Positions 1 through 64,000 of a stretch of DNA of 64,000 nucleotides are shown here, in pieces. The position numbers were made by a program, and so were the translations under genes. The stretch is from the NCBI RefSeq assembly GCF_021462415.1, contig NZ_JAKEDS010000003.1:462743-526742 (forward strand), given 5' to 3'. Under the pieces are notes generated by a model. It worked only from the letters and a program-made list of their open reading frames with translations. It had not been told where the DNA came from and did not search any database. This stretch comes from Rhodohalobacter sp. 614A. Lineage in GTDB: Bacteria; Bacteroidota; Rhodothermia; Balneolales; Balneolaceae. Position 1 is the first letter of the stretch; every line of letters starts with the position of its first letter.

Positions 1-1057
1 GAAAAGGCTGATTCTGTTTCAACGTTTGAGTGGACACAGAATAAATTTTTTCACCCGGTTTCAGTGGAGATGAATTCGGATTTCCCTGAAGGTTAACCTT
101 ATTGGAAACAAACTTTTTGTTGGTTTTCCTGTCCCACAAAACTACATAACAAGTTGCGGGAAGCGGTTGACCGGCCCGTCTTGCAAATGAAAAGTTTTGA
201 AGGTTCTCGTTCTTTCCAAATCCGCAATATCCGTACAGTTTCTGCCCCTCATCATCAAAAATATCCACCCAGGTACGCGATGCCCTGGTATTTCGGCCAC
301 AAGGTGGCAATTCCGGAGAAGCACTAAAAAGGCCGTCCGAAAAGGCATCCCAGTTTCTGATCGACAAGTGTATCCTTGTAAAATTTGTACCCCGAATATT
401 TGTGTTCTCTTTCTTTGTAAAATGAAGAACCGGTTTGGGATCTGCCGTATTTTTGCCGGCCCCGGAATACATGGGTGTGGCTACAGAAACCGTTCTTGCA
501 ATTTCCATCCTGCACCCATATTCGCTGTCGGATATTGCTGCACAAACCTGGCTGAATTCATTGAATGTTGAGACTCTCAGTGTTGCATCAAATCCATGTT
601 CCGTATTTAAAACTTCTGTAAAAGGTAATTTCTTTTCGATGCTTGTTCCGGGCACTGTAAACAGCAAACTGATCGCGGTTTTGTGGTCCATCGGAAGAGC
701 ACCATTCAGACGGTTCTTGAGTTCTTCAGGCGGAATCGTTTTTAATAAAACATTCAGAGAACCGCCTTCGCCATCCGTTGCTTCTTCTAGTTCAATTCGA
801 AGCTGTTGATTACCGGAAATTCGATGGACTTCAAAATCATACTGGGGTATATAAAGTTTTTTTGACGGGTTGGTATGATCGTTAAAAAGAATGGAATCAC
901 TGACTTTAGCAACATCTGCATATGGAACCTTAAGATCGGATTGTGCAGTCCCTTGCATGGTTAAAACCTTCGCGCGAAGAAGATTCGTATTTAACTTCAA
1001 AAACTTTTTTGTAGCTGAAGTATTAAGAGTCTTTCCCGCAAATCTGGTTGTTAACAT
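1..1057 (-). CDS. Hypothetical protein, 3' end outside window
   Basis: The reading frame is open from an ATG at 1057 down to the window edge (352 codons, no stop), so the C-terminus is missing. I do not recognise the family. There is no signal peptide or membrane segment in the visible part. The first ~200 residues look like a mixed alpha/beta soluble protein. Around residues 235-320 there is a compact segment rich in Cys, Pro and aromatic residues (ELPPCGRNTRASRTWVDI, then LYGYCGF, then a VVLWDRKTNKK stretch), which looks like a beta-sandwich module. A possible ribosome site (aaggga) lies about 11 bases before the ATG. Codon use looks like its neighbours. Function unknown. Confidence 0.6.
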   Translation of the reverse strand, partial: MLTTRFAGKTLNTSATKKFLKLNTNLLRAKVLTMQGTAQSDLKVPYADVAKVSDSILFNDHTNPSKKLYIPQYDFEVHRISGNQQLRIELEEATDGEGGSLNVLLKTIPPEELKNRLNGALPMDHKTAISLLFTVPGTSIEKKLPFTEVLNTEHGFDATLRVSTFNEFSQVCAAISDSEYGCRMEIARTVSVATPMYSGAGKNTADPKPVLHFTKKENTNIRGTNFTRIHLSIRNWDAFSDGLFSASPELPPCGRNTRASRTWVDIFDDEGQKLYGYCGFGKNENLQNFSFARRAGQPLPATCYVVLWDRKTNKKFVSNKVNLQGNPNSSPLKPGEKIYSVSTQTLKQNQPF

Positions 1058-1764
1058 AGAGACACCAATCCCTTAGTGGTTTTTTGATATTCCAATTCCA
1101 AGCTTTATATGGCGATTTTTAAGAAGTCAATGAATGGGATGCCAACTTCACCGAAGTGCTGAAAGCTAAATATTGCCCAACTCCGGAATAAGAGTTTTGG
1201 GCCTGCTATACCTGTATTAACCTACCTCAAGCTAAATCAATACTTTCTTTATTTTTTAATCGCCTTTATTCTCTTAATCTCTTAAGAAGGCTGGCTGCAA
1301 TCCTTGATTTTTTATTCAAAAATCTCTCAAAATTCGCCGGCAACTTCTTCACATTTAGCGGATTTTACCACTACTCCCATCAAGATTATTATTCTGAAGT
1401 TGTTGTGTGAAAAAGATGACGCCTTGAGTCGAATATATATATTCAGAGTTGCTTTGTCTACTTCTTTGTTAATTTTTTTTAATTTCCTTTTTGATGAGTA
1501 TTTCTCTTCTAACAGGCTCCCTGATACCTTGAAGAAAACTCTTCATATTTAATCTTAAAGAGATATTTCTCCATCCATTAAAATCAGTAACCTATTCGTA
1601 AACAAAGAGTTAAAGAAACAGTTTGATTTTGAAAAAATTGATCCAGACTAAAATTCTATCCATCAAACTTCTTCAAAAGAATCTATAGAATAGCATCAAC
1701 CGGAACGATTGAAAAAAGTTTTTTTATAAATGGAAAAAGATTCTGTGCTTGGAAATGCACGTTT
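1058..1764. other. Intergenic gap, no convincing gene
   Basis: About 700 bases separate the partial gene and the ABC exporter. The only open frame of note (1304-1552, + strand, 82 codons) is A/T-rich and has no recognisable motif, so I do not call it. A hairpin with arms gcccaact (1175-1182) and agttttgggc (1193-1202) is visible but has no clear U-tract. The stretch 1420-1700 is strongly A/T-rich. Confidence 0.5.
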
Positions 1765-3552
1765 TTACACTGCAATTTCACCGGATTGAACTTTCCAAAG
1801 CTGACGGTAAATTCCTTCTTTTGCGACCAAATCATCGTGAGTTCCCCACTCGGCAAGCTCTCCGTTTTCGAGTACAAAAATATGGTCGGCATGCCGAACT
1901 GTAGAAAGCCGATGAGCGATAATAATGGTCGTTCGATCCTTCGAAATTTTGTACAGTGATCGTTGGATAGCTGCTTCTGTTTCATTGTCTACAGCGGAAG
2001 TGGCTTCGTCTAAAATCAGGATTGGCGGATTTTTAAGAATAGCCCGCGCAATAGAGATCCTTTGCCGTTGACCACCCGATAATTTCTGTCCTCTTTCTCC
2101 AACAATGGTGTCATATCCATCATCCAGATCCATAATAAAATCGTGAGCTTCAGCCATATCTGCTGCCCGAATCACCTCTTCTTTGGATGCGCCAAAAGTG
2201 CCGTAACGAATATTTTCAATCACACTTCCATGAAAAAGAAAAACATCCTGGCTAACCAATCCGGCAGACTTAACAAGATCCTGAATTTTGTATTCTCTCA
2301 GGTCTCTGTCATCCAATAATATCTTTCCTCCGGTTACATCATAAAAGCGCATTAATAATTTAACCATACTGCTCTTTCCTGCACCGGTAGCGCCAACAAT
2401 TCCCACCGTTTCTCCGGCTCCGATTGTAAGGTTTAGCTTTTTCAAGACAGGCCCTCCGGTTCTGTACCGGAAGCTTACATCTTCAAATTTGTACTCACCT
2501 TCCACTTCTTCCGGTTTGATGGAAACCGTGCCATCCGGCAATTTTTCTTCCGTATTCAATAATCCCATAACCCGCCTGGTACTGGCCATGGCTCGCTGGT
2601 ACAAGTCGAATGTTTCGCCGAGACGTGTAAGCGGCCAAAGAAGACGTTGGGTGACAAAAATCAATACACTGTATAAACCTACTTCCATCTCTCCATCCAG
2701 GGTTTGGAATCCGGCAAAGATTAAAATGGCGATGAACCCGGCCATAATCAGCATTCGGATGAGAGGTACAAATGCAGAACTGAGACGAATTACATCCTGG
2801 TTGGCTTTTTTATACTGATCAGAAAGGTGTGCAATTCTCTGGTTTTCATGATCCTGCGCACCAAAACTTTTAATGGTGGTCATACCACCAAGGTTATTCA
2901 CCAATTGTGAACTGACCTCCCCGGCCTGATCCCTGACTTTGCTATATTTTGGTGCAAGTTTCTTTTGAAACCAAACGGATCCCCAAATAATAAACGGCAT
3001 TGGCAACAGGGCCATCCAACCAATCTCCGGTGCTGAAAAAATAAAAATAGACCCAATCACAACAACTGTGATAAAAACCTGGATCAGATCATTGGCCCCG
3101 TGATCAAGAAATCGTTCAAGCTGGTTTACATCGTCATTTAAAATAGCAATCAAATCACCAGACGAGCGGTCTTCAAAATAAGCCAGTTCCTGCTCCTGGA
3201 GATGGCTGTAGGCATCTGTCCTGAGATTGTCTTGTGTGAACTGAGCCAGATCTCGCCAATAGATTTTGAACGTGTATTCGAAAATTGATTCCAGAACCCA
3301 TACCACCACTGTAACACCTGCTAAAAAAAGCAATTGATCGGCCGGATCGGGTATTCCATACCTTCCAAGCAGGCTCTCCTGTCCTTCCACTACAATATCA
3401 ACCGCTACCCCGATGAGAATTGGCGGAGCGAGGTCAAATAACTTATTAAGTACAGAAAAAAGTGTTGCCAGTGAAACTTTCTTTCGATAGGGCCTGAGAT
3501 AAGAAAGCAACTGAACAAGAGGGTGCCTGCCCGTATCGGAGGTATTTTGCAT
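1765..3552 (-). CDS. ABC exporter, fused permease/ATPase (MsbA-like)
   Basis: This 595-residue half-transporter has the type I exporter layout: a membrane domain in residues ~1-320 and a nucleotide-binding domain in ~350-590. The ATPase motifs are complete: Walker A GATGAGKSS near 387-395, signature LSGGQ near 491-495, Walker B ILILDEATSAVD near 511-522, and the switch His (IIAHRLS) near 547. It should act as a homodimer in the inner membrane. Lipid or drug export is the usual role; the substrate cannot be read from the sequence. The frame extends 4 codons upstream to a TTG, but ATG at 3552 fits the family better. It stands alone, on the same strand as the glycosyltransferase pair upstream. 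Confidence 0.93.
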   Translation of the reverse strand: MQNTSDTGRHPLVQLLSYLRPYRKKVSLATLFSVLNKLFDLAPPILIGVAVDIVVEGQESLLGRYGIPDPADQLLFLAGVTVVVWVLESIFEYTFKIYWRDLAQFTQDNLRTDAYSHLQEQELAYFEDRSSGDLIAILNDDVNQLERFLDHGANDLIQVFITVVVIGSIFIFSAPEIGWMALLPMPFIIWGSVWFQKKLAPKYSKVRDQAGEVSSQLVNNLGGMTTIKSFGAQDHENQRIAHLSDQYKKANQDVIRLSSAFVPLIRMLIMAGFIAILIFAGFQTLDGEMEVGLYSVLIFVTQRLLWPLTRLGETFDLYQRAMASTRRVMGLLNTEEKLPDGTVSIKPEEVEGEYKFEDVSFRYRTGGPVLKKLNLTIGAGETVGIVGATGAGKSSMVKLLMRFYDVTGGKILLDDRDLREYKIQDLVKSAGLVSQDVFLFHGSVIENIRYGTFGASKEEVIRAADMAEAHDFIMDLDDGYDTIVGERGQKLSGGQRQRISIARAILKNPPILILDEATSAVDNETEAAIQRSLYKISKDRTTIIIAHRLSTVRHADHIFVLENGELAEWGTHDDLVAKEGIYRQLWKVQSGEIAV

Positions 3553-3791
3553 TGTGTAAATCAATTAGGTAAAACGAGAAGCCTGTAGATGTCATCGCAT
3601 GCCTCATCGTCAGATATTTTATGAAGCCTTAAATTTAACAAGTCATCCGATGACTTTCGAATTGTTTTATTCTATGGATGGAATAGCAGTCACTCCTTTC
3701 CTCCAAAGATTTTAAAATCTTGAACTTCAAGAAATATTCCGAGAGAATGATCAGGAGATCGTTTCATTTTATTCGCATTGGTATAGGTACG

Positions 3792-4616
3792 TCAGCTCTT
3801 CCTTGCCAATGCGTAAATACCGGTTCCCTTCTCATTTCTGGTGTAAAGATCGGCGAAATTCATAAGCAGGCAAACCGGCATCACGACAGGATAGTAAATC
3901 AACAATGGCAAAACAGCCAATAGTTTGATATTTGTAAACCAGATCATGGGCCATTTAACGGACAGAACCCATGCGGCATGTCCCCAGAAACCATATGTAT
4001 AATGCGGCTTTACGGAGCTTAAACCTGCCGACTCCAACTTGGCCGTAATTTCTTCTTTTGAATAACCCGTTCGTGCATGTTCGCCCACAAAAGAGTCGTC
4101 TTCATCTGCATCCTCTTCGGAATAATGAGAGGGTGAATGCATTAAAAAATGACCGCCATTCTTCAGGCCACTTTGAAGATTTCGCATCACAGTCACATCA
4201 TCTTCGATGTGTTCCAGAACATCAATACAAATGACGAAATCAAACTTTTCTTCGGAAGAAAATTCAAGCAGATCGGCTTCATAAAATTGAATTCTGTCCT
4301 TTGTAACATCATCCCGAAAATAATGCCGGTTGTCCTCCAGATAATCCTCCTTTACATCGATGGAGTGAACTTTAACATTCTTGAACTGACTAAGAATAAA
4401 CCGGTCGTACTGACCAAACCCGCAGCCGGCGTCCAGCAATTTCCATTCTCCTTTTTGATCCATCTTTTTACCCATTTCCCTGAGAATTCTTCGGATGTGC
4501 CAGCTTCGCAGGAAAAACAGATCAAGCACAAAATAGAAGATTCTTCTTAGCCATCTCGAATGTCGAATAATTCCGGCAAAGCGATCTTTTACCGGATCAT
4601 AGGCAATTTTACTCAT
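3792..4616 (-). CDS. Class I SAM-dependent methyltransferase with C-terminal membrane segment
   Basis: A 274-residue protein with the AdoMet-binding motif LLDAGCGFGQYD near residues 60-71 and a CIDVLEHIED motif near 130, typical of class I methyltransferases. A hydrophobic stretch near residues 220-255 (LLAVLPLLIYYPVVMPVCLL) suggests membrane attachment, so the acceptor may be a lipid-linked product. The start ATG (4616) overlaps the stop of the upstream glycosyltransferase by four bases, so the two are translationally coupled and probably work in one pathway. The substrate is not known. Confidence 0.85.
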   Translation of the reverse strand: MSKIAYDPVKDRFAGIIRHSRWLRRIFYFVLDLFFLRSWHIRRILREMGKKMDQKGEWKLLDAGCGFGQYDRFILSQFKNVKVHSIDVKEDYLEDNRHYFRDDVTKDRIQFYEADLLEFSSEEKFDFVICIDVLEHIEDDVTVMRNLQSGLKNGGHFLMHSPSHYSEEDADEDDSFVGEHARTGYSKEEITAKLESAGLSSVKPHYTYGFWGHAAWVLSVKWPMIWFTNIKLLAVLPLLIYYPVVMPVCLLMNFADLYTRNEKGTGIYALARKS

Positions 4617-5569
4617 AATCCTTTCTTCTCTTGAATCCCCGGCTTTTCCTTTTTCACTTGTCTCTGATTGTATATTTCGCCAAGAAATCCGATCGAGAAA
4701 AATTGTACACCCAGCAAAATCAAAAGAACGCCCAGGAAAAGAAGCGGCCTGTTGCTCAACGGTTCGTTATAAAAAATCTTCAAATAGCTAAGCCAACCGC
4801 TAACGCCAACACCCAATATCAAAAAAAGGACTCCCATGGAACCAAAAAAATGCATCGGCTGCCGCATATATCGGTTTACAAAGAGAAGCGTAACCAAGTC
4901 TAAAAAACCATGGAGAAATCGGGATATACCAAACTTGGTACTCCCGTATTTTCGCGGATGATGTTTAACAACTTTCTCGCCAATATTGTTGAATCCTTTC
5001 CATTTGGCAAGCAAGGGCACATACCGGTGCATTTCTCCATAAAGATAAATACTATCGGTTACTTCTTTGCGGTATGCTTTCAATCCACAGTTAAAATCAT
5101 GCAATTTGATACCGGTTGTGAAACGGGTCACCGCATTAAAAAAACGGGACGGAACGGTTTTGGTTATAGGATCGTGGCGTACTTTTTTCCAGCCGCTCAC
5201 AAGGTCGTATCCTTCTTTCAGCATTTCGATCAAAGCGGGGATTTCATTTGGATCGTCCTGCAAATCGGCATCCAACGTAATAACAAAATTACCTTTCGCT
5301 TCTTCAAACCCTGTCTGAAGGGCATCGCTCTTCCCGTAATTCCTTCGAAATTTTATCCCTTTTACACAAGAATATTGTTGATTTAGCTTTGTAATCACTT
5401 TCCAGGAAGAATCTGTGGAACCATCATCTATAAAAATGATTTCATAAGTATAGTCTGCCAATGCATCAGCAACCCGGCTGGCAAGTTCTGATATGGATTG
5501 ATCCTCGTTATAAAGAGGAACGACCACGCTGACATCCACAGAGGTAGAATTTTTCAAGTTTTTATTCAT
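4613..5569 (-). CDS. Family 2 glycosyltransferase, DPM1/ArnC-like, membrane-anchored
   Basis: A 318-residue GT-A enzyme. VSVVVPLYNE opens the fold at residues 13-22, and the metal/nucleotide-binding motif is DADLQDD at 100-106. Two hydrophobic helices near 237-262 and 275-297 place it at the cytoplasmic membrane, as in polyprenyl-phosphate mannose/glucose or aminoarabinose transferases. The likely reaction is transfer of a sugar from a nucleotide donor to polyprenyl phosphate. It is followed by a methyltransferase with ATGA overlap. The donor sugar is not determinable. Confidence 0.9.
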   Translation of the reverse strand: MNKNLKNSTSVDVSVVVPLYNEDQSISELASRVADALADYTYEIIFIDDGSTDSSWKVITKLNQQYSCVKGIKFRRNYGKSDALQTGFEEAKGNFVITLDADLQDDPNEIPALIEMLKEGYDLVSGWKKVRHDPITKTVPSRFFNAVTRFTTGIKLHDFNCGLKAYRKEVTDSIYLYGEMHRYVPLLAKWKGFNNIGEKVVKHHPRKYGSTKFGISRFLHGFLDLVTLLFVNRYMRQPMHFFGSMGVLFLILGVGVSGWLSYLKIFYNEPLSNRPLLFLGVLLILLGVQFFSIGFLGEIYNQRQVKKEKPGIQEKKGL

Positions 5570-5678
5570 ACATTAAATACCGTCAAATAGCATTGCAAGA
5601 AATTAAAAATGCCGTTACGCTTGTTGATGGTCAACCTGAAGGTAAACGCTGAAACAGAAAATAATAGATTTCGACGCC

Positions 5679-6014
5679 ATGAAGAAACTGTATTATTCAA
5701 TTGGAGAGGTTAGTGAAATCACATCGGTAGAACCGCATGTTCTCAGATACTGGGAAACCATCTTCAAAGATCTTTCTCCCCGAAAGAATAAAGCAGGAAA
5801 CCGAACCTACCGCGAACAGGATATTACGTTAATTTTAAAGCTGAAAGAGCTGGTTCAAAATAAAAAATACAGTACAGCCGGAGCTCAAAAAATTCTCGAA
5901 GAGCAAAAATCGAAAGACGAAACATCCCTGGAAAGCTCCAAACTGCCTGCTGAAACCCGGAAAGATTTGAGTGAAGTCCGCGTATTTCTTGAAAAGCTGA
6001 TGGAGAAGTTGTAA
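5679..6014 (+). CDS. Small MerR-family transcriptional regulator
   Basis: A 111-residue protein whose first ~70 residues form a MerR winged helix-turn-helix: YSIGEVSEITSVEPHVLRYW, then the wing residues RKNKAGNRTYRE. The tail is a short charged helix rather than a ligand-binding domain, and there are no cysteines for metal sensing. Such short MerR proteins are common in this group of bacteria and their ligands are mostly unknown. It is divergent from the glycosyltransferase pair and lies 138 bases ahead of the haem O synthase gene. Confidence 0.88.
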   Translation: MKKLYYSIGEVSEITSVEPHVLRYWETIFKDLSPRKNKAGNRTYREQDITLILKLKELVQNKKYSTAGAQKILEEQKSKDETSLESSKLPAETRKDLSEVRVFLEKLMEKL

Positions 6015-6152
6015 CGATTAATTCTGAATAATTGAACATCCTCTCTCCTTTACACTGAGAGCCAAATCTTGAATCCGAAATCTTAAACTTTGGGGTAACA
6101 TCTCAACTTCAGAATCGTTATTTTTAGCGCGATTAATTTTTCCCGTAGTTGA

Positions 6153-7058
6153 ATGAACAATAGCATAACCAAAAACTTTTCGCTCAAAGAAGTTCTGGGC
6201 AACCTGAGCGACTATTACGAACTCACCAAACCCGGAATTACCTTAACGGTTGTTTCCAGTATGATGATCGGTTTCCTGATGGGATCGGCTGGAAGTGTGA
6301 ATTTTGTAAATATGATTCATGCCATTGTTGGAACGTACCTGATTGCCGCCGGAACCGCTGCACATAATATGTTCCTGGAACGTGATCTGGACGGAATTAT
6401 GAAGCGAACGAGCAAACGTCCAATTCCGGCCAATCGCCTGGAGCCTTGGCAAGGTTTATTCTTCTCGATGGGGCTGATTCTTTTTGGACTGGTTTACCTG
6501 TTGTTTATGGTAAATATCGTAGCCGGAATGGTTTCACTTGCAACCACAGTTATTTACCTCTACGCTTACACTCCCCTCAAACGGATTTCTGCACTTAATG
6601 TATTTGTTGGAGCCATTCCCGGGGCTTTGCCTGTAGTTGGCGGATGGGCCGCTGCAACCGGAACGGTTTTTGAACATGGCATGTGGATTCTCTTTGGAGT
6701 CGTTTACTGCTGGCAGATTCCTCACGTTATGGCGATTGCCTGGGTTTGCAAGGATGATTATGAACATGCCGGGTTTAAAATGCTTCCCAAGAATGACCCA
6801 CATGGGCTAAAAGCGTCACTTTGGATTATTGTCCCGCTGCTCATCCTCATACCAACCGTCTACAAACTTTATGTAATGGAATTGGTTAGCTGGCTGTATC
6901 TCGGCGGATCTCTGCTTACTACCCTTGGATATCTTTACTACGGAATTAGGTTCATCATTTCGCGGGATAAGGCTGCTGCAAAATCCCTGATGCTTGCTTC
7001 ATTTGTGTACCTGCCTCTCATCTGGATTTTTATTTTTACCGATTGGATGATTCTGTAA
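6153..7058 (+). CDS. ctaB: Protohaem IX farnesyltransferase (haem O synthase)
   Basis: A 301-residue polytopic UbiA-family prenyltransferase. It adds the farnesyl chain to haem B to give haem O for haem-copper oxidases. The first Asp-rich/Arg motif is seen near residues 76-94 (ERDLDGIMKRTSKRP), and the second conserved loop is YTPLKRIS near 138. About nine membrane helices are predicted. Other cytochrome oxidase genes are not next to it, so it stands alone here. Length is normal for the family. Confidence 0.95.
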   Translation: MNNSITKNFSLKEVLGNLSDYYELTKPGITLTVVSSMMIGFLMGSAGSVNFVNMIHAIVGTYLIAAGTAAHNMFLERDLDGIMKRTSKRPIPANRLEPWQGLFFSMGLILFGLVYLLFMVNIVAGMVSLATTVIYLYAYTPLKRISALNVFVGAIPGALPVVGGWAAATGTVFEHGMWILFGVVYCWQIPHVMAIAWVCKDDYEHAGFKMLPKNDPHGLKASLWIIVPLLILIPTVYKLYVMELVSWLYLGGSLLTTLGYLYYGIRFIISRDKAAAKSLMLASFVYLPLIWIFIFTDWMIL

Positions 7059-7075
7059 TTCTGATCTGAGTCAGC

Positions 7076-8578
7076 TCACTTGAACTTTCCTTTCAATACC
7101 TCTGCCAAATAACAGGAAAGGGATACAATCAAATGCGTTGGATTTTCCACACTACTGGTTGGGAAAACAGAACTCCCGGTAACAAAAAGATTGGGAATAC
7201 CCATCACGTTTAGTTCCTTATCAACTACAGCTTTCTCTTTCTGATTCGAATACCTTGTCCCTCCCATAATATGAGAAGCATCGGTATAATTAGCAGATTG
7301 TGAAAGATGCTCCGGGTTGTATTCCAAAACACCGCCCAGATCTGATATTTTCTTCTTAAGAGATTCAAAAAAGTTAACCACTTCGCTCAGTTCATCCGGA
7401 TGAAGATTGTTGATTAATGCTGGACTTTGAAGACCATTTCTGTCCCTTTCTTCAGCCAGAATGAGCTGATTTTCATATCTCGGACGTTGCTCACAATATG
7501 TCATTAAATGATAAACCGGTGAAGAATCCCGATTAAAATATCCTCGTAATGTGTTTTCCAAAAAATCACTTTTCCGGATAATGGGAAGCCTCGCCATTTC
7601 ATTTGCAAGCATTCTCAGAAATCCCCGTTCTCTCAGAATCAGTCGTTTTGATGATACCTGGAATGATGAAACCGAAATCTTATTCATCCAAACGGTTGCC
7701 CGATTGCCAGACCTCATAATATTGCTATACACTCTTGTTTCACCCGGCTGATTCCGGATTCCACTTTTACAGATACCATAATTTCCGGACTTCAACTGAT
7801 AGTTATCTATCAAAAATGAACGGGATTTGTTTAAAATTGTACCGTGCCACACCCGCGGATGGTCCATCACATATTTGCCAGCATTTTTTAGAAACGAATC
7901 CTTCCTCCCCTGAATCTGATTCTTCATTATTAAAAGCATTCGGGCATTTTCGATAGCTCCCATCGCAAATACAAAACAACGGGATTGAATAACGCTTCTC
8001 TCGTTTTTCTGATTTACAAAGGCGAGGGTTTTGATGCGATCACCGGTAAAGTCAGTAGAACCCACACAAGTTAAAAACTGGAAAATTCGAACATTCTCAT
8101 AACTTTTTATGATTTTTGATTTGGCATTAAACCGCTCAGTCTTGTGTGCCCAATAAGCAACCAATTCGTTATCAGAATTTGCACGTTCTCCGGCAAACCC
8201 GGGCTTCATTCCGAAAAGTCGAAATGCATCATCATAAAATGGTAAAACGACATCTTTTAAATCGCCCCATTCTGAATCCAGAACCGGATCAAACCGAAAG
8301 GGAACAACTCTTCCCACCCATAAATTTGCCGTTCCGCCGATCTGCCTGTTCCGCCGGCTTTCCTTATCTCTATATATAAAATTTGACTGAACACGCAGTG
8401 TATTAAGTTCGTTAGCCTTCTTGCTAAACTCTTTTCCACCACTCTCAACGATAATTACATCCAGCCCCGAATCAGCAAGTTTTGACGCCAGTGTAACGCC
8501 CGCCGGTCCGGCACCCACAATGCAGACATCCGAATGGATGGTTTCCTGATGAACAGTATTGCAGTCAAAAATTTTCAT
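7076..8578 (-). CDS. GMC-family FAD-dependent oxidoreductase
   Basis: A 500-residue flavoprotein. The Rossmann FAD motif VGAGPAGVTLASKL lies at residues ~21-34, followed by VIIVESGG. The C-terminus has the GMC signature region: ASHIMGGTRYS, then LFVTGSSVFPTSSVENPTHL with the conserved Asn-Pro-Thr. The family oxidises alcohols of sugars, sterols and other compounds; the substrate is unknown. It is the last gene of a three-gene minus-strand group with a methyltransferase and a glycosyltransferase, which suggests modification of a glycan or lipid-linked sugar. The spacing to the upstream methyltransferase is only six bases. Confidence 0.87.
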   Translation of the reverse strand: MKIFDCNTVHQETIHSDVCIVGAGPAGVTLASKLADSGLDVIIVESGGKEFSKKANELNTLRVQSNFIYRDKESRRNRQIGGTANLWVGRVVPFRFDPVLDSEWGDLKDVVLPFYDDAFRLFGMKPGFAGERANSDNELVAYWAHKTERFNAKSKIIKSYENVRIFQFLTCVGSTDFTGDRIKTLAFVNQKNERSVIQSRCFVFAMGAIENARMLLIMKNQIQGRKDSFLKNAGKYVMDHPRVWHGTILNKSRSFLIDNYQLKSGNYGICKSGIRNQPGETRVYSNIMRSGNRATVWMNKISVSSFQVSSKRLILRERGFLRMLANEMARLPIIRKSDFLENTLRGYFNRDSSPVYHLMTYCEQRPRYENQLILAEERDRNGLQSPALINNLHPDELSEVVNFFESLKKKISDLGGVLEYNPEHLSQSANYTDASHIMGGTRYSNQKEKAVVDKELNVMGIPNLFVTGSSVFPTSSVENPTHLIVSLSCYLAEVLKGKFK

Positions 8579-8584
8579 TCAACT

Positions 8585-9286
8585 TTACTTGGTGCCGATA
8601 ATCCAGATATTGGAAGGCATCATGCTGTCAATTTGCCTCTCTTCATCAAAACGGTGCCCGTCATACTGTTTGTTTACAAGCACATCCAACAACGGCAGCG
8701 ACCACGCCAGAAGTTCTAAAAACGGCTTAAATATAATGTTAATTCGTGATTGAAGAAGAATTCTCTGGCATAGAATTCCCAATGTACGAAAAGGTCCACA
8801 CGAACCTTTGATCTCAAGATCACGCCATTCAAATTTTTCCATCAAAACCCTTGCCCCATAATGAGTAACATGAAAGTAGTTTTCCGGCCCACGATGAATT
8901 GAAAAAACGCTACTGGCGGCAATGTAAACTTTTCCACCTGGCTTCAATGCTTCATGACATTTCCCAATCAGCCTAGAAGGATCTTTCATGTGCTCCAGAA
9001 GTCCCATACAAATAACGGAGTCATATGCATCCGTCGGGAAGTCATCGAAATAGGCGAGGTATTTATCTGTATCAAAAAGATGATGCGGCATTTCATCGTA
9101 CTCTTCCAGTACTTTGTCATGATCGAATTCACTAAAAACCACAAGTGATTTTCCCCTTGGATCAATCAATTCAGAGAATCGTTCAAGATCTTTGGCGGTA
9201 ATCTTTTTTTTGATAAACAGATGCTTATCCGACAGATACTTTATTTTTTTCAAATAGTACTTAAAATCTTTCTCTGTATCTGCCAT
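8585..9286 (-). CDS. SAM-dependent methyltransferase, type 11-like
   Basis: A 233-residue protein. The region around DSVICMGLLEHMKDPSRL, followed by CHEALKPGGKVYI, is the typical post-motif of class I methyltransferases. The N-terminal glycine-rich motif is weak (KSLVVFSEFDHD), so SAM binding may be atypical. I chose the ATG at 9286, two bases after the stop of the upstream gene; a TTG two codons earlier (9292) would overlap that stop. It probably acts with the adjacent glycosyltransferase and GMC oxidoreductase on one glycan. Confidence 0.72.
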   Translation of the reverse strand: MADTEKDFKYYLKKIKYLSDKHLFIKKKITAKDLERFSELIDPRGKSLVVFSEFDHDKVLEEYDEMPHHLFDTDKYLAYFDDFPTDAYDSVICMGLLEHMKDPSRLIGKCHEALKPGGKVYIAASSVFSIHRGPENYFHVTHYGARVLMEKFEWRDLEIKGSCGPFRTLGILCQRILLQSRINIIFKPFLELLAWSLPLLDVLVNKQYDGHRFDEERQIDSMMPSNIWIIGTK

Positions 9287-9288
9287 GC

Positions 9289-10368
9289 TCAATCATCTTC
9301 ATTCTTTTGGATAGCTTGCAAGAGTTTCTTTGCACCGATCTCCCAACTTCTTTCTTTGAGAAACGGTTGTGTATAATCAGGATTCCAGGATTGAATATAA
9401 CTCACAATTTTATCCGGAGTACCCGTTTCTTTGTCATCAATAACATATCCCAGGTTTTCCCTATCCACAATCAATGGAAGTGCCCCTGTATTTTGAACGA
9501 TCATTGGCTTGCCCAATCCTGCAGCCACATATAATGTGTATGCAACGGACTGATCTGTTAATCCCCGGTAGAAAAAGTCGATCTGTTCTGAAATAAATTC
9601 TTCATTCACAGAAAATGATTCTTCAATCAGCAAAATATAAGGTGTCGTAGTCATTCTTTCTTTTGCCGATTCAAACTCTCTCCCCTCCGGATAATTTCCA
9701 ATCATCACCAAACCCACGCAGTAATCGTCATCCTCTTCGCATTTCCCTATGATTGAATCGGCTCTTAAATAATGATTTTTCTTCTTTGCAGGTTCAGAAA
9801 CACAAAGTCCGACAATTACTTTCGAATTTCCAAGCCGCATCAACGATTCTTTAAAGCGCACAATTTTCTCTTTGAGTTCAACATTTTTTTGATTCAGTTC
9901 TCCTCGCTTTACTTCTCCAAAACAAGTCCAGTCCAGCTTTTTCTTTTTGATTCCATACCGTTCTGCAACTTCAATCAGGTTTGGATCTGTTACAAAAATT
10001 TTATTTGAAGCCAGGCCAACCATTTTCCTCCTTATGCGACTGAGAATTGGATGGTTGTGATGCGTCTCCTGATCGATGTTGTGCATTAACCAAATGATTT
10101 TCACTCCCAGAATTTTACAGACGAAAATTGTCAGGAAATCACGGAGGAAGAAAAGTGTGGATTCGTACAGAGACTCATTGTCATTCAGATAGCGAAATAC
10201 AAATCCATGTATTCTCCTTCCCTGAAAAAAACCGGATATGATGATGATAATCCGGGAATAAATTTTCTTGCCATTATGAACAATTTCACAATTGTACTTA
10301 CTTAACTCTCGTCCCCAAAACTGTGTTTTAAAGTCTTCTATCGAGAATAGTATTCTTGTTCTTCTCAT
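9289..10368 (-). CDS. GT-B type glycosyltransferase (putative)
   Basis: A 359-residue protein with the two-domain layout of GT-B enzymes. The N-terminal half has a LGVKIIWLMHNIDQETH segment. The C-terminal half has VAYTLYVAAGLGKPMIVQNTGALPLIV, resembling the donor-binding region of GT1/GT4 enzymes. No signal peptide is seen. It is the first gene of the 10368-7076 group and nearly touches the methyltransferase gene. The family assignment is by general pattern only, and donor and acceptor are unknown. Confidence 0.68.
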   Translation of the reverse strand: MRRTRILFSIEDFKTQFWGRELSKYNCEIVHNGKKIYSRIIIIISGFFQGRRIHGFVFRYLNDNESLYESTLFFLRDFLTIFVCKILGVKIIWLMHNIDQETHHNHPILSRIRRKMVGLASNKIFVTDPNLIEVAERYGIKKKKLDWTCFGEVKRGELNQKNVELKEKIVRFKESLMRLGNSKVIVGLCVSEPAKKKNHYLRADSIIGKCEEDDDYCVGLVMIGNYPEGREFESAKERMTTTPYILLIEESFSVNEEFISEQIDFFYRGLTDQSVAYTLYVAAGLGKPMIVQNTGALPLIVDRENLGYVIDDKETGTPDKIVSYIQSWNPDYTQPFLKERSWEIGAKKLLQAIQKNEDD

Positions 10369-10491
10369 CTCAAACTATTGATCCATACTACTCAAACACA
10401 TATAAATTTATTCGTGATAATATAGAAGAACTTTTCGAAATGGGAAGTCTTACCAGATGAATTTCTGATTTCTCAATAAATCGGCTAAGGA

Positions 10492-11502
10492 TTAGTTTTG
10501 CGGATCAAACTGATCTCCCTTAAAAACCTTCATCAAGTAATAAAGGCTAGGCAAAATAATGCAGGAACCGACGACCAATGCCCAAAATAACTGCCAGAGA
10601 GTGGCATCGGGCGCCACGGAATTGTAGAATGTGAGATCTTGTGTGTTGCCGGCCATTCGAATCACGACAGGCATTTGTACCCAAAACCAGGCCAGCAAAA
10701 TAGATATAACCTGGCCTGCAGCCACGACTCTCGACAAAATCTTGCGCTCCGTTTTAAGTGCCCACCACAATACGGGAATGGAAAGAGATGCAAAAGCGAC
10801 CATCCCCATTGCAAAGGGGGAATTTATATACATTGAAAAAAGTGGAAGGCCATTGATCTCTGCCAGGCTGAAAATCAAAATACCTGTTGACACGGCACAG
10901 GCATTCAGGGTTTTGGCTATCGTAGTGAATGAGCTGATTTGTTTGTCATCTGTAGTTTCACCAATCAGGTAAACCGCCGCTAAAAATGCAAACAGAATGA
11001 GCGTAAAAAGCCCAACTGTAAACGAGAAGAGATTCAACCAGGGTGCTACAAAACCTTCAAAAAAAGTTTGGGGAGAAGCCGTGATTTTTCCCAAAACAAC
11101 AGCACCAATCACAATCCCAAGAAACAGTGGAGTAATCAGGCTCGATGTTTTAAAAACCCAGTTGTATACTTTGTTACTTTTTCCCTGGATGGCATCATAA
11201 TGCATAAATGCGAAGGCCGTTCCCCGAAATACAATTCCAATCAACATGATGAGCAGTGGAATATGTAAATAGAGTGACATTGTGGAATAGATTTTTGGGA
11301 ATCCCATGAAGAGTATCACAACCACAAGAATCAGCCAGACGTGATTTGCCTCCCAAACCGGCCCGATTGCATGAGCAATAGTTTCACGATCTCCTTTTCC
11401 GGAAATAAGTTCCAGCACGCCGGCACCAAAGTCTGCGCCTCCAAAGAGTACGTAAAAAACGATGGCAAGTCCCAGGAAGAATATAATGGCTTCAATTAAC
11501 AT
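10492..11502 (-). CDS. cydB: Cytochrome bd ubiquinol oxidase subunit II
   Basis: A 336-residue polytopic protein. The opening FYVLFGGADFGAGVLELI and the following GPVWEANHVWLI are the conserved N-terminal segments of CydB. It pairs with CydA to form the high-affinity quinol oxidase in the inner membrane. It lies 21 bases downstream of cydA. No cydX-like small gene was found after it, and no cydCD nearby. Confidence 0.96.
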   Translation of the reverse strand: MLIEAIIFFLGLAIVFYVLFGGADFGAGVLELISGKGDRETIAHAIGPVWEANHVWLILVVVILFMGFPKIYSTMSLYLHIPLLIMLIGIVFRGTAFAFMHYDAIQGKSNKVYNWVFKTSSLITPLFLGIVIGAVVLGKITASPQTFFEGFVAPWLNLFSFTVGLFTLILFAFLAAVYLIGETTDDKQISSFTTIAKTLNACAVSTGILIFSLAEINGLPLFSMYINSPFAMGMVAFASLSIPVLWWALKTERKILSRVVAAGQVISILLAWFWVQMPVVIRMAGNTQDLTFYNSVAPDATLWQLFWALVVGSCIILPSLYYLMKVFKGDQFDPQN

Positions 11503-11523
11503 GGTACGAAATTAAGTAACCTT

Positions 11524-12852
11524 TTATGGATTCCTCAATGGTTTAGCCGTTTCGTAGCGATCGGCTAATGTGATGATTTGCCGGTACATTAGCCATATCA
11601 CAATAACCGACAATAACAAATAGACCCCGGTAAAAATAAAAAACGGGTATTGCAGTCCCGGCATGGAAGAAACAGCATCCTCCGTTTTCATAATTCCATA
11701 AATAATCCATGGCTGCCGACCAACCTCGGTTACCGTCCAGCCCGCTTCAACAGCAATGAAACCAAGCGGTGTACATATGCCGGTCAGCCACAAAAACCAT
11801 CTTGGCAACGGCAATCCTTTACGGCGCCAAATCAGGTAAAAATAAATCAATCCGACAAACATCATCAGGAAGCCGCATGCTACCATTATTTGAAAAGCGA
11901 TGTGTGTTATGAGAACCGGAGGCCATTCATCCTCAGGAAATTGATCCAGCCCGATTACTTCGGCATCAAAATCGCCATGTGCCAGAAAACTTAACAAACC
12001 CGGTATTTCAATAGCGTAATTCATTTCACGCGTTTCCTCATTGGGAATCCCGAAAATACTGAGCCCAGCCGGTTGTTTTGTTTCAAACTGACCTTCCATA
12101 GCGGCAAGTTTGGCAGGTTGACGATCAGCAACATCTTTTGCGGAAAAGTCGCCACTTATGGGTTGAAGGATGGCAGCCACCGCACCAATTGCCAACGCAA
12201 TTTTCAATGCTTTTCTGTGAAATCGATTATTTCCTCCCTTCAAAAGTAAAAGTGCATGCAATCCGGCTACAGCAAAACCTGTGGCAACAAAAGCTGCAAT
12301 CGTCATATGAATGGATTGGGAAAGCCATGCATCATTAAACATCGCGGCGACCGGGTCTATATTAATTGCCTGGCCGTTTACCCAATCGAACCCTGCGGGG
12401 CTGTTCATCCACGCATTCGCAGCAACCACAAAAATCCCTGATGCTACTCCCGAAATCCCAACTACCAAACCGGTTACCCAATGAGTCCACGGTTTGAGTT
12501 TATCCCAGCCGTAAAGAAACAATCCCAGTGCAATAGCTTCCACAAAAAATGCTGTTCCTTCCCAGGAAAACGGCATCCCGAAAATGGGACCGGCATGCTC
12601 CATAAATGTCGGCCAGAGAAGTCCCAACTCAAATGAAAGAACGGTACCTGATACGGCTCCTGTTGCGAAGAAAATGGCTACACCTTTTGCCCACGCTTTG
12701 GCCAGGTCGAGATAAACCTGTTCACCTGTGCGAATCCATTTGTATTCAGCGATAGCCATTAAAAAAGGCATGGCCATTCCGATACATGCAAATACGATGT
12801 GGAATCCAAGTGAAACAGCCATCTGAAGACGCGCGGCGAGAAGATCTTCCAT
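11524..12852 (-). CDS. cydA: Cytochrome bd ubiquinol oxidase subunit I
   Basis: A 442-residue subunit that carries the haems and oxidises quinol. The haem ligand candidates are His18 (SLGFHIVF), His182 and Met323. The conserved glutamates lie in SWEGTAFFVEA near 97-107, and GWTVTEVGRQPW spans 371-382. At this length it belongs to the short Q-loop class. It is the first gene of a cydAB operon, and its ATG at 12852 sits directly beside an inverted repeat. Expression under low oxygen is typical of the family. Confidence 0.96.
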   Translation of the reverse strand: MEDLLAARLQMAVSLGFHIVFACIGMAMPFLMAIAEYKWIRTGEQVYLDLAKAWAKGVAIFFATGAVSGTVLSFELGLLWPTFMEHAGPIFGMPFSWEGTAFFVEAIALGLFLYGWDKLKPWTHWVTGLVVGISGVASGIFVVAANAWMNSPAGFDWVNGQAINIDPVAAMFNDAWLSQSIHMTIAAFVATGFAVAGLHALLLLKGGNNRFHRKALKIALAIGAVAAILQPISGDFSAKDVADRQPAKLAAMEGQFETKQPAGLSIFGIPNEETREMNYAIEIPGLLSFLAHGDFDAEVIGLDQFPEDEWPPVLITHIAFQIMVACGFLMMFVGLIYFYLIWRRKGLPLPRWFLWLTGICTPLGFIAVEAGWTVTEVGRQPWIIYGIMKTEDAVSSMPGLQYPFFIFTGVYLLLSVIVIWLMYRQIITLADRYETAKPLRNP

Positions 12853-12870
12853 TTAAACAGAGCGGTTTAA
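12853..12870. promoter_or_regulatory. Inverted repeat abutting cydA start
   Basis: Arms ttaaac (12853-12858) and gtttaa (12865-12870) form an inverted repeat immediately 5' of the cydA ATG. It could be an operator or an mRNA hairpin over the ribosome site. Only the symmetry is seen; the function is a guess. Confidence 0.3.
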
Positions 12871-13058
12871 CATTTTGTTTGTACTGTATGTATGCATTCC
12901 AAATGAAAGATATATGAAAATTACTCATTTCTTTTTGATGAGTGTGAAGCATATCTGCCTCGGAGATCCTTCTGGCTCAACCTGTATGGACAGGCTCAAG
13001 CTTGAAGGCTTCTTTCATTTACTTACAATACTGAATACTGAAACGGACTTTCCTCTGA

Positions 13059-15473
13059 TTATTGCTGAAGCGCAGGATATTTGCCTGGGTTCGCCTCATT
13101 CATGATATCATAAACTGCTTCGATGATGTCCTCGGCGTTTGGCTTGGAAAAATAATCGCCATCAGATGCATACGTTGGTCGGTGAGCCATAGCCGACAAG
13201 CACTTCGCAGGGCTGTCAAGATGATAGAAACCACCTTGCTCTTCAATGACTTGCTGCATCATGTACGCTGTTGCGCCACCGGGTACATCCTCATCTATAA
13301 ACAGAATTCGGTTCGTCTTCTTCAGTGATTCGAGGATCATCTGATTTCTGTCGAAGGGAAGCAAAGTCCGAACATCAATCAATTCAGCCGAAATATTCAT
13401 TCTCTCAAGATTCGGCAAAATACTCTCTACAATATTGCATGTTGATCCATAGGAAACGAGGGTGATATCGGTTCCCTCTTTAATTATTTTCGGGATTCCC
13501 AGCGGAACAGTAAATTCACCTAAATTTGACGGCATTCTTTCCTTCAATCGATACGCGTTCAACGGTTCGATAACCAGTGCGGGATCATCACCCTGCATCA
13601 GCGTGTTGTAAAAACCGGCTGCTTCGGTCAGATTTCGCGGCACACAAATATGCACGCCCCGTAAACCGTGTATCAACATTCCCATGGGCGATCCGGCATG
13701 CCAAATTCCTTCTAACCGGTGACCCCTGGTACGTATAATTAATGGATATGCCTGCCCTCCTTTTGTTCGATATCGCAAGGAAGCTACATCATCCACCAAT
13801 ACCTGGAAACAATAAATCAGGTAATCCAAATATTGAATTTCTGTGATTGGGCGAAGTCCCCGTAACGACAGTCCAATCCCCTGCCCTAAAATCGTGGCTT
13901 CACGAATGCCTGTATCACTAACCCGAATATCCCCGTATTTTTCCTGCATTCCTTCCATGCCAAGGTTTACATCCCCCAGCTTTCCGGTATCTTCGCCAAA
14001 TGTAACGGCATTCGGGTATTTGCTAAAAATCACATCAAAATTATCCCGAAGTACGATTCGTCCATCTACTTTTTTGGGATGAGATTCATACCTTGGCTCA
14101 ATTTCTTCAATATGCAACGGAGAGTATTTGGTCTCGCTGTAAAGATGAGAATGATATCTATCTGCGTTTAATTCTTTCTGATCGTCCAGCCAGCTCACCA
14201 ATTTATTTTTGGGGATGCTGTTTTTCCCTCTCAACTCCAAAATCACCCTTCGGGCAATAGAAAGCACATCGCGTCTCAACGGTTTGCTCTTCCTGTTGAG
14301 ATTCGATTTATACTCTTTTAGCTTTTCAAGATCAGGATGAATTTCAATCACTTCATCAATCAGTTCCAAAACCTGATTTTTTTCATTTAAAATAGGTTCC
14401 TGGAAAGCTTGCCATGCCTTCTTCTGTGCTTTTTGAACTTCATCTTTTGCCTCTTTATCGAGTTCTTCGAGCTCTTCTCCGGTGGCAATTTCCTCGTTTA
14501 TAATCCATTCTTTGAACTTACTTACACAGCAGTGCTGCTCTTCCCATTCCAGCCGGTTATCGCTTTTGTAGCGTTCATGAGAACCGGATGTAGAATGTCC
14601 CTGGGGTTGAGTGACTTCCTCAACATGAATTAAAACAGGAACATGTTCTTCACGTGCAACGGCAGAAGCTTCGTTATACGTAGCAAGCAACTCTTCATAA
14701 TCCCAACCTTTGACTGTAAAAATTTCGAAACCGGGTTCTTTTTGAGTTCTTTTAAATCCCCGCAGAGCTTTGGAAATGCTTTCTTTCGTGGTTTGATATT
14801 TCTTTGCGACTGAAATTCCATAACCATCATCCCAAACAGACATCACCATCGGAACCTGTAAAACTCCGGCCGCATTCATCGTTTCCCAAAAAATACCTTC
14901 AGAAGTGCTTGCATCTCCTATTGTTCCCCATGCCACCTCATTTCCATGAACTGAAAATTGATTCCAGTCTTGCAGATCATCACAATGTCGATATACTTTT
15001 GAAGCCTGGGCCAAGCCCAGTAGCCGGGACATTTGCCCCGCTGTCGGTGAAAGATCTGCCGAGGTATTTTTCATGTCCGTCTGGGATTTCCACGTCCCAT
15101 CTTCCCTGATAAGTCGGGTTGCAAAATGCGAATTCATTTGCCGGCCGGCCGAATGAGGATCGGCTTCCGTATCAGGATTGGCGTAAAGCTGGGCAAAAAA
15201 TTCCTGTATCGTCAACTCACCAATCGCCATCATAAACGTTTGATCGCGATAGTAACCGGATCGGAAATCACCATTTTTAAAAAACTTCGCCATCACGATT
15301 TGAGGAAGTTCTTTCCCATCACCAAAAATGCCGAATTTGGCCTTTCCGGTTAAAACTTCTTTCCTGCCCAGAAGCGACATTTCACGGCTGGTTCGGGCCA
15401 ACTTATAATCCTTAAGTATCTCCTGAACCTGTTCTGCCGTGTATTTTATTTCCGTCGCTTCCTTATTCGTCAT
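13059..15473 (-). CDS. 2-oxoacid dehydrogenase E1, fused alpha-beta subunits
   Basis: An 804-residue single-chain E1 component. The alpha half (about 1-440) carries the thiamine-diphosphate motif GTIGDASTSEGIFWETMNAA near residues 195-215. The beta half (about 465-804) starts after VDGRIVLRDNFD and contains VTFGEDTGKLGDV and GGQAYPLIIRTRGHR. The enzyme decarboxylates pyruvate or branched-chain 2-oxoacids and hands the acyl group to an E2. Alpha/beta fusions of this size are common in Bacteroidota-like genomes. E2 and E3 genes are not in the window, so the substrate (pyruvate or branched-chain) stays open. Confidence 0.92.
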   Translation of the reverse strand: MTNKEATEIKYTAEQVQEILKDYKLARTSREMSLLGRKEVLTGKAKFGIFGDGKELPQIVMAKFFKNGDFRSGYYRDQTFMMAIGELTIQEFFAQLYANPDTEADPHSAGRQMNSHFATRLIREDGTWKSQTDMKNTSADLSPTAGQMSRLLGLAQASKVYRHCDDLQDWNQFSVHGNEVAWGTIGDASTSEGIFWETMNAAGVLQVPMVMSVWDDGYGISVAKKYQTTKESISKALRGFKRTQKEPGFEIFTVKGWDYEELLATYNEASAVAREEHVPVLIHVEEVTQPQGHSTSGSHERYKSDNRLEWEEQHCCVSKFKEWIINEEIATGEELEELDKEAKDEVQKAQKKAWQAFQEPILNEKNQVLELIDEVIEIHPDLEKLKEYKSNLNRKSKPLRRDVLSIARRVILELRGKNSIPKNKLVSWLDDQKELNADRYHSHLYSETKYSPLHIEEIEPRYESHPKKVDGRIVLRDNFDVIFSKYPNAVTFGEDTGKLGDVNLGMEGMQEKYGDIRVSDTGIREATILGQGIGLSLRGLRPITEIQYLDYLIYCFQVLVDDVASLRYRTKGGQAYPLIIRTRGHRLEGIWHAGSPMGMLIHGLRGVHICVPRNLTEAAGFYNTLMQGDDPALVIEPLNAYRLKERMPSNLGEFTVPLGIPKIIKEGTDITLVSYGSTCNIVESILPNLERMNISAELIDVRTLLPFDRNQMILESLKKTNRILFIDEDVPGGATAYMMQQVIEEQGGFYHLDSPAKCLSAMAHRPTYASDGDYFSKPNAEDIIEAVYDIMNEANPGKYPALQQ

Positions 15474-15647
15474 GTTTCCGTTTTTTTATCTAAAAAATGC
15501 TGGGCGTTTAACTGTTAACGATAAGCTAAAACATAATAAGAGCTTGATGAGAAATTACAAAATCATCCTGCGCTAAATTACAGATTTTTTGTACTGCTAT
15601 TTATCTATTAAATAAATGTTTTACATGTACTTACAACTATTATCTGT

Positions 15648-17039
15648 TTATTCGCTAAAACCGCCTTTCGTCATATTTATAGGGTCAAGAGCTTTTTTAA
15701 GTTCCTCCTCAGAAAGATCCGTCATCTCTTTTGCAACTTCCATTACAGCCCGATCTTCAGCAAAGGCTGTTTTGGCAATTTTTGCTGCTTTATCATATCC
15801 AATAATCGGATTCAACGCGGTTACCAGCACCGGGTTTTTTCCAACCATTTGTTTGATTCGTTCTTCATTGGCTTTTACACCCTGAACAGATTTTTCAGCA
15901 AAATTTCTCGCAGCATTCGCAAGAATTTCTATCGATTGAAGGAGATTGTGAGCCACAACCGGCAGCATCACATTCAGTTCAAAATTGCCTGCCTGGCCTC
16001 CAATTGTAACTGCGGCATCATTCCCGATGACCTGTGCACAAACCATGGTAAGTGATTCTTCAATTACAGGATTTACTTTTCCTGGCATGATGGATGATCC
16101 GGGTTGTAATGCTTTAAGTTGCAGTTCGCCGAGGCCACTGTTGGGGCCTGAGTTCATCCAGCGAAAATCATTTCCTATTTTCATCAAACCAACAGCAATG
16201 GTTTTCAACTGGCCTGATAGTTCAACGGGAGCATCAACCGTTGCTTGTGCTTCAAAGTGATTTTTTGCCTCTTTAAAATTCACCCCGGTATCTTCCGAAA
16301 GAGCCGCTGCAATTCGTTGTCCAAATTCTGCGTGAGTGTTGATTCCCGTGCCTACAGCCGTTCCGCCTTGTGGCAACTCCTGGATTCGTTCCAGGGCAGA
16401 TTCCAAACGTTCAATTCCGAGCTCAACCTGCCGTGCATAGCCACTGAATTCCTGCTGGATGGTGACCGGCATAGCATCCATTAAATGGGTTCGCCCGGTT
16501 TTTACAACATCTTTAAATTCTTCACCTTTCTCAAGCAGTGATTCCTGAAGTACTTTCAATGCAGGAATTAACTTGTTCTTGACGGAAAGCACAGCAGAAA
16601 CCCGAATAGCAGTGGGAATGACATCATTTGAGCTCTGTCCGTAATTCACGTGATCGTTCGGGTGGATTTTTACTTCCGTGCCGGACTTCAGTTCATTTGC
16701 CCTTTTTGCGATAATTTCATTCGCATTCATATTGGTGGATGTACCCGATCCGGTTTGAAAAATGTCGAGCACAAAATCGTCATCAAATTTGTTATCAATC
16801 ACTTCCTGAGATGCTTTTTGAATAGCATCGGAAACATTTGCGTCGACCAATTCAAGATCCGTGTTTACAACAGCAGCAGCTTTCTTTATCCTCCCCAAAG
16901 CGGAAATAAAATCACTGCTAAAACGAATGTTACTGATCGGAAAATTTTCAAAAGCACGTTGAGTTTGAGCGCCATAGTATGCGTCAGCGGGCACTTTTAT
17001 TTCGCCCATTGAGTCTTTTTCAATGCGGTAGTCAGCCAT
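15648..17039 (-). CDS. fumC: Fumarate hydratase class II
   Basis: A 463-residue oxygen-stable fumarase that interconverts fumarate and malate in the TCA cycle. The superfamily signature GSSIMPGKVNP lies near residue 317, and TGRTHLMDAMPV carries the conserved catalytic-site His region near 185-196. The N-terminal YRIEKDSMGEIKVP is typical of class II. Aspartase and argininosuccinate lyase share the fold, but the N-terminus and length favour fumarase. It lies 174 bases downstream of the E1 gene on the same strand, with no obvious terminator between. Confidence 0.96.
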   Translation of the reverse strand: MADYRIEKDSMGEIKVPADAYYGAQTQRAFENFPISNIRFSSDFISALGRIKKAAAVVNTDLELVDANVSDAIQKASQEVIDNKFDDDFVLDIFQTGSGTSTNMNANEIIAKRANELKSGTEVKIHPNDHVNYGQSSNDVIPTAIRVSAVLSVKNKLIPALKVLQESLLEKGEEFKDVVKTGRTHLMDAMPVTIQQEFSGYARQVELGIERLESALERIQELPQGGTAVGTGINTHAEFGQRIAAALSEDTGVNFKEAKNHFEAQATVDAPVELSGQLKTIAVGLMKIGNDFRWMNSGPNSGLGELQLKALQPGSSIMPGKVNPVIEESLTMVCAQVIGNDAAVTIGGQAGNFELNVMLPVVAHNLLQSIEILANAARNFAEKSVQGVKANEERIKQMVGKNPVLVTALNPIIGYDKAAKIAKTAFAEDRAVMEVAKEMTDLSEEELKKALDPINMTKGGFSE

Positions 17040-17195
17040 AAATCTTCTCTATTTAGGTTGTTAAATTCTCTCCTTTTAAGGTAGGATTTTTAAGCCAGAA
17101 TTTGAAGAAAGGAAGAGCAATTTTGAGGTGTTTTTACGGTTTTAATCAACACCAAAATCATTCTAAATGAAAAGCTTCTGTGATGAGATCTTTTC

Positions 17196-18329
17196 TTACA
17201 GCTTCTTGCTGTACATTCTGTATCGCTTATCTACGGTTCCGCCAATGCGTTCTGCTACACGAAGCATTTGGATATTATTTTCTAAAATCCATCCGACTTC
17301 AGAGGAATAGAAATCTTTCTTCAATCCATTCTGTATCGCTTCCCTGTGCATCAAAACATCAATTCCTTTTCCCTGATGCTCCGGCAGAACTCCCATTAAT
17401 GCCGTTCTTATTTTGTTGATTTTACGCTTGTTCCACAAAAGCTTAAAAATTCCAAACGGCAAAAGGCGTCCGTTCATTTTCCTAAAAATCTGGTTGTAAT
17501 CGGGCAGGGCAATGGAGAATCCAACCGGTTTTCCATCGAGTTCGGCAACGTGGGCAAAATCGTCATCAACAATGGTTTTCAAATCAGCAGCAAGTGCGTC
17601 GAATTCTTCTTCACTAAGCGGAATAAATCCCCAGTTATTCTTCCAGGCTTCGTTAAATATTTCGCGAATGATGTGAACTTCATCTTTTATCTTGCGCAAA
17701 TTGATTTTCCGAATCTTCAGGCCCGGTAGCCTTTTTCTTACAATCTGAACCGCTCTCTCTGCTCTTTCCCGATCTACGCTGCTTTGCGTGACCAGAAACG
17801 TTAACAGATCCATCTCCTTTTCATATCCCGTTGATTTTATCAGCTTATCATAATACGGTTTATGATAGGGCATCAGGATAGATGGATATTTTTCAAAACC
17901 ATCAACCAAGATTCCGATCTCATCCATCATACCCGGATTGGATGGTCCGAGAATATTCTCCATTCCCTTGTCTCGCAGCCAGTCTTCGGCCACTTTAAAA
18001 AGCAGGTTCGCCGTATTTTGATTATCAATGGATTCAAAGAAACCAAAAAAACCGGTTTTTGTCTTATGATAATCGTTATACCGGTGATCGATGATTGCAG
18101 CAATCCGGCCGGCAATTTCGCCATTTAATTTTGCCAGAAAGAGAACGATTTCCGCGTTATTATAGAAAGGATTTTTCTTTTCGTCGATGAGCTTCTTTTG
18201 CTCCATCAGAAGCGGAGCTACCCAATACTTATTGTGAGAATAATGACGATACGGAAATTTGATAAACTCTTTCCGGTCCTCGTCAGACGTGATAATAGAA
18301 ATTTCGTGGGTATTGGGCCTTTCTTTCAC
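17196..18329 (-). CDS. GNAT-family N-acyltransferase, candidate bacterial ceramide synthase
   Basis: A 377-residue protein of the long GNAT-like family. Visible segments are FPYRHYSHNKYWVAP near the N-terminus, GRIAAIIDHRYNDYH, TGFFGFFES near residue 88-96, and LGPSNPGMMDE near 130. The C-terminal ALMGVLPEHQGKGID segment is the acyl-CoA pyrophosphate-binding loop of GNAT enzymes. The gene begins with GTG immediately after the TAA of the serine-palmitoyltransferase-like gene, so the two are tightly coupled. In Caulobacter a GNAT-like protein beside spt is the ceramide synthase (bCerS); context and length suggest the same role here. Annotation as an ordinary acetyltransferase is the alternative. 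Confidence 0.75.
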   Translation of the reverse strand: MKERPNTHEISIITSDEDRKEFIKFPYRHYSHNKYWVAPLLMEQKKLIDEKKNPFYNNAEIVLFLAKLNGEIAGRIAAIIDHRYNDYHKTKTGFFGFFESIDNQNTANLLFKVAEDWLRDKGMENILGPSNPGMMDEIGILVDGFEKYPSILMPYHKPYYDKLIKSTGYEKEMDLLTFLVTQSSVDRERAERAVQIVRKRLPGLKIRKINLRKIKDEVHIIREIFNEAWKNNWGFIPLSEEEFDALAADLKTIVDDDFAHVAELDGKPVGFSIALPDYNQIFRKMNGRLLPFGIFKLLWNKRKINKIRTALMGVLPEHQGKGIDVLMHREAIQNGLKKDFYSSEVGWILENNIQMLRVAERIGGTVDKRYRMYSKKL

Positions 18330-19577
18330 TTAGGAATTAATATCAATCAGTGACTGACCATTTTCATCAATAATACCGTGCTTGATGCCAACTTTTTTGA
18401 AAGCGGCTAAAATTTTATCCAGATGTTCATCCGTGTGAGTTGCCATATAGCTTGTACGTACAAGGGCCTGGCCACGCGGCACGGCAGGTGGCACAACTGC
18501 ATTCACATATACGCCGGCTTCAAAAAGGTCTTTCCAGAATTCGAAGCAGCTAATCATATCTCCGATTACAACCGGAATAATTGGAGTTTGGCTGGTCCAA
18601 ACATTAAAACCAAGAGCTTTCAACTCCTTTCTCATATAGTTGGAAATTTCTTCGAGTCGTTCGAGTCTCCATGGTTCTTCCTGCAGAATTTCTAGTGATT
18701 TTAGAACAGTCGCCACATTTGCAGGAGGCATACTCGCACTAAAAATATGTGCCGGTGATTTATGGCGAACATATTCGATAACTTCTCTGTCGCCGACGAG
18801 AAATCCTCCAAGAGATGCAAAAGATTTAGAAAAAGTACCACTGATAAGATCCACCTTGTCCATGAGTCCAAAAACAGAAGCCGATCCTCGTCCTCCCTCT
18901 CCCACAACACCAATAGCGTGGGCATCATCAATGTAGAGACCTGCATCAAATTCCTCAGCCAGTTCTACCAACTCAGGGATTTTGGCGAGCGTACCAGACA
19001 TTGAGAAAACGCCATCAGTAACAATAATTTTCCCAACCGATGAATCTTCTCGTTCAAGAAGAGATCGCAGGTGATCTATATCGTTATGGCGATATCGAAC
19101 TGTTTTTGCATTTGAAACCTGGGTACCAACTACAATACAGGCGTGATTATCTTTATCAGAAAAAATAACATCGTTTCGATCGGCAACGGTTTGAATGGAA
19201 CCTTCATTGGTTTGATAACCGGTGCTAAACAGCACACAGGAATCCTTCCGCATAAACTTTGCCAGCTTCTCTTCAAGCTCCAGATGGAGGTCAAGAGTAC
19301 CATTCAAATAGCGGGAACCCGTACACCCTGTTCCGTATACTTTAATTACATTTTGGGCGGCTTCAATTGTCCGGGGATCGTTGGTGAGTCCGAGATAATT
19401 ATTAGACCCGGCCATGATCACATCCCTTCCCTCGATGTTTACGGTTGTTCCGTCTGTGGCTTGTAAAGGTTTAAAATATGGATAAAGTCCACTTTCCTTT
19501 ATTTCCTCAGCCGTAGTAAACTCGTAGGCCTTTTTAAATACACTTCTGTGGGAGGTTTCGGCTTTAATATCGCCCAT
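18330..19577 (-). CDS. spt: Alpha-oxoamine synthase, serine palmitoyltransferase-like
   Basis: A 415-residue PLP enzyme that condenses an amino acid with an acyl-CoA/ACP. The PLP lysine is Lys251 in GTFSKSFASLGG. His145 (DKDNHAC) is the ring-stacking residue, and Asp218/His220 lie in YIDDAHAIGVVG. The N-terminus (YPYFKPLQ, then GSNNYLGLT) resembles Bacteroidota serine palmitoyltransferases more than KBL or BioF. Serine would give 3-ketosphinganine; cysteate would give the sulfonolipid precursor known from relatives such as Salinibacter. Neighbouring glycosyltransferases, the GNAT gene and an SDR support a lipid role over biotin or threonine metabolism, since no bio genes are present. Confidence 0.85.
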   Translation of the reverse strand: MGDIKAETSHRSVFKKAYEFTTAEEIKESGLYPYFKPLQATDGTTVNIEGRDVIMAGSNNYLGLTNDPRTIEAAQNVIKVYGTGCTGSRYLNGTLDLHLELEEKLAKFMRKDSCVLFSTGYQTNEGSIQTVADRNDVIFSDKDNHACIVVGTQVSNAKTVRYRHNDIDHLRSLLEREDSSVGKIIVTDGVFSMSGTLAKIPELVELAEEFDAGLYIDDAHAIGVVGEGGRGSASVFGLMDKVDLISGTFSKSFASLGGFLVGDREVIEYVRHKSPAHIFSASMPPANVATVLKSLEILQEEPWRLERLEEISNYMRKELKALGFNVWTSQTPIIPVVIGDMISCFEFWKDLFEAGVYVNAVVPPAVPRGQALVRTSYMATHTDEHLDKILAAFKKVGIKHGIIDENGQSLIDINS

Positions 19578-19645
19578 TATAAATCGTTGCTTTTATTTTA
19601 AACAAGTAAATATACCGAGTATTCCGCTTCAATCAAATTTGAGAT

Positions 19646-20770
19646 TCAATTTGAAACGCTTTTGACAATACTTTTCAGAAATGAGATATATCGATCGACA
19701 ACCGTATCCCAGCTATAATTTTTCTGGACATACTCCTTCGACTTCTCAGACAGATCATCAAGCTCATGTACTAGAACATAATCAATTTTTTCAGCAAAAA
19801 GATCCGCTTCTCCATGCGGAATCCTGTACCCGTTTACACCCTGCTCAATCACATCTTTTATTCCTTCCAGATCGGATGCTATGGCAGGTACATTTGCCCG
19901 GTTTGCTTCCAACAAAACAATTCCGAATCCTTCCATGTCCCCTTCAACAGGAATATTCGGCATCACAAAAAGGTCGGCAGCTGCGTAACATGCATGCAAT
20001 ATATTTCCAGGCTGCTTCCCAACAATAACAATTTTTTCTTTCTGATCAGAATTTTCTCTCGCTTTTAAAATATTCTCATGCTCAGGGCCATCTCCGACAA
20101 TCAAATAAACAGCGTCGGTTTCAACCTTATTAAATACTTCCTGGATAAACCATTCATGGCCCTTTCTCTTCACCTGGCGGCCCACTGAAAGTAAAAGTTT
20201 CTTATGGGTCAGATCAATCCCAAATTCTTTTTCAATAATTTGCCGTGCCTCAATTTGTTCAGGTAGCTTTTTTACCACTTTCATATCAAACCCATTTGGC
20301 AGAGCTACTCCTTTTGCTGGTGCCATTCCTCTTTTAATACATTCATCCCGTGTGGCTGAGGAAACCGAAATAACCCCGTCCAGTTTCTTAAAAACCGACG
20401 GCACATACCATTGATACAAAGCCACCGGTTTCGTCACATCCTGCCCGTGATTAATTGTAACAAAGGGCACATTTGGTTTTTTAAACATCGCCGGCAAAAC
20501 TCCGGCCGTTACCATTGAGGAAAAAAGGACTACATCAGGTTTTGTTTTCTTTATTTTTGAAGGAATTCTCCAAAGGAGGCTGACTAAGAAGAAAAAAGCT
20601 TTAACCCCGATAAATCTCCAGGATGTTTGCATAATAATAGCATCCACTTCCACATCGTCCCGACGGTGCAAGGCATCCACCAACTGTATGCTAACGTTTT
20701 GCATTCCTCCAACACTTTTAAGGGGTTTGCCTTTTGGGGGGTGCAGATGTGAAATATAGAGTATGCGCAA
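19646..20770 (-). CDS. Family 4 glycosyltransferase
   Basis: A 374-residue GT-B enzyme. It starts MRILYISHLHPPKG; the donor-binding half has LLLSVGRQVKRKGHEWFI and then EGFGIVLLEANRANVPAIA with the GT4 EX7E motif. The first codon is TTG at 20770, four bases after the stop of the upstream glycosyltransferase; the next ATG is 22 codons in and would cut into the fold. It is the second gene of the four-gene lipid operon and probably adds a sugar to the sphingoid or ceramide product. The donor is unknown. Confidence 0.87.
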   Translation of the reverse strand: MRILYISHLHPPKGKPLKSVGGMQNVSIQLVDALHRRDDVEVDAIIMQTSWRFIGVKAFFFLVSLLWRIPSKIKKTKPDVVLFSSMVTAGVLPAMFKKPNVPFVTINHGQDVTKPVALYQWYVPSVFKKLDGVISVSSATRDECIKRGMAPAKGVALPNGFDMKVVKKLPEQIEARQIIEKEFGIDLTHKKLLLSVGRQVKRKGHEWFIQEVFNKVETDAVYLIVGDGPEHENILKARENSDQKEKIVIVGKQPGNILHACYAAADLFVMPNIPVEGDMEGFGIVLLEANRANVPAIASDLEGIKDVIEQGVNGYRIPHGEADLFAEKIDYVLVHELDDLSEKSKEYVQKNYSWDTVVDRYISFLKSIVKSVSN

Positions 20771-20774
20771 TGTG

Positions 20775-21905
20775 TTATTTCTCAGCCTCCAAAACTTCTT
20801 TGTAGTAACCTAAAAGCTTACCGTTTATCGAGTCCCAACTATATTTTTTTGATTTTTCCAGAGATGCATTTGCCATTCGTTTGCGCAATTCCGGATCAAC
20901 AATCAATTTCTCGATTAAGGTAAAAAATTTATCCGATCTTTCAACGGGTGCCCGAAATCCGTTTTCTCCATGATCTACCAACGATTTACTACCCGTAGCA
21001 TTCGCTACAACAGCCGGCAATCCGCTGGCCATGGCTTCAAGGGTTACATTTCCAAAAGTTTCAGTATCTGAGGGAAAAAAGAAAATATCGCTGGATGCAT
21101 ACGCTTTGGCAAGATCTTCTCCTTTTAAAAATCCGGTAAAAAGGGCCTTTGGCAGTAATTCCATCATCCCATCCTGGGCGGGTCCATCGCCCACAACCAT
21201 TGCCTTTACTTTTTTATACTTCTTTTTGAGCCGATTCACAACATCAGCGAAAAGGCGAAGGTTTTTTTCCCAAACAAGGCGGGAGACAAAGGTCACTATA
21301 ATATCGCCATCATCAAAACCATGTTCCCGTCTCCATTGCATATCTCTTTTTTGGGGATTGAAAAGCTCGCTGTTTATCCCTCTCTCCCATAACTTTAATT
21401 CTGCCGTAATATCTTTTTCGACCAAAATTTCCGCCATAGATTTTGAGGGCACATACACTTCCCTGCACTTTCCATAAAACCAAGCCAAAAATTTCCACAA
21501 CGTGGGCTCTAATACGGAAAGCTTGTAGTACTTCAGGTAACTCGAAAAATGGGTGTGATAGGAAGAAACAACCGGAACCTCTTTTTTTTCTGCCCATCGT
21601 AATGCCTTAATCCCCAGAATATCAGGTGTGGCAAGGTGGACTAAATCCGGGTTAAACGCTTCCAGTTTTTTTTGCGCTTTTTGGGGAAAACCGGTTGTAA
21701 ATCTGTACTCGGGTCTGCCGGGCATCTTAACAGAAGGGACTGCAATGAGAGTACCAATGTGATTAAAAGCCGGTTTCGGAATAGTCGGCCCAAAAATCAG
21801 TACTTCAACCCCATTTTGTTGAAGGTAATCTACCAATCGGTTTAGTGTGAGGGAGACGCCATCACGAATGTGATTATAGTTGCCGGTAAAAATTGCTACC
21901 CTCAT
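20775..21905 (-). CDS. Family 4 glycosyltransferase, MgtA/SqdX-like
   Basis: A 376-residue GT-B enzyme starting MRVAIFTGNYNHIRDGVS at ATG 21905. The frame runs open to 22043, but that would overlap the divergent SDR gene and adds no conserved sequence. PVVSSYHTHFSSYLKYY, WERGINSELFNP and DTETFGNVTLEAMASGLPAVV are the hallmarks of diacylglycerol/lipid glycosyltransferases such as MgtA and SqdX. It is the first gene of the operon running to the GNAT gene. A membrane-lipid acceptor is likely; sugar identity is not known. Confidence 0.88.
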   Translation of the reverse strand: MRVAIFTGNYNHIRDGVSLTLNRLVDYLQQNGVEVLIFGPTIPKPAFNHIGTLIAVPSVKMPGRPEYRFTTGFPQKAQKKLEAFNPDLVHLATPDILGIKALRWAEKKEVPVVSSYHTHFSSYLKYYKLSVLEPTLWKFLAWFYGKCREVYVPSKSMAEILVEKDITAELKLWERGINSELFNPQKRDMQWRREHGFDDGDIIVTFVSRLVWEKNLRLFADVVNRLKKKYKKVKAMVVGDGPAQDGMMELLPKALFTGFLKGEDLAKAYASSDIFFFPSDTETFGNVTLEAMASGLPAVVANATGSKSLVDHGENGFRAPVERSDKFFTLIEKLIVDPELRKRMANASLEKSKKYSWDSINGKLLGYYKEVLEAEK

Positions 21906-21998
21906 TCCGTCATATTGTTTCAAATGCAATGGCCATATTTGTATCTTAGGCTGATGATCAGCCATATTCAAATGAAAGCATGTGAATATACAAATTAA

Positions 21999-22973
21999 AT
22001 GAATGTATTTGTTACCGGAGGAACCGGTTTTATTGGCAGCCACCTTGTCGATTCTTTAATCGATGATGATAAAACCGACAAGATCAAGTGCCTTGTTCGG
22101 AATAGGGAAAAATGGCTGGAGGGCAAATCGTACCAAAAAATAGACGGCGACCTCCATTCCATTCGAACCATAGAAGAGGCTTTACATGATGTTGATACGA
22201 TTGTGCATCTTGCCGGAGTAGTAAAAGCTCCAACCCAGAAAGAGTTCGATTTTGCAAACGTAGAGGCAACCGAACACCTGGTACGACTGGCCAATCGATC
22301 GGGCGTTAAAAAAATGGTGATTCTTTCATCTCTTGCCGCAGCAGGTCCCAGTAAAGGAAAACCACTTGCTGAAGAAGATCCCATGAAGCCCATCAGCATG
22401 TATGGGCGGTCCAAGAAAAAGATGGAAGAGATGATTCACAAAGTGGCTAATCCCGATTTATCGGTAACTATTTTGCGGCCGCCGGCGGTCTATGGCCCGC
22501 GGGAAGACCAGATTTACACTCTTTTTAAAATGATGAGCAAAGGTGTGGCGCCAATGGTTGGTGACGGTGAAAAACCTGAACTTTCGATTATTTACGTACA
22601 AGACCTGATCCAGGCAATTCACAAATCAATCTCTCAGAAAGAGAAAGGGGTTCACACCTATTTTGTTTCGGGGGATGAGGTCACAAACTGGAATCGCATT
22701 AACGAAATTGTACAGACAGTTTTGGGAAAGAAAACAATCCCGTTACACATCAAACCGGATTGGGTAAAAAAAATAGCCGGAATTGTAGAAACAACAGCAA
22801 CATTTTTTGGTTCATATCCCGTTGTTAACAGGGATAAAGCGAATGAAATGATTCTCGAATGGGTGTGTAATCATCAAAAAGCAAAAAAAGAGTTACACTA
22901 CCAACCCCGGTATACCCTTGAAGAAGGCATCTCAAGAACATTGCGATGGTATAAAAAACATAATTGGTTATGA
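21999..22973 (+). CDS. Extended SDR: NAD-dependent epimerase/reductase, CerR candidate
   Basis: A 324-residue Rossmann protein with the NAD motif GGTGFIGSHL at residues 7-16 and the extended-SDR active site YGRSKKKMEE (the Y-x3-K form) near 139-148. It is divergent from the lipid operon, with only 93 bases between starts, so the two may share a control region. In Caulobacter the ceramide reductase CerR is an enzyme of this type encoded close to spt; a nucleotide-sugar epimerase is the main alternative. The stop overlaps the next gene in ATGA. Confidence 0.8.
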   Translation: MNVFVTGGTGFIGSHLVDSLIDDDKTDKIKCLVRNREKWLEGKSYQKIDGDLHSIRTIEEALHDVDTIVHLAGVVKAPTQKEFDFANVEATEHLVRLANRSGVKKMVILSSLAAAGPSKGKPLAEEDPMKPISMYGRSKKKMEEMIHKVANPDLSVTILRPPAVYGPREDQIYTLFKMMSKGVAPMVGDGEKPELSIIYVQDLIQAIHKSISQKEKGVHTYFVSGDEVTNWNRINEIVQTVLGKKTIPLHIKPDWVKKIAGIVETTATFFGSYPVVNRDKANEMILEWVCNHQKAKKELHYQPRYTLEEGISRTLRWYKKHNWL

Positions 22974-24514
22974 ACAGACGTCTGAAAACATTTTTACTTT
23001 TTACCACACTTTTATTTCTCCCTGTTGGAATTTTACACGCTCAACTTGTTAAAGATCTCGGCCGGCAAATTGAAGTTCCCAACATTACGAACCTGCAAAG
23101 TTCGGCAACCCACCTTTATGTTCTATCAGAAAGTGAAGGGCTCGTTGTTTTTCGTGCTCTGAGTGATTCCCTCCAATGGCTTTACTCTTCAACCGGCATG
23201 CAACAACGTGGCCACACGCTCGAAAGTGATATCCGTTTTGCCTATCTCTACGGAGATGCCCGAAGGCTTACGGTTATTGAACCGACCTCTGTACTGGGCG
23301 TTTATTCATCCACAGTATTGCCGGATGTTCCGCACTCGGCCAAACGCATTGGCAATGATCTTTTCATTGCACTTGGCAACTCCGGATTTGGACGCATTAG
23401 CCTGGAAACACCGGAAAGTGTAGATGCTGGCTTCGAAACCATTCATGAAAACAACACGCTGGACCTTGCAACGGATGGAGGACAAACTCTATTTGTACTA
23501 CAAGCGGGAGGAATTCTCAACATTTATACTGTTCGCGAAGGAAGGGTGAACCTGAGTGAAGAAGTTGAAGTCGGACACAACCTGAATAAATTATTTTTGA
23601 TTGAAGGCGAATTAATGGGATCAGATAGCGATGGAAATATTTATCTGATCAATTCAGACGGTGATACGCAACAGATTGCCGATGTTCTTAATTCTGTTGA
23701 TAAAATTTCAACATGGAAAGACAGAACGATTGTTCGTACAGAAAATGCCGATCTCTGGATGGAGGATTCGGCCGGGAATTTCAACCGCTGGAAATCGGGA
23801 GAGCGTTCAGGAAATTATTTCACAATATCTGAAGACACATTTTGGATTACTGAGTACAACAAAGTGGTACCTATTGTGGAACAAACCTCGCAGCGGCAAC
23901 CCTCAAATGCTGGCACATCCACATCCGGATCTTTTCAACTCAGCGAAATCAATAATGTGGTTCTTCCCTATCCCCGGCCATTACTTCTGCCTATAGAATT
24001 TGAATCGGAGGTAAACTTAAATGATGTCTCCTTGAGTTACAGCGCTTCGTTTGATAATGCCCAAATTCGCGGCAACACATTTTACTGGCAGCCCACGGCT
24101 ACCCAATCCGGCCGACACAACGTAACGATTACCGCCTCGCTGGCTGACGGGCGATCGGACAGTACTCAATTTATTATCAACTTAAGGCCATTTAATTCAC
24201 CTCCACGATTTACTCCTACCCGCCCAATTTCTATACCGGTTGGCGAAATGTTTGAACTTCAGATTAGCGCCATTGACCCGGACGGAATGGATCAATCCCT
24301 TAACCGATACCTTGGAGTGGACATGCCGAACGGCGCTCACATCAACGAACAAACCGGAAGATTTACCTGGGAACCCTCGGAAAGAGAGGTCGGAGAACAT
24401 TCATTCCGCGTAATTGCGACCGATCAATACGGAGCTGCTGCTTCCCAGGATTATACTATTAATGTTGTGGAACTCTCCGCTCAATCAGGTGAAGAAGATC
24501 TGTTTGAACAGTGA
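22970..24514 (+). CDS. Secreted surface protein with propeller-like N-terminus and Ig-like C-terminus
   Basis: A 514-residue exported protein. The signal peptide ends near HAQ (residue ~25). The next ~300 residues contain repeated short beta-strand segments of the kind seen in beta-propellers. Residues ~330-500 look like two cadherin/Ig-like putative-binding modules (FYWQPTATQSGRHNVTITA and FTWEPSEREVGEHSFRVIA). No anchoring domain is evident at the C-terminus. ATG 22970 overlaps the stop of the SDR gene, and its own stop overlaps the GTG of mutY. Function unknown. Confidence 0.75.
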   Translation: MNRRLKTFLLFTTLLFLPVGILHAQLVKDLGRQIEVPNITNLQSSATHLYVLSESEGLVVFRALSDSLQWLYSSTGMQQRGHTLESDIRFAYLYGDARRLTVIEPTSVLGVYSSTVLPDVPHSAKRIGNDLFIALGNSGFGRISLETPESVDAGFETIHENNTLDLATDGGQTLFVLQAGGILNIYTVREGRVNLSEEVEVGHNLNKLFLIEGELMGSDSDGNIYLINSDGDTQQIADVLNSVDKISTWKDRTIVRTENADLWMEDSAGNFNRWKSGERSGNYFTISEDTFWITEYNKVVPIVEQTSQRQPSNAGTSTSGSFQLSEINNVVLPYPRPLLLPIEFESEVNLNDVSLSYSASFDNAQIRGNTFYWQPTATQSGRHNVTITASLADGRSDSTQFIINLRPFNSPPRFTPTRPISIPVGEMFELQISAIDPDGMDQSLNRYLGVDMPNGAHINEQTGRFTWEPSEREVGEHSFRVIATDQYGAAASQDYTINVVELSAQSGEEDLFEQ

Positions 24515-25599
24515 GCGATTTTCCGGATAAAATTTTAGAATGGTATTATCATCATAAGCGCGATCTCCCCTGGCGGGCGACTGACGATCCCTATAAAATC
24601 TGGATTTCGGAGATCATGCTTCAACAAACCCGGGTTGATACGGTCATTCCCTATTACGAACGATTTCTTGAGCGATTTCCCACCATTTATGATCTGGCCG
24701 ATGCTGATCAACAATCGGTTTTAAAATGCTGGGAAGGTTTAGGGTATTACAGCCGTGGGCGGAATCTTCACCACGCCTCAAAAATGGTTGTGGAAAATTT
24801 TGATGGTCAATTACCTTCCACCTGGAAAGAGATCACTTCACTAAAAGGAATTGGACCGTACTCGGCATCTGCCATTCTAAGTATCGCTTTCCAAAAAAAG
24901 CATGCCGTTGTTGATGGAAATGTGATTCGCGTTTTATCCCGTTATTATGGAATTCAGGATGATATCCGAAAATCAGCCACTAAAAATAGAATCCAAGAGT
25001 TGGCTGATGATTTAGTTCCGGAGGATGTACCCGGCGATTTCAACCAGGCCGTGATGGAATTGGGAGCAACGGTTTGCACTCCTCAGAGTCCGGATTGTCT
25101 AACCTGTCCTGTTTCTTCAGATTGTGTAGCGGCAAATAGTGCTCAAACGGATGTAATCCCATACAAATCACCGGCAAAAAAAGTACCGCATCATCAAATT
25201 GGTATTGGAATTATCATCCGGGAAAATCAGGAAGTTTTAATCGCTCATCGAAAAGAAGATGCAATGCTGGGCGGACTCTGGGAATTTCCCGGCGGAAAGC
25301 AGGAAAACGATGAAAATATCCAAGATACTGTACACCGCGAATTACGGGAAGAGCTTGGAGTGGAAGTAAAAATTATTGAACCGTTTATGCGGTTGAAGCA
25401 TGCCTATTCTCATTTTAAAATTACGTTACATTCTTTTATCTGTCAGATCACAGATGGTACGCCGTCACCCAAAACCAGTCAAAAAATAAAGTGGGTGCCA
25501 ATCGATACTTTGGGTGAATATCCTTTTCCAAAAGCAAACCGAGACCTTACCAATAAACTCAGGAGTAAGGAGTTTTTACAAAAAGAACTAAATCTGTGA
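24511..25599 (+). CDS. mutY: A/G-specific adenine glycosylase
   Basis: A 362-residue base-excision repair enzyme that removes adenine opposite 8-oxoguanine. The helix-hairpin-helix is LKGIGPYSASAI near 110-121, with the catalytic Asp in VDGNVIRVLSRY. The iron-sulfur cluster cysteines keep the C-x6-C-x2-C-x5-C spacing (CTPQSPDCLTCPVSSDC). The C-terminal MutT-like domain carries the Nudix-type segment REEL near 280. The start is GTG overlapping the previous TGA, and the stop overlaps the next GTG the same way. Confidence 0.96.
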   Translation: MSDFPDKILEWYYHHKRDLPWRATDDPYKIWISEIMLQQTRVDTVIPYYERFLERFPTIYDLADADQQSVLKCWEGLGYYSRGRNLHHASKMVVENFDGQLPSTWKEITSLKGIGPYSASAILSIAFQKKHAVVDGNVIRVLSRYYGIQDDIRKSATKNRIQELADDLVPEDVPGDFNQAVMELGATVCTPQSPDCLTCPVSSDCVAANSAQTDVIPYKSPAKKVPHHQIGIGIIIRENQEVLIAHRKEDAMLGGLWEFPGGKQENDENIQDTVHRELREELGVEVKIIEPFMRLKHAYSHFKITLHSFICQITDGTPSPKTSQKIKWVPIDTLGEYPFPKANRDLTNKLRSKEFLQKELNL

Positions 25600-26435
25600 C
25601 CATTATAAAACCTTGTAGTCCTGCACAGCTTCGTCGCCTGAAACCCTACCTGGACTTGTGTGTGCAGAACCTTGAAACGCCGGACTATATTCACAATGAT
25701 CCTGTTTCTTTTGTTCATGCATTTGAGCATAAAGATGACCAAGAGCTGGCTGGTTTTTTTGCGGCAATTATGGCATGGGGCCGGCGAGATATTGTGCTGG
25801 CGAAAGTGCTGGATTTACTGGAACGGATGGATTATCGCCCTGCCGATTTTATCCGAAAGTATGACTATCGCTCCCAATCTGTTTTTGATGGGTTTAAGCA
25901 CCGCACTTTTAAACCGGTTGATGTTCACTGGCTCACCAAATGCCTGCAGGAAATTTTGCATTCCTACGGCTCGTTTGAAGCTTTCTGGAAATCCTGCTAC
26001 CAAATATCTCAGGAAACCGGACGTGAGCTCATGGCGGTTTTTCATCACCGTTTTTTTGATTTACACCCCAACATTCCTCACCGTACCCGGAAACATATTT
26101 CCAATCCGGAAAAGAACAGCGCTGCAAAACGTTTATATATGTATTTGCGATGGATGATTCGCCGGAACAGTTCTGTGGATATTGGAATTATGAATTTTAT
26201 GCCACCCTCCGAACTCGTTATTCCGCTTGATGTTCACTCGGCACGCCAGGCCCGTGTCCTGGGACTTCTAACCCGAAAAACCAATGATTGGAAAGCAGCC
26301 ATGGAACTAACAGAATTTGCCCGGTTGCTTGATCCTTCAGATCCTGCCAAATATGATTATGCCTTATTCGGAATTGGTGTCAATAAGCAACGTATTCCTG
26401 ATGAATTTGTGATCAACCCCCGGTTTTTGAAGTAA
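25596..26435 (+). CDS. TIGR02757/DUF2400 family protein
   Basis: A 279-residue protein of the TIGR02757 (DUF2400) family, recognised by FAAIMAWGRRDIVLAK, then KRLYMYLRWMIRR, and LVIPLDVHSARQARVLGL. The family has no established function in bacteria; its C-terminal helical part recalls HhH-GPD glycosylases, and members are annotated as DNA-glycosylase-like only by analogy. The GTG start overlaps the mutY stop by four bases. Coupling to mutY supports, but does not prove, a DNA-repair link. Confidence 0.85.
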   Translation: MTIIKPCSPAQLRRLKPYLDLCVQNLETPDYIHNDPVSFVHAFEHKDDQELAGFFAAIMAWGRRDIVLAKVLDLLERMDYRPADFIRKYDYRSQSVFDGFKHRTFKPVDVHWLTKCLQEILHSYGSFEAFWKSCYQISQETGRELMAVFHHRFFDLHPNIPHRTRKHISNPEKNSAAKRLYMYLRWMIRRNSSVDIGIMNFMPPSELVIPLDVHSARQARVLGLLTRKTNDWKAAMELTEFARLLDPSDPAKYDYALFGIGVNKQRIPDEFVINPRFLK

Positions 26436-26513
26436 GTTCAGGAGAATATTTGAAGGGTTTGAAAAATAATCTGATCTTAAAAAAAGAGAGTCGTTATATG
26501 AAGAAAAATCTTT

Positions 26514-27155
26514 ATGAAATATCTATTCGGAATCTTTATCTGTTTTTCATGTCTATTTAAAACCGCCGAAGCACAGAAAATCTATTCAAAATTAGGGGTG
26601 CACGCTGGTTATATGCCCAAATTTACGGTTCAGGAAGCCACAGATAGTCACGTCCGGCCTCTTGGAGTTCGATTGATGGTCTCTGACTATGACATGGCTC
26701 CTTTAGAGTTTGGGGTCCACGCATATGCCCGTTACGGAAAGACAGCTCGATTATCATACGGCGCTAGCCTGGCTTTTCTGATTGGCGAATGGAAAGCTCA
26801 TGATTTCAAAGCGGGACTTTCATTGAGTAAAATTGAGCTGGAGGATGTATTGCTCGAAGATGTGGGAATTATTGGTCCTCAGGTTGGGGATGTCCGTTTC
26901 CAGGGATTGGGCAACGAATTTAAACCCTTTATCGAATGGGAGTGGCTGGGAACACCATTAGCCTCTTTTTTTGTACAAATGAGTTATCGAATCATCAATG
27001 GAGAAAAGACAGTTGTGACTGAAGTAGAAGAGGTTGACAGCCCGGTATTTGATTTTCCCATGAACGAATTGAGAGAACGGGATTGGTCGTTTTTCTATTC
27101 AGCCTCGGGTTTTGAAATTGGTTTTGGGGTGAGCATTCATTTGCTTCGGGAATGA
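26514..27155 (+). CDS. Hypothetical exported protein, possible outer-membrane beta-barrel
   Basis: A 213-residue protein with a clear signal peptide (MKYLFGIFICFSCLFKTAEA, cleavage before Q). The mature part alternates aromatic and polar residues in short strands (FGVHAYARYGKTARLSYGAS, then FFVQMSYRIIN) and ends GFGVSIHLLRE, which fits a small porin-like barrel. There is no family I can name. It follows the mutY chain after 78 bases on the same strand. Confidence 0.6.
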   Translation: MKYLFGIFICFSCLFKTAEAQKIYSKLGVHAGYMPKFTVQEATDSHVRPLGVRLMVSDYDMAPLEFGVHAYARYGKTARLSYGASLAFLIGEWKAHDFKAGLSLSKIELEDVLLEDVGIIGPQVGDVRFQGLGNEFKPFIEWEWLGTPLASFFVQMSYRIINGEKTVVTEVEEVDSPVFDFPMNELRERDWSFFYSASGFEIGFGVSIHLLRE

Positions 27156-27214
27156 TCACATGTTTCAGAATTTGAACATTCAGAAACGGTCCTTTTTCCT
27201 CTTGAGAGTAACAT

Positions 27215-27886
27215 TTATACCTGTCCCCAGATATCCAAAAATCGGTTTACAGCAAAAATAAAATAACCGATTACGGAGGCTGAGAGACTTTCAAGCATCA
27301 GGAAAATCGCACTTCCGAGAACATAAGTGGATAAAACCTGTATCCAGCTCCGGATTCCTTCCATAAAAAGATATCTCTCATAAATTCTGAGAACAACAAT
27401 TCCCACCAGTATCAACGGTAAATATGTAGTGATTATAGAACTGAATAAAGTGGAAGGAATAATGAACCAAATGGGCACCAATATCAGCAATGACAAAATT
27501 GCCGTTCCTATGGCATAAGTACTTAAAATCAGGTTATAATAGAATCCATCAATATTATCCCGAAAGAAAAAGAGGCCGGATATTGATAACGCCGGAGTTA
27601 AAAGGAAAAACATTGAAAGAGGCAGTAAAATAGTTGAGACTTTCAAGTTGGCATATTGAATCCAATATGTAAGCTGCTGATACTGATCAATTTCTTTGCT
27701 TACCATATCTGCCAAAATCGGGGTTCTGTATCCAAGAACAAGAGAATAAAGAGCTACAATAATAATCACTCCTACCAGCCCATAAGCAAATGGATGCTGA
27801 AAATTGCTATTCTCCTCAAGGACAAAACTATCTACTACATGCTCGGGATTTGTCAGCATCTCTCTAAACGTATTTACAAACTCCAT
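27215..27886 (-). CDS. Multi-pass membrane protein, Yip1-like
   Basis: A 223-residue protein with about five hydrophobic helices starting at GLVGVIIIVALYSLVLGY near residue 37. It has the short cytosolic N-terminus and helix spacing of Yip1/YIPF-type domains, but no diagnostic motif, so the assignment is tentative. It stands alone, convergent with the exported protein and divergent from rpsU. Function unknown. Confidence 0.55.
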   Translation of the reverse strand: MEFVNTFREMLTNPEHVVDSFVLEENSNFQHPFAYGLVGVIIIVALYSLVLGYRTPILADMVSKEIDQYQQLTYWIQYANLKVSTILLPLSMFFLLTPALSISGLFFFRDNIDGFYYNLILSTYAIGTAILSLLILVPIWFIIPSTLFSSIITTYLPLILVGIVVLRIYERYLFMEGIRSWIQVLSTYVLGSAIFLMLESLSASVIGYFIFAVNRFLDIWGQV

Positions 27887-28092
27887 TCCAACAATAACAA
27901 GTTTTAGACTTTTCTGTTTTTTGATGTGCCAATGATAAAAGAATAATTGACAAATTTTATGTGAAAAATATCAGAGAAAGAATGCAAAATTATTTGTTTA
28001 CCCTGAAGATTTTTTACCAACGGAACTATCTTTTTCTGAAAAGTATTTTTATATTAGGTGTCTGTCAACTTTTTAAAAACCAAACTTAAGAT

Positions 28093-28287
28093 ATGATCGG
28101 AGTTAACGTAAAAGATAACGAAAGCATTGATCGCGCGATTAACCGCTTCAAGAAAATGGTTACTCGTTCACGAATTTTGAATGAATACAAAGAACGGCAA
28201 CAATATACCAAGCCGTCTGAAGAGCGAAGAGAAGCTCTGAAGAAAAGTGTTCGTGAAGAACGACGTCGTCAGAGAGATAACTACTAA
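28093..28287 (+). CDS. rpsU: 30S ribosomal protein S21
   Basis: A 64-residue basic protein with the S21 core NVKDNESIDRAINRFKKMV and a strongly basic tail (REERRRQRDNY). It binds the small subunit near the anti-Shine-Dalgarno end of 16S rRNA and assists initiation. It is a single-gene unit, convergent with radA, and preceded by an A/T-rich leader. Confidence 0.93.
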   Translation: MIGVNVKDNESIDRAINRFKKMVTRSRILNEYKERQQYTKPSEERREALKKSVREERRRQRDNY

Positions 28288-28295
28288 GAATTTCT

Positions 28296-29636
28296 CTACA
28301 TCAGTTCCGAGATCGTAGCCGCGGATTTTAATTCAGTTTTAGCCTGTACCGCGGTTCCGCTCTTTGGCATTACCACCTTCTGAATTCCCATTTTTCCCGC
28401 CTCTCTGATTCGCTGCTCCAGGTAAGACACATTCCTGATTTCTCCCCCCAGCCCGACCTCGCCGATAAATACTTTTTTCCTGTCTACAATTTCATTGTTC
28501 AGGCTTGATGCAAGCGCAGAAACTACAGCAAGATCAGCCGCAGGGTCCGTTATTTTCAAACCACCGGCAACATTCAGGTAAACGTCCTGATCGCCAAAAT
28601 AGAGTCCTGCTCTTTTTTCAAGCACTGCCAGCAAAAGTGACAAACGCCGCTGATCGAATCCGCTGGCCGTTCTCTGGGGCGTTCCATAATTGCTTGACGA
28701 AACCAATGCCTGAATTTCTACCAGGATAGGCCTTGTCCCCTCCATCACACAGGCGATTGAATTTCCACTCACTTCCAGATCTGAATCAGACAAGAACAGC
28801 TCTGAAGGATTGGTAACCTCCTCAAGTCCTCCCTCCTTCATCTCAAAAACACCCACTTCCTGCGCCGGGCCAAATCGATTTTTTACGCAACGCAAAAGAC
28901 GGTATAAATGATTTTTATCTCCTTCAAAGTGGAGAACGGTATCCACCATGTGTTCTAAAATTCTCGGCCCGGCGATATCTCCGTCTTTCGTTACGTGGCC
29001 GATCATCAGAGTTGTGATATTTTCTTTTTTAGCAATCTGTTGAAGCAGCGCCGAACACTCACGTATTTGCCGGATGCTTCCGGGAAGACTTGTCAGTTCA
29101 TCACTAAAAAGGGTTTGAATCGAATCAATCACTAACAAGTCTGGCTTCAGTTTGCGTGCCGTATGAATTACGGATTGCACATCTGTGTCGGAACTGATGT
29201 AAAGATTCTCCCCACTTAAACCAATACGCTGGGCCCTTTGCTTGATCTGCGCGCCGGACTCCTCTCCTGCGATATATAAGATCTTTAAATTTTCACTATT
29301 TTTGGCTGTCTGAAGCATTAATGTGCTTTTGCCAATTCCGGGGTCGCCACCAAGAAGAATAAAGGAGCCTTCAACAAATCCTCCTCCCAAAACTCTGTCG
29401 AATTCTTCAAGGTTCGCAGATATTCTCTCCTGGTGCTCCGTTCCAATCTCTGATAACCGAACTGCTTCAGAAGATGTTGACTCAGAAATCTCAACCTTAT
29501 GCTTTTTTGAGCTTTTCTTTTTCTCCCGCTTTTCGGTAAATGTATTCCACTCGCCGCATACCGGACAAACGCCTAACCATTTGGGCGAAACATGCTCGCA
29601 ATTACTGCACTCAAAACGAATTTTCTCTTTAGCCAT
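28296..29636 (-). CDS. radA: DNA repair protein RadA/Sms
   Basis: A 446-residue protein. It has an N-terminal C4 zinc finger (CSNCEHVSPKWLGVCPVC, residues 9-26) and a RecA-like ATPase with Walker A GGDPGIGKST near 85-94. The RadA-specific KNRFGP motif lies near 250. The C-terminal Lon-like domain includes VYLNVAGGLKITDPAADL. It acts in branch migration during recombination and repair. Full length, alone on the minus strand. Confidence 0.96.
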   Translation of the reverse strand: MAKEKIRFECSNCEHVSPKWLGVCPVCGEWNTFTEKREKKKSSKKHKVEISESTSSEAVRLSEIGTEHQERISANLEEFDRVLGGGFVEGSFILLGGDPGIGKSTLMLQTAKNSENLKILYIAGEESGAQIKQRAQRIGLSGENLYISSDTDVQSVIHTARKLKPDLLVIDSIQTLFSDELTSLPGSIRQIRECSALLQQIAKKENITTLMIGHVTKDGDIAGPRILEHMVDTVLHFEGDKNHLYRLLRCVKNRFGPAQEVGVFEMKEGGLEEVTNPSELFLSDSDLEVSGNSIACVMEGTRPILVEIQALVSSSNYGTPQRTASGFDQRRLSLLLAVLEKRAGLYFGDQDVYLNVAGGLKITDPAADLAVVSALASSLNNEIVDRKKVFIGEVGLGGEIRNVSYLEQRIREAGKMGIQKVVMPKSGTAVQAKTELKSAATISELM

Positions 29637-29687
29637 ATCTTAAAAATCCTGTCAGACTTTCCTGACATTAATAATCAATCAGAGCTT

Positions 29688-30707
29688 TTATATCTCGGTT
29701 GGTTTTGTCTCATCCGTTTCAGCCAGTTTTTGATTGACCGAATCATTCACATACCAAAGCATCGCAAAAATTCCGAGGCCAATACTTGAATAGTAGGTTA
29801 TAATCCGCCATGCAAATACGGCCAAACCGATGAACGCCTTTCGGTCAATCAATGGACCCAAAAAAATTGCAAAGAGTCCTTCTACTCCACCAGAACCGCC
29901 GGGAGTAGGAATAACAAGAAAAGCGAGATTCATGGCTAAACTTCGCAGAATTAACAGAATTTCATCTCCCGGCAGCAAACTCAGTACTACAATCACGGGG
30001 AGCGCAATCTTGCAAAGCCATGTCATGGTTGATAAATAAAAAGCTTTTAAAACGAATGTGAGTGGTTTTTTGCGAAGCAAACGGGAATAGCTCTCCAGAT
30101 TATCGGCCTCGGCATTCACTTTATCGGCATACTTTTTCAAAAATGGCAGCTTGAATATTTTTTCAATAACCTTTTTAATTACTGCCGGATTGATCAATAA
30201 TCCATAGGCGAGCAAAGCGCCATATAGCAAAAGGCCCGTGTAGATTAAAATCATGGTTACATTTCCAACCAGCCCGATTTCGGGAGGTAGAACCTGCAAA
30301 TACATACTCGAAATCAACAAAATCGGAACGGCCATCGCGTACCAAAACTGATCTAAAAGCACACTATAAAGCATAATTGCAGATGATTGGCCGAGTTTAA
30401 TCCCCTCTCGCGTCATCGCATAAGTGGCTACGGGAGCTCCCCCAATGGTTGAAGGAGTAACAGCGGAGGCGAAATCCCAGGTAAGGGCAATGCGAACTGC
30501 TGCCATCTTCCCAATTACCTTATCTGCCAGGTATCGAATTTTAGCGGCTGTAAAATAAACTTTTAATAATGTTACAACGATGGCTAACCCCAACCCTGGC
30601 AGCCGTTTGGGCTTCAAATGCTCAAGTACACCGGGTGTATACGTAAGATAAATAACGACCCCCATACTGATCACACTCAATGCGATAGATATCGCAAGGT
30701 ACTTCAT
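29688..30707 (-). CDS. Lysylphosphatidylglycerol-synthase-TM / UPF0104 family membrane protein
   Basis: A ~339-residue membrane protein with seven to eight hydrophobic helices and the family segment LAFLVIPTPGGSGGVEGLFA near residue 270. The preceding part has LTWDFASAVTPSTIGGAPVA. The family resembles the flippase part of MprF without the synthase domain, and lipid transport is inferred. The frame opens with TTG at 30761 directly after a stop; the first ATG (30707) leads straight into the first helix, so I prefer it, though 18 extra residues are possible. Confidence 0.8.
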   Translation of the reverse strand: MKYLAISIALSVISMGVVIYLTYTPGVLEHLKPKRLPGLGLAIVVTLLKVYFTAAKIRYLADKVIGKMAAVRIALTWDFASAVTPSTIGGAPVATYAMTREGIKLGQSSAIMLYSVLLDQFWYAMAVPILLISSMYLQVLPPEIGLVGNVTMILIYTGLLLYGALLAYGLLINPAVIKKVIEKIFKLPFLKKYADKVNAEADNLESYSRLLRKKPLTFVLKAFYLSTMTWLCKIALPVIVVLSLLPGDEILLILRSLAMNLAFLVIPTPGGSGGVEGLFAIFLGPLIDRKAFIGLAVFAWRIITYYSSIGLGIFAMLWYVNDSVNQKLAETDETKPTEI

Positions 30708-30814
30708 TGAGATCAGAGGTCGACTTTGAGCGCTGGAACTATGTTGAATCGGCTTTGACAATCACTTGAGTTATAAATTCAAACTCTGAAATATACAGAA
30801 AGGCAAGGTAGAGA

Positions 30815-30849
30815 ATAAAAAAAATGCCGGACTTTATCGGTCCGGCATT
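30815..30849 (-). terminator. Rho-independent terminator of fbaB
   Basis: On the minus strand a perfect nine-base stem (aatgccgga at 30823-30831, tccggcatt at 30841-30849) is followed by a run of T. It lies 12 bases after the fbaB stop. Confidence 0.85.
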
Positions 30850-30860
30850 CGTAAAGAGTT

Positions 30861-31937
30861 TTATGCAATGGTTATCTCGTCATTCAGGTATACGTCCTGA
30901 ATATAGTTGAGAAGTTTTACGCCTTCATCCATTGGTCGCTGGAATGCTTTACGGCCACTGATAAGCCCCATTCCACCGGCACGTTTGTTTACAACAGCTG
31001 TTTTCACAGCTTGTGCGAAGTCGTCTTTACCGGATGCACCACCTGAGTTGATCAGTCCTGCACGGCCCATGTAGCCATTAGCTACCTGGTATCGGGTCAG
31101 GTCAATCGGGTGATCTGTTGTCAATTCATCGTAGATTCTTTGATCGAGTTTACCGTATGAAGAATCACCGGAATTGAGAGCAAGATAACCGCCGTTGTTA
31201 GTAGGCAGTTTTTGCTTCACGATGTCAGCTTCAATGGTTACACCAAGATGGTTTGCCTGGCCGGTAAGGTCGGCAGATGCATGATAATCGATTCCGTCAA
31301 CTTTAAATGCAGAGTTTCGGGTGTAGCACCAAAGTACAGTAGCCATTCCCAACTCGTGAGCATATTCAAATGCCTGGGCAACTTCTACAATCTGTCGTGA
31401 TGATTCATCAGAACCAAAATAAATGGTTGCACCAACAGCTGCAGCACCCATATCGTAAGCTTTATCAATAGAACCAAACATGATCTGATCATATTTGTTT
31501 GGATATGTTAAAAGCTCATTGTGATTAATTTTTACAAGGAAAGGAATTTTGTGGGCATACTTTCTGGATACAGAACCCAGAACACCAAATGTTGAAGCAA
31601 CTGCGTTACATCCACCTTCGATTGCTAATTTAACAATGTTTTCCGGATCGAAGTAAGCCGGATTTTTGGCGAATGACGCACCAGCACTGTGTTCAATACC
31701 TTGATCTACAGGAAGGATTGATAAATAACCTGAACCTGCAAGTCTCCCGTGATTGATAATTCTCTGCAGATTTTGCAGTACACGATTACTTCTGTCTGAG
31801 TGGTACCAAACATCATCAACATAAGTTGGTGATGGAATATGAAGTTTTTCTTTTGGTATGGTTTTACATACATGACTTAGTAAGGAGTCAGCATCGTTCC
31901 CCAATAATTCTTCAATACTTGATTTTTCAAGTGTCAT
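30861..31937 (-). CDS. fbaB: Class I fructose-bisphosphate aldolase (DhnA/FbaB type)
   Basis: A 358-residue Schiff-base aldolase that splits fructose 1,6-bisphosphate. Landmarks are [19 protein letters not shown] near 78, [30 protein letters not shown] near 182, and [15 protein letters not shown] near the C-terminus, where the phosphate-binding Gly-Arg sits. The DhnA-type class is common in archaea and many bacteria. It is a single-gene unit with its own terminator and may serve gluconeogenesis. Confidence 0.94.
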
Positions 31938-32124
31938 TATGTTTTGCTCCTGTTGTATTGATTAAAATTTCGTTTAACAGTTATAATATACACGTTAATT
32001 CGACAATTGGCTATTCACGGAGTCTTTTATCCGTAAATGGAAGCGCTTTGATTTTTTTAAAAATAGCGGATTTAGCAGTCGACAGAAAAAACTCTTATTT
32101 TTTGTGCTTTAAGTAAAACACTTT

Positions 32125-33114
32125 ATGAAAATCGATCAAATAAATTTAGGTAATAAGCCACTTTTGTTGGCCCCAATGGAGGATGTAACCGACTCTCCTT
32201 TTCGCCAGATTTGCAGGAAGCGGGGAGCATCTATTGTATATACGGAATTTATCAGCTCCGAAGCTATTATAAGGGATTCTGATATTGCCATGCACAAAAT
32301 GCATTTCGAGGAATCCGAACGGCCATTTGGAGTCCAGATTTTTGGCGGACGTGAAGAAGCCATGGAGGGAGCCACAAAAGTAGCCATCTCTAATAATCCC
32401 GATTTAGTTGATATCAATTTTGGATGCCCGGTTTATAAGATTGTAAAAAAAGGTGCCGGTTCAGCTTGTCTTAAAGACTTGGACATGATGGAGCGAATGG
32501 CGGGAAAAGTTGTGGATGCCGCCGGAGATTTTCCTGTCACGGTAAAAACCCGCCTTGGCTGGGATGATCGTTCGATCCGAATCCGGGAAGTCGCCTTGAT
32601 GCTCCAAAAATTGGGTGTGAAGGCTCTCACCGTTCATGCCCGAACCCGGTGCCAGAAATATAAAGGCGATGCCCAATGGGAATATCTTAAGGAATTAAAA
32701 AATACTCCCGGGCTTGAAATTCCTATCATCGGCAACGGGGATGTTACTTCACCTCAACTCGCCAAAAAAATGTTTGATGAAACCGGTGTTGACGGGGTCA
32801 TGATCGGTCGCGGTGCTATTGGCAATCCGTGGATTTTCGAACAGACCCGCCACTACCTGGAAACGGGTGAACTCCTTCCCGATCCAACTGTTAAACAACG
32901 GCTTGCGATGTGCGCCGAGCATTTACGATTTTCTGTGGCTCATCACGGAGAGCAGTATGGCGTAATTATCATGAAAAAACATTATGGACAGTACCTGAAA
33001 GGAATCCGGAACAGCCGTCAGCTTCGCGGACAAATCATGCAGGAAAAAGAGATGCAGCCAATCCTGGAATTGTTGCTGAATTTTAAAGAAGAAGAACTAT
33101 ACGCCGTGGCATAG
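32125..33114 (+). CDS. dusB: tRNA-dihydrouridine synthase
   Basis: A 329-residue FMN enzyme that reduces uridines in the tRNA D-loop. It opens PLLLAPMEDVTDSPFR, and the catalytic Cys lies in NFGCPVYKIVKKGAGSACL near 93-111. The FMN phosphate-binding segment is DGVMIGRGAIGNPWIF. It is divergent from fbaB. Length is normal. Confidence 0.94.
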   Translation: MKIDQINLGNKPLLLAPMEDVTDSPFRQICRKRGASIVYTEFISSEAIIRDSDIAMHKMHFEESERPFGVQIFGGREEAMEGATKVAISNNPDLVDINFGCPVYKIVKKGAGSACLKDLDMMERMAGKVVDAAGDFPVTVKTRLGWDDRSIRIREVALMLQKLGVKALTVHARTRCQKYKGDAQWEYLKELKNTPGLEIPIIGNGDVTSPQLAKKMFDETGVDGVMIGRGAIGNPWIFEQTRHYLETGELLPDPTVKQRLAMCAEHLRFSVAHHGEQYGVIIMKKHYGQYLKGIRNSRQLRGQIMQEKEMQPILELLLNFKEEELYAVA

Positions 33115-33175
33115 CGAATCCTTTCCTGAAGTTGGTCGTAGACTGTTAATAAATCTCAACCAATTTGGATTTACT

Positions 33176-33397
33176 ATGTGGTATCGAATTGTTCGTCTTT
33201 TCAAATCAGGTGGCAACGCCTATCTTTTCTACTCTAATCCTTTCCGGTATTTTCTGGGTGCTCTGCTTCTTCTGTTGATTCCCTATGCCATCTATATTTT
33301 CTGGGGATCTATTTTCGTATTAATCCTTGCAGGTTTTGGAATTTACTTTTTATTCAAGCTGATCAGGTCTGCTTTTAAAAAAGCGCCAATTTCATAA
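33176..33397 (+). CDS. Small membrane protein, hypothetical
   Basis: A 73-residue protein with two hydrophobic helices (about residues 24-42 and 43-62) and a basic C-terminus (LIRSAFKKAP). The start is ATG at 33176, 61 bases after dusB on the same strand. No family is recognised; the clean membrane topology argues that it is real. Confidence 0.6.
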   Translation: MWYRIVRLFKSGGNAYLFYSNPFRYFLGALLLLLIPYAIYIFWGSIFVLILAGFGIYFLFKLIRSAFKKAPIS

Positions 33398-33414
33398 ACT
33401 GAACGGAACGTCTT

Positions 33415-34683
33415 TTAGATTTGATCCACTCCCATAAAGGGTTTCAATACCTCAGGAATAAGAACATCGCCCTCTTCTGTTTGATACGTTTCCAGAATGG
33501 AAGCCACAATTCTTGGCAGTGCCAAACCCGATCCGTTTAATGTGTGAAGCATTTCTGTTTTTCCCTTCTCATTCTTAAACCGGAGTTGCATTCGCCGTGC
33601 CTGGAAAGAACCAAAATTGGAGCATGAACTGACTTCTAACCACCGTTTTTGTCCGGGACTCCAAACCTCAAGATCGTACTTTTTGGTTTGAGTGAACCCC
33701 ATATCTCCGGTACACATCAACAGAGTTCTGTAGGGTAATTTCAGTTTTTTGAGGAGAGATTCGGCATACTCGCGTAAAGATTCCAGTTCGTCATCTGACG
33801 TATCAGGATGAACAATTTTTACCAACTCCACCTTATCGAATTGGTGCAGGCGGTTCAGCCCCCGAACATCCTTCCCGTAGCTTCCGGCTTCTCTTCTCCA
33901 ACAAGGCGTATACGCGGTGTAATAAACGGGAAGATCATCCTGAGAAAATATTTCGTCGCGATGAAAATTGGTGACCGGAACTTCTGCCGTGGGAATGGCA
34001 AAAAAACCATCCCGCGGAATAGTGTACATCATATCTTCTTTATCGGGAATTTGGCCGGTACCCCGGGCTGAATCTTCATTCACAAAATAAGGAGCCTGTA
34101 ATTCGGTATATCCATGTTCTGAGGCTTCATTCAGAAAGAAATTAATCAAAGCACGCTGAAGTCTGGCCATTGATCCTACATAAAAAGGAAATCCGGCTCC
34201 CGTTACTTTTGAACCCCGCTCAAAATCAATCCAGCCTTTTTTTTCAGCAATATCCCAATGAGGGAGTTTCCAGTCATCGCCGGACTGTTCACCCCATGTA
34301 AGAAAAACTTCGTTATCCTCTTCAGAATGGCCTACCGGCACAGAGGCATCCGGAACATTGGGTATTTGGTAAAGCAGGTCATCCCGTTCTTTTTGCAGCA
34401 CGGAAAGCCTTTCTTCAAGCTCTTTTATCTCTGCTTTATTATCACCGGTTTCTTTGATGAGTTTTTGGGCTTCTTCTTTTTTACCCTGTCCCATCAGCTC
34501 GCCAATTTTTTTGGCTTTTTGATTACTTTCTGCTCTCAGGTTATCAACCTCGGTAACCACACTTCGCCATTCTTCATCTTTCTGCAACACCCGATCAACA
34601 ATTGATGTATCCGGCTCTCCCTTGTTCTTCATTCCTGTCTTTACCAGATCAGTGTTTTCCCGGATAAATGTAACGTCAAGCAT
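33415..34683 (-). CDS. serS: Seryl-tRNA synthetase
   Basis: A 422-residue class II synthetase. The N-terminal coiled-coil arm spans roughly 30-100 (RVLQKDEEWRSVVTEVDNLR onward). Motif 2 is YTPCWRREAGSYGKD near 262-276, and motif 3 is ALPRIVASILETYQ near 390. It charges tRNA-Ser. It is convergent with the small membrane protein gene. Confidence 0.97.
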   Translation of the reverse strand: MLDVTFIRENTDLVKTGMKNKGEPDTSIVDRVLQKDEEWRSVVTEVDNLRAESNQKAKKIGELMGQGKKEEAQKLIKETGDNKAEIKELEERLSVLQKERDDLLYQIPNVPDASVPVGHSEEDNEVFLTWGEQSGDDWKLPHWDIAEKKGWIDFERGSKVTGAGFPFYVGSMARLQRALINFFLNEASEHGYTELQAPYFVNEDSARGTGQIPDKEDMMYTIPRDGFFAIPTAEVPVTNFHRDEIFSQDDLPVYYTAYTPCWRREAGSYGKDVRGLNRLHQFDKVELVKIVHPDTSDDELESLREYAESLLKKLKLPYRTLLMCTGDMGFTQTKKYDLEVWSPGQKRWLEVSSCSNFGSFQARRMQLRFKNEKGKTEMLHTLNGSGLALPRIVASILETYQTEEGDVLIPEVLKPFMGVDQI

Positions 34684-34809
34684 AAGTTAACTTTCACTTT
34701 TTTGATTCTTATTTTTACTAAAGATACAATGAGTAAATCCCTGTTTGAAATTTTTTAAAACGCTATCCCAATTTTTTTTAACTATTTATAAAAAACAGCT
34801 TAAATGAGA

Positions 34810-34840
34810 TTGTTATCCTAACAAATTAAGGCTAACTTTA
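34810..34840 (+). promoter_or_regulatory. Possible Bacteroidota-type promoter of the Lrp gene
   Basis: A TTG at 34810-34812 and TAACTTTA at 34833-34840 are 20 bases apart, close to the TTTG / TAnnTTTG pattern of this group. They lie 32 bases before the ATG. Pattern match only. Confidence 0.3.
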
Positions 34841-34854
34841 AAATCAATTAGAAT

Positions 34855-34870
34855 TATTAAGTGCTTAATA
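34855..34870. promoter_or_regulatory. Palindrome before lrp-like gene, possible autoregulatory operator
   Basis: The sequence tattaag-tg-cttaata is a perfect 7+7 inverted repeat ending one base before the ATG. AsnC/Lrp regulators commonly repress their own gene by binding such sites. Confidence 0.4.
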
Positions 34871-34871
34871 T

Positions 34872-35351
34872 ATGACACACCACTTAGACGAAACAGACAT
34901 AAAAATACTAAATCATCTGCAGGAAAACGGCAGAGCGCAACGAAATACTATCGCTGAAATCGTACATTTATCAGTGCCTTCAGTTTCAGAGAGAATGAGA
35001 AAACTTGAAGAAAAAGGGCTCATAGTAAACTACAACGCCATTCTTGATGCCAAGAAATTTCATTTCGATATAACGGCTTTTATTTTTGTTGAGGTAGACG
35101 GTTCTGAACGTTACTCCGAATTTGTAGATCATGTAACTCATCATCCGGAAGTAATGGAATGTCATTCCATCACCGGAGACGGTTCTCACATTCTCAAAGT
35201 TCGAACAAAAAATACCGAGTCTCTCGAGAAGTTTTTGTCGCTCATTCAAACCTGGGAAGGAGTAACACGCACGCGTTCCAATATTGTTCTGTCAACTTTC
35301 AAAGAGACCCGAAAACTACCGATAGAAGACGCTGAGGATATCAAAAAATAA
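34872..35351 (+). CDS. Lrp/AsnC-family transcriptional regulator
   Basis: A 159-residue regulator. The helix-turn-helix is at residues ~5-50 (LDETDIKILNHLQENGRAQR, then IVHLSVPSVSERMRKLEEKG). The C-terminal RAM domain includes VMECHSITGDGSHILKV near 95-112, the usual effector-binding segment. It likely senses an amino acid and acts as a multimer. A palindrome and a promoter-like pair lie just upstream. Confidence 0.92.
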   Translation: MTHHLDETDIKILNHLQENGRAQRNTIAEIVHLSVPSVSERMRKLEEKGLIVNYNAILDAKKFHFDITAFIFVEVDGSERYSEFVDHVTHHPEVMECHSITGDGSHILKVRTKNTESLEKFLSLIQTWEGVTRTRSNIVLSTFKETRKLPIEDAEDIKK

Positions 35352-35394
35352 TACGGCCATTTTACGATTTCAGACTTTATTCCTGCTTCTTTGG

Positions 35395-36870
35395 ATGATC
35401 ACAATTCCGTATTTGGCTTCTGCTGATACGGTTTTTCTTCAAAATGGTCCCACAAACAGAATTGCTTTAACAATAAGTGATTCGAATAGTGAATCAGTAT
35501 CTGCAGAAGATTTAAGAGTGGCGCGACAGATTGGAATTGACATGCTGGAAGTGTCTTTTCCTTCCCCATTTAATGAATCGGTTCTGGATGATTTCTACTT
35601 GTTGATTGATTCAGCCGAACCATTCCGAACTGTTTATGAATTAAATGAAAATCAGGAGTCTGTCATGAACTCAATTCTGATGGGCTATAACGCCGTACCC
35701 GGAGAGTTGCGTGACAACATTGCAGCAGTTAAACTTTTTGATTATCCGGCGGATTATAACGACGGTTTCCCATTGGCAGCTCAGAATATAACCTCACAGT
35801 TATCCAATTCCATTGGGGAGCCGTTCTTCTATCAATCTGCCTTTCTAAATCCTGAATTTACCAGTGGGGAGATCGATTTTATATCGGGCCGACTATTTTC
35901 CTCAATGGATCCGGATTCAGTAACCACTTCCCGGCAATCGGTTTTGTTGTTTGAACCTTCCGCCAATGTATCAGAATCTTTGCATCTGCTTGAATCGGTT
36001 TTAAACCAGAGCCGATCGCATCCGGAGAGTATTATCATCATTCCGGCAGATTGGTTTTTTTCACGAATAGAAGCTCAACCGGTTCTTTCAGAAATCGTAA
36101 CTCAATACCTCCGCGGCAATTCAGTTACATTTCCCATGCCTGCAGATGAACAGGAAACCCCGGCTATAAACTGGCCGATTATTTTTCTTCTTGTTATTTG
36201 GGCGAGTTTTATTTTTCACTACAAGTACCAACCAATGTACATGGCAACTCTCCCCAGGTACTTTCTTAACCACTCGTTTTTTGTACATGATATTCGAAGA
36301 AAACGGATTCGAAGTTCTACAACCGGAATGATCGTGCTGTTTCAACACATCCTTTTAACCGGTTTTTTCTTCCTTCTTTTGGGAGATGCGTTTATCAGTC
36401 AGACCGGACTGCATTCACTCTCAACACATTTTCCGGCGGTATTTTATCCGGGTTTTGAAAAGCTCTGTCTTTTTGTACTCGGCCTGTTGATCGCTTTCTT
36501 TTCCCATATCATCTCAATTGTTTGGCTTCATTTGATGAATAAAAACCTTCATCAGCTAAATCAAACCATTAACCTTTACAGCTGGCCGTTGCATGTAAAC
36601 CTGGTGCTCGTCACTTTTGTGGTTTATTTTGTACAATTAAGCGATGCACACGGTTGGTTGATTGTAGCCGCTGCAGCTTATTTCTTGGTGTGGTTTTCAA
36701 GTTTTACTATCGCCGCAATAGACAGTGCTAAATTCCTGGAAAAATACAGAGCGTTCTTCCTCTTTCTAACGGTTGGGATTCACACCCTTTTGAATGTGAT
36801 CGGCATCGCCCTTATTTTTTGGATCCCATATATTTATGAGCCCCTGGAAATGGCTTTCCTTTTGCCTTAA
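35395..36870 (+). CDS. Membrane protein with large exported N-terminal domain, unknown
   Basis: A 491-residue protein (from ATG 35395). Residues ~10-255 form a hydrophilic, presumably exported domain (NGPTNRIALTISDSN, later SIIIIPADWFFSRIEAQP). After that come about six hydrophobic helices from INWPIIFLLVIWASFIF at ~258. The first ATG lies inside what looks like a signal peptide: the in-frame codons before it read ILRFQTLFLLLW, so translation may start at ATT 35359. The family is not recognised. It follows the Lrp gene by 43 bases and its stop overlaps that of rpoN by four bases. Confidence 0.65.
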   Translation: MITIPYLASADTVFLQNGPTNRIALTISDSNSESVSAEDLRVARQIGIDMLEVSFPSPFNESVLDDFYLLIDSAEPFRTVYELNENQESVMNSILMGYNAVPGELRDNIAAVKLFDYPADYNDGFPLAAQNITSQLSNSIGEPFFYQSAFLNPEFTSGEIDFISGRLFSSMDPDSVTTSRQSVLLFEPSANVSESLHLLESVLNQSRSHPESIIIIPADWFFSRIEAQPVLSEIVTQYLRGNSVTFPMPADEQETPAINWPIIFLLVIWASFIFHYKYQPMYMATLPRYFLNHSFFVHDIRRKRIRSSTTGMIVLFQHILLTGFFFLLLGDAFISQTGLHSLSTHFPAVFYPGFEKLCLFVLGLLIAFFSHIISIVWLHLMNKNLHQLNQTINLYSWPLHVNLVLVTFVVYFVQLSDAHGWLIVAAAAYFLVWFSSFTIAAIDSAKFLEKYRAFFLFLTVGIHTLLNVIGIALIFWIPYIYEPLEMAFLLP

Positions 36871-38402
36871 ATAATCTGTTTTCTTAGGCGGGCCACCGGA
36901 ATTTGAAGATTCTCCCGGTATTTACTAACCGTACGTCGCGCCACTTTGTATCCTTTTTCTTTGAGGATTTCGGTGAGAGCCTGGTCGCTATACGGTTTCT
37001 TTTTGTTTTCATTTTGGATGACATCTGCCAAAATATTTTTCACCTCACGGCTCGATACATCCTCGCCGCTCTCTGTTTCAAGTCCTTCACTGAAGAAGTA
37101 TTTGAGCTCGTAAACCCCAAAATTGGTCTGCACGTATTTTCCATTCACCACTCGCGAAACCGTTGAAATATCCATATTGATACGTTCGGCCACATCCTTC
37201 AGTATCATCGGTTTCAAGCCTTCACCATGTTTAAAAAAATCTTCCTGAAGAGCTACAATGGTTCGCATCGTTTTCATCAACGTATTGTGCCTCTGTTTGA
37301 TAGAATCAATAAACCATTGCGCGGACTCTACCTTGTCTTTGATAAACTTGCGCGCTTCGGAATCTTCACCCTTCTTTGGCTTTCCTTTTTTCTTCTTGAG
37401 ATTTTCCCACATCATTTTATAATCCGGGGAAATTCTCAGCGGCGGAATATTCCGCTGGCTCAAACGAATGACAAACTCACCCTCATCTTGTTTACCTTCC
37501 TCTTCCGAAGGTTCATAATACACTTCAAAATCAGGTTCAATATACTGTTGATTGTCCGTATCGGGATTGGAAACGCCACCCGGCCGGGGATTCATACCCT
37601 TAATCAGATCAAAAACCTCTTTTAGTTCTTCGTTACCTACATTGAGACGAGATTTTAATTTCTCGAAATGTTTTTTCTCAAAAGCTTCCCATTCATTTTC
37701 TAACAGTTTTATGGCAAGCTCGCGGATTTCATCATCTGCATCTGAATGACGTATTTGGCATAAAAGGCAATCCCTCAAATCCCGTGAGGCAATGCCTACC
37801 GGTTCCAGTTTCTGGATCTGTTTTCGAACTTTTTCAACCTTTTCTTTATTTACAAGACGACCATGATTAAAAGCGATGTTATCGACCACAGCATCAATTT
37901 CTCGTCTGAAATACCCATCTTCATCCAACGAGCCCAGGATCTGATCTGCAATGAGCATTTCTTCATCGTCTAAATCCAAAAGGCTTACCTGCTGCTCGAG
38001 CTCCTCAAGAAGGGTTTCGTGATAGGGATTTGGAAGATCCTTCCAATCCTCGTCAATCGCGCCTCCTCCACCGGAAGGCGAAGAGTAGTTCATCCCGTCA
38101 TATTCCGTATTATGAAGAAATGAATCCCAATCTATATCTTCATTCTGATCTACAGGATCGGGATCGCCACTCTCCTCCTTTGCCTCGGGCTCTTCCCATT
38201 CAATTTCATTTTCGCTGATGGTTTCTTCAGGCGCAAGCGGATCTCCCTCCTCCAGCACAGGATTCATTTCAATCTCCTGTTTTACCCGTTGCTCAAGGCC
38301 AATTGTTGGAAGCTGCAGCAGCTTTACAAATTGTATCTGCTGCGGTGAAAGCTTCTGTTGCAGCGACTGCTTTTGCGATATGTTTTGACCTGTTTTTAAC
38401 AC
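36867..38402 (-). CDS. rpoN: RNA polymerase sigma-54 factor
   Basis: A 511-residue alternative sigma factor. The Gln-rich activator region (QKQSLQQKLSPQQIQFVKLL) opens the protein, an acidic linker spans ~60-110, and the core-binding domain follows. The DNA-binding end has DISTVSRVVNGKYVQT and the RpoN box ARRTVSKYRE near residue 490. It recognises -24/-12 promoters and needs an AAA+ activator, none of which is in the window. The start codon is GTG. Confidence 0.96.
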   Translation of the reverse strand: MLKTGQNISQKQSLQQKLSPQQIQFVKLLQLPTIGLEQRVKQEIEMNPVLEEGDPLAPEETISENEIEWEEPEAKEESGDPDPVDQNEDIDWDSFLHNTEYDGMNYSSPSGGGGAIDEDWKDLPNPYHETLLEELEQQVSLLDLDDEEMLIADQILGSLDEDGYFRREIDAVVDNIAFNHGRLVNKEKVEKVRKQIQKLEPVGIASRDLRDCLLCQIRHSDADDEIRELAIKLLENEWEAFEKKHFEKLKSRLNVGNEELKEVFDLIKGMNPRPGGVSNPDTDNQQYIEPDFEVYYEPSEEEGKQDEGEFVIRLSQRNIPPLRISPDYKMMWENLKKKKGKPKKGEDSEARKFIKDKVESAQWFIDSIKQRHNTLMKTMRTIVALQEDFFKHGEGLKPMILKDVAERINMDISTVSRVVNGKYVQTNFGVYELKYFFSEGLETESGEDVSSREVKNILADVIQNENKKKPYSDQALTEILKEKGYKVARRTVSKYRENLQIPVARLRKQII

Positions 38403-38454
38403 TGAATCACGTTATCGTAGTTCGTCCTTTTTTCGATTGTACGCTGTATAAATC

Positions 38455-39048
38455 TTATAGTTGAGCTTTTGTTTTTTGCTCACGTTCTTTTCTGCAAACA
38501 TCAAGAAATTCCCGGTACCACTCTTCACCATATCGCCGGGTCAGCGAACCTTCGAGAAATTCTGCCAGGTAAATTCCTTCGCTTTCTCCTCTTTGGCAAG
38601 CGGCTGAGCACAGTTCAGGAATATATTCAAAATTCGCATATTCAAATTCTCCAATCTGTTTTAACCGAATGGGATAGAGATGACAACTGATCGGTTTCTC
38701 CCAGCTAAATCGTCCTTCGTAATAAGCACTTTGGATGGCACAAGTGGCCACTCCGTTTTGGCCTTTTTGCACAAAAATGCACTCGCCGGAATCAATACAT
38801 GAAATTTCATAACCGCTTTTTGAATCTCCAAGAACCACCCCGTCGCGCTCAGCGACTTCCACGGCTTCAGGATCCAGTTCATCCTTCAATTCCCGGAATG
38901 CTTTGTGAAGAACAGGAACTTCATTTTTACTGACAGGGGCGCCGGCATCTCCAATTACACAGCATGCTCCTTTACACCGGCTTAAATTACAGGCGAATTT
39001 TGCTGTAGCGATATCTTCCGAAAGTATTACGTTTTGTACGCGAATCAT
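38455..39048 (-). CDS. DUF3109 family cysteine-rich protein
   Basis: A 197-residue protein of the DUF3109 family. It has a dense cysteine motif near residues 19-31 (CNLSRCKGACC), further Cys at CIDSGECIF, TCAI and SCHLYPIRL, and a last pair in LCSAACQRG. The arrangement resembles Fe-S or zinc clusters as in the related YkgJ-type proteins; the function is unknown. It lies 52 bases upstream of rpoN on the same strand. Confidence 0.88.
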   Translation of the reverse strand: MIRVQNVILSEDIATAKFACNLSRCKGACCVIGDAGAPVSKNEVPVLHKAFRELKDELDPEAVEVAERDGVVLGDSKSGYEISCIDSGECIFVQKGQNGVATCAIQSAYYEGRFSWEKPISCHLYPIRLKQIGEFEYANFEYIPELCSAACQRGESEGIYLAEFLEGSLTRRYGEEWYREFLDVCRKEREQKTKAQL

Positions 39049-39156
39049 GTTAACAACTTACAATAATCTTTAATATGCTTTTTCAGCGGGTGTAATATAA
39101 CAACTCTATGACTCTTGAGTGGATTTCGATAATCATTTCTCTTTTGAAAGAATTTT

Positions 39157-40278
39157 TTAGCACAGCTCAAAATACTTTCCGGCTTTCTGTTTGATGGCTC
39201 CTTTCATCTCAAGATCGAGAAGTGCGGGAAGTAGCGTATAGGTAGGTTTTTCAATTTGTTCGCTGATCTGGTCAATATGTAACTCATCATCGGTTAATAA
39301 TTCACAAATTTCCCGGGACATCTCATCCAATTCGAGGTTTTCCCATTTCTTTTTGATGTTCTGAACTTGTTGTGAGTCAGAACCACTTTGTACAGAAATT
39401 TCATCCAAAATGTCTTCGATGGATTGAACCAGCTTTCCCTGTCCGGTTCGAATCAAATAATTACACCCTTCTCCACCGGGATAATCCAGCGGATGAGGAA
39501 TTACAAAAACCTCCCGATTTTGATCCAGGCCGTATCGCGCCGTTATCATACTGCCACCTTTAATGGCGCTTTCCACCACAAGTACACCATGGCTCATACC
39601 ACTCACAATCCGGTTCCGTCCGGGAAAATTAACGGCATCCGGTGCAGCGCCCGGTGGTTGTTCTGTAATTATAGCTCCGCCCTGTTCAATTATATCGTTT
39701 GCAAGTTTGCTATTCCTGGAGGGATAAATCACATCAATTCCCGACCCCAAAACCGCAACCGTCTTCCCGCCGGATTCCAGAGTTGCCCGGTGTGATGCGG
39801 CATCAATTCCGTAAGCGAGACCACTATTAACACAGAGTCCGGCAGCCGTCAATTTTTGAGCCCACATTTCGGCCTGTTTTAAACCATATTTGCCCGGCCG
39901 CCTGGTTCCTACCATCGCCAACCCGTCTGCGAGCAGTGCTTCTTTATTTCCCTTCACCCACAGAAGAATCGGCGGATCATAAGTATGTTTGAGCAGCGGC
40001 GGATAATATTCATCATCAATTGAAATCAGGTCAGCCCCTTTCTTCCCGGTTTCCTCAAGAATGGAATCAACCTTATCCCAATCATCAAACTGAACAAAAC
40101 TTTTGGCCATTTGTCCTCCAAATCCATCAATTCGGAGAAGGTCGGGCAGTTTCATATCAAACAGATCGGAAGCATCATCAACCCCGGTTCTGTCCAGTAA
40201 AATTTTGATCCTTCGCACCCCAAAGTCAGGAATTTGAAGCAGTGCGAGTAATGATCTATGATGATTGTTCGTTTTCAA
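39157..40278 (-). CDS. dprA: DNA processing protein DprA
   Basis: A 373-residue protein that loads RecA on incoming single-stranded DNA in transformation. The Rossmann core is visible as AMVGTRRPGKYGLKQAE, then VAVLGSGIDVIYPSRN and NRIVSGMSHGVLVVE. An N-terminal helix-hairpin region and a C-terminal winged helix (HIDQISEQIEKPTYTLLPAL) flank it. The start is TTG at 40278, 23 bases inside the 3' end of obgE, so the two genes overlap. Confidence 0.94.
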   Translation of the reverse strand: MKTNNHHRSLLALLQIPDFGVRRIKILLDRTGVDDASDLFDMKLPDLLRIDGFGGQMAKSFVQFDDWDKVDSILEETGKKGADLISIDDEYYPPLLKHTYDPPILLWVKGNKEALLADGLAMVGTRRPGKYGLKQAEMWAQKLTAAGLCVNSGLAYGIDAASHRATLESGGKTVAVLGSGIDVIYPSRNSKLANDIIEQGGAIITEQPPGAAPDAVNFPGRNRIVSGMSHGVLVVESAIKGGSMITARYGLDQNREVFVIPHPLDYPGGEGCNYLIRTGQGKLVQSIEDILDEISVQSGSDSQQVQNIKKKWENLELDEMSREICELLTDDELHIDQISEQIEKPTYTLLPALLDLEMKGAIKQKAGKYFELC

Positions 40279-41254
40279 TTCGCTGTAGTTTCTCCCAAAT
40301 TTTCTCTTTCAGGAACTCCATATTATGGCCTGTGGCAGAAGAAATCAAAACCGTTTCAATGTCGTCGTCCAATTCTGGATCTTCTTCCAGCTCATAATTC
40401 TCCTTGAGGTCCATTTTGCTGATGGCAAGCAATCGTGGTTTATCGAGGAGATCGGCCCGATACGCTTCCAGTTCATGCAAAAGCGCGTGATATTCTTTTT
40501 TGATATCGGAATTTGCAGCCACAACAAACAGTAACAAATTATTCCGCTCGATATGTCTTAGGAACTGAATTCCCAGACCTTTTCCTTCGTGGGCATCTTC
40601 AATAATTCCGGGGATATCGGCCATTACAAAACTTCGATAATCGGATGAGGTTACCACACCTAAATTCGGTTCCAGTGTTGTAAAAGGGTAATCGGCAATC
40701 TTCGGCTTGGCCGCCGAAAGTGCTGAAAGCAAGGTGCTTTTCCCGGCATTGGGGAAACCTACCAGGCCAACATCAGCAATCAGTTTCAGTTCGAGTTCAA
40801 CCGTCCGTTCTTCTCCTTCCTCACCTTCCTGGGCATGTTGTGGCGTCTGGTTGGTGGCACTTCTGAAATGCCAGTTTCCGAGTCCGCCTTTGCCACCTTT
40901 GGCAATGACCAACTCTTCTCCATCCTCCGTAATTTCTCCAAGCCGTTCTTTTGAGTCGGCATCGTAAGCAACCGTTCCCATCGGCACTTCCAGGATTTCA
41001 TCGTCACCATCTTTCCCTTGCTTTCGGGAAGTGTGCCCATCCTGTCCCCCTTGTGCCTTCACAAATTTCCTGTAACGAAGGTCAAGAAGTGTATTCAACT
41101 GCGGGTTCCCACGTAAAATTACGTCACCGCCTTTGCCGCCATCGCCGCCATCGGGGCCACCTTTGGGTTCGTATTTTTCGCGCCGGAAATGAGCCATTCC
41201 ATTTCCACCATAACCGGCAGTTGCATAAATTTTAGCGTAATCGGCAAATCTCAT
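40256..41254 (-). CDS. obgE: Obg family GTPase
   Basis: A 332-residue ribosome-associated GTPase. The glycine-rich Obg fold fills residues 1-158 (YGGNGMAHFRREKYEPKGGP, then GKGGLGNWHF). The G domain has G1 GFPNAGKST near 166, G3 DIPGI and G4 SKMD. The optional C-terminal OCT domain is absent. It is required for large-subunit assembly. It heads a pair with dprA. Confidence 0.96.
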   Translation of the reverse strand: MRFADYAKIYATAGYGGNGMAHFRREKYEPKGGPDGGDGGKGGDVILRGNPQLNTLLDLRYRKFVKAQGGQDGHTSRKQGKDGDDEILEVPMGTVAYDADSKERLGEITEDGEELVIAKGGKGGLGNWHFRSATNQTPQHAQEGEEGEERTVELELKLIADVGLVGFPNAGKSTLLSALSAAKPKIADYPFTTLEPNLGVVTSSDYRSFVMADIPGIIEDAHEGKGLGIQFLRHIERNNLLLFVVAANSDIKKEYHALLHELEAYRADLLDKPRLLAISKMDLKENYELEEDPELDDDIETVLISSATGHNMEFLKEKIWEKLQRIENEQSS

Positions 41255-41288
41255 TCTCTTTTTTCCTAATTCGTAATTCCAAACAAAC

Positions 41289-41359
41289 TAAAAAGCTGTC
41301 AGCGTTCGGTTATCAACTTCCTCCAATGGATTTAAGTCAATAACTGACGGCTGACAGCT
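41289..41359 (-). terminator. Terminator-like inverted repeat after accD
   Basis: Two 20-base arms (41294-41313 and 41340-41359) pair at 17 positions, with the outer ten bases perfect (agctgtcagc). Read on the minus strand the stem runs into TTTTTAG. The loop of 26 bases is long, so it might also be a mobile palindromic repeat. Confidence 0.55.
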
Positions 41360-41390
41360 CTATCAAAACAATTCTAAAACTAAAACCGAA

Positions 41391-42236
41391 TCAACCCTTG
41401 TTTTCTAAAATCTTTAACAGTCTCGAAATCTTTTTCTTCAGTTTAGGACGAGCTACTATAAAATCAAGAAAACCGTGCTCCAACAGGTATTCCGAAGTTT
41501 GAAAACCTTCCGGCAGATCCCGCCCAATCGTCTGGCGAATTACACGCGGACCGGCAAAACCAATCAAAGCGCCCGGCTCGGCAATATTGAAATCTCCCAG
41601 CATCGCGTAACTCGCTGTAACTCCGCCGGTTGTCGGATTTGTCATCAATGAAATAAATGGAATGCCTTCTTTATCAAGAAGGGCCAGTTTGGCGGATGTT
41701 TTAGCCATTTGCATGAGACTGTACACACTTTCCATCATTCGGGCACCACCGGATTGTGATATAATCATAAGCGGAAATTTCTTTTCCCTGGCGTGATCGA
41801 TAGCCCTGCTCAGGCGTTCACCAACAACGGACCCCATACTTCCTCCAATGAACGCAAAATCCATGCAGGCAACGACAATATCCTGTTTATCCAATTTGCC
41901 CACACCCACGCGGCATGCATCCGAAAGGTCTGTTTTCTGCTGCGTTTGTTTTAAACGATCTTTGTACTTTTTTCGATCTTCAAAATCAAGAGGATCTGTT
42001 GGGAGAATATCATCGGCAATTTCCGTGAATTTGTTGTCGTCAAACAGAATCTCAAAATACTCTTCACTGCCGATGCGAAAATGATATCCACTGAGAGGAT
42101 CCACCCAATTATTTTCCTCAAGTTCTCTCCGGTGGATGGTTTCTCCGGTTGTGGGAACCTTCACCCATATGCCTTCCGGCATATCCTTCTTTTTATCAGT
42201 CTGAATGTTACTGTCTTTTCTTTTAAACCACGCCAT
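41391..42236 (-). CDS. accD: Acetyl-CoA carboxylase carboxyltransferase beta subunit, zinc ribbon lost
   Basis: A 281-residue AccD that transfers CO2 from carboxybiotin to acetyl-CoA together with AccA. The crotonase-like core is typical: [47 protein letters not shown] and FAGPRVI. The N-terminal zinc ribbon should carry two CxxC pairs, but here the matching places read KVPTTG and VDPLSG, so all four cysteines are replaced (V, T, D, S) while the surrounding RELEEN and YHFRI are kept. The domain fold may remain without metal. The accA gene is not nearby. Confidence 0.93.
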
Positions 42237-42344
42237 AAAAACAGATTAAATTTTAAACTTCCTCAAAAATAATGAATATCGCCCGAAGCAAAAATCTTTT
42301 ATTCGAAAAAGCTCGAAGTTAGAAACCGTAAATGACAAATATAT

Positions 42345-42359
42345 TGCCCCACCGGGGTA
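42345..42359. repeat. Short REP-like hairpin
   Basis: The palindromic unit tgccccaccggggta resembles the tgcccc/ggggca hairpins on the other side of the transposase. It lies in the 315-base gap 42237-42551, which otherwise holds only the larger repeat at 42463. Confidence 0.45.
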
Positions 42360-42462
42360 ATAACGTTTTGACGATTCACCTCAATTTCTAAAAAAATATC
42401 ATGGGCCATTCGAACATCAGTTAATTTCTATCATCTCAACCAAGAAAGCACAATTTTTTTAA

Positions 42463-42543
42463 AATCCCGCTCCGGATGGAGCGATATCTTTGTAAAGAGA
42501 GAATCGCTACAAACACAGTTCGCACCAGAGGTGCGGCATATTA
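42463..42543. repeat. REP-like palindrome pair, left copy
   Basis: Two hairpins about 37 bases apart: cgctcc-ggat-ggagcg (42468-42483) and cgcacc-aga-ggtgcg (42521-42535), each followed by an A/T-rich ata-type tail. The unit recurs in the same orientation at 43260-43342, on the other side of the transposase gene, and ends 9 bases from that gene's stop. Confidence 0.8.
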
Positions 42544-42551
42544 TTCAACCA

Positions 42552-43016
42552 TTATCCATTCACCGGTTTAAAGATGTAGCGCTCATCAAAATCTACATCA
42601 AATTTTTCCAACAACCCGGTGTATTCTTCAAGAAAAGATTTTCTTTGATGGTGTTCTTTTTGATTCATGATATAATGATAGACCCGGTCGATATGGCTTC
42701 GGCTATATGAAAACGCCCCATACCCCGCTTGCCATCTGAATTTTTTCTTTACAAACCCTTTTTCATTGATCCACTTTGTTGATTCTCCTTTTACAACTTT
42801 CATTAATTCTGAAATATGATCCACTGGTTTGAAGCCAATAAAAATGTGCAAATGATCGGGCATACCATTGATGGCAATCATTTTATGGGATTTGTTTTGA
42901 ACGATACCAGTGATGTATTTATAAAGCTGCTGTTCCCAATCAGGGTGAATCAGGCTAACACGGTTTTGAACGGCAAATACGAATTGGATGTAGATTTGGG
43001 TGTAGGTATCAGCCAT
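42552..43016 (-). CDS. IS200/REP-associated tyrosine (Y1) transposase
   Basis: A 154-residue HUH single-strand transposase. The metal-binding His pair is in GMPDHLHIFIG near residues 54-64, and the probable nucleophile Tyr lies in GYGAFSYSRSHIDRVYHYI near 98-116. Length, and the flanking REP-like pairs instead of an accessory tnpB gene, point to the domesticated RAYT class that mobilises REP palindromes rather than a full IS200. The frame is intact with an ATG at 43016. Confidence 0.88.
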   Translation of the reverse strand: MADTYTQIYIQFVFAVQNRVSLIHPDWEQQLYKYITGIVQNKSHKMIAINGMPDHLHIFIGFKPVDHISELMKVVKGESTKWINEKGFVKKKFRWQAGYGAFSYSRSHIDRVYHYIMNQKEHHQRKSFLEEYTGLLEKFDVDFDERYIFKPVNG

Positions 43017-43095
43017 GGTTTTTTCGGTTTGAATACATTTTTATACCTGTATGAACCATGATCTTTGAACTCCTTACAGAATTTGAGGGATATAC

Positions 43096-43166
43096 TGCCC
43101 CTCTGGGGCAAAACCAAGGTTAGCACTTCCTGATTTTTTTACAAAGATAGTGCCCCGTCCGGGGCA
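43096..43166. repeat. Two tgcccc/ggggca hairpins
   Basis: Hairpins tgcccc-tct-ggggca (43096-43110) and tgcccc-gtcc-ggggca (43151-43166) sit in the 371-base gap 43017-43387 on the 5' side of the transposase. They look like a second REP subtype. A weaker tgctc/gagca stem follows at 43214-43229. Confidence 0.7.
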
Positions 43167-43259
43167 CCGGTTAACTGCCAGCTTGTTACCACTATATAAG
43201 ATATTGAAACCACTGCTCCAGCAAGAGCAACATTTACAGAAGACCATTCATCGAAAGGT

Positions 43260-43342
43260 AGTCCCGCTCCGGATGGAGCGGGATATTTGTAAAAAGGTAT
43301 AAGGCAAAATGTAGTGTTCCGCACCGGAGGTGCGGTATATTT
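43260..43342. repeat. REP-like palindrome pair, right copy
   Basis: Hairpins cccgctcc-ggat-ggagcggg (43263-43282) and ccgcacc-gga-ggtgcgg (43319-43335), in the same order and spacing as the left copy at 42463. Arms are longer and better matched than on the left, so this copy may be the less decayed one. Confidence 0.8.
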
Positions 43343-43387
43343 CGAAAATTCGTGATGAGACCCGTAGAGACTCTGATATGCTGTTTG

Positions 43388-44053
43388 CTAAAGCTCAGAA
43401 TTATTCACCTGAGACAGCGTCAGGTATTCCGGCTCGAACGATTCGACATCTGCTTTTTTGAAATACTTTTTTAACTCAGGATGATTCCATCCCAAAACCA
43501 GGTTCTTGGCTGAAATGGCTTCCGTTCCAAACCAGTTGATTTCAGTCCGACTCTCCACTTCCAACCGATCCCAACCGGTTCCCGCAACCACATCCCCTTT
43601 TTTGATTTCTTTTTGAAGCGTCTCTATTTCAACCACATTTGATTTCGAAATCTCAATTTCACCCAGAGTTCGCCTTACTTTTTGATGATAGAGGTGCTGC
43701 CTTCTTGCATCAATCACAGCGTGAATAGCCGGTGGATTTTTCTCCAAGAAAGGAATCGAAAAACTCAGAAGAGTTGGCAATGTATAGAGTGGAACATCCT
43801 GCTGAAAAAGCAGTCCTTTAATCGCCGAAGCACCAATTCTTAACCCAGTGTAGGAACCCGGTCCGTTACTAAAAAGCACCGCGTCGAGATCTTTCACTTT
43901 TAGCTCATGCCGATCCAGCAGCTCTTTGATGAACTCAAAGGTTCGTTCCGAATGAACGGATCTTCCTTCCATTCGCTTCTCGATGATGCTTCGGCTGCCC
44001 TTTCCAAGAGCAACTGAACAAACCGGTGTGGATGTTTCAATGGCAAGAATCAT
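43388..44053 (-). CDS. tsaB: tRNA threonylcarbamoyladenosine biosynthesis protein TsaB
   Basis: A 221-residue ASKHA-fold protein that supports TsaD in making t6A37 in ANN-reading tRNAs. The N-terminal MILAIETSTPVCSVAL is the phosphate-1 segment, and SNGPGSYTGLRIGASAIKGL near 63-82 is the family signature. It lacks the metal-binding His pair of TsaD, as expected. It stands alone, preceded by repeat DNA. Confidence 0.93.
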   Translation of the reverse strand: MILAIETSTPVCSVALGKGSRSIIEKRMEGRSVHSERTFEFIKELLDRHELKVKDLDAVLFSNGPGSYTGLRIGASAIKGLLFQQDVPLYTLPTLLSFSIPFLEKNPPAIHAVIDARRQHLYHQKVRRTLGEIEISKSNVVEIETLQKEIKKGDVVAGTGWDRLEVESRTEINWFGTEAISAKNLVLGWNHPELKKYFKKADVESFEPEYLTLSQVNNSEL

Positions 44054-44112
44054 AGAAGGCCTGATGTATTTTGAATATTGATTTTCATTCTTACACTCAA
44101 AAAATAGTACAA

Positions 44113-44236
44113 GTCATTGCGAGAGAGCCTTGGCGAACGTGGCAATCTCCCCATGAAATTGCTTAGAGGAATCCGCTTAGAACTCTCTCAAACCGCTATC
44201 AGGGGGTGGAGATTGCTTCGTTTCACTCGCAATGAC
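44113..44236. repeat. MITE-like repeat with gtcattgcgag termini, copy 1
   Basis: A 124-base element bounded by perfect 11-base inverted ends gtcattgcgag and ctcgcaatgac. Inside, ggcaatctcc and ggagattgc form a second inverted pair. It is non-coding. Elements with these ends are widespread in Bacteroidota-like genomes. Confidence 0.8.
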
Positions 44237-44288
44237 GTTATTTTATTTATAAGTTTTTTAAGATTTCCGCTAACAAAACTATTTCAAG

Positions 44289-44370
44289 GTCATTGCGAGC
44301 CTGTGAAGCAATCTCATATTTACAAACATGGAGATTGCCGCGTCGTCGTTCCACTCCTCCTCGCAATGAC
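44289..44370. repeat. MITE-like repeat with gtcattgcgag termini, copy 2
   Basis: An 82-base shorter relative of the element at 44113: the same 11-base ends, with internal gcaatctc and gagattgc. Together the two copies fill most of the 332-base gap 44054-44385, which carries no gene. Confidence 0.8.
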
Positions 44371-44385
44371 ATTTAACAAAAATCC

Positions 44386-46383
44386 TTAATCCTCGATGTA
44401 CCACGTTTCATTGCTCAAAAATACCCATCGCTCGTAAATTCTCCGAAGCTGGCTGTACACATCGGCCGGAAATTCCTTGCGGCTGATTTCAATATCAAAT
44501 GTGTATTCAACCGTATTTCCCTCAGAGTTATACTGTTCTCGTAAAGCTGCGCCCTGCAAACTTGTTGCCCGGGTCTCGCCCATTTCATCGACAGAAAAAC
44601 CATCGGGTAAATCAACGGTGTAATGGATCGACAAAAGTTCAGGGGCATCCAGTGTGATTGGAACCCGCCGCTGGGTCGACTCAAAGGGATTCCTAAACAG
44701 GTAACCCACCACCATCGGACGGAATTCAATTCCATCGCGGAAACTCGCCGCGTAATTGGGAATCTCGAAATCAGTTGCCACATCCACAATATTGCGGTTT
44801 TGCGAGTTGATTTCCAGGCTGCCTTCACTGATCACGGCATCGGTGTAAATATCAAAAAAGGTTTCCCTGATAATTTCCGAAACAGGCCTTCCTGATTGCA
44901 TATCCCTGCGAATACGCTGCGAAGGATATCCCCGTGTCTGCGCATTCAGCGTTCCCGTTAACGTTCCGTTAGAACTGAGCGAAGCCGTGATATCAATATC
45001 GAGATCGAAAACACTTCGTTCGGGCGAAATATCAATCCATTGGTAATCATCAGTTGTCAGCGCCATTCCCTGGACGTTATATGATTCGATGGGAATTAAA
45101 TTCGGCATACTGTGCGGAAACGATGCATCCATAAAGTATTGCTGCCCATTGATTTCACTAAAAATTAACAACCAGTTAAATTGAAAAATAGAGGGAAATG
45201 ACTGGTCGATCCGCCCGAACTCACGCCCTGAAATATAGAGTGGTTTGGCATCAATTCCGGCACCGCGCAACATTGTTAAAAGAACCGTATTGATTTCAGC
45301 CTGGTCAGCAGGTTCTCCTTCCAAAACATGACTCAAATCACCTTCCGCAAAAACCGAATTGACTCCGCTGAACTGAACCGAAGAGTTCACCGCCTGGAAA
45401 ACCGAATCCTGGATTTCCTCCATCGAATTAAGAGAAGCTCCAATCTCTTCACCCATCTGCTGAAACTCCGTATACCTCTCAATTTGTTGATAGGGATTCC
45501 GATTCCGAAGAATCTGTGCCGCCACAAATTCCCAGCTATTTTCAAGCGGCTGGCGCGGAATGCCAAACTCACTGATTTGGAACTTGATCTGTGCTCGAAT
45601 ATCATCAATTGAAGAAATATAACTTGAGGCATCCACAGCGGGAATATCTTCCGCTTCCCACTCCTCGATATAAATCGGGTTGGGACGCCTGAGCGTAAAA
45701 AGCAACGGCACATTGCTGGTATCCACGCGGTGCTCTTCGAAATGCAAATCAAAATCCTCCACGTGCAGAGGAACCGCATCATACCGGATAAATTCGGAAT
45801 TCCTGAGGTAGAGCGCGGCTTTTTTGGTCGGGACCCGATGCGCCATATAAAAATTCGGAAGTTCCTCGATATATCTTCGCTCAAGCGTATACTTGTATTC
45901 CAAAATCGATCCCTGTTGCACCTCGGGCATTTCAAACTCGATAATTTTGTACCGCGAGTTGAGATCTACAGTTCTTGCATTTTCCGTATCAAACCGGACC
46001 TGGCTTCCATCGGGCTGATGGGTAATCGCCTCAAGATTGGTAATCGTTTCGATCCCATCCTGGAAATAGAACGGAATTCCCACAAGCGACGCTTCGGCTT
46101 TCTCAAGCTGATCATCACTCAGCACGCGAATTCTCACCAAATTGTCGATAATCGCCACAATTCCGGACGGACGTTCTACAATCCGGATGGTTGATTCTTT
46201 CAGCAGGTATTCAAAAGGATAATCGTGATTGGGAGCTTGCCGAAACTGGCTTTGCGGGACGGAACCGAATTTGTCAAAAATTTGAATCTGTTCCAGGACG
46301 GATGAATCGTTCTGAGAAAGAGAAACTCCGCTAAAGGTGAGAACAATCAGGTTCGTTAAAAAGAGCCGATAAAACAGTTGCAT
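44386..46383 (-). CDS. DUF3857/transglutaminase-fold exported protein without catalytic Cys
   Basis: A 665-residue exported protein. The signal peptide is residues ~1-23 (YRLFLTNLIVLTFSGVSLSQ). Residues ~60-230 form a DUF3857 domain (YKIIEFEMPEVQQGSILEYKY), and ~275-430 a transglutaminase-like domain. The part that normally holds the Cys (GDCKDKA-like) reads EGEPADQAEINTVLLTMLRG, and I see no cysteine anywhere in the protein, so it should be non-catalytic. The C-terminal ~200 residues are beta-rich. It probably acts in the periplasm; role unknown. It lies 21 bases after dihydroorotase. Confidence 0.85.
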   Translation of the reverse strand: MQLFYRLFLTNLIVLTFSGVSLSQNDSSVLEQIQIFDKFGSVPQSQFRQAPNHDYPFEYLLKESTIRIVERPSGIVAIIDNLVRIRVLSDDQLEKAEASLVGIPFYFQDGIETITNLEAITHQPDGSQVRFDTENARTVDLNSRYKIIEFEMPEVQQGSILEYKYTLERRYIEELPNFYMAHRVPTKKAALYLRNSEFIRYDAVPLHVEDFDLHFEEHRVDTSNVPLLFTLRRPNPIYIEEWEAEDIPAVDASSYISSIDDIRAQIKFQISEFGIPRQPLENSWEFVAAQILRNRNPYQQIERYTEFQQMGEEIGASLNSMEEIQDSVFQAVNSSVQFSGVNSVFAEGDLSHVLEGEPADQAEINTVLLTMLRGAGIDAKPLYISGREFGRIDQSFPSIFQFNWLLIFSEINGQQYFMDASFPHSMPNLIPIESYNVQGMALTTDDYQWIDISPERSVFDLDIDITASLSSNGTLTGTLNAQTRGYPSQRIRRDMQSGRPVSEIIRETFFDIYTDAVISEGSLEINSQNRNIVDVATDFEIPNYAASFRDGIEFRPMVVGYLFRNPFESTQRRVPITLDAPELLSIHYTVDLPDGFSVDEMGETRATSLQGAALREQYNSEGNTVEYTFDIEISRKEFPADVYSQLRRIYERWVFLSNETWYIED

Positions 46384-46404
46384 CCTGGCTGGGTACTCCG
46401 AAAA

Positions 46405-47706
46405 TCAGTTTTTCAGCGCGTTTACGGCAAACCGGTTTTTATTGTAGACGGCGAGTGCGCGCCCGGTCATCGTTTCCCCGATATATGGAGAATTTTTTGA
46501 TTTCGACCGAACCTCGTCTTTGGTGTACGTCCACTTTTCGTCTGTGTTAAAAATCGTCAGGTTTGCCGCTGCTCCTTCTTTGATTTCGGGGATTTCAAGG
46601 TTTAATATTTGTCGTGGATTGTTAACGAGTTTTTCCAGCAACTGTTGTAGAGATAAAACGCCCGGTTCCAGTAGCCGTTTTACCGAAATGCTCCAGGCCG
46701 TATCCAGGCCGGTGATTCCGTTCGGGGCGTAAATAAATTCCACTTCTTTCTCTTCAATAGAATGCGGAGCGTGATCGGTGCAAATCACATCGATGGTTCC
46801 GTCGGCGAGGCCTTCAACCATAGCGTCTACATCGTCCTGTGTTCGCAGCGGCGGATGCATCTTCACGTTTGTATCAAAATGACGTTTTTCAATTTCATCG
46901 TCGGTCAGGTCAAAGTGATGTGGACAAACTTCAGTCGTGACATTCACTCCTTCTTTTTTTGCTTGCCGAACCAAATCCACCGCTTTTCTTGTGCTGATGT
47001 GCGCCACGTGAATGTGTCCGCCCGTAAATCCGGCCAGCAAAATATCGCGGGCGATCATCGCCTCTTCGGCAATTCCGGGTGTTCCGTCCAGCCCGAGCCG
47101 TGCCGACACCTCGCCTTCGTGCATGTGTCCCGGACGAGATAAATCCAGGTCTTCTTCATGATTGATGATCGGCAGGCCCAGCATCGACGAATATTGAAGG
47201 GCCACTCGCATCACCTGGGAGTTATAAACGGGATCGCCGTCGTCACTAAAAGCTACGGCTCCGCCCTCTTTCATGTCCGCCATTTCGGCGATGGACTCGC
47301 CCTTTCGTTCTTTCGTCACGCACCCGATGGGATGAACATCCACCAACTCCTCTTCAGATTTGTTACGGATAAACTCCACCACATCCCGCGTATGGATGGC
47401 TGGTTTGGTGTTGGGCATGCAGGCCACTTCGGTAAATCCGCCAAACATGGCTGACCGGCAACCGGTTTCTACTGTCTCTTTATGCTCATATCCCGGCTCG
47501 CGAAAATGGACGTGCATGTCCATCCAGCCGCCGCTGACGTAAGCACCGCCGGCATCAAAAACCTCTTCACCATCCTCCTTTTCCAGGCCGGACGATATTT
47601 CGGAGATCACGCCATCTTTAATACGAATATCGACGGTTTCGCTGCCGTCGTGATTAGAGTCTACAGGTTTTGCATTTTGGATAAGAAGATTTGGAGTGGT
47701 TTTCAT
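46405..47706 (-). CDS. pyrC: Dihydroorotase
   Basis: A 433-residue class I type amidohydrolase of pyrimidine synthesis that cyclises carbamoyl aspartate. The metal motif is MDMHVHFREPGYEHKET near 58-74, FSDDGDPV carries the conserved Asp-Gly, HVAHISTRKAVDLVR supplies a metal His, and DVICTDHAPHS the catalytic Asp. ATG at 47706 is used; a TTG directly before it is also in frame. Confidence 0.95.
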   Translation of the reverse strand: MKTTPNLLIQNAKPVDSNHDGSETVDIRIKDGVISEISSGLEKEDGEEVFDAGGAYVSGGWMDMHVHFREPGYEHKETVETGCRSAMFGGFTEVACMPNTKPAIHTRDVVEFIRNKSEEELVDVHPIGCVTKERKGESIAEMADMKEGGAVAFSDDGDPVYNSQVMRVALQYSSMLGLPIINHEEDLDLSRPGHMHEGEVSARLGLDGTPGIAEEAMIARDILLAGFTGGHIHVAHISTRKAVDLVRQAKKEGVNVTTEVCPHHFDLTDDEIEKRHFDTNVKMHPPLRTQDDVDAMVEGLADGTIDVICTDHAPHSIEEKEVEFIYAPNGITGLDTAWSISVKRLLEPGVLSLQQLLEKLVNNPRQILNLEIPEIKEGAAANLTIFNTDEKWTYTKDEVRSKSKNSPYIGETMTGRALAVYNKNRFAVNALKN

Positions 47707-47760
47707 CAACTAATAGTAAATTTCTTTTTATGATCAAAGAACCTTCAAGCGTTTCCGTGC

Positions 47761-47850
47761 TTTTCAGAATCCTTCCCCGAAGGGATCCCTACGGGAGAAG
47801 CGTTCCTAGGCAATTAAACCGTGACATCCCGACACCTCGGGGGTCACTTT
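47761..47850. other. Structured intergenic sequence with hairpins
   Basis: Within the 242-base gap before the RelA/SpoT-like gene there are two small hairpins: ccctacggg near 47787-47795 and gtgac..cccga/tcggg..gtcac at 47821-47847. It looks like a repeat-type element or an RNA end, not a gene. Confidence 0.45.
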
Positions 47851-47951
47851 GTTTTCATTCAAAGAAATATAGGCTGATTTGAGGGGAAAAACGATTGTGG
47901 ATTTTTGGGGATTATCTTAAGATAAATCCACTAATTAAATACTTATAAAAA

Positions 47952-48956
47952 TTATTTTTTTTCCTTGTTAATTTTCTCTCGATATTTCGTCAAAATCTCT
48001 GTTTTAAGAAAGTCTTTTCTATCTAAAAAGTAGGAGTCAATTGTTAAATCTAAAATCATTCTTGCAGCTCCTACTTGAACTAAATAAAACCCGTTCTCTT
48101 TATCCCATGCAGTTTCTTTTTCGACATCTCGTAGAAAAGGCCCAGCTTTTTTGTATCCAAAAATTAAATCTTTCAAAGAAATCTTTTTTTTCTCCATTTC
48201 CTCAAATAGACCACTCGTAAGCTCAATACTTTTTTTTCTATTTGGAAATGCATAATCAAGAAAAGCTTGTAAACTATCCAAATTGAACTCTACATTGGGA
48301 TTAAATTCATTAGACTCTTCAGCAGATATAATTAATTCCTTTTTATTAGATTCAATTTGTTTTTTAATCTCCTCAAACTGTTCATCTGATTCTTCGAGTT
48401 TTGCGCTAATTCTTGAAAGTTTTCTTCTGAAAGCTTTCGGAATTTGTGATTTGGACTTATATGCTAATTTATGTGCAATTTCAGCCCAAGCATGCATCAA
48501 TACTGTACGAACTTGTACCTCAGCTTTGACATTTTTTAAACCTCTATAATTGGGGGTTTCTAACCATTTATCTGGTGTAGTAAGAATTAGATGTGTGGAC
48601 CTATATCCAAATTGATCAAATTCTAGATTTTCTTCTTTGTTTTCATCTTCAAGTACGTTTAATTCTTTTCTTAAAATTTTTTTTATCAATTCCACATCAC
48701 TCTGGTAATAACAAATTATCCGAACGCCACAAATATCCTCAATCTCTTTAAATGGATCTTGGTAACCCTTCTGCTCGATTTTTTTGATAAAAGAGTCAAT
48801 ATCCTTGACTCTGTAGTAAACCGATAGAAATTGTATATCATTTTCATTCAATAATAGCTCAAAGACTTGTGACAAATTCAGTCCAAGCTTCTCATATTGA
48901 CCATAAACAGAATTATACTTTTCAACAATTTTTGATTTATCAATTTTTTCCTTCAT
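47952..48956 (-). CDS. RelA/SpoT synthetase-domain protein, possible toxSAS/CapRel-like
   Basis: A 334-residue protein. Residues ~40-165 are a (p)ppGpp-synthetase-like domain: YYRVKDIDSFIKKI at 47-60, DICGVRIICYY at 74-84, FGYRSTHL at 116-123 with the guanine-stacking Tyr118, and EVQVRTVLMHAWAEIAH at 146-162. There is no hydrolase domain, TGS or ACT. An extra ~130-residue C-terminus follows a helical linker and has no cysteines. Plain small alarmone synthetases are only ~210-260 residues; single-chain toxSAS such as CapRel carry an extra regulatory C-terminal domain. The gene is visibly richer in A/T than its neighbours. It could make (p)ppGpp, or act as a growth-blocking toxin with a fused antitoxin. 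Confidence 0.8.
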   Translation of the reverse strand: MKEKIDKSKIVEKYNSVYGQYEKLGLNLSQVFELLLNENDIQFLSVYYRVKDIDSFIKKIEQKGYQDPFKEIEDICGVRIICYYQSDVELIKKILRKELNVLEDENKEENLEFDQFGYRSTHLILTTPDKWLETPNYRGLKNVKAEVQVRTVLMHAWAEIAHKLAYKSKSQIPKAFRRKLSRISAKLEESDEQFEEIKKQIESNKKELIISAEESNEFNPNVEFNLDSLQAFLDYAFPNRKKSIELTSGLFEEMEKKKISLKDLIFGYKKAGPFLRDVEKETAWDKENGFYLVQVGAARMILDLTIDSYFLDRKDFLKTEILTKYREKINKEKK

Positions 48957-49030
48957 TCCAAAGGTATTTGATTAGTCTTATTCTATCTTCTCATTCCATA
49001 ACGTAGTTTCTATTCCAGCACTTCTTGATA

Positions 49031-49128
49031 AATCAAAACTAAAATGGGAAAACCGGATTGATTATCAAAGCAAGGGCAAAACAAATCCGGGTTTTCGTCT
49101 TCGCTTCGCTGTGCTCAAACTGACGGAG
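49031..49128. repeat. Direct repeat, copy 1 (upstream of toxSAS-like gene)
   Basis: About 98 bases starting aatcaaaact and containing aaaatgggaaaaccgg, attatcaaag and ending gctcaaactgacggag. A diverged copy in the same orientation lies at 49678-49781. Confidence 0.75.
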
Positions 49129-49142
49129 TTGATTTTGTCTTC

Positions 49143-49622
49143 CTACTTAAGAGCCTCCCACTCTTCTATCGTAGCCGGTGCCATTTGGTATTCCATGGTC
49201 ATAACCCATTGGCCGTCTTTTTTAACCAGCAGCCCCTGGAAATGTACATAAATAGGCTGCGGTTCTTCTCCTTCCATTTGCGAGGTGTAACAGAAAATCC
49301 CGGTGTCGTGCGCTGTGGTTTCCCCGTGAATTCTTTTGCTGAACCTGAATTCCACGCTTGCACTCATTTTTCCATCCTGCGTATCCAGGAATCCCTGTTC
49401 CCAGCCATCCAGTGCATCCGAAATCGGGTAACTTTCCCCGGAAATGCCATTCACCAATACGGCATCTTCGTGGTATAGCGCAGCATATCCTTCAAAATCC
49501 CCATCGGCAACGGTTCGGCTCACTTCCGCCCAATAAGCATCAACTTCGGGAGTGGGATCTGGTTGAACGTTTATAAAAAACATTAATAAAAAAGCCGTAG
49601 AAAAAAGAAGTTTCATCATCAT
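49143..49622 (-). CDS. SnoaL/DUF4440-like exported protein
   Basis: A 159-residue protein with a signal peptide (residues ~1-20, MMMKLLFSTAFLLMFF) and an NTF2-like fold. VDAYWAEVSRTVADGDFEGY starts the first helix, YHEDAVLVNG follows, and VHFQGLLVKKDGQWVMTMEY is the terminal strand pair. Such domains bind small hydrophobic molecules or act as small enzymes; the ligand is unknown. The gene lies exactly between two direct repeats. Confidence 0.75.
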   Translation of the reverse strand: MMMKLLFSTAFLLMFFINVQPDPTPEVDAYWAEVSRTVADGDFEGYAALYHEDAVLVNGISGESYPISDALDGWEQGFLDTQDGKMSASVEFRFSKRIHGETTAHDTGIFCYTSQMEGEEPQPIYVHFQGLLVKKDGQWVMTMEYQMAPATIEEWEALK

Positions 49623-49677
49623 AGCAAAGTGAGTTTATAATCAGTTATTTATTCATAAACCTTCGGGTTTGACATAT

Positions 49678-49781
49678 AAAATCAAAATGGGAAAACCGGG
49701 TTAATTATCAAAGGAAGGGCTAAATAAATCCAGTTTTCGGTTTCTTCCGACAGCTGTCGGGATGCGCTCAAACTGACGGAG
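49678..49781. repeat. Direct repeat, copy 2
   Basis: Diverged second copy of the repeat at 49031. It has the same blocks (aaaatgggaaaaccgg, attatcaaag, gctcaaactgacggag) plus a perfect 14-base palindrome ccgacagctgtcgg at 49747-49760 that copy 1 lacks. Confidence 0.75.
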
Positions 49782-49806
49782 TATTTTTCAAGCACTTTAA
49801 CGCAGA

Positions 49807-49869
49807 CAAAAAAAGGGGAAATCATCTCAGAGCTATAAGACCAGTCCATGCTCATCAACAATTTCCCCT
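49807..49869 (-). terminator. Terminator of the decarboxylase operon
   Basis: On the minus strand, aggggaaat pairs with atttcccct (49861-49869 with 49814-49822) and is followed by a run of T (49808-49814). It lies about 30 bases after the mmdB stop. The loop is long (38 bases) and can form further pairs. Confidence 0.7.
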
Positions 49870-49898
49870 GGTGATTTACACCATAACCACATCAACAA

Positions 49899-51035
49899 CT
49901 ACATTAGGAAACTCATTAAAAGACCGGCAGCGATGGCGGAGCCAATCACTCCGGCTACGTTTGGTGCCATGGCGTGCATCAGCAGGTGATTGCTGGAATC
50001 GTACCGCAATCCCTCGTGCTGAACCACACGGGCACTGTCGGGCACGGCGGATACACCGGCGGCTCCAATCAGCGGATTCAGTTTATTGCCCTCCTTCAAA
50101 AAGACGTTCATTAACTTAGCGAACAGAACACCTCCGGCGGTGGCAATCATAAATGAAAATGCACCGAGAACAAAAATCAGGATAGATTCGGGCGTCAAAA
50201 ATGTAGTGGCCTGTGTGGAAGCTCCCACGGTTATACCCAGTAAAATCGTCACGATATCTATCATGGATGTTCGTGCGGTTTCGGCCAGGCGCTCGGTTAC
50301 CATCGACTCCTTCAGAAGATTTCCGAAGAACAGCATTCCCAAAAGAGGCAGTGCGGCCGGAGCGATAAACGTTGTGAGCAGCAGCCCGACAATCGGGAAC
50401 AGGATTTTCTCGGTTTTGGAAACAGCACGTGGCGGTTTCATACGGATGCGGCGTTCTTTGTCGTTCGTCAGCAGACGCATAATCGGCGGCTGAATAACCG
50501 GAACCAGTGCCATGTACGAATAGGCCGCAATAGCGATGGAACCGATTAAATCGGGAGCCAGCCTAGAAGACAGAAAGATAGCTGTGGGTCCGTCAGCACC
50601 CCCGATAATAGCAATGGCACCGGCCGGGCCCGTATCAAATGCAAGGGCAATGGCCCCAAAGAACGTGAGGAAAATACCGATCTGTGCGGCGGCTCCAAGC
50701 AGAACCAGTTTCGGGTTGGAAATCAGGGTTGAAAAGTCCGTCATGGCCCCGATTCCTAAAAAGATCAGGGGCGGATAAACGCCTTTCAAAACACCCTGGT
50801 ACAGGTAGTTCATTACACTGCCATCTTCGTAAATACCCAGTTGCAGTCCGGCATCTTGCAGGAACGGGATGTTCCCGATGATGATCCCGAAACCGATGGG
50901 TACGAGAAGCAGAGGTTCGTATTTTTTCTTAATCGCCAGGTATAGAAAGAAAAAGGCGACCAGAATCATAATAATGTGTCCGGGTGTCACATTGTAAAAC
51001 CCGGTGTAGTGATAGAAGTTTTCTAAGCCTTTCAT
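49899..51035 (-). CDS. mmdB: Na+-translocating decarboxylase beta subunit
   Basis: A 378-residue polytopic membrane protein that decarboxylates carboxybiotin and pumps Na+ out. Characteristic segments are GVYPPLIFLGIGAMTDFSTL near 86, AIIGGADGPTAIFLSSRLAP near 140 with the Na+-site Asp, and NPLIGAAGVSAVPDSARV near 325. It is the last gene of a four-gene operon with carboxyltransferase, OadG-like and biotin-carrier genes. The beta subunit is nearly the same in oxaloacetate, methylmalonyl-CoA and glutaconyl-CoA decarboxylases. Confidence 0.93.
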   Translation of the reverse strand: MKGLENFYHYTGFYNVTPGHIIMILVAFFFLYLAIKKKYEPLLLVPIGFGIIIGNIPFLQDAGLQLGIYEDGSVMNYLYQGVLKGVYPPLIFLGIGAMTDFSTLISNPKLVLLGAAAQIGIFLTFFGAIALAFDTGPAGAIAIIGGADGPTAIFLSSRLAPDLIGSIAIAAYSYMALVPVIQPPIMRLLTNDKERRIRMKPPRAVSKTEKILFPIVGLLLTTFIAPAALPLLGMLFFGNLLKESMVTERLAETARTSMIDIVTILLGITVGASTQATTFLTPESILIFVLGAFSFMIATAGGVLFAKLMNVFLKEGNKLNPLIGAAGVSAVPDSARVVQHEGLRYDSSNHLLMHAMAPNVAGVIGSAIAAGLLMSFLM

Positions 51036-51046
51036 GGGAGTGGGTG

Positions 51047-51472
51047 CTACTCAATTTCTAATAAAATGTCGTCTTGAAGAACCGCATTACCGACCGTCAC
51101 TTTGATTGATTTTATGACGCCATCGGTATCGGAGTGGATGGTGTTTTCCATCTTCATGGCCTCCATCATGATGAGTTTGTCATCTTTTTTCACGGTGTCG
51201 CCCTCTTTCACATACAGGGACAAAATTTTGCCCGGAAGCGGTGCTTTAATGGAAGAAAGTTTACCGGATCGCGCCAACGGTTTTTGGTCGGCGGTTGATG
51301 GCGGCGGCGTTTTGGCACGCACCAGTTTAGGTGTTTTTGGAGCTTTAATCTCTTGCTTTAGTTTCACTTCATACGGCGTGCCGTTCACTTCAAGCGAGAC
51401 TGTTTCTTCTTCAAAACTCTTGATTTTTACGTCGTATTGGTTGCCGTTTATTTCAAATTGATAATTTTTCAT
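51047..51472 (-). CDS. mmdC: Biotin carrier subunit of the Na+ decarboxylase
   Basis: A 141-residue biotinyl protein. The biotin-accepting Lys is in MEAMKMENT near residues 107-115. The N-terminal half forms a small beta-domain (YQFEINGNQYDVKIK), and a Pro/Ala/Lys linker near 45-65 gives mobility. It carries CO2 from the carboxyltransferase to MmdB. Gaps of 11-12 bases separate it from both neighbours. Confidence 0.9.
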   Translation of the reverse strand: MKNYQFEINGNQYDVKIKSFEEETVSLEVNGTPYEVKLKQEIKAPKTPKLVRAKTPPPSTADQKPLARSGKLSSIKAPLPGKILSLYVKEGDTVKKDDKLIMMEAMKMENTIHSDTDGVIKSIKVTVGNAVLQDDILLEIE

Positions 51473-51484
51473 GGTCGTAGTTGA

Positions 51485-51913
51485 TTACCGTCTGAGATTC
51501 GTTACGGAGTAAATTTTTGAACTCCAGGGTGAATATCTTCTTGATTCCTGTTGAATGGTGAGAATGGCTGATTCTTCATCGTGATAATTTTCATTCACAT
51601 AGAGATGAATGGCAGCCGTGATGGCGGCATTAAGTTCGCCGGATATCGGTTCGTCGGTGGTTTGTTTGGGTTCAACAGGCTTTTTCTGTCCGTTTCCTAC
51701 AGCTTCTTCAGCAGCTTCTATCAGGGACTTTTTACTTTTCAGAAAAGCTTTTTTGGCTGATGAAGACAGTGCCAGTATCCGAGGAATATTCTGAAATACA
51801 ACGTAGAGCAGAGCAAGCACGAGAAACACAATCATGTACCCGATCAGCATAATACCGATCTCCTCCATGGTTACCAGGGAGAGGTCAAATTCTGTGAGTC
51901 GATCAAAAAACAT
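51485..51913 (-). CDS. mmdD: OadG-like small membrane subunit
   Basis: A 142-residue protein with one hydrophobic helix near residues 17-42 (EEIGIMLIGYMIVFLVLALLY) and a soluble tail. This is the layout of OadG/MmdD subunits, which tether the carboxyltransferase to the membrane part and stabilise the complex. The C-terminal YSPWSSKIYSVTNLRR resembles the SPW motif of this family. Sequence conservation is otherwise low, so the call rests partly on position in the operon. Confidence 0.8.
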   Translation of the reverse strand: MFFDRLTEFDLSLVTMEEIGIMLIGYMIVFLVLALLYVVFQNIPRILALSSSAKKAFLKSKKSLIEAAEEAVGNGQKKPVEPKQTTDEPISGELNAAITAAIHLYVNENYHDEESAILTIQQESRRYSPWSSKIYSVTNLRR

Positions 51914-51925
51914 AGTCGTCCTCCT

Positions 51926-53485
51926 TTAGAGTGGAATATTGCCGTGTTTCTTCGGCGGATTGACCACCTTCTTCGTCTGAAGCGATTGCAACGCCCGGAT
52001 AATTCTGAAACGGGTATTGCGCGGTTCAATCACATCGTCGATATATCCGTACCGTGCAGCCTGGTATGGATTGGCAAATTGCTCTTTGTATTCTTTCTCT
52101 TTCTCCTGGATGAATTTGGCTCGCTCTTCTTCATCAGAAATTTCTGCCAGTTCTTTTGAATAGAGGATTTCAATCGCGCCTTTAGGACCCATCACCGCAA
52201 TTTCTGCCGAAGGCCATGCATAGTTGATATCTCCGCGCAGGTGTTTGGAGCTCATCACATCATACGCACCGCCGTAAGCTTTGCGAAGAACCACTGTTAT
52301 TTTGGGAACCGTTGCTTCTCCGTAAGCGTACAGGAGTTTGGCACCATGCAAAATAATTCCCCCGTATTCCTGGCCACTGCCCGGCAAGAAACCCGGAACG
52401 TCAACCAGGGTTACAATCGGAATGTTGAAGGAATCGCAGAAGCGAACAAATCTTGCTGCTTTTTTGGATGATTCGATATCCAGCACACCGGCCAGATAGT
52501 TCGGCTGATTGGCTACGATGCCCACCGGCATGCCATTAAACTTGGCAAATCCTACCACGATATTTCGGGCGTATCGTCGGTGCACTTCAAGAAATTCGCC
52601 ATCATCCACAATTGTGTAAATGATGTCTTTTACATCGTACGGTACCTGTGGGTTGTCCGGAATAATTTCATTCAGTTCTTCGTCTAATCGGTCGATCGGA
52701 TCATTACATTTCGCAAGCGGAGGATCTTCGAGATTGTTTTGAGGTATATAGCTCAGAAGTTTTCGGATGAGCAGAAGACCTTCCTCTTCATTCTCGGCCA
52801 CAAAGTGAGTCACCCCGGATTTTGTAGCGTGAACATTTGGTCCGCCAAGTTCATCTACAGTAATCTCTTCACCCGTTACGGTTTTCACAACTTTCGGTCC
52901 GGTTACAAACATGTAACTGGTTTTTTCCACCATCATGGTGAAATCGGTTAAAGCCGGAGAGTACACGGCGCCACCGGCACAAGGGCCAAAAATAGCTGAG
53001 ATTTGTGGAACAACCCCGGAGGCTTCAATATTTTTCTGAAATACATCGCCGTAACCCGCAAGGCTTCGAACCCCTTCCTGAATCCTGGCACCACCACTAT
53101 CGTTGATACCGATGATCGGAGCGCCCATTTTCATGGCCTGGTCCATAATCTTGCAAATTTTCTGTGCGAATACTTCCGAGAGCGATCCGCCAAAAACGGT
53201 GAAATCCTGGGAGAAAATATAGACGAGTCGTCCGTCGATAGTTCCGTGGCCGGTTACCACGGCGTCGGACAATATTCGTTGTTCCCAAAGGCCGAATGAT
53301 TTGGTCCTGTGGGTAACGAACATGTCGAACTCTTCGAAGCTCCCTTCGTCCAGTAAAAATTCAACCCGTTCTCTTGCTGTAAATTTTCCTTTTCCGTGTT
53401 GTGATTCTATACGTTTTTCGCCGCCACCCATTCGGGCGATTTCGCGGTATTCCACCAGTTTCCTGATGTCGTCTGCAGTTCCCAT
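51926..53485 (-). CDS. mmdA: Acyl-CoA carboxyltransferase subunit (methylmalonyl-CoA decarboxylase alpha type)
   Basis: A 519-residue crotonase-like carboxyltransferase. It has [20 protein letters not shown] near 30, [33 protein letters not shown] near 127 and the second oxyanion segment [18 protein letters not shown] near 365. It takes the carboxyl group from a CoA thioester onto biotin. Propionyl-CoA/methylmalonyl-CoA is the likeliest substrate given the membrane partners. It could also serve propionyl-CoA carboxylase, but no biotin carboxylase gene is present. First gene of the operon. Confidence 0.93.
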
Positions 53486-53759
53486 GATGTGAGATAATTT
53501 TGTTTGATGTGGTTCGTGGAGAACATAATTGCGGTAAGCCTGAGTTGCCTGTCTGTAGTTGAAATTCTCATCTTAATTGATATTAAAACGTCTCTTGCAG
53601 TCAGCTGGGAGAATTACCGAATCTCCACTGATCGTTTTGTTTATATAGGTAGGTTAGACAGTGATAATGAACGTAATGTGAAGGAGAGTAAGCTTTTTCC
53701 TGAATGATGAATTAGAAGCGCTTTTAATTTATTTCGATAATTTCACCCATTTATTTACT

Positions 53760-53785
53760 CGTACCGAAGGTCCCCCTTCGGTACG
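53760..53785. repeat. Perfect 11-base hairpin
   Basis: Arms cgtaccgaagg and ccttcggtacg with a four-base loop tccc. No U-tract follows on either strand, so it is a REP-like palindrome rather than a clear terminator. Confidence 0.65.
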
Positions 53786-54003
53786 CCTATTTGAAGCTCT
53801 GCTTCTTATTTTTCAGGATCTGGATCTGCTAACATTTTCCGTTCCTCTCGATAACAAATCACCCCTTCCTCATTTGTCGCCTCGGGGCCTCTTTTGTACT
53901 CATCTTTCCTAGGCTACAAATATGCTCCTCCGGAGTGGGTCCGTCAACAAATTTCACAATCGAATCTTCATGATTTCGAAATGACAACTTGAAACCCAAA
54001 ATA

Positions 54004-54110
54004 GTCATCACTAGCCCTGTTTTTGGGCGTGGCGATCTCCAAATGTTTTTCACAAAAGAGTTGAATTTACACTTGGTAATTGCCCAGTCATTGCATTCCC
54101 TCGTAATGAT
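54004..54110. repeat. Decayed copy of the gtcattgcgag MITE-like element
   Basis: Begins gtcat, contains gtggcgatctcc (compare gtggcaatctcc in the 44113 copy) and ends tcgtaatgat (compare tcgcaatgac). Ends and internal motif are recognisable but substituted. Confidence 0.5.
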
Positions 54111-54176
54111 CTTCTGGCGATTTTAAATCTGAAAGAAATATGTATAATATATGTGTTATTTATTATAATTTAAGAT

Positions 54177-55532
54177 ATGGACCCCAACCGACATACCGAG
54201 TACGACATCCAACAGGATGTACACCGCATTACGTTATATAGTACCGTAGCGAAAGACCATCAGCACCGGTCGCGGAAAAAACGGCTTTACCTGCACCTGG
54301 ACATGAACTGTTATTACGCACAAGTGGAGCAGCGCGCCTATAATCTCTATGGCCTTCCGGTGGCGATGGGCGGCTGGCGCAAACCGGATGGAACCGCACG
54401 GGGAATTGTAGCCACCGCCAGTTACGAGGCGCGGGCATTGGGAATCAAAACGGCGATGAGTGCTTTTGAGGCTTCCCAAATCTGTCCTTACCTGGTTTTC
54501 AAACAGATCGATTATAGCCGGTACACGGAAATAGCCCGGCAATTAAGAGAAATCCTCGACATCTACTCCCCTAACGTAGAAAAATATTCGATGGATGAAT
54601 ATTTCATGGATCTCACTTTTTTATTGGGCAAGGGACGCAACCATCTTGAAGCATTTGGCAAAAAGATCCAGGATCATATTTATCGCGATCTTGGGTTAGT
54701 CTGTTCTATCGGGATCGCTCACAGCAAGACTTATTCCAAGCTGGCATCCGATCTTAAAAAACCAAAGGGCCTGGCGCTAATTCTCACTCATGATGATGCC
54801 GCTCAATATATCTACCCTTTACCAATTGATGAGGTGTGGGGAATTGGCCGGCGGCGTTATGAACATCTCAAGAAATACGGCCTTTACACCATCGCCGATG
54901 CCCATAAACACGGCCCCGCTCCTTTTCAAAAAATTTTTGGGGAGATGCAGGGACAACTTTTCTGGGAGACAGTTACCGGACGAGACAAGGCTAAAGTACT
55001 GGATAATGACGACCATGTCCCGGACGAAGTAAGTTACATGCACACATTTTCGGATTGGACCGACGACCCCATCCTGGTAAAAGGTGAAATCGTAAAAGCC
55101 GTTCGGAAAGTGTGTTACCGGATGAGGGGTTTCAAGCGCAAAGCCCGGCGTTGGGGTTGCTACATCCGCTACCAGGACAACAAGTGGGATGGCGAACGTT
55201 TTGCGTTTAACACGCCCGGCTTCACCAATCTGGACGAGTATGTATTAAAAGGATGTCTCCCAGAAGCAATGCGGCGTGTGAAAAATGCCCTGCGAAAGGG
55301 AATCAAAATGCGGGGAATTGGCTTCCATACCATTGAAATGCAATTCACGGAACAGCTCGAACTTTTTTTTACCGAGAAGGACCAGGTTCGGAATCTCTAT
55401 AAAGCTGTGGACTGCCTCAACAATCATTACAAAGCAGACGTTATTACTCCGGCCGCCCTCCAGGAATGCGTGCCCGGAAATACGCACTTTGTAAACCGCA
55501 GCCCGGAAAAGCCGTTGCTGTCGAATAGTTAA
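54177..55532 (+). CDS. Y-family DNA polymerase (DinB/UmuC-like)
   Basis: A 451-residue lesion-bypass polymerase. The palm has LYLHLDMNCYYAQVEQRA near 36-53 with the first catalytic Asp, then GIVATASYEARALGIKTAMS. The second acidic site is YSMDEYFMDLT near 137-147. HSKTYSKLASDLKKPKG and VWGIGRRRYEHLKKYG (helix-hairpin-helix) follow. It is longer than Pol IV (~350), with an extended little-finger/C-terminal part. The beta-clamp binding motif may be QLELFF near 393. Single gene. Confidence 0.9.
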   Translation: MDPNRHTEYDIQQDVHRITLYSTVAKDHQHRSRKKRLYLHLDMNCYYAQVEQRAYNLYGLPVAMGGWRKPDGTARGIVATASYEARALGIKTAMSAFEASQICPYLVFKQIDYSRYTEIARQLREILDIYSPNVEKYSMDEYFMDLTFLLGKGRNHLEAFGKKIQDHIYRDLGLVCSIGIAHSKTYSKLASDLKKPKGLALILTHDDAAQYIYPLPIDEVWGIGRRRYEHLKKYGLYTIADAHKHGPAPFQKIFGEMQGQLFWETVTGRDKAKVLDNDDHVPDEVSYMHTFSDWTDDPILVKGEIVKAVRKVCYRMRGFKRKARRWGCYIRYQDNKWDGERFAFNTPGFTNLDEYVLKGCLPEAMRRVKNALRKGIKMRGIGFHTIEMQFTEQLELFFTEKDQVRNLYKAVDCLNNHYKADVITPAALQECVPGNTHFVNRSPEKPLLSNS

Positions 55533-55968
55533 GAATATAATAAGTGGTAAAGGCTTTATATCGATTATGATAAGCACTCCTTAGAACGTCCATAACTACT
55601 CAATTTTCGTCCGATATATTCCAGCTTCTCCACCAATTAACTCTCAAATTCCGGCCATTTCAGAAAGAAAATGCACAGAGAGACACCTCTTTGAATCTCT
55701 TTCCAACAATAGCAGCCTTATTTAGACTCGATACAGATACCAAATTCCTTCCAATCAGTAATTCTGGCCTAGGAAAAAGCGCTTTTACAAAAATTAAAAA
55801 GCTTGTAGAAAAAAAAGCCTTTTTCATTAAGAAATCCGTTTCTAAAATCACTAAATTTAGCCGTTTTAAAAATTTTGAATCCAGCAGATGCTCATTCAAA
55901 AAAATAAAAATAATAGTTTATACAACTGTTATTTTCGAATGCTGAATTAAACGTTTTATTGGAATTAA
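55533..55968. other. Intergenic gap, A/T-rich, no convincing gene
   Basis: 436 bases between the polymerase and nqrA. Opposed short frames exist at 55691-55945 (+, very Lys/Phe-rich) and 55660-55899 (-); neither has a family motif, so both are left uncalled. The nqr promoter should be near the end of the gap. Confidence 0.5.
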
Positions 55969-57330
55969 ATGTCTAACGTGATAAAAATTAAGCGTGGGGT
56001 AGACATCAAACTAATTGGAGAAGCAGAAAAAGAATTTGCTTCACCGCTCCCCATAGAGACTGCCGCCTTAAAACCAGATGATTTTTACGGGGTCCGCATG
56101 AAACTTGCCGCCAGAGAAGGCGACGAAGTGAAAGCCGGCACCCCTTTATTTTTTAATAAAGATGACGATCAGGTTAAATTCTGTTCTCCGGTCAGCGGGG
56201 AGGTTGCCCAGGTAATTCGTGGTGCCAAACGCAAAATTTTAGAAGTGCGTGTTCTCGCTGATAAAGAAACCCGGTATGAGGATTTCGGCGCAGCAGATCC
56301 CACAACTCTCGAGAGAGAAGAGATTGTCTCAAAATTAGCGGCATCGGGTTGCTGGTCTTTCATTCGGCAACGTCCTTATAATACCGTTGCGGATACAACG
56401 AAAGAACCAAAAGCTATTTTCATTTCCGGCTTTGATTCCGCTCCCCTCGCACCCGACTTGGGTTTTTTACTTGAAGGACAAGAAGAGGAGTTTCAGGCAG
56501 GGATTCATGCACTTTCCAAACTGACGTCCGGAAAAATTCATCTTGGACTAAATGCAAAAGAAACACCTGCTAAAATCTTTACTGAAACGAAAGGCGTAAC
56601 CATTACCCGTTACGACGGCCCTCACCCGGCAGGTGTTGTTGGCGTACAGATCGCAAAGATCGATCCCATCAATAAAGGTGAAACCGTATGGACACTTACG
56701 CCGGAGCATGTGGTAATCATGGGGCGATTATTCCTGACCGGAAAATATGACGCCCGAATTAATATTGCGCTGACCGGTTCTGAAGTAAAAGAGAAAAAAT
56801 TCCACCACACCATTCTCGGAGCGCCCGTCAAGCATTTTGTTGAGAATAATATTACAGAAGGTAACAACCGGATCATATCCGGAAATGTTCTTACCGGCAC
56901 CAAAATCACGGAAGATGGATATCTTGGCTCTTTTGAACGCCAGGTAACCGTAATCCCCGAAGGTGATGAACCCGAATTGTTTGGATGGTTAATTCCCAAA
57001 CCTGATAAGTTTAGTATCTCCAGAACCCTGCCATCATGGTTCATGAGAAAACTGGGTGATGTGCAATACAAACTCGACACCGGCCAACATGGAGAACGTC
57101 GTGCATTTGTAGTTACCGGCCAATACGAACAAGTATTTCCGTTCGATATCTACCCCGTTCAGTTGCTCAAAGCTATTATCACCCAAGACCTTGACGGCAT
57201 GGAAAATCTGGGACTTTATGAAGTTGTAGAAGAAGACTTTGCCCTTTGCGAAGTTGTCTGCACTTCTAAAATACCGGTTCAAAGTATCGTAAGAGAAGGA
57301 CTTGACTTGATGAAAAAAGAAGTAGGTTAA
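55969..57330 (+). CDS. nqrA: Na+-translocating NADH:quinone reductase subunit A
   Basis: A 453-residue cytosolic subunit of the six-subunit respiratory Na+ pump; it binds quinone/inhibitor near the membrane. It opens IKIKRGVDIKLIGEAE, the biotinyl/lipoyl-like domain includes VKAGTPLFFNKDDDQVKFCS, and HPAGVVGVQIAKIDPI lies in the Rossmann-like part. It is the first of six contiguous genes. Confidence 0.96.
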   Translation: MSNVIKIKRGVDIKLIGEAEKEFASPLPIETAALKPDDFYGVRMKLAAREGDEVKAGTPLFFNKDDDQVKFCSPVSGEVAQVIRGAKRKILEVRVLADKETRYEDFGAADPTTLEREEIVSKLAASGCWSFIRQRPYNTVADTTKEPKAIFISGFDSAPLAPDLGFLLEGQEEEFQAGIHALSKLTSGKIHLGLNAKETPAKIFTETKGVTITRYDGPHPAGVVGVQIAKIDPINKGETVWTLTPEHVVIMGRLFLTGKYDARINIALTGSEVKEKKFHHTILGAPVKHFVENNITEGNNRIISGNVLTGTKITEDGYLGSFERQVTVIPEGDEPELFGWLIPKPDKFSISRTLPSWFMRKLGDVQYKLDTGQHGERRAFVVTGQYEQVFPFDIYPVQLLKAIITQDLDGMENLGLYEVVEEDFALCEVVCTSKIPVQSIVREGLDLMKKEVG

Positions 57331-57358
57331 TCGCCAGAAAAAGTTTGAAAGTTTATTC

Positions 57359-58549
57359 ATGAAAGCATTAAATGATTTTTTAGAAAGTAAAGTGAAACCC
57401 TACTTCGAGGAAGGGGGAAAGCTTGAAAAATATTGGCCGGTGTACGACGGATTGGAAACATTCTTGTTTGTGCCGGGCCATCCTACAGAGCAAGGTGCTC
57501 ATATTCGTGACGGAATTGACCTGAAACGAACCATGAATACCGTAATCATGGCACTTATTCCCTGTTTGTTGTTCGGGATGTGGAATGTGGGGTATCAACA
57601 TTATCTGGCTCTTGGAATCGACGCTACCTTTATAGACCAGTTTGTATTCGGAGCTATTAAAGTACTGCCCATCGTTGTGGTTTCTTATGCCGTTGGGTTG
57701 GGTGCTGAATTCCTCTTCTGTATTATCAAAGGCCATCAGATTAATGAAGGTTATCTTGTTACCGGGATGCTGATTCCCCTCATCATGCCTGTAGACATTC
57801 CCCTCTGGATGGTAGCCCTCTCCTGTATTTTTGCAGTAATTATTGGTAAAGAAGTATTTGGCGGAACCGGGATGAACATTTTCAACCCCGCCCTTCTGGC
57901 CCGTGCATTTGCGTTCTTTGCGTATCCGTCTTTCATGTCCGGAAATGATGTTTGGATTAACACTTCCGTTCGCGACGGACAATCTGTAGTAGATGGATTT
58001 TCCGGAGCTACCGTGCTGGGAGAACTTGCTACCGCTGGTTCAACCCATTACTCGGTATTGGATGCTATTATTGGTACTATTCCTGGATCAATTGGTGAAA
58101 CATCCGTTATTGCAATTGCTCTCGGAGCCGGACTTTTAATCTTTACCGGTATCGGAAGCTGGAGAATTATGCTGAGTGCCCTTGCAGGAGGCGCTGTAAT
58201 GGGCATAATTTTTAATGCCCTGGCACCTTATGCAATTACCGAAGTTCAGCAAGCGTTTATGGCTGTACCTTTCTGGCATCAGTTGGCAGTGGGTGGTTTT
58301 GCCTTTGGAATTGTCTTTATGGCTACAGATCCTGTAACGGCCTCACAAACAAGTACCGGAAAATGGATCTATGGCTTTTTAATTGGATTTTTGGCAATAA
58401 TGATTCGAATCTTCAACCCCGCCTATCCCGAAGGCGTGATGTTAGCCATTCTTTTTATGAATACAATGGCACCGCTGATCGATCATTATGTGTTGCAGGC
58501 AAATATCAAAAAACGAAAAAAACGAATTTCTTTAAAAGCGAGAGCCTAA
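57359..58549 (+). CDS. nqrB: Na+-NQR subunit B
   Basis: A 396-residue integral membrane subunit with about ten helices. It carries a covalent FMN on Thr218 in DGFSGATVLGE and binds riboflavin; Na+ passes through it. Starts 28 bases after nqrA. The FMN is attached by ApbE, encoded downstream at 62039. Confidence 0.97.
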   Translation: MKALNDFLESKVKPYFEEGGKLEKYWPVYDGLETFLFVPGHPTEQGAHIRDGIDLKRTMNTVIMALIPCLLFGMWNVGYQHYLALGIDATFIDQFVFGAIKVLPIVVVSYAVGLGAEFLFCIIKGHQINEGYLVTGMLIPLIMPVDIPLWMVALSCIFAVIIGKEVFGGTGMNIFNPALLARAFAFFAYPSFMSGNDVWINTSVRDGQSVVDGFSGATVLGELATAGSTHYSVLDAIIGTIPGSIGETSVIAIALGAGLLIFTGIGSWRIMLSALAGGAVMGIIFNALAPYAITEVQQAFMAVPFWHQLAVGGFAFGIVFMATDPVTASQTSTGKWIYGFLIGFLAIMIRIFNPAYPEGVMLAILFMNTMAPLIDHYVLQANIKKRKKRISLKARA

Positions 58550-58552
58550 CTC

Positions 58553-59272
58553 ATGGATGTAAATAAGAATAGTTACACATTTATGTTCGCCGCCATTATG
58601 GTGATCGTTGTTGCGGCCCTTTTATCCTTTGCTGCAACAACCCTGAAACCTTACCAGGATGAAAACGAACGTCTCGAAAAAATGCAGAGTATCCTCAGTT
58701 CTATTAAAGTGGAAGTGAGCCGCGAGGAAGCCGCTGAGTTATATCCGGAATACATCGTCCAGGAACTGGTAGTGAGCAATCACGAAGAAAAACCCGGCAT
58801 TGAAGCTTTCAATGTAGACCTGACCAAAGAAGTCCGCAAGTCTAACATTGAACGTGAAGCTCCACTTTACATAGCAGAAAAAGAAGGGCAACGATTTTTT
58901 GTAATCCCGATCCGGGGCACCGGACTTTGGGGGCCAATCTGGGGATATATTTCTCTTCAGGAAGATGTATCTACACTTTATGGCGCTGTATTTGATCATC
59001 AGGGAGAAACACCCGGCCTGGGAGCTGAAATTGCTACAGCCGCTTTTGAAACTCAATTTGAAGGCAAAGAAATCCTGGATGATTCAGGCAATCTTATAGG
59101 GATTGATGTTCGAAAAGGCGACGCTTCAACCCAATATCAGGTAGACGGAATTAGCGGAGGTACTATTACCTCCGAAGGAGTGGAAGCAATGATTCTGGAT
59201 TGTCTGGAATCTTACATCCCATTTCTGAAAGATTATGCCGCAACATATTCAACCGCAGGTTCAGAACTTTAA
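58553..59272 (+). CDS. nqrC: Na+-NQR subunit C
   Basis: A 239-residue protein with one N-terminal membrane helix (~10-30) and a periplasmic FMN domain. The covalent FMN site is Thr204 in DGISGGTITSEG. GLGAEIATAAF is also conserved. Three bases after nqrB. Confidence 0.97.
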   Translation: MDVNKNSYTFMFAAIMVIVVAALLSFAATTLKPYQDENERLEKMQSILSSIKVEVSREEAAELYPEYIVQELVVSNHEEKPGIEAFNVDLTKEVRKSNIEREAPLYIAEKEGQRFFVIPIRGTGLWGPIWGYISLQEDVSTLYGAVFDHQGETPGLGAEIATAAFETQFEGKEILDDSGNLIGIDVRKGDASTQYQVDGISGGTITSEGVEAMILDCLESYIPFLKDYAATYSTAGSEL

Positions 59273-59285
59273 TTAAGGTAAAACT

Positions 59286-59990
59286 ATGGCAGAAGAAGTA
59301 CTAGAAAAAGAAGCTGTTGAACAGGAGGCAAAGGTCACTACAAAGACCCGTGAGCCCCTGTTTTCTAAAAGAAACCGAAAACTGATTAGTGATCCGTTTG
59401 ATGACGATAACCCGATTACTGTACAGGTTTTGGGAATTTGTTCGGCACTCGCTATTACTGTAAAACTCTATCCGGCTGTAGTGATGGCTATATCGGTGAT
59501 GTTTGTACTGGCTGCCGGTAACGTCATTGTCTCTTTGATGAGAAATTTCATCCCAAACCGAATCCGAATCATCGTTCAGCTTGTGGTTGTAGCTGCACTT
59601 GTGGTTTTGGTAGATCAGGTGTTAAAAGCTTTTGTTTACGATGTATCAAAAGAACTGTCGGTGTTCGTGGGATTGATTATCACCAACTGTATTATTATGG
59701 GGCGGCTTGAAGCCTTTGCTCTTGGAAATAAACCATGGAGATCGTTCCTGGATGGTATTGGTAATGCATTTGGCTATGGTATCATTTTAATCATTGTAGC
59801 TTTCTTCCGCGAATTACTTGGTTCAGGAACTTTATTTGGCCTCCAGATTATTCCGGACTCCTGGTACATCGTAAATGGCGGCTTTTACAGTAACAACGGA
59901 TTTATGCTGCTCCCCCCCATGGCACTCATCACCGTGGGTATCATCATTTGGGTACAGCGGTCACGAAATACTAAACTCATAGAGGAGTAA
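59286..59990 (+). CDS. nqrD: Na+-NQR subunit D
   Basis: A 234-residue membrane subunit. The iron-cluster cysteines that sit between NqrD and NqrE are in [16 protein letters not shown] and [17 protein letters not shown]. An extra ~30-residue charged cytosolic N-terminus ([15 protein letters not shown]) is longer than usual for the family. Confidence 0.96.
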
Positions 59991-59995
59991 GAAGT

Positions 59996-60613
59996 ATGCA
60001 AGAACTTTTAAACATATTCGTAAAGTCGATTTTTGTTGAGAACATGATTTTTGCCTACTTCCTGGGCATGTGTTCTTATCTCGCAGTATCCAAAACGGTG
60101 AAAACAGGTGTAGGTTTGGGAGCGGCTGTTATCTTTGTGATGGCCATCACTGTTCCGGCCAATTATCTTCTTGAAAACTATGTACTGCAAGAAGGAGCAC
60201 TGGCATGGCTTGGACCACAATTTGCAGCCGTAGACCTTAGCTTCCTTTCCTTTATTATTTTCATTGCGGTTATTGCTTCAATGGTACAGCTTGTGGAGAT
60301 GGCCGTCGAAAAATTCGCGCCTGCACTCTATAACTCATTAGGTATTTTCCTTCCGCTTATTGCAGTAAACTGTTCCATTCTCGGTGGTTCTCTGTTCATG
60401 CAGGAGAGGAATTACGCAACAATCCTTGAAGCTTCAGTGTTTGGTTTTGGAAGTGGAATAGGGTGGTTTTTGGCAATTGTAGCTATCGCTGCTATCCGCG
60501 AGAAAATCCGTTATTCAAACGTGCCGGCTCCACTCCGTGGACTGGGAATCACATTTATTGTAACCGGCCTGATGGGCATCGCTTTCATGTCGTTTATGGG
60601 AATCAAGTTATAA
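59996..60613 (+). CDS. nqrE: Na+-NQR subunit E
   Basis: A 205-residue six-helix subunit, partner of NqrD in the inverted pair. The cluster cysteines are in [12 protein letters not shown] near 26 and [15 protein letters not shown] near 120. A good ribosome site (agaggag) precedes the ATG, five bases after nqrD. Confidence 0.97.
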
Positions 60614-60637
60614 ACGTTATTCAAAGAGATTTAAAAA

Positions 60638-61951
60638 ATGATATTTGCTTCAACAACACTCATCGTTACCACCAGTATTGTTGTATTCTTTCTGGTGATA
60701 CTACTTCTTGTTTCAATCCTTCTTGGAGCCAAGTCTGTACTGGCACCTTCCGGGCCCGTAAAGCTTGAGATTAATGGGGAAATGGAACTCGAAGTGGAGT
60801 CTGGCGGAACGCTCCTAAACACACTCGGAAATAATAAAATTTTCCTTCCCTCTGCTTGCGGAGGCGGCGGTACATGTATTACATGTAAATGCCAGGTGAT
60901 GGAAGGCGGTGGCGGTATTCTTCCTACCGAAGAACCTCATTTTACCCGAAAAGAGCAGCAGGAAAATTGGCGGCTTGGCTGCCAGGTAAAGGTAAAAGAG
61001 GATATGAAAATCCGGATTCCGGAAGAAATCTTCGGGATCAAGAAATGGGAAGCTAAAGTGGTTTCCAATTACAACGTAGCCTCCTTCATTAAGGAGTTTA
61101 TTGTTGAAATTCCTGAAGACATGGATTACAAAGCGGGTGGTTATATCCAGATTGAAATCCCCCCGTGTGAAATTGATTATAAAGATATTGATATCACTGC
61201 CCATCCGAAGGAACATCCCGGAGCGCCTGATAAATTCCAGCTTGAATGGGACAAGTTCGGACTGTGGGATCTTAAAATGAAGAATAGTGAGTTCGTTGAA
61301 AGAGCTTACTCTATGGCTAGCTATCCTGCAGAAGGCCGTAAAATTATGTTGAACGTGCGTATTGCCACGCCGCCATGGGATAAGTCTAAAAATGGATGGA
61401 TGGATGTAAATCCGGGTGTGGCTTCATCCTATATCTTTTCAAGAAAACCCGGTGATACTGTAACTGTTTCAGGTCCTTATGGTGAGTTCTTTATCAAAGA
61501 GGACAGCCAGAAAGAGATGCTCTATATTGGTGGTGGAGCCGGTATGGCGCCTATGAGATCGCATTTGTACGAGCTCTTCAAAACTCTCAAGACCGGCCGT
61601 AAAGTTACTTATTGGTATGGTGGCCGATCCAAGCGAGAACTGTTTTACCTGGATCACTTCCGGCACCTGGAAGAACAATTCGAGAATTTTAAATTCTATG
61701 TTGTACTTTCCGAACCACTTGAAGAAGACAAGTGGGTTGAAAAGAAAGATGTCAACGATTCTGAGGGAGATGGATTCCTCGGCTTTGTTCACCAGGCTGT
61801 TATTGATCAGTATTTGCAAAATCATCCGGAACCGGAAGAAATTGAATTTTACTTCTGCGGTCCTCCACTCATGAACCAGGCCGTACAGAAAATGTGCGAT
61901 GAATGGGGCGTCCCTGAAGAGAATGTCTCTTTTGACGATTTTGATTCGTAA
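60638..61951 (+). CDS. nqrF: Na+-NQR subunit F (NADH dehydrogenase)
   Basis: A 437-residue subunit with one N-terminal helix (~8-30) and a [2Fe-2S] domain with cysteines 74, 80, 83 and 115 (LPSACGGGGTCITC, then RLGCQVKV). The FAD domain contains RAYSMASYP near 225, and the NADH domain YIGGGAGMAPMRS near 292. It accepts hydride from NADH. It closes the six-gene run and is followed by a terminator. Confidence 0.97.
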   Translation: MIFASTTLIVTTSIVVFFLVILLLVSILLGAKSVLAPSGPVKLEINGEMELEVESGGTLLNTLGNNKIFLPSACGGGGTCITCKCQVMEGGGGILPTEEPHFTRKEQQENWRLGCQVKVKEDMKIRIPEEIFGIKKWEAKVVSNYNVASFIKEFIVEIPEDMDYKAGGYIQIEIPPCEIDYKDIDITAHPKEHPGAPDKFQLEWDKFGLWDLKMKNSEFVERAYSMASYPAEGRKIMLNVRIATPPWDKSKNGWMDVNPGVASSYIFSRKPGDTVTVSGPYGEFFIKEDSQKEMLYIGGGAGMAPMRSHLYELFKTLKTGRKVTYWYGGRSKRELFYLDHFRHLEEQFENFKFYVVLSEPLEEDKWVEKKDVNDSEGDGFLGFVHQAVIDQYLQNHPEPEEIEFYFCGPPLMNQAVQKMCDEWGVPEENVSFDDFDS

Positions 61952-61973
61952 TTACATTTTCTGCCTGATTTTT

Positions 61974-62007
61974 AAAACCCCGTATCATTCTGTGAGCGGG
62001 GTTTTTT
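61974..62007 (+). terminator. Rho-independent terminator after nqrF
   Basis: Stem aaaaccccg (61974-61982) with cggggtttt (61997-62005) runs directly into a T-tract. It separates nqrA-F from apbE, which must use read-through or its own promoter. Confidence 0.85.
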
Positions 62008-62038
62008 ATTTTATACTCACGCTAAATACAGTTTATCG

Positions 62039-63058
62039 ATGCTCATGAATCGCTTTCTTTGTATTATTTTTTTGCTTTTTTTTGCTTCATGTGGGCAGCC
62101 CGGAGAACCACTGTTTATTGAAAATAATGGCCGGGCCCAGGGATCTACCTATCAGATCAAATACGAATCGCCCAAGGGACAAGATTTTGGAAAAGAAATT
62201 GAGGAAATACTACGCCAGATTGATCTCTCTATGAGCACCTACGTTCCCTCCTCCCTCGTCTCACAAATTAATAAAGGGAATACACCTGTTGAGGTTGATT
62301 CGCTCTTTATAACCGTTTTAAACCGATCAACTGAAATAGCTGAAGAAACCGCCGGATCTTTCGATCCCACGGTGGGGCCTTTGGTAAATCTTTGGGGATT
62401 TGGTTTTAAAGAGATCCGGCAGGATGTCAGTGCCGATACCCTTACGCAGGTTTTATCCAAAGTTGGATATGAATCCATTCAAATTGATGATATGAGAGTG
62501 TCCATTCCTGAAGGATTCACGATTGATTTCAACGCTATCGCACAGGGATTTACAGTGGATCATATCGCAGAATTTCTGGAAAATCATAAAGTTGAAAATT
62601 ATATGGTGGAAGTGGGCGGTGAAGTCCGCGCAAAAGGAGTGAATGAATCGGGTAATGTTTGGAGAATTGGTGTTGATAAACCACAAGAAGAAATTGATGC
62701 TGAAAACCGATTTCAATTTGTTCTTGAGCTTGAAAATGCGGGATTGGCAACCTCAGGAAACTATCGGCGATTTTGGGTTGACGAGGAAACCGGCACTCGT
62801 TACTCACACACAATTGATCCTAAAATCGGTTATCCGGCCCGTAATCGCCTTTTAAGTGCATCTATCATTGCTCCTTCCGCGATGGATGCAGATGCATATG
62901 CTACGGTCTGTATGGTCCAAGGACTCGAAAGGTGTAAAGAATTATTAGCGAGTAAAGAAAATTTTGAAGGCTACCTGATTTTCTCAGGAGATGAGAACGA
63001 ATGGGATACGTTTATTACCGAAGGATTCCAAGCCTTTATTATAGAACCCGTAAATTAG
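62039..63058 (+). CDS. apbE: FAD:protein FMN transferase, lipoprotein
   Basis: A 339-residue periplasmic flavin transferase with a lipoprotein signal peptide (lipobox FASC, Cys18). It moves FMN from FAD onto Thr of NqrB and NqrC. Landmarks are STYQIKYESP, SMSTYVPSSLVSQIN, FDPTVGPLVNLWGFG, FTIDFNAIAQGFTVDHIAEF and the metal-site segment SAMDADAYATVCMVQG. Its stop overlaps the stop of the convergent nqrM by four bases. Confidence 0.96.
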   Translation: MLMNRFLCIIFLLFFASCGQPGEPLFIENNGRAQGSTYQIKYESPKGQDFGKEIEEILRQIDLSMSTYVPSSLVSQINKGNTPVEVDSLFITVLNRSTEIAEETAGSFDPTVGPLVNLWGFGFKEIRQDVSADTLTQVLSKVGYESIQIDDMRVSIPEGFTIDFNAIAQGFTVDHIAEFLENHKVENYMVEVGGEVRAKGVNESGNVWRIGVDKPQEEIDAENRFQFVLELENAGLATSGNYRRFWVDEETGTRYSHTIDPKIGYPARNRLLSASIIAPSAMDADAYATVCMVQGLERCKELLASKENFEGYLIFSGDENEWDTFITEGFQAFIIEPVN

Positions 63059-63282
63059 ACGAACGGGCTAAATTCTTCCTTGGGTTTCTCGCTCGAGTCT
63101 TTTTTACATTTTTCGCTCGGTTTGGCACCACAAAAACTACAAGGCTCTCCTTCTTTATTCAGGAAAGGGCTATTGCTTGCACACGTTCCGGCAAACTCTC
63201 CATCTTCTTTTGCCCAAATCTTAACGGCAATCCCTGCAAATGCAAGTCCAATTAATACCGCTGCTAATAGAAAAACAGTCAT
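63055..63282 (-). CDS. nqrM: NqrM-type maturation factor (small membrane protein)
   Basis: A 75-residue protein with one membrane helix (VFLLAAVLIGLAFAGIAVKI) followed by four cysteines: GTCASNSPFLNKEGEPCSFC, then EKCKK. In other bacteria NqrM delivers or shields the Fe of the NqrD/E centre. ATG 63282 is chosen because it leads into the helix and has an aagaag-like ribosome site; the frame opens further at 63321. Position at the end of the nqr-apbE locus supports the call. Confidence 0.85.
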   Translation of the reverse strand: MTVFLLAAVLIGLAFAGIAVKIWAKEDGEFAGTCASNSPFLNKEGEPCSFCGAKPSEKCKKDSSEKPKEEFSPFV

Positions 63283-63667
63283 ATCTAAACTTCTTTTATT
63301 GGTGAACTCAAAGTTCGGCATTTATTGGATAAACGGCAATCTTCACCCTTTGGTTCACTCAACAGACAACTTTTTTCTTACATTTATAATATTTGAGATT
63401 TCTGAGTGATTACCATCTGCATTATTTCAAGATGAGAAACTCATCATTCAAAATTTACTTCCTCGGGGAAATTCACATAGAAAACATTTCAAAAATCTAA
63501 AATGAAATGTATTGGTAACTAAACAGTCCTGTAATCATCCCGACCTGATAAAGATTATTAAATCCATATAATGTTTCTGAAGATTTGTGTATTCTTAATA
63601 TAGGTTAACAGTTGGATTCATTAGCCCAGAAAAGACAATCCTTCCAACGATTAAAAACCAAGAGGGC
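63283..63667. other. Intergenic gap, nothing recognised
   Basis: About 385 bases between nqrM and the PAS gene, on divergent strands. I see no gene, repeat or strong hairpin. Promoters for both genes should lie here. Confidence 0.5.
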
Positions 63668-64000
63668 ATGGAGAACAACGAAGTACAAGAAGAGGTATTT
63701 GAAATTGAATCGTATGAGGGCTTAGAAATATACCACGAAATATTCAGGCAGCTCATTAAAAATTCCTTTGACATGATCGTGTTATTGGACGCCAAAGGAA
63801 ATCAGCATTATGTCAGCGAATCCTGCGAAAAGATTTTAGGATTCAAGCCCGATGAACTCACACATGTTCCGGTAATCGAAACGATGCTTCACCCGGACGA
63901 CCGGGAAAATGCCAGGAAAGGATTCATAGAACTGATAAGAGATTCGAACCCGGGAGGCACTCAATACAGACACCGCCATAAAAATGGAGGGTGGGTATAT
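63668..64000 (+). CDS. PAS-domain sensor protein, 3' end outside window
   Basis: 111 codons from ATG 63668 to the window edge. Residues ~25-111 are a PAS fold: FRQLIKNSFDMIVLLDAKGN, then SESCEKILGFKPDEL and MLHPDDRENARKGF, ending HKNGGWVY. Signal-sensing histidine kinases and diguanylate cyclases commonly start this way; the output domain is not visible. Confidence 0.8.
   Translation, partial: MENNEVQEEVFEIESYEGLEIYHEIFRQLIKNSFDMIVLLDAKGNQHYVSESCEKILGFKPDELTHVPVIETMLHPDDRENARKGFIELIRDSNPGGTQYRHRHKNGGWVY

Follow-up and report, generated by a model that had tools for sequence, protein, structure and literature searches.

Five genes within 5778 bp

The window analysed here is a 64,000-nucleotide stretch of Rhodohalobacter sp. 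614A (contig NZ_JAKEDS010000003.1). Its ORF listing contains a block of five genes spanning 5778 bp, from 17196 to 22973 (Table 1). A sequence-only reading had described an Spt-like gene and the gene of a long GNAT protein abutting as TAA-GTG, preceded on the same strand by two GT4 glycosyltransferase genes and faced by an extended SDR, all in under 6 kb. The block has this layout. The junction at 18330/18329 reads ...TTCC TAA GTG AAA... with zero spacing, and the Pfam domains support the glycosyltransferase and SDR assignments, with the refinement that the SDR gene points away from the operon, in a divergent arrangement. The direct Spt-GNAT junction suggests co-transcription, perhaps translational coupling.

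Table 1. Features of the five-gene block (positions in the window)
Feature	Position	Strand	Details
GNAT protein, bCerS-like N-acyltransferase	17196..18329	-	377 aa, GTG start; Acetyltransf_1, residues 221-363 (Pfam)
Spt-like alpha-oxoamine synthase	18330..19577	-	415 aa, ATG start; Aminotran_1_2 (Pfam)
GT1, GT4-type glycosyltransferase, accessory	19646..20770	-	374 aa, TTG; Glycos_transf_1 + Glyco_transf_4 (Pfam)
GT2, GT4-type glycosyltransferase	20775..21905 (longest frame to 22043, 422 aa)	-	Glycos_transf_1 + Glyco_transf_4 (Pfam)
Divergent intergenic region, GT2/SDR	21906..21998	.	93 bp, sequence read
Extended SDR, CerR-like	21999..22973	+	324 aa; Epimerase + 3Beta_HSD (Pfam)

GT2 probably starts at the ATG at 21905 (codon 47 of the longest frame) and not at 22043, because the latter start would give a 45-bp overlap with the SDR. 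At its other end the SDR gene runs into the following plus-strand gene; an Ig-domain protein and mutY, kept in most regions inspected, lie downstream. A consensus scan for promoters gave 8 against 12.9 in shuffles, with no signal above shuffles in the GT2/SDR intergenic region, and a terminator scan showed no excess (7 against 6.9 in shuffles).

Probable identity of the three backbone enzymes

Comparison of the GNAT protein with Caulobacter bCerS, proposed in the sequence-only reading, revealed a full-length homologue (34-35% identity over 373-376 residues, E about 1e-76), and bCerS was the sole match of this family in all four Caulobacter sp. genomes searched. E. coli YghO, placed beside CC_1154 in a passage of PMC9386255, was 36% identical to the window GNAT. 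In the GNAT tree, Caulobacter bCerS fell inside a 99/97 clade of the window's class, its exact place being unsure because of its long branch, and 21 columns were invariant among the 25 GNAT members aligned. Grouping with unrelated acetyltransferases, the outcome named beforehand as contrary to a ceramide role, did not occur.

The Spt-like protein scored 497 bits against NF047600, under the NCBI cut-off of 640, which is a naming threshold and not a biochemical feature; on the same model the Spt of B. finegoldii reached 700 bits and passed, and the Spts of two other clusters scored 491 and 504. We therefore label the protein Spt-like, most likely an Spt. Its best solved relatives were S. multivorum SPT (E 2e-121); the top entry named AONS/Kbl gave 6e-91 and cysteate acyltransferase 4e-64. 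The protein grouped with Spts in the tree and was 44-46% identical to the Spts of Bacteroides and Parabacteroides. The PLP lysine, Lys251, lies within GTFSKS, a motif named in the consulted part of PMC10196870, and the stacking histidine is His145; both are common to Kbl and SulA and therefore do not discriminate. According to a section of PMC9304779, an active-site lysine of SulA, Lys281 in A. finegoldii numbering, is replaced by alanine in Spt. In our own alignment, from which this column was assigned rather than from the figure of PMC9304779, the window protein carries Ala281 at that position and Ser88 at the position of S. multivorum Ser81, both of SPT type. The same Ala and Ser occur in 6/6 other Spt or Spt-like rows, whereas both SulA rows have Lys and Ala, and the Kbl row Asn and Val.

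These features were weighed against two other readings of the PLP enzyme. It is highly improbable that the block is a sulfonolipid locus, with the PLP enzyme using cysteate and the GNAT N-acylating capnine. The enzyme families are related and a cysteate acyltransferase is indeed present in the genome, but it is encoded elsewhere (G000:C1:1642182-1643408; 28eh, 3e-142), so the block is not expected to serve that pathway, and this SulA carries the Lys281-type lysine where the window protein has Ala. The order's other four families, represented by 23 genomes, have the GNAT throughout and no cysteate acyltransferase orthologue. Counts outside the order agree: of 182 genomes lacking a cysteate acyltransferase orthologue, 171 had a close GNAT homologue and 11 did not, as against 9 with the homologue among 72 genomes that have the cysteate enzyme, the counts being uncorrected for kinship and the thresholds (GNAT E <= 1e-80; cysteate enzyme 1.2e-119 or better) having been set after the lists were seen. 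On Ala281, the separate SulA gene and the genome counts, we rejected this reading. Still less credible is a 2-amino-3-ketobutyrate ligase or 8-amino-7-oxononanoate synthase standing beside an unrelated acetyltransferase. Kbl- and BioF-type models did score high on the protein, at 397 and 385 bits, though below the respective cut-offs; but SPT structures rank first, positions 88 and 281 both hold the SPT residue, and the adjoining gene encodes a bCerS homologue. A further synthase encoded in the genome adjoins a putative threonine dehydrogenase gene (L008; read by eye), and a synthase with a threonine dehydrogenase is the usual Kbl pair. This reading was rejected on the structure ranking and the two residues.

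The genome encodes a second GNAT (G000:C2:54274-55419), 31% identical to that of the window. Among the relatives listed, such second copies turn up in no family but that of the window, where the cysteate enzyme also occurs. This family contributes 36 genomes to the phylum sample, each with the cysteate enzyme; 22 have an orthologue of the second GNAT (E <= 5.8e-122), 4 a different second copy and 10 none. That the second GNAT is a sulfonolipid N-acyltransferase is only a lead.

The SDR contains TGGTGFIG at residue 6 (nucleotide-binding) and YGRSK at residue 135 (YxxxK), and the proposed comparison with Caulobacter CerR returned a reciprocal best match. With CerR as query, the window SDR scored 3.7e-20 in this genome and the next protein 2.1e-8; in the other direction, CerR was best in 4/4 Caulobacter genomes, narrowly in one. 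In the free SDR tree, two other Caulobacter SDRs lay beside the Caulobacter CerR group and a single CerR clade was not recovered; a constraint holding the 37 SDR rows together cost 0.8 log units (AU p 0.254). The tree position is compatible with a single CerR clade and not decisive. The sequence-only reading had named grouping with sugar epimerases as counting against it; the reciprocal best match goes the other way, and the tree leaves a CerR clade neither established nor rejected. It is conceivable, though rather unlikely, that the protein is an SDR for sugars or another substrate, linked to the Ig-domain protein and mutY downstream, with reduction left to a classical SDR elsewhere. The overlap with the conserved downstream gene and the best NCBIfam match, the sugar-epimerase-like model HpnA (under cut-off), point that way, and there is precedent in BT_0972 of Bacteroides thetaiotaomicron, a classical SDR with 3-ketosphinganine reductase activity according to the part of PMC9278070 consulted. 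However, HpnA is also the best match of Caulobacter CerR itself, and elsewhere in the phylum Spt-GNAT is faced by a related SDR in 9 of 27 regions, as well as on an Aureispira plasmid; at none of these places was an Ig-domain protein or mutY detected downstream.

Conservation and comparison with known ceramide systems

The GNAT was found in each of the 58 genomes of the order surveyed, that of the window among them. In 55 the distance to Spt was at most 400 bp and in one more it was 553 bp, and the remaining two had no Spt row on the GNAT contig. The SDR lay within 8 kb on the same contig in 50/58; in the other 8 it was on another contig or present as a fragment only. Gene order was kept in all 20 regions of the order inspected, with one or two GT4 genes between SDR and Spt: GT2 in 20/20, a GT1 orthologue in 17/20. 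The linkage across the 58 genomes and the constant gene order led us to reject a chance neighbourhood.

The ceramide genes of Caulobacter are spt, cerR, acpR, aasR and cerS/bcerS (CC_1162 to CC_1165, CC_1154), and sections of PMC11324152 and PMC9386255 state that acpR and aasR are also needed for ceramide. We read the loci of Caulobacter sp. Root343, 602-1 and two MAGs, rather than that of C. crescentus itself. The sequence-only reading held that the block has exactly the Caulobacter families. Homology stands for all three backbone proteins, Spt, the GNAT-type bCerS and the extended SDR CerR; exactness does not, since in the Caulobacter loci read bCerS lies about 7 kb from spt, and acpR and aasR are required there, whereas here the bCerS homologue abuts a CFB-type Spt. 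Two GT4 genes precede Spt in the window; the Caulobacter loci were compared for backbone genes only. Genes for a specialised ACP and an acyl-ACP synthetase next to spt (acpR and aasR) characterise the Rhodobacteria-type pathway. No ligase-like (aasR) gene was seen by eye among ORFs of at least 120 aa at 12-30 kb of the window, a size limit below which an ACP gene would fall. A search for Caulobacter CpgD via a solved structure found only generic nucleotidyltransferases.

The E. coli cluster yghO-aasR-epi-acpR-spt likewise has all three backbone families, but yghO runs opposite to the other four genes, the Spt is of the gammaproteobacterial type with an acyl carrier protein, and no glycosyltransferase is annotated in the stretch shown. 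The window Spt is akin instead to the CFB-type enzymes of Bacteroides, Parabacteroides and Sphingobacterium, although on the records read neither a GNAT nor an SDR is annotated within 12 kb of the Bacteroides and Parabacteroides Spts. SDR, Spt and GNAT occur together, as in the window, on plasmids of Aureispira and Rubrobacter. In 27 regions from elsewhere in the phylum, hand-picked from the better-scoring GNAT matches and thus no random sample (L133, not centred on GNAT, was left out), Spt-GNAT pairs were present in 15 and SDR-Spt-GNAT triads in 9. Unlike the window, the Aureispira, Rubrobacter and phylum triads lack any GT1- or GT2-like gene between their members, and the Rubrobacter SDR is co-directional. 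A match on a Methylocystis plasmid, with neither GNAT nor SDR annotated and a polyketide synthase adjoining, was not used.

A passage of PMC11324152 states that bacterial cerS is always in another operon than spt. In its consulted part PMC11334938, citing another paper, says that the three genes do not lie near one another in Bacteroidota that produce sphingolipids, and also that they are often clustered. The block runs against both generalisations as worded there, and the Spt-GNAT pairs of the phylum against the first.

Glycosyltransferases and the proposed pathway

GT1 and GT2 match generic GT4 models only, all under NCBIfam cut-offs in the rows shown. The best matches of GT2 were phosphatidylglycerol (155 bits) and diacylglycerol (113 bits) glycosyltransferases, and that of GT1 was BshA (102 bits). 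Their co-localisation with the backbone genes throughout the order makes it plausible that the two glycosylate ceramide and so would make a dedicated glycosylceramide. The less probable reading, though one of some weight, is that the backbone genes make ceramide and the glycosyltransferases are mere neighbours acting on a glycerolipid, polyprenyl phosphate or surface glycan. The model matches just given lean towards it, as do the nine phylum clusters without an intervening GT1- or GT2-like gene, the glycosyltransferases thus falling outside the general module. On the other hand, GT2 has been kept between SDR and Spt in every region of the order inspected, and in two other families of the class (L129, L115) the gene immediately upstream of Spt-GNAT encodes a glycosyltransferase of a different family.

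We consider it likely, from the sequence comparisons above, that the block is a (dihydro)ceramide cluster with built-in glycosyltransferases; it very probably builds the ceramide core and probably attaches sugars to it. The Spt-like enzyme would make the keto-base and, if the two genes are coupled, pass it straight to the bCerS-like GNAT, which, as a homologue of the Caulobacter ceramide protein, would N-acylate it. The divergent CerR-like SDR, as reciprocal best match and linkage suggest, would reduce the 3-keto group. GT2 would then probably add the first sugar to ceramide, and GT1, which is sometimes missing, may add a second.

Cultured Fodinibius (Balneolaceae) have unidentified glycolipids according to a passage of PMC12260241. 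Tentatively, and with less confidence than in the cluster itself, we propose an order-wide glycosphingolipid operon in which the backbone from coupled Spt-bCerS and divergent CerR is turned by GT2 and GT1 into mono- and diglycosylceramide, and these lipids would be the unidentified Balneolaceae glycolipids. With Spt-bCerS coupling common in the phylum, the N-acyltransferase would be an integral part of de novo synthesis there, and Caulobacter bCerS may, as its place in the GNAT tree suggests, have come from this lineage by gene transfer.

Our literature search found no sphingolipid genetics of Balneolales in print. With the cluster as probable source, the unidentified glycolipids of such bacteria become testable. 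BF9343_3149 and ZMO1957 are bacterial ceramide glycosyltransferases in the printed sources consulted, and the sugar transfer to ceramide that they perform is what we propose for GT1 and GT2; if GT1 and GT2 do act on ceramide, they would be two new candidates beside them. A natural pairing of Spt with bCerS, the reductase being transcribed on its own, would also be a handy system for the disputed order of N-acylation and reduction.

Gene cluster and its conservation in the order

The window corresponds to G000:C3:462743-526742 of the 4.69 Mb genome of Rhodohalobacter sp. 614A. Within 17196-22973, GT2, GT1, the Spt-like enzyme and the GNAT protein are transcribed in that order, with spacings of 4 bp (GT2-GT1), 68 bp (GT1-Spt) and 0 bp (Spt-GNAT); at the last junction TAA is directly followed by GTG. 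The longest GT2 frame overlaps the SDR gene by 45 bp, and the ATG at 21905 is the likely GT2 start. A fumarase-like gene lies 156 bp past GNAT on the same strand, and the SDR gene heads a run that includes a mutY-like gene (both named by eye).

Features of the cluster and glycosyltransferases of two related regions
Feature	Coordinates	Strand	Basis or remark
GT2, GT4-type glycosyltransferase	gene end 20775	-	ORF and domain search
GT1, GT4-type glycosyltransferase	20770-19646	-	ORF and domain search
Spt-like PLP enzyme	19577-18330	-	ORF and domain search
GNAT protein, 377 residues	18329-17196	-	ORF and domain search
Extended SDR, divergent from the four minus-strand genes	21999-22973	+	ORF and domain search
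L129 glycosyltransferase	L129:9582-10715		PF13528; different from GT1/GT2
L115 glycosyltransferase	L115:4851-5906		45%-identical homologue of that in L129

GNAT was present in 58/58 genomes of the order, own genome counted. As computed from coordinates, Spt lay less than 400 bp from it in 55 of these and at 553 bp in one more, while the remaining two had no Spt match listed on the GNAT contig. The SDR gene was found less than 8 kb from GNAT on the same contig in 50/58 genomes, and on a different contig or in fragmentary form in the other eight. Gene-by-gene comparison of 20 regions from 20 genomes revealed constant order and orientation of SDR, GT2, Spt and GNAT throughout. An orthologue of GT1 occurred in 17 of them, was lacking in L077 and L078, and was replaced by a different GT4 in L074. 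Since GT2 was kept in all 20 regions and GT1 in only 17, GT2 looks like a core member and GT1 an accessory one.

The SDR stop codon is overlapped by the gene of an Ig-domain protein (window 22964-24514; domain from Pfam), which lies beside SDR in 20/20 regions of the order. Elsewhere in the window, a plus-strand run at 55969-60613, continuing to about 61951, resembles by eye an ordinary sodium-pumping NADH:quinone reductase (nqr) operon, and a 154-aa ORF at 42552-43016 resembles by eye an IS200-type transposase.

Identity of the Spt-like, GNAT and SDR proteins

The best model for the Spt-like protein was NF047600 (CFB serine palmitoyltransferase), at 497 bits against a cut-off of 640. Bacteroides finegoldii Spt passed this model (700), whereas two other Spts of such clusters also fell below it (491 and 504); a Caulobacter Spt passed NF047599 (686 bits, cut-off 500). 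Among solved structures, Sphingobacterium multivorum SPT was closest (E 2e-121); the top entry with an AONS/Kbl name reached 6e-91, and cysteate acyltransferase 4e-64. SulA, the cysteate enzyme, is described in part of PMC9304779 as having Lys281 in its active site where Spt has alanine. In our alignment the window protein has Ala at this position and Ser at that of S. multivorum Ser81, as do 6/6 other Spt or Spt-like rows, as compared to Lys and Ala in both SulA rows and Asn and Val in the Kbl row. In the tree it grouped with other Spts and not with Kbl or SulA, the deepest split being weak (81/38). Residues, structural relatives and tree thus agree with the sequence-only reading of this enzyme as Spt-like, despite the missed NF047600 cut-off.

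Pfam recognised only a C-terminal Acetyltransf_1 domain in the GNAT protein, and no NCBIfam model matched it at E 0.001. For a family test, spt was located in each of four Caulobacter sp. genomes and the regions of three were read. A protein about 7 kb from spt matched the window GNAT (34-35% identity, 373-376 residues, E about 1e-76), and gene numbers in part of PMC11324152 place CC_1154, the Caulobacter bCerS, about there. It was the sole member of the family in 4/4 of these genomes. E. coli YghO, listed alongside CC_1154 in part of PMC9386255, shared 36% identity with the window GNAT and 44% with its Caulobacter counterpart. Twenty-one positions were invariant among 25 aligned members, over the full length including the N-terminal half not recognised by Pfam. 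Full-length homology, sole membership and YghO similarity uphold the proposed placement in the bCerS family, and on homology the window GNAT is bCerS-like. In a tree of 45 GNAT proteins the Caulobacter sequences fell inside a clade (99/97) otherwise of the window's order and class, their exact place being unsure because of a long branch. Such a position of the Caulobacter proteins (L055, L056, L057, L091) would fit an old gene transfer, subject to the same long branch.

The proposal that the SDR is CerR stood in part. A Caulobacter CerR retrieved the window SDR first in the window's genome (3.7e-20; next 2.1e-8), and the window SDR in turn ranked the SDR adjoining spt first in 4/4 Caulobacter genomes, narrowly in G061 (3.1e-21, another SDR 8.7e-19). 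The 31 Spt-linked SDRs of the order, other families and Aureispira came together in a single clade (99/95), close to a group from Caulobacter, Roseomonas and Rubrobacter (94/84). Beside this second group, though, stood two additional SDRs of Caulobacter (92/50), so that the free tree held no exclusive CerR clade. Constraining all 37 SDRs together cost 0.8 log units (AU p 0.254). The window SDR is likely a CerR by these comparisons. The Caulobacter CerR homologue at L055:7880-8824 begins almost at the nucleotide-binding motif, and inspection by eye showed no signal peptide; Caulobacter CerR is reported as periplasmic in part of PMC11087976.

Relation to the sulfonolipid enzyme

A separate gene of the genome (G000:C1:1642182-1643408; L009:4180-5409) matched 28eh, a cysteate C-fatty acyltransferase, at 3e-142 as compared to 4.5e-72 for SPT. 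This SulA orthologue lies elsewhere in the genome, and therefore sulfonolipids as well as sphingolipids are probably made by the same organism. Within the window's family the cysteate enzyme had an orthologue in 34/35 genomes of the relatives search (a partial gene in G010) and none in G001, which is 81% complete; across the order's four remaining families it occurred in 0/23 genomes and GNAT in 23/23. In the rest of the phylum (254 genomes), close GNAT homologues (E <= 1e-80) were present in 171/182 genomes without and 9/72 with the cysteate enzyme (E 1.2e-119 or better), kinship being uncorrected. By coordinates, in three of those nine (G264, G301, G309) a GNAT-family gene abuts the second, Spt-like synthase. 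This distribution and abutment tie the window GNAT to Spt and not to the cysteate enzyme.

A second bCerS-family GNAT, 29-31% identical to that of the window, is encoded at G000:C2:54274-55419 (L046:6275-7420) and is a possible candidate for a sulfonolipid N-acyltransferase. The relatives search listed second copies only in the window's family, and in the phylum sample 10/36 genomes of this family were without one. In another family, f18 (G062, G067, G072, G077), GNAT was absent from three genomes and a trace in one, and synthase matches were weak (E 2e-33 to 2e-43); judged by gene content, it probably makes neither lipid class.

Proposed pathway and spread of the arrangement

Families, residues and linkage bear out the enzymes and the cluster within 6 kb as first described; the pathway itself is already known. 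Spt would form 3-ketosphinganine, which the bCerS-like protein, probably on one message with Spt, would N-acylate. The CerR-like SDR would carry out the keto reduction, either ahead of acylation or following it; the sequence of these two steps is disputed (PMC11087976; PMC11324152). GT2 would then add a sugar and GT1 a second. A table in the part of PMC12260241 consulted lists glycolipid for 8/8 of the Fodinibius strains that have data; for the new species, the entry is two unidentified glycolipids. These are natural candidate products, but could equally be glycosyl diacylglycerols.

Among 27 GNAT regions from other families of the phylum, hand-chosen from better-scoring matches, Spt adjoined GNAT in 15, and a related SDR faced the pair in nine, none of which had GT1 or GT2 matches in between. 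An Aureispira plasmid carries a divergent SDR followed by Spt and GNAT; on a Rubrobacter plasmid all three point in the same direction. Regions L129 and L115, each from a further family of the class, have a glycosyltransferase immediately upstream of Spt-GNAT; this type was not found in four other Spt-GNAT regions of the class. The order-wide GT2-GT1-Spt-bCerS arrangement with divergent CerR was not found among the literature matches listed, nor was literature combining 'Balneol' with 'serine palmitoyltransferase'. It has been stated that cerS is always in a different operon from spt (in part of PMC11324152) and that the three genes are not close in sphingolipid-producing Bacteroidota (in part of PMC11334938); neither would hold for the genomes described here, should the GNAT be accepted as a CerS.
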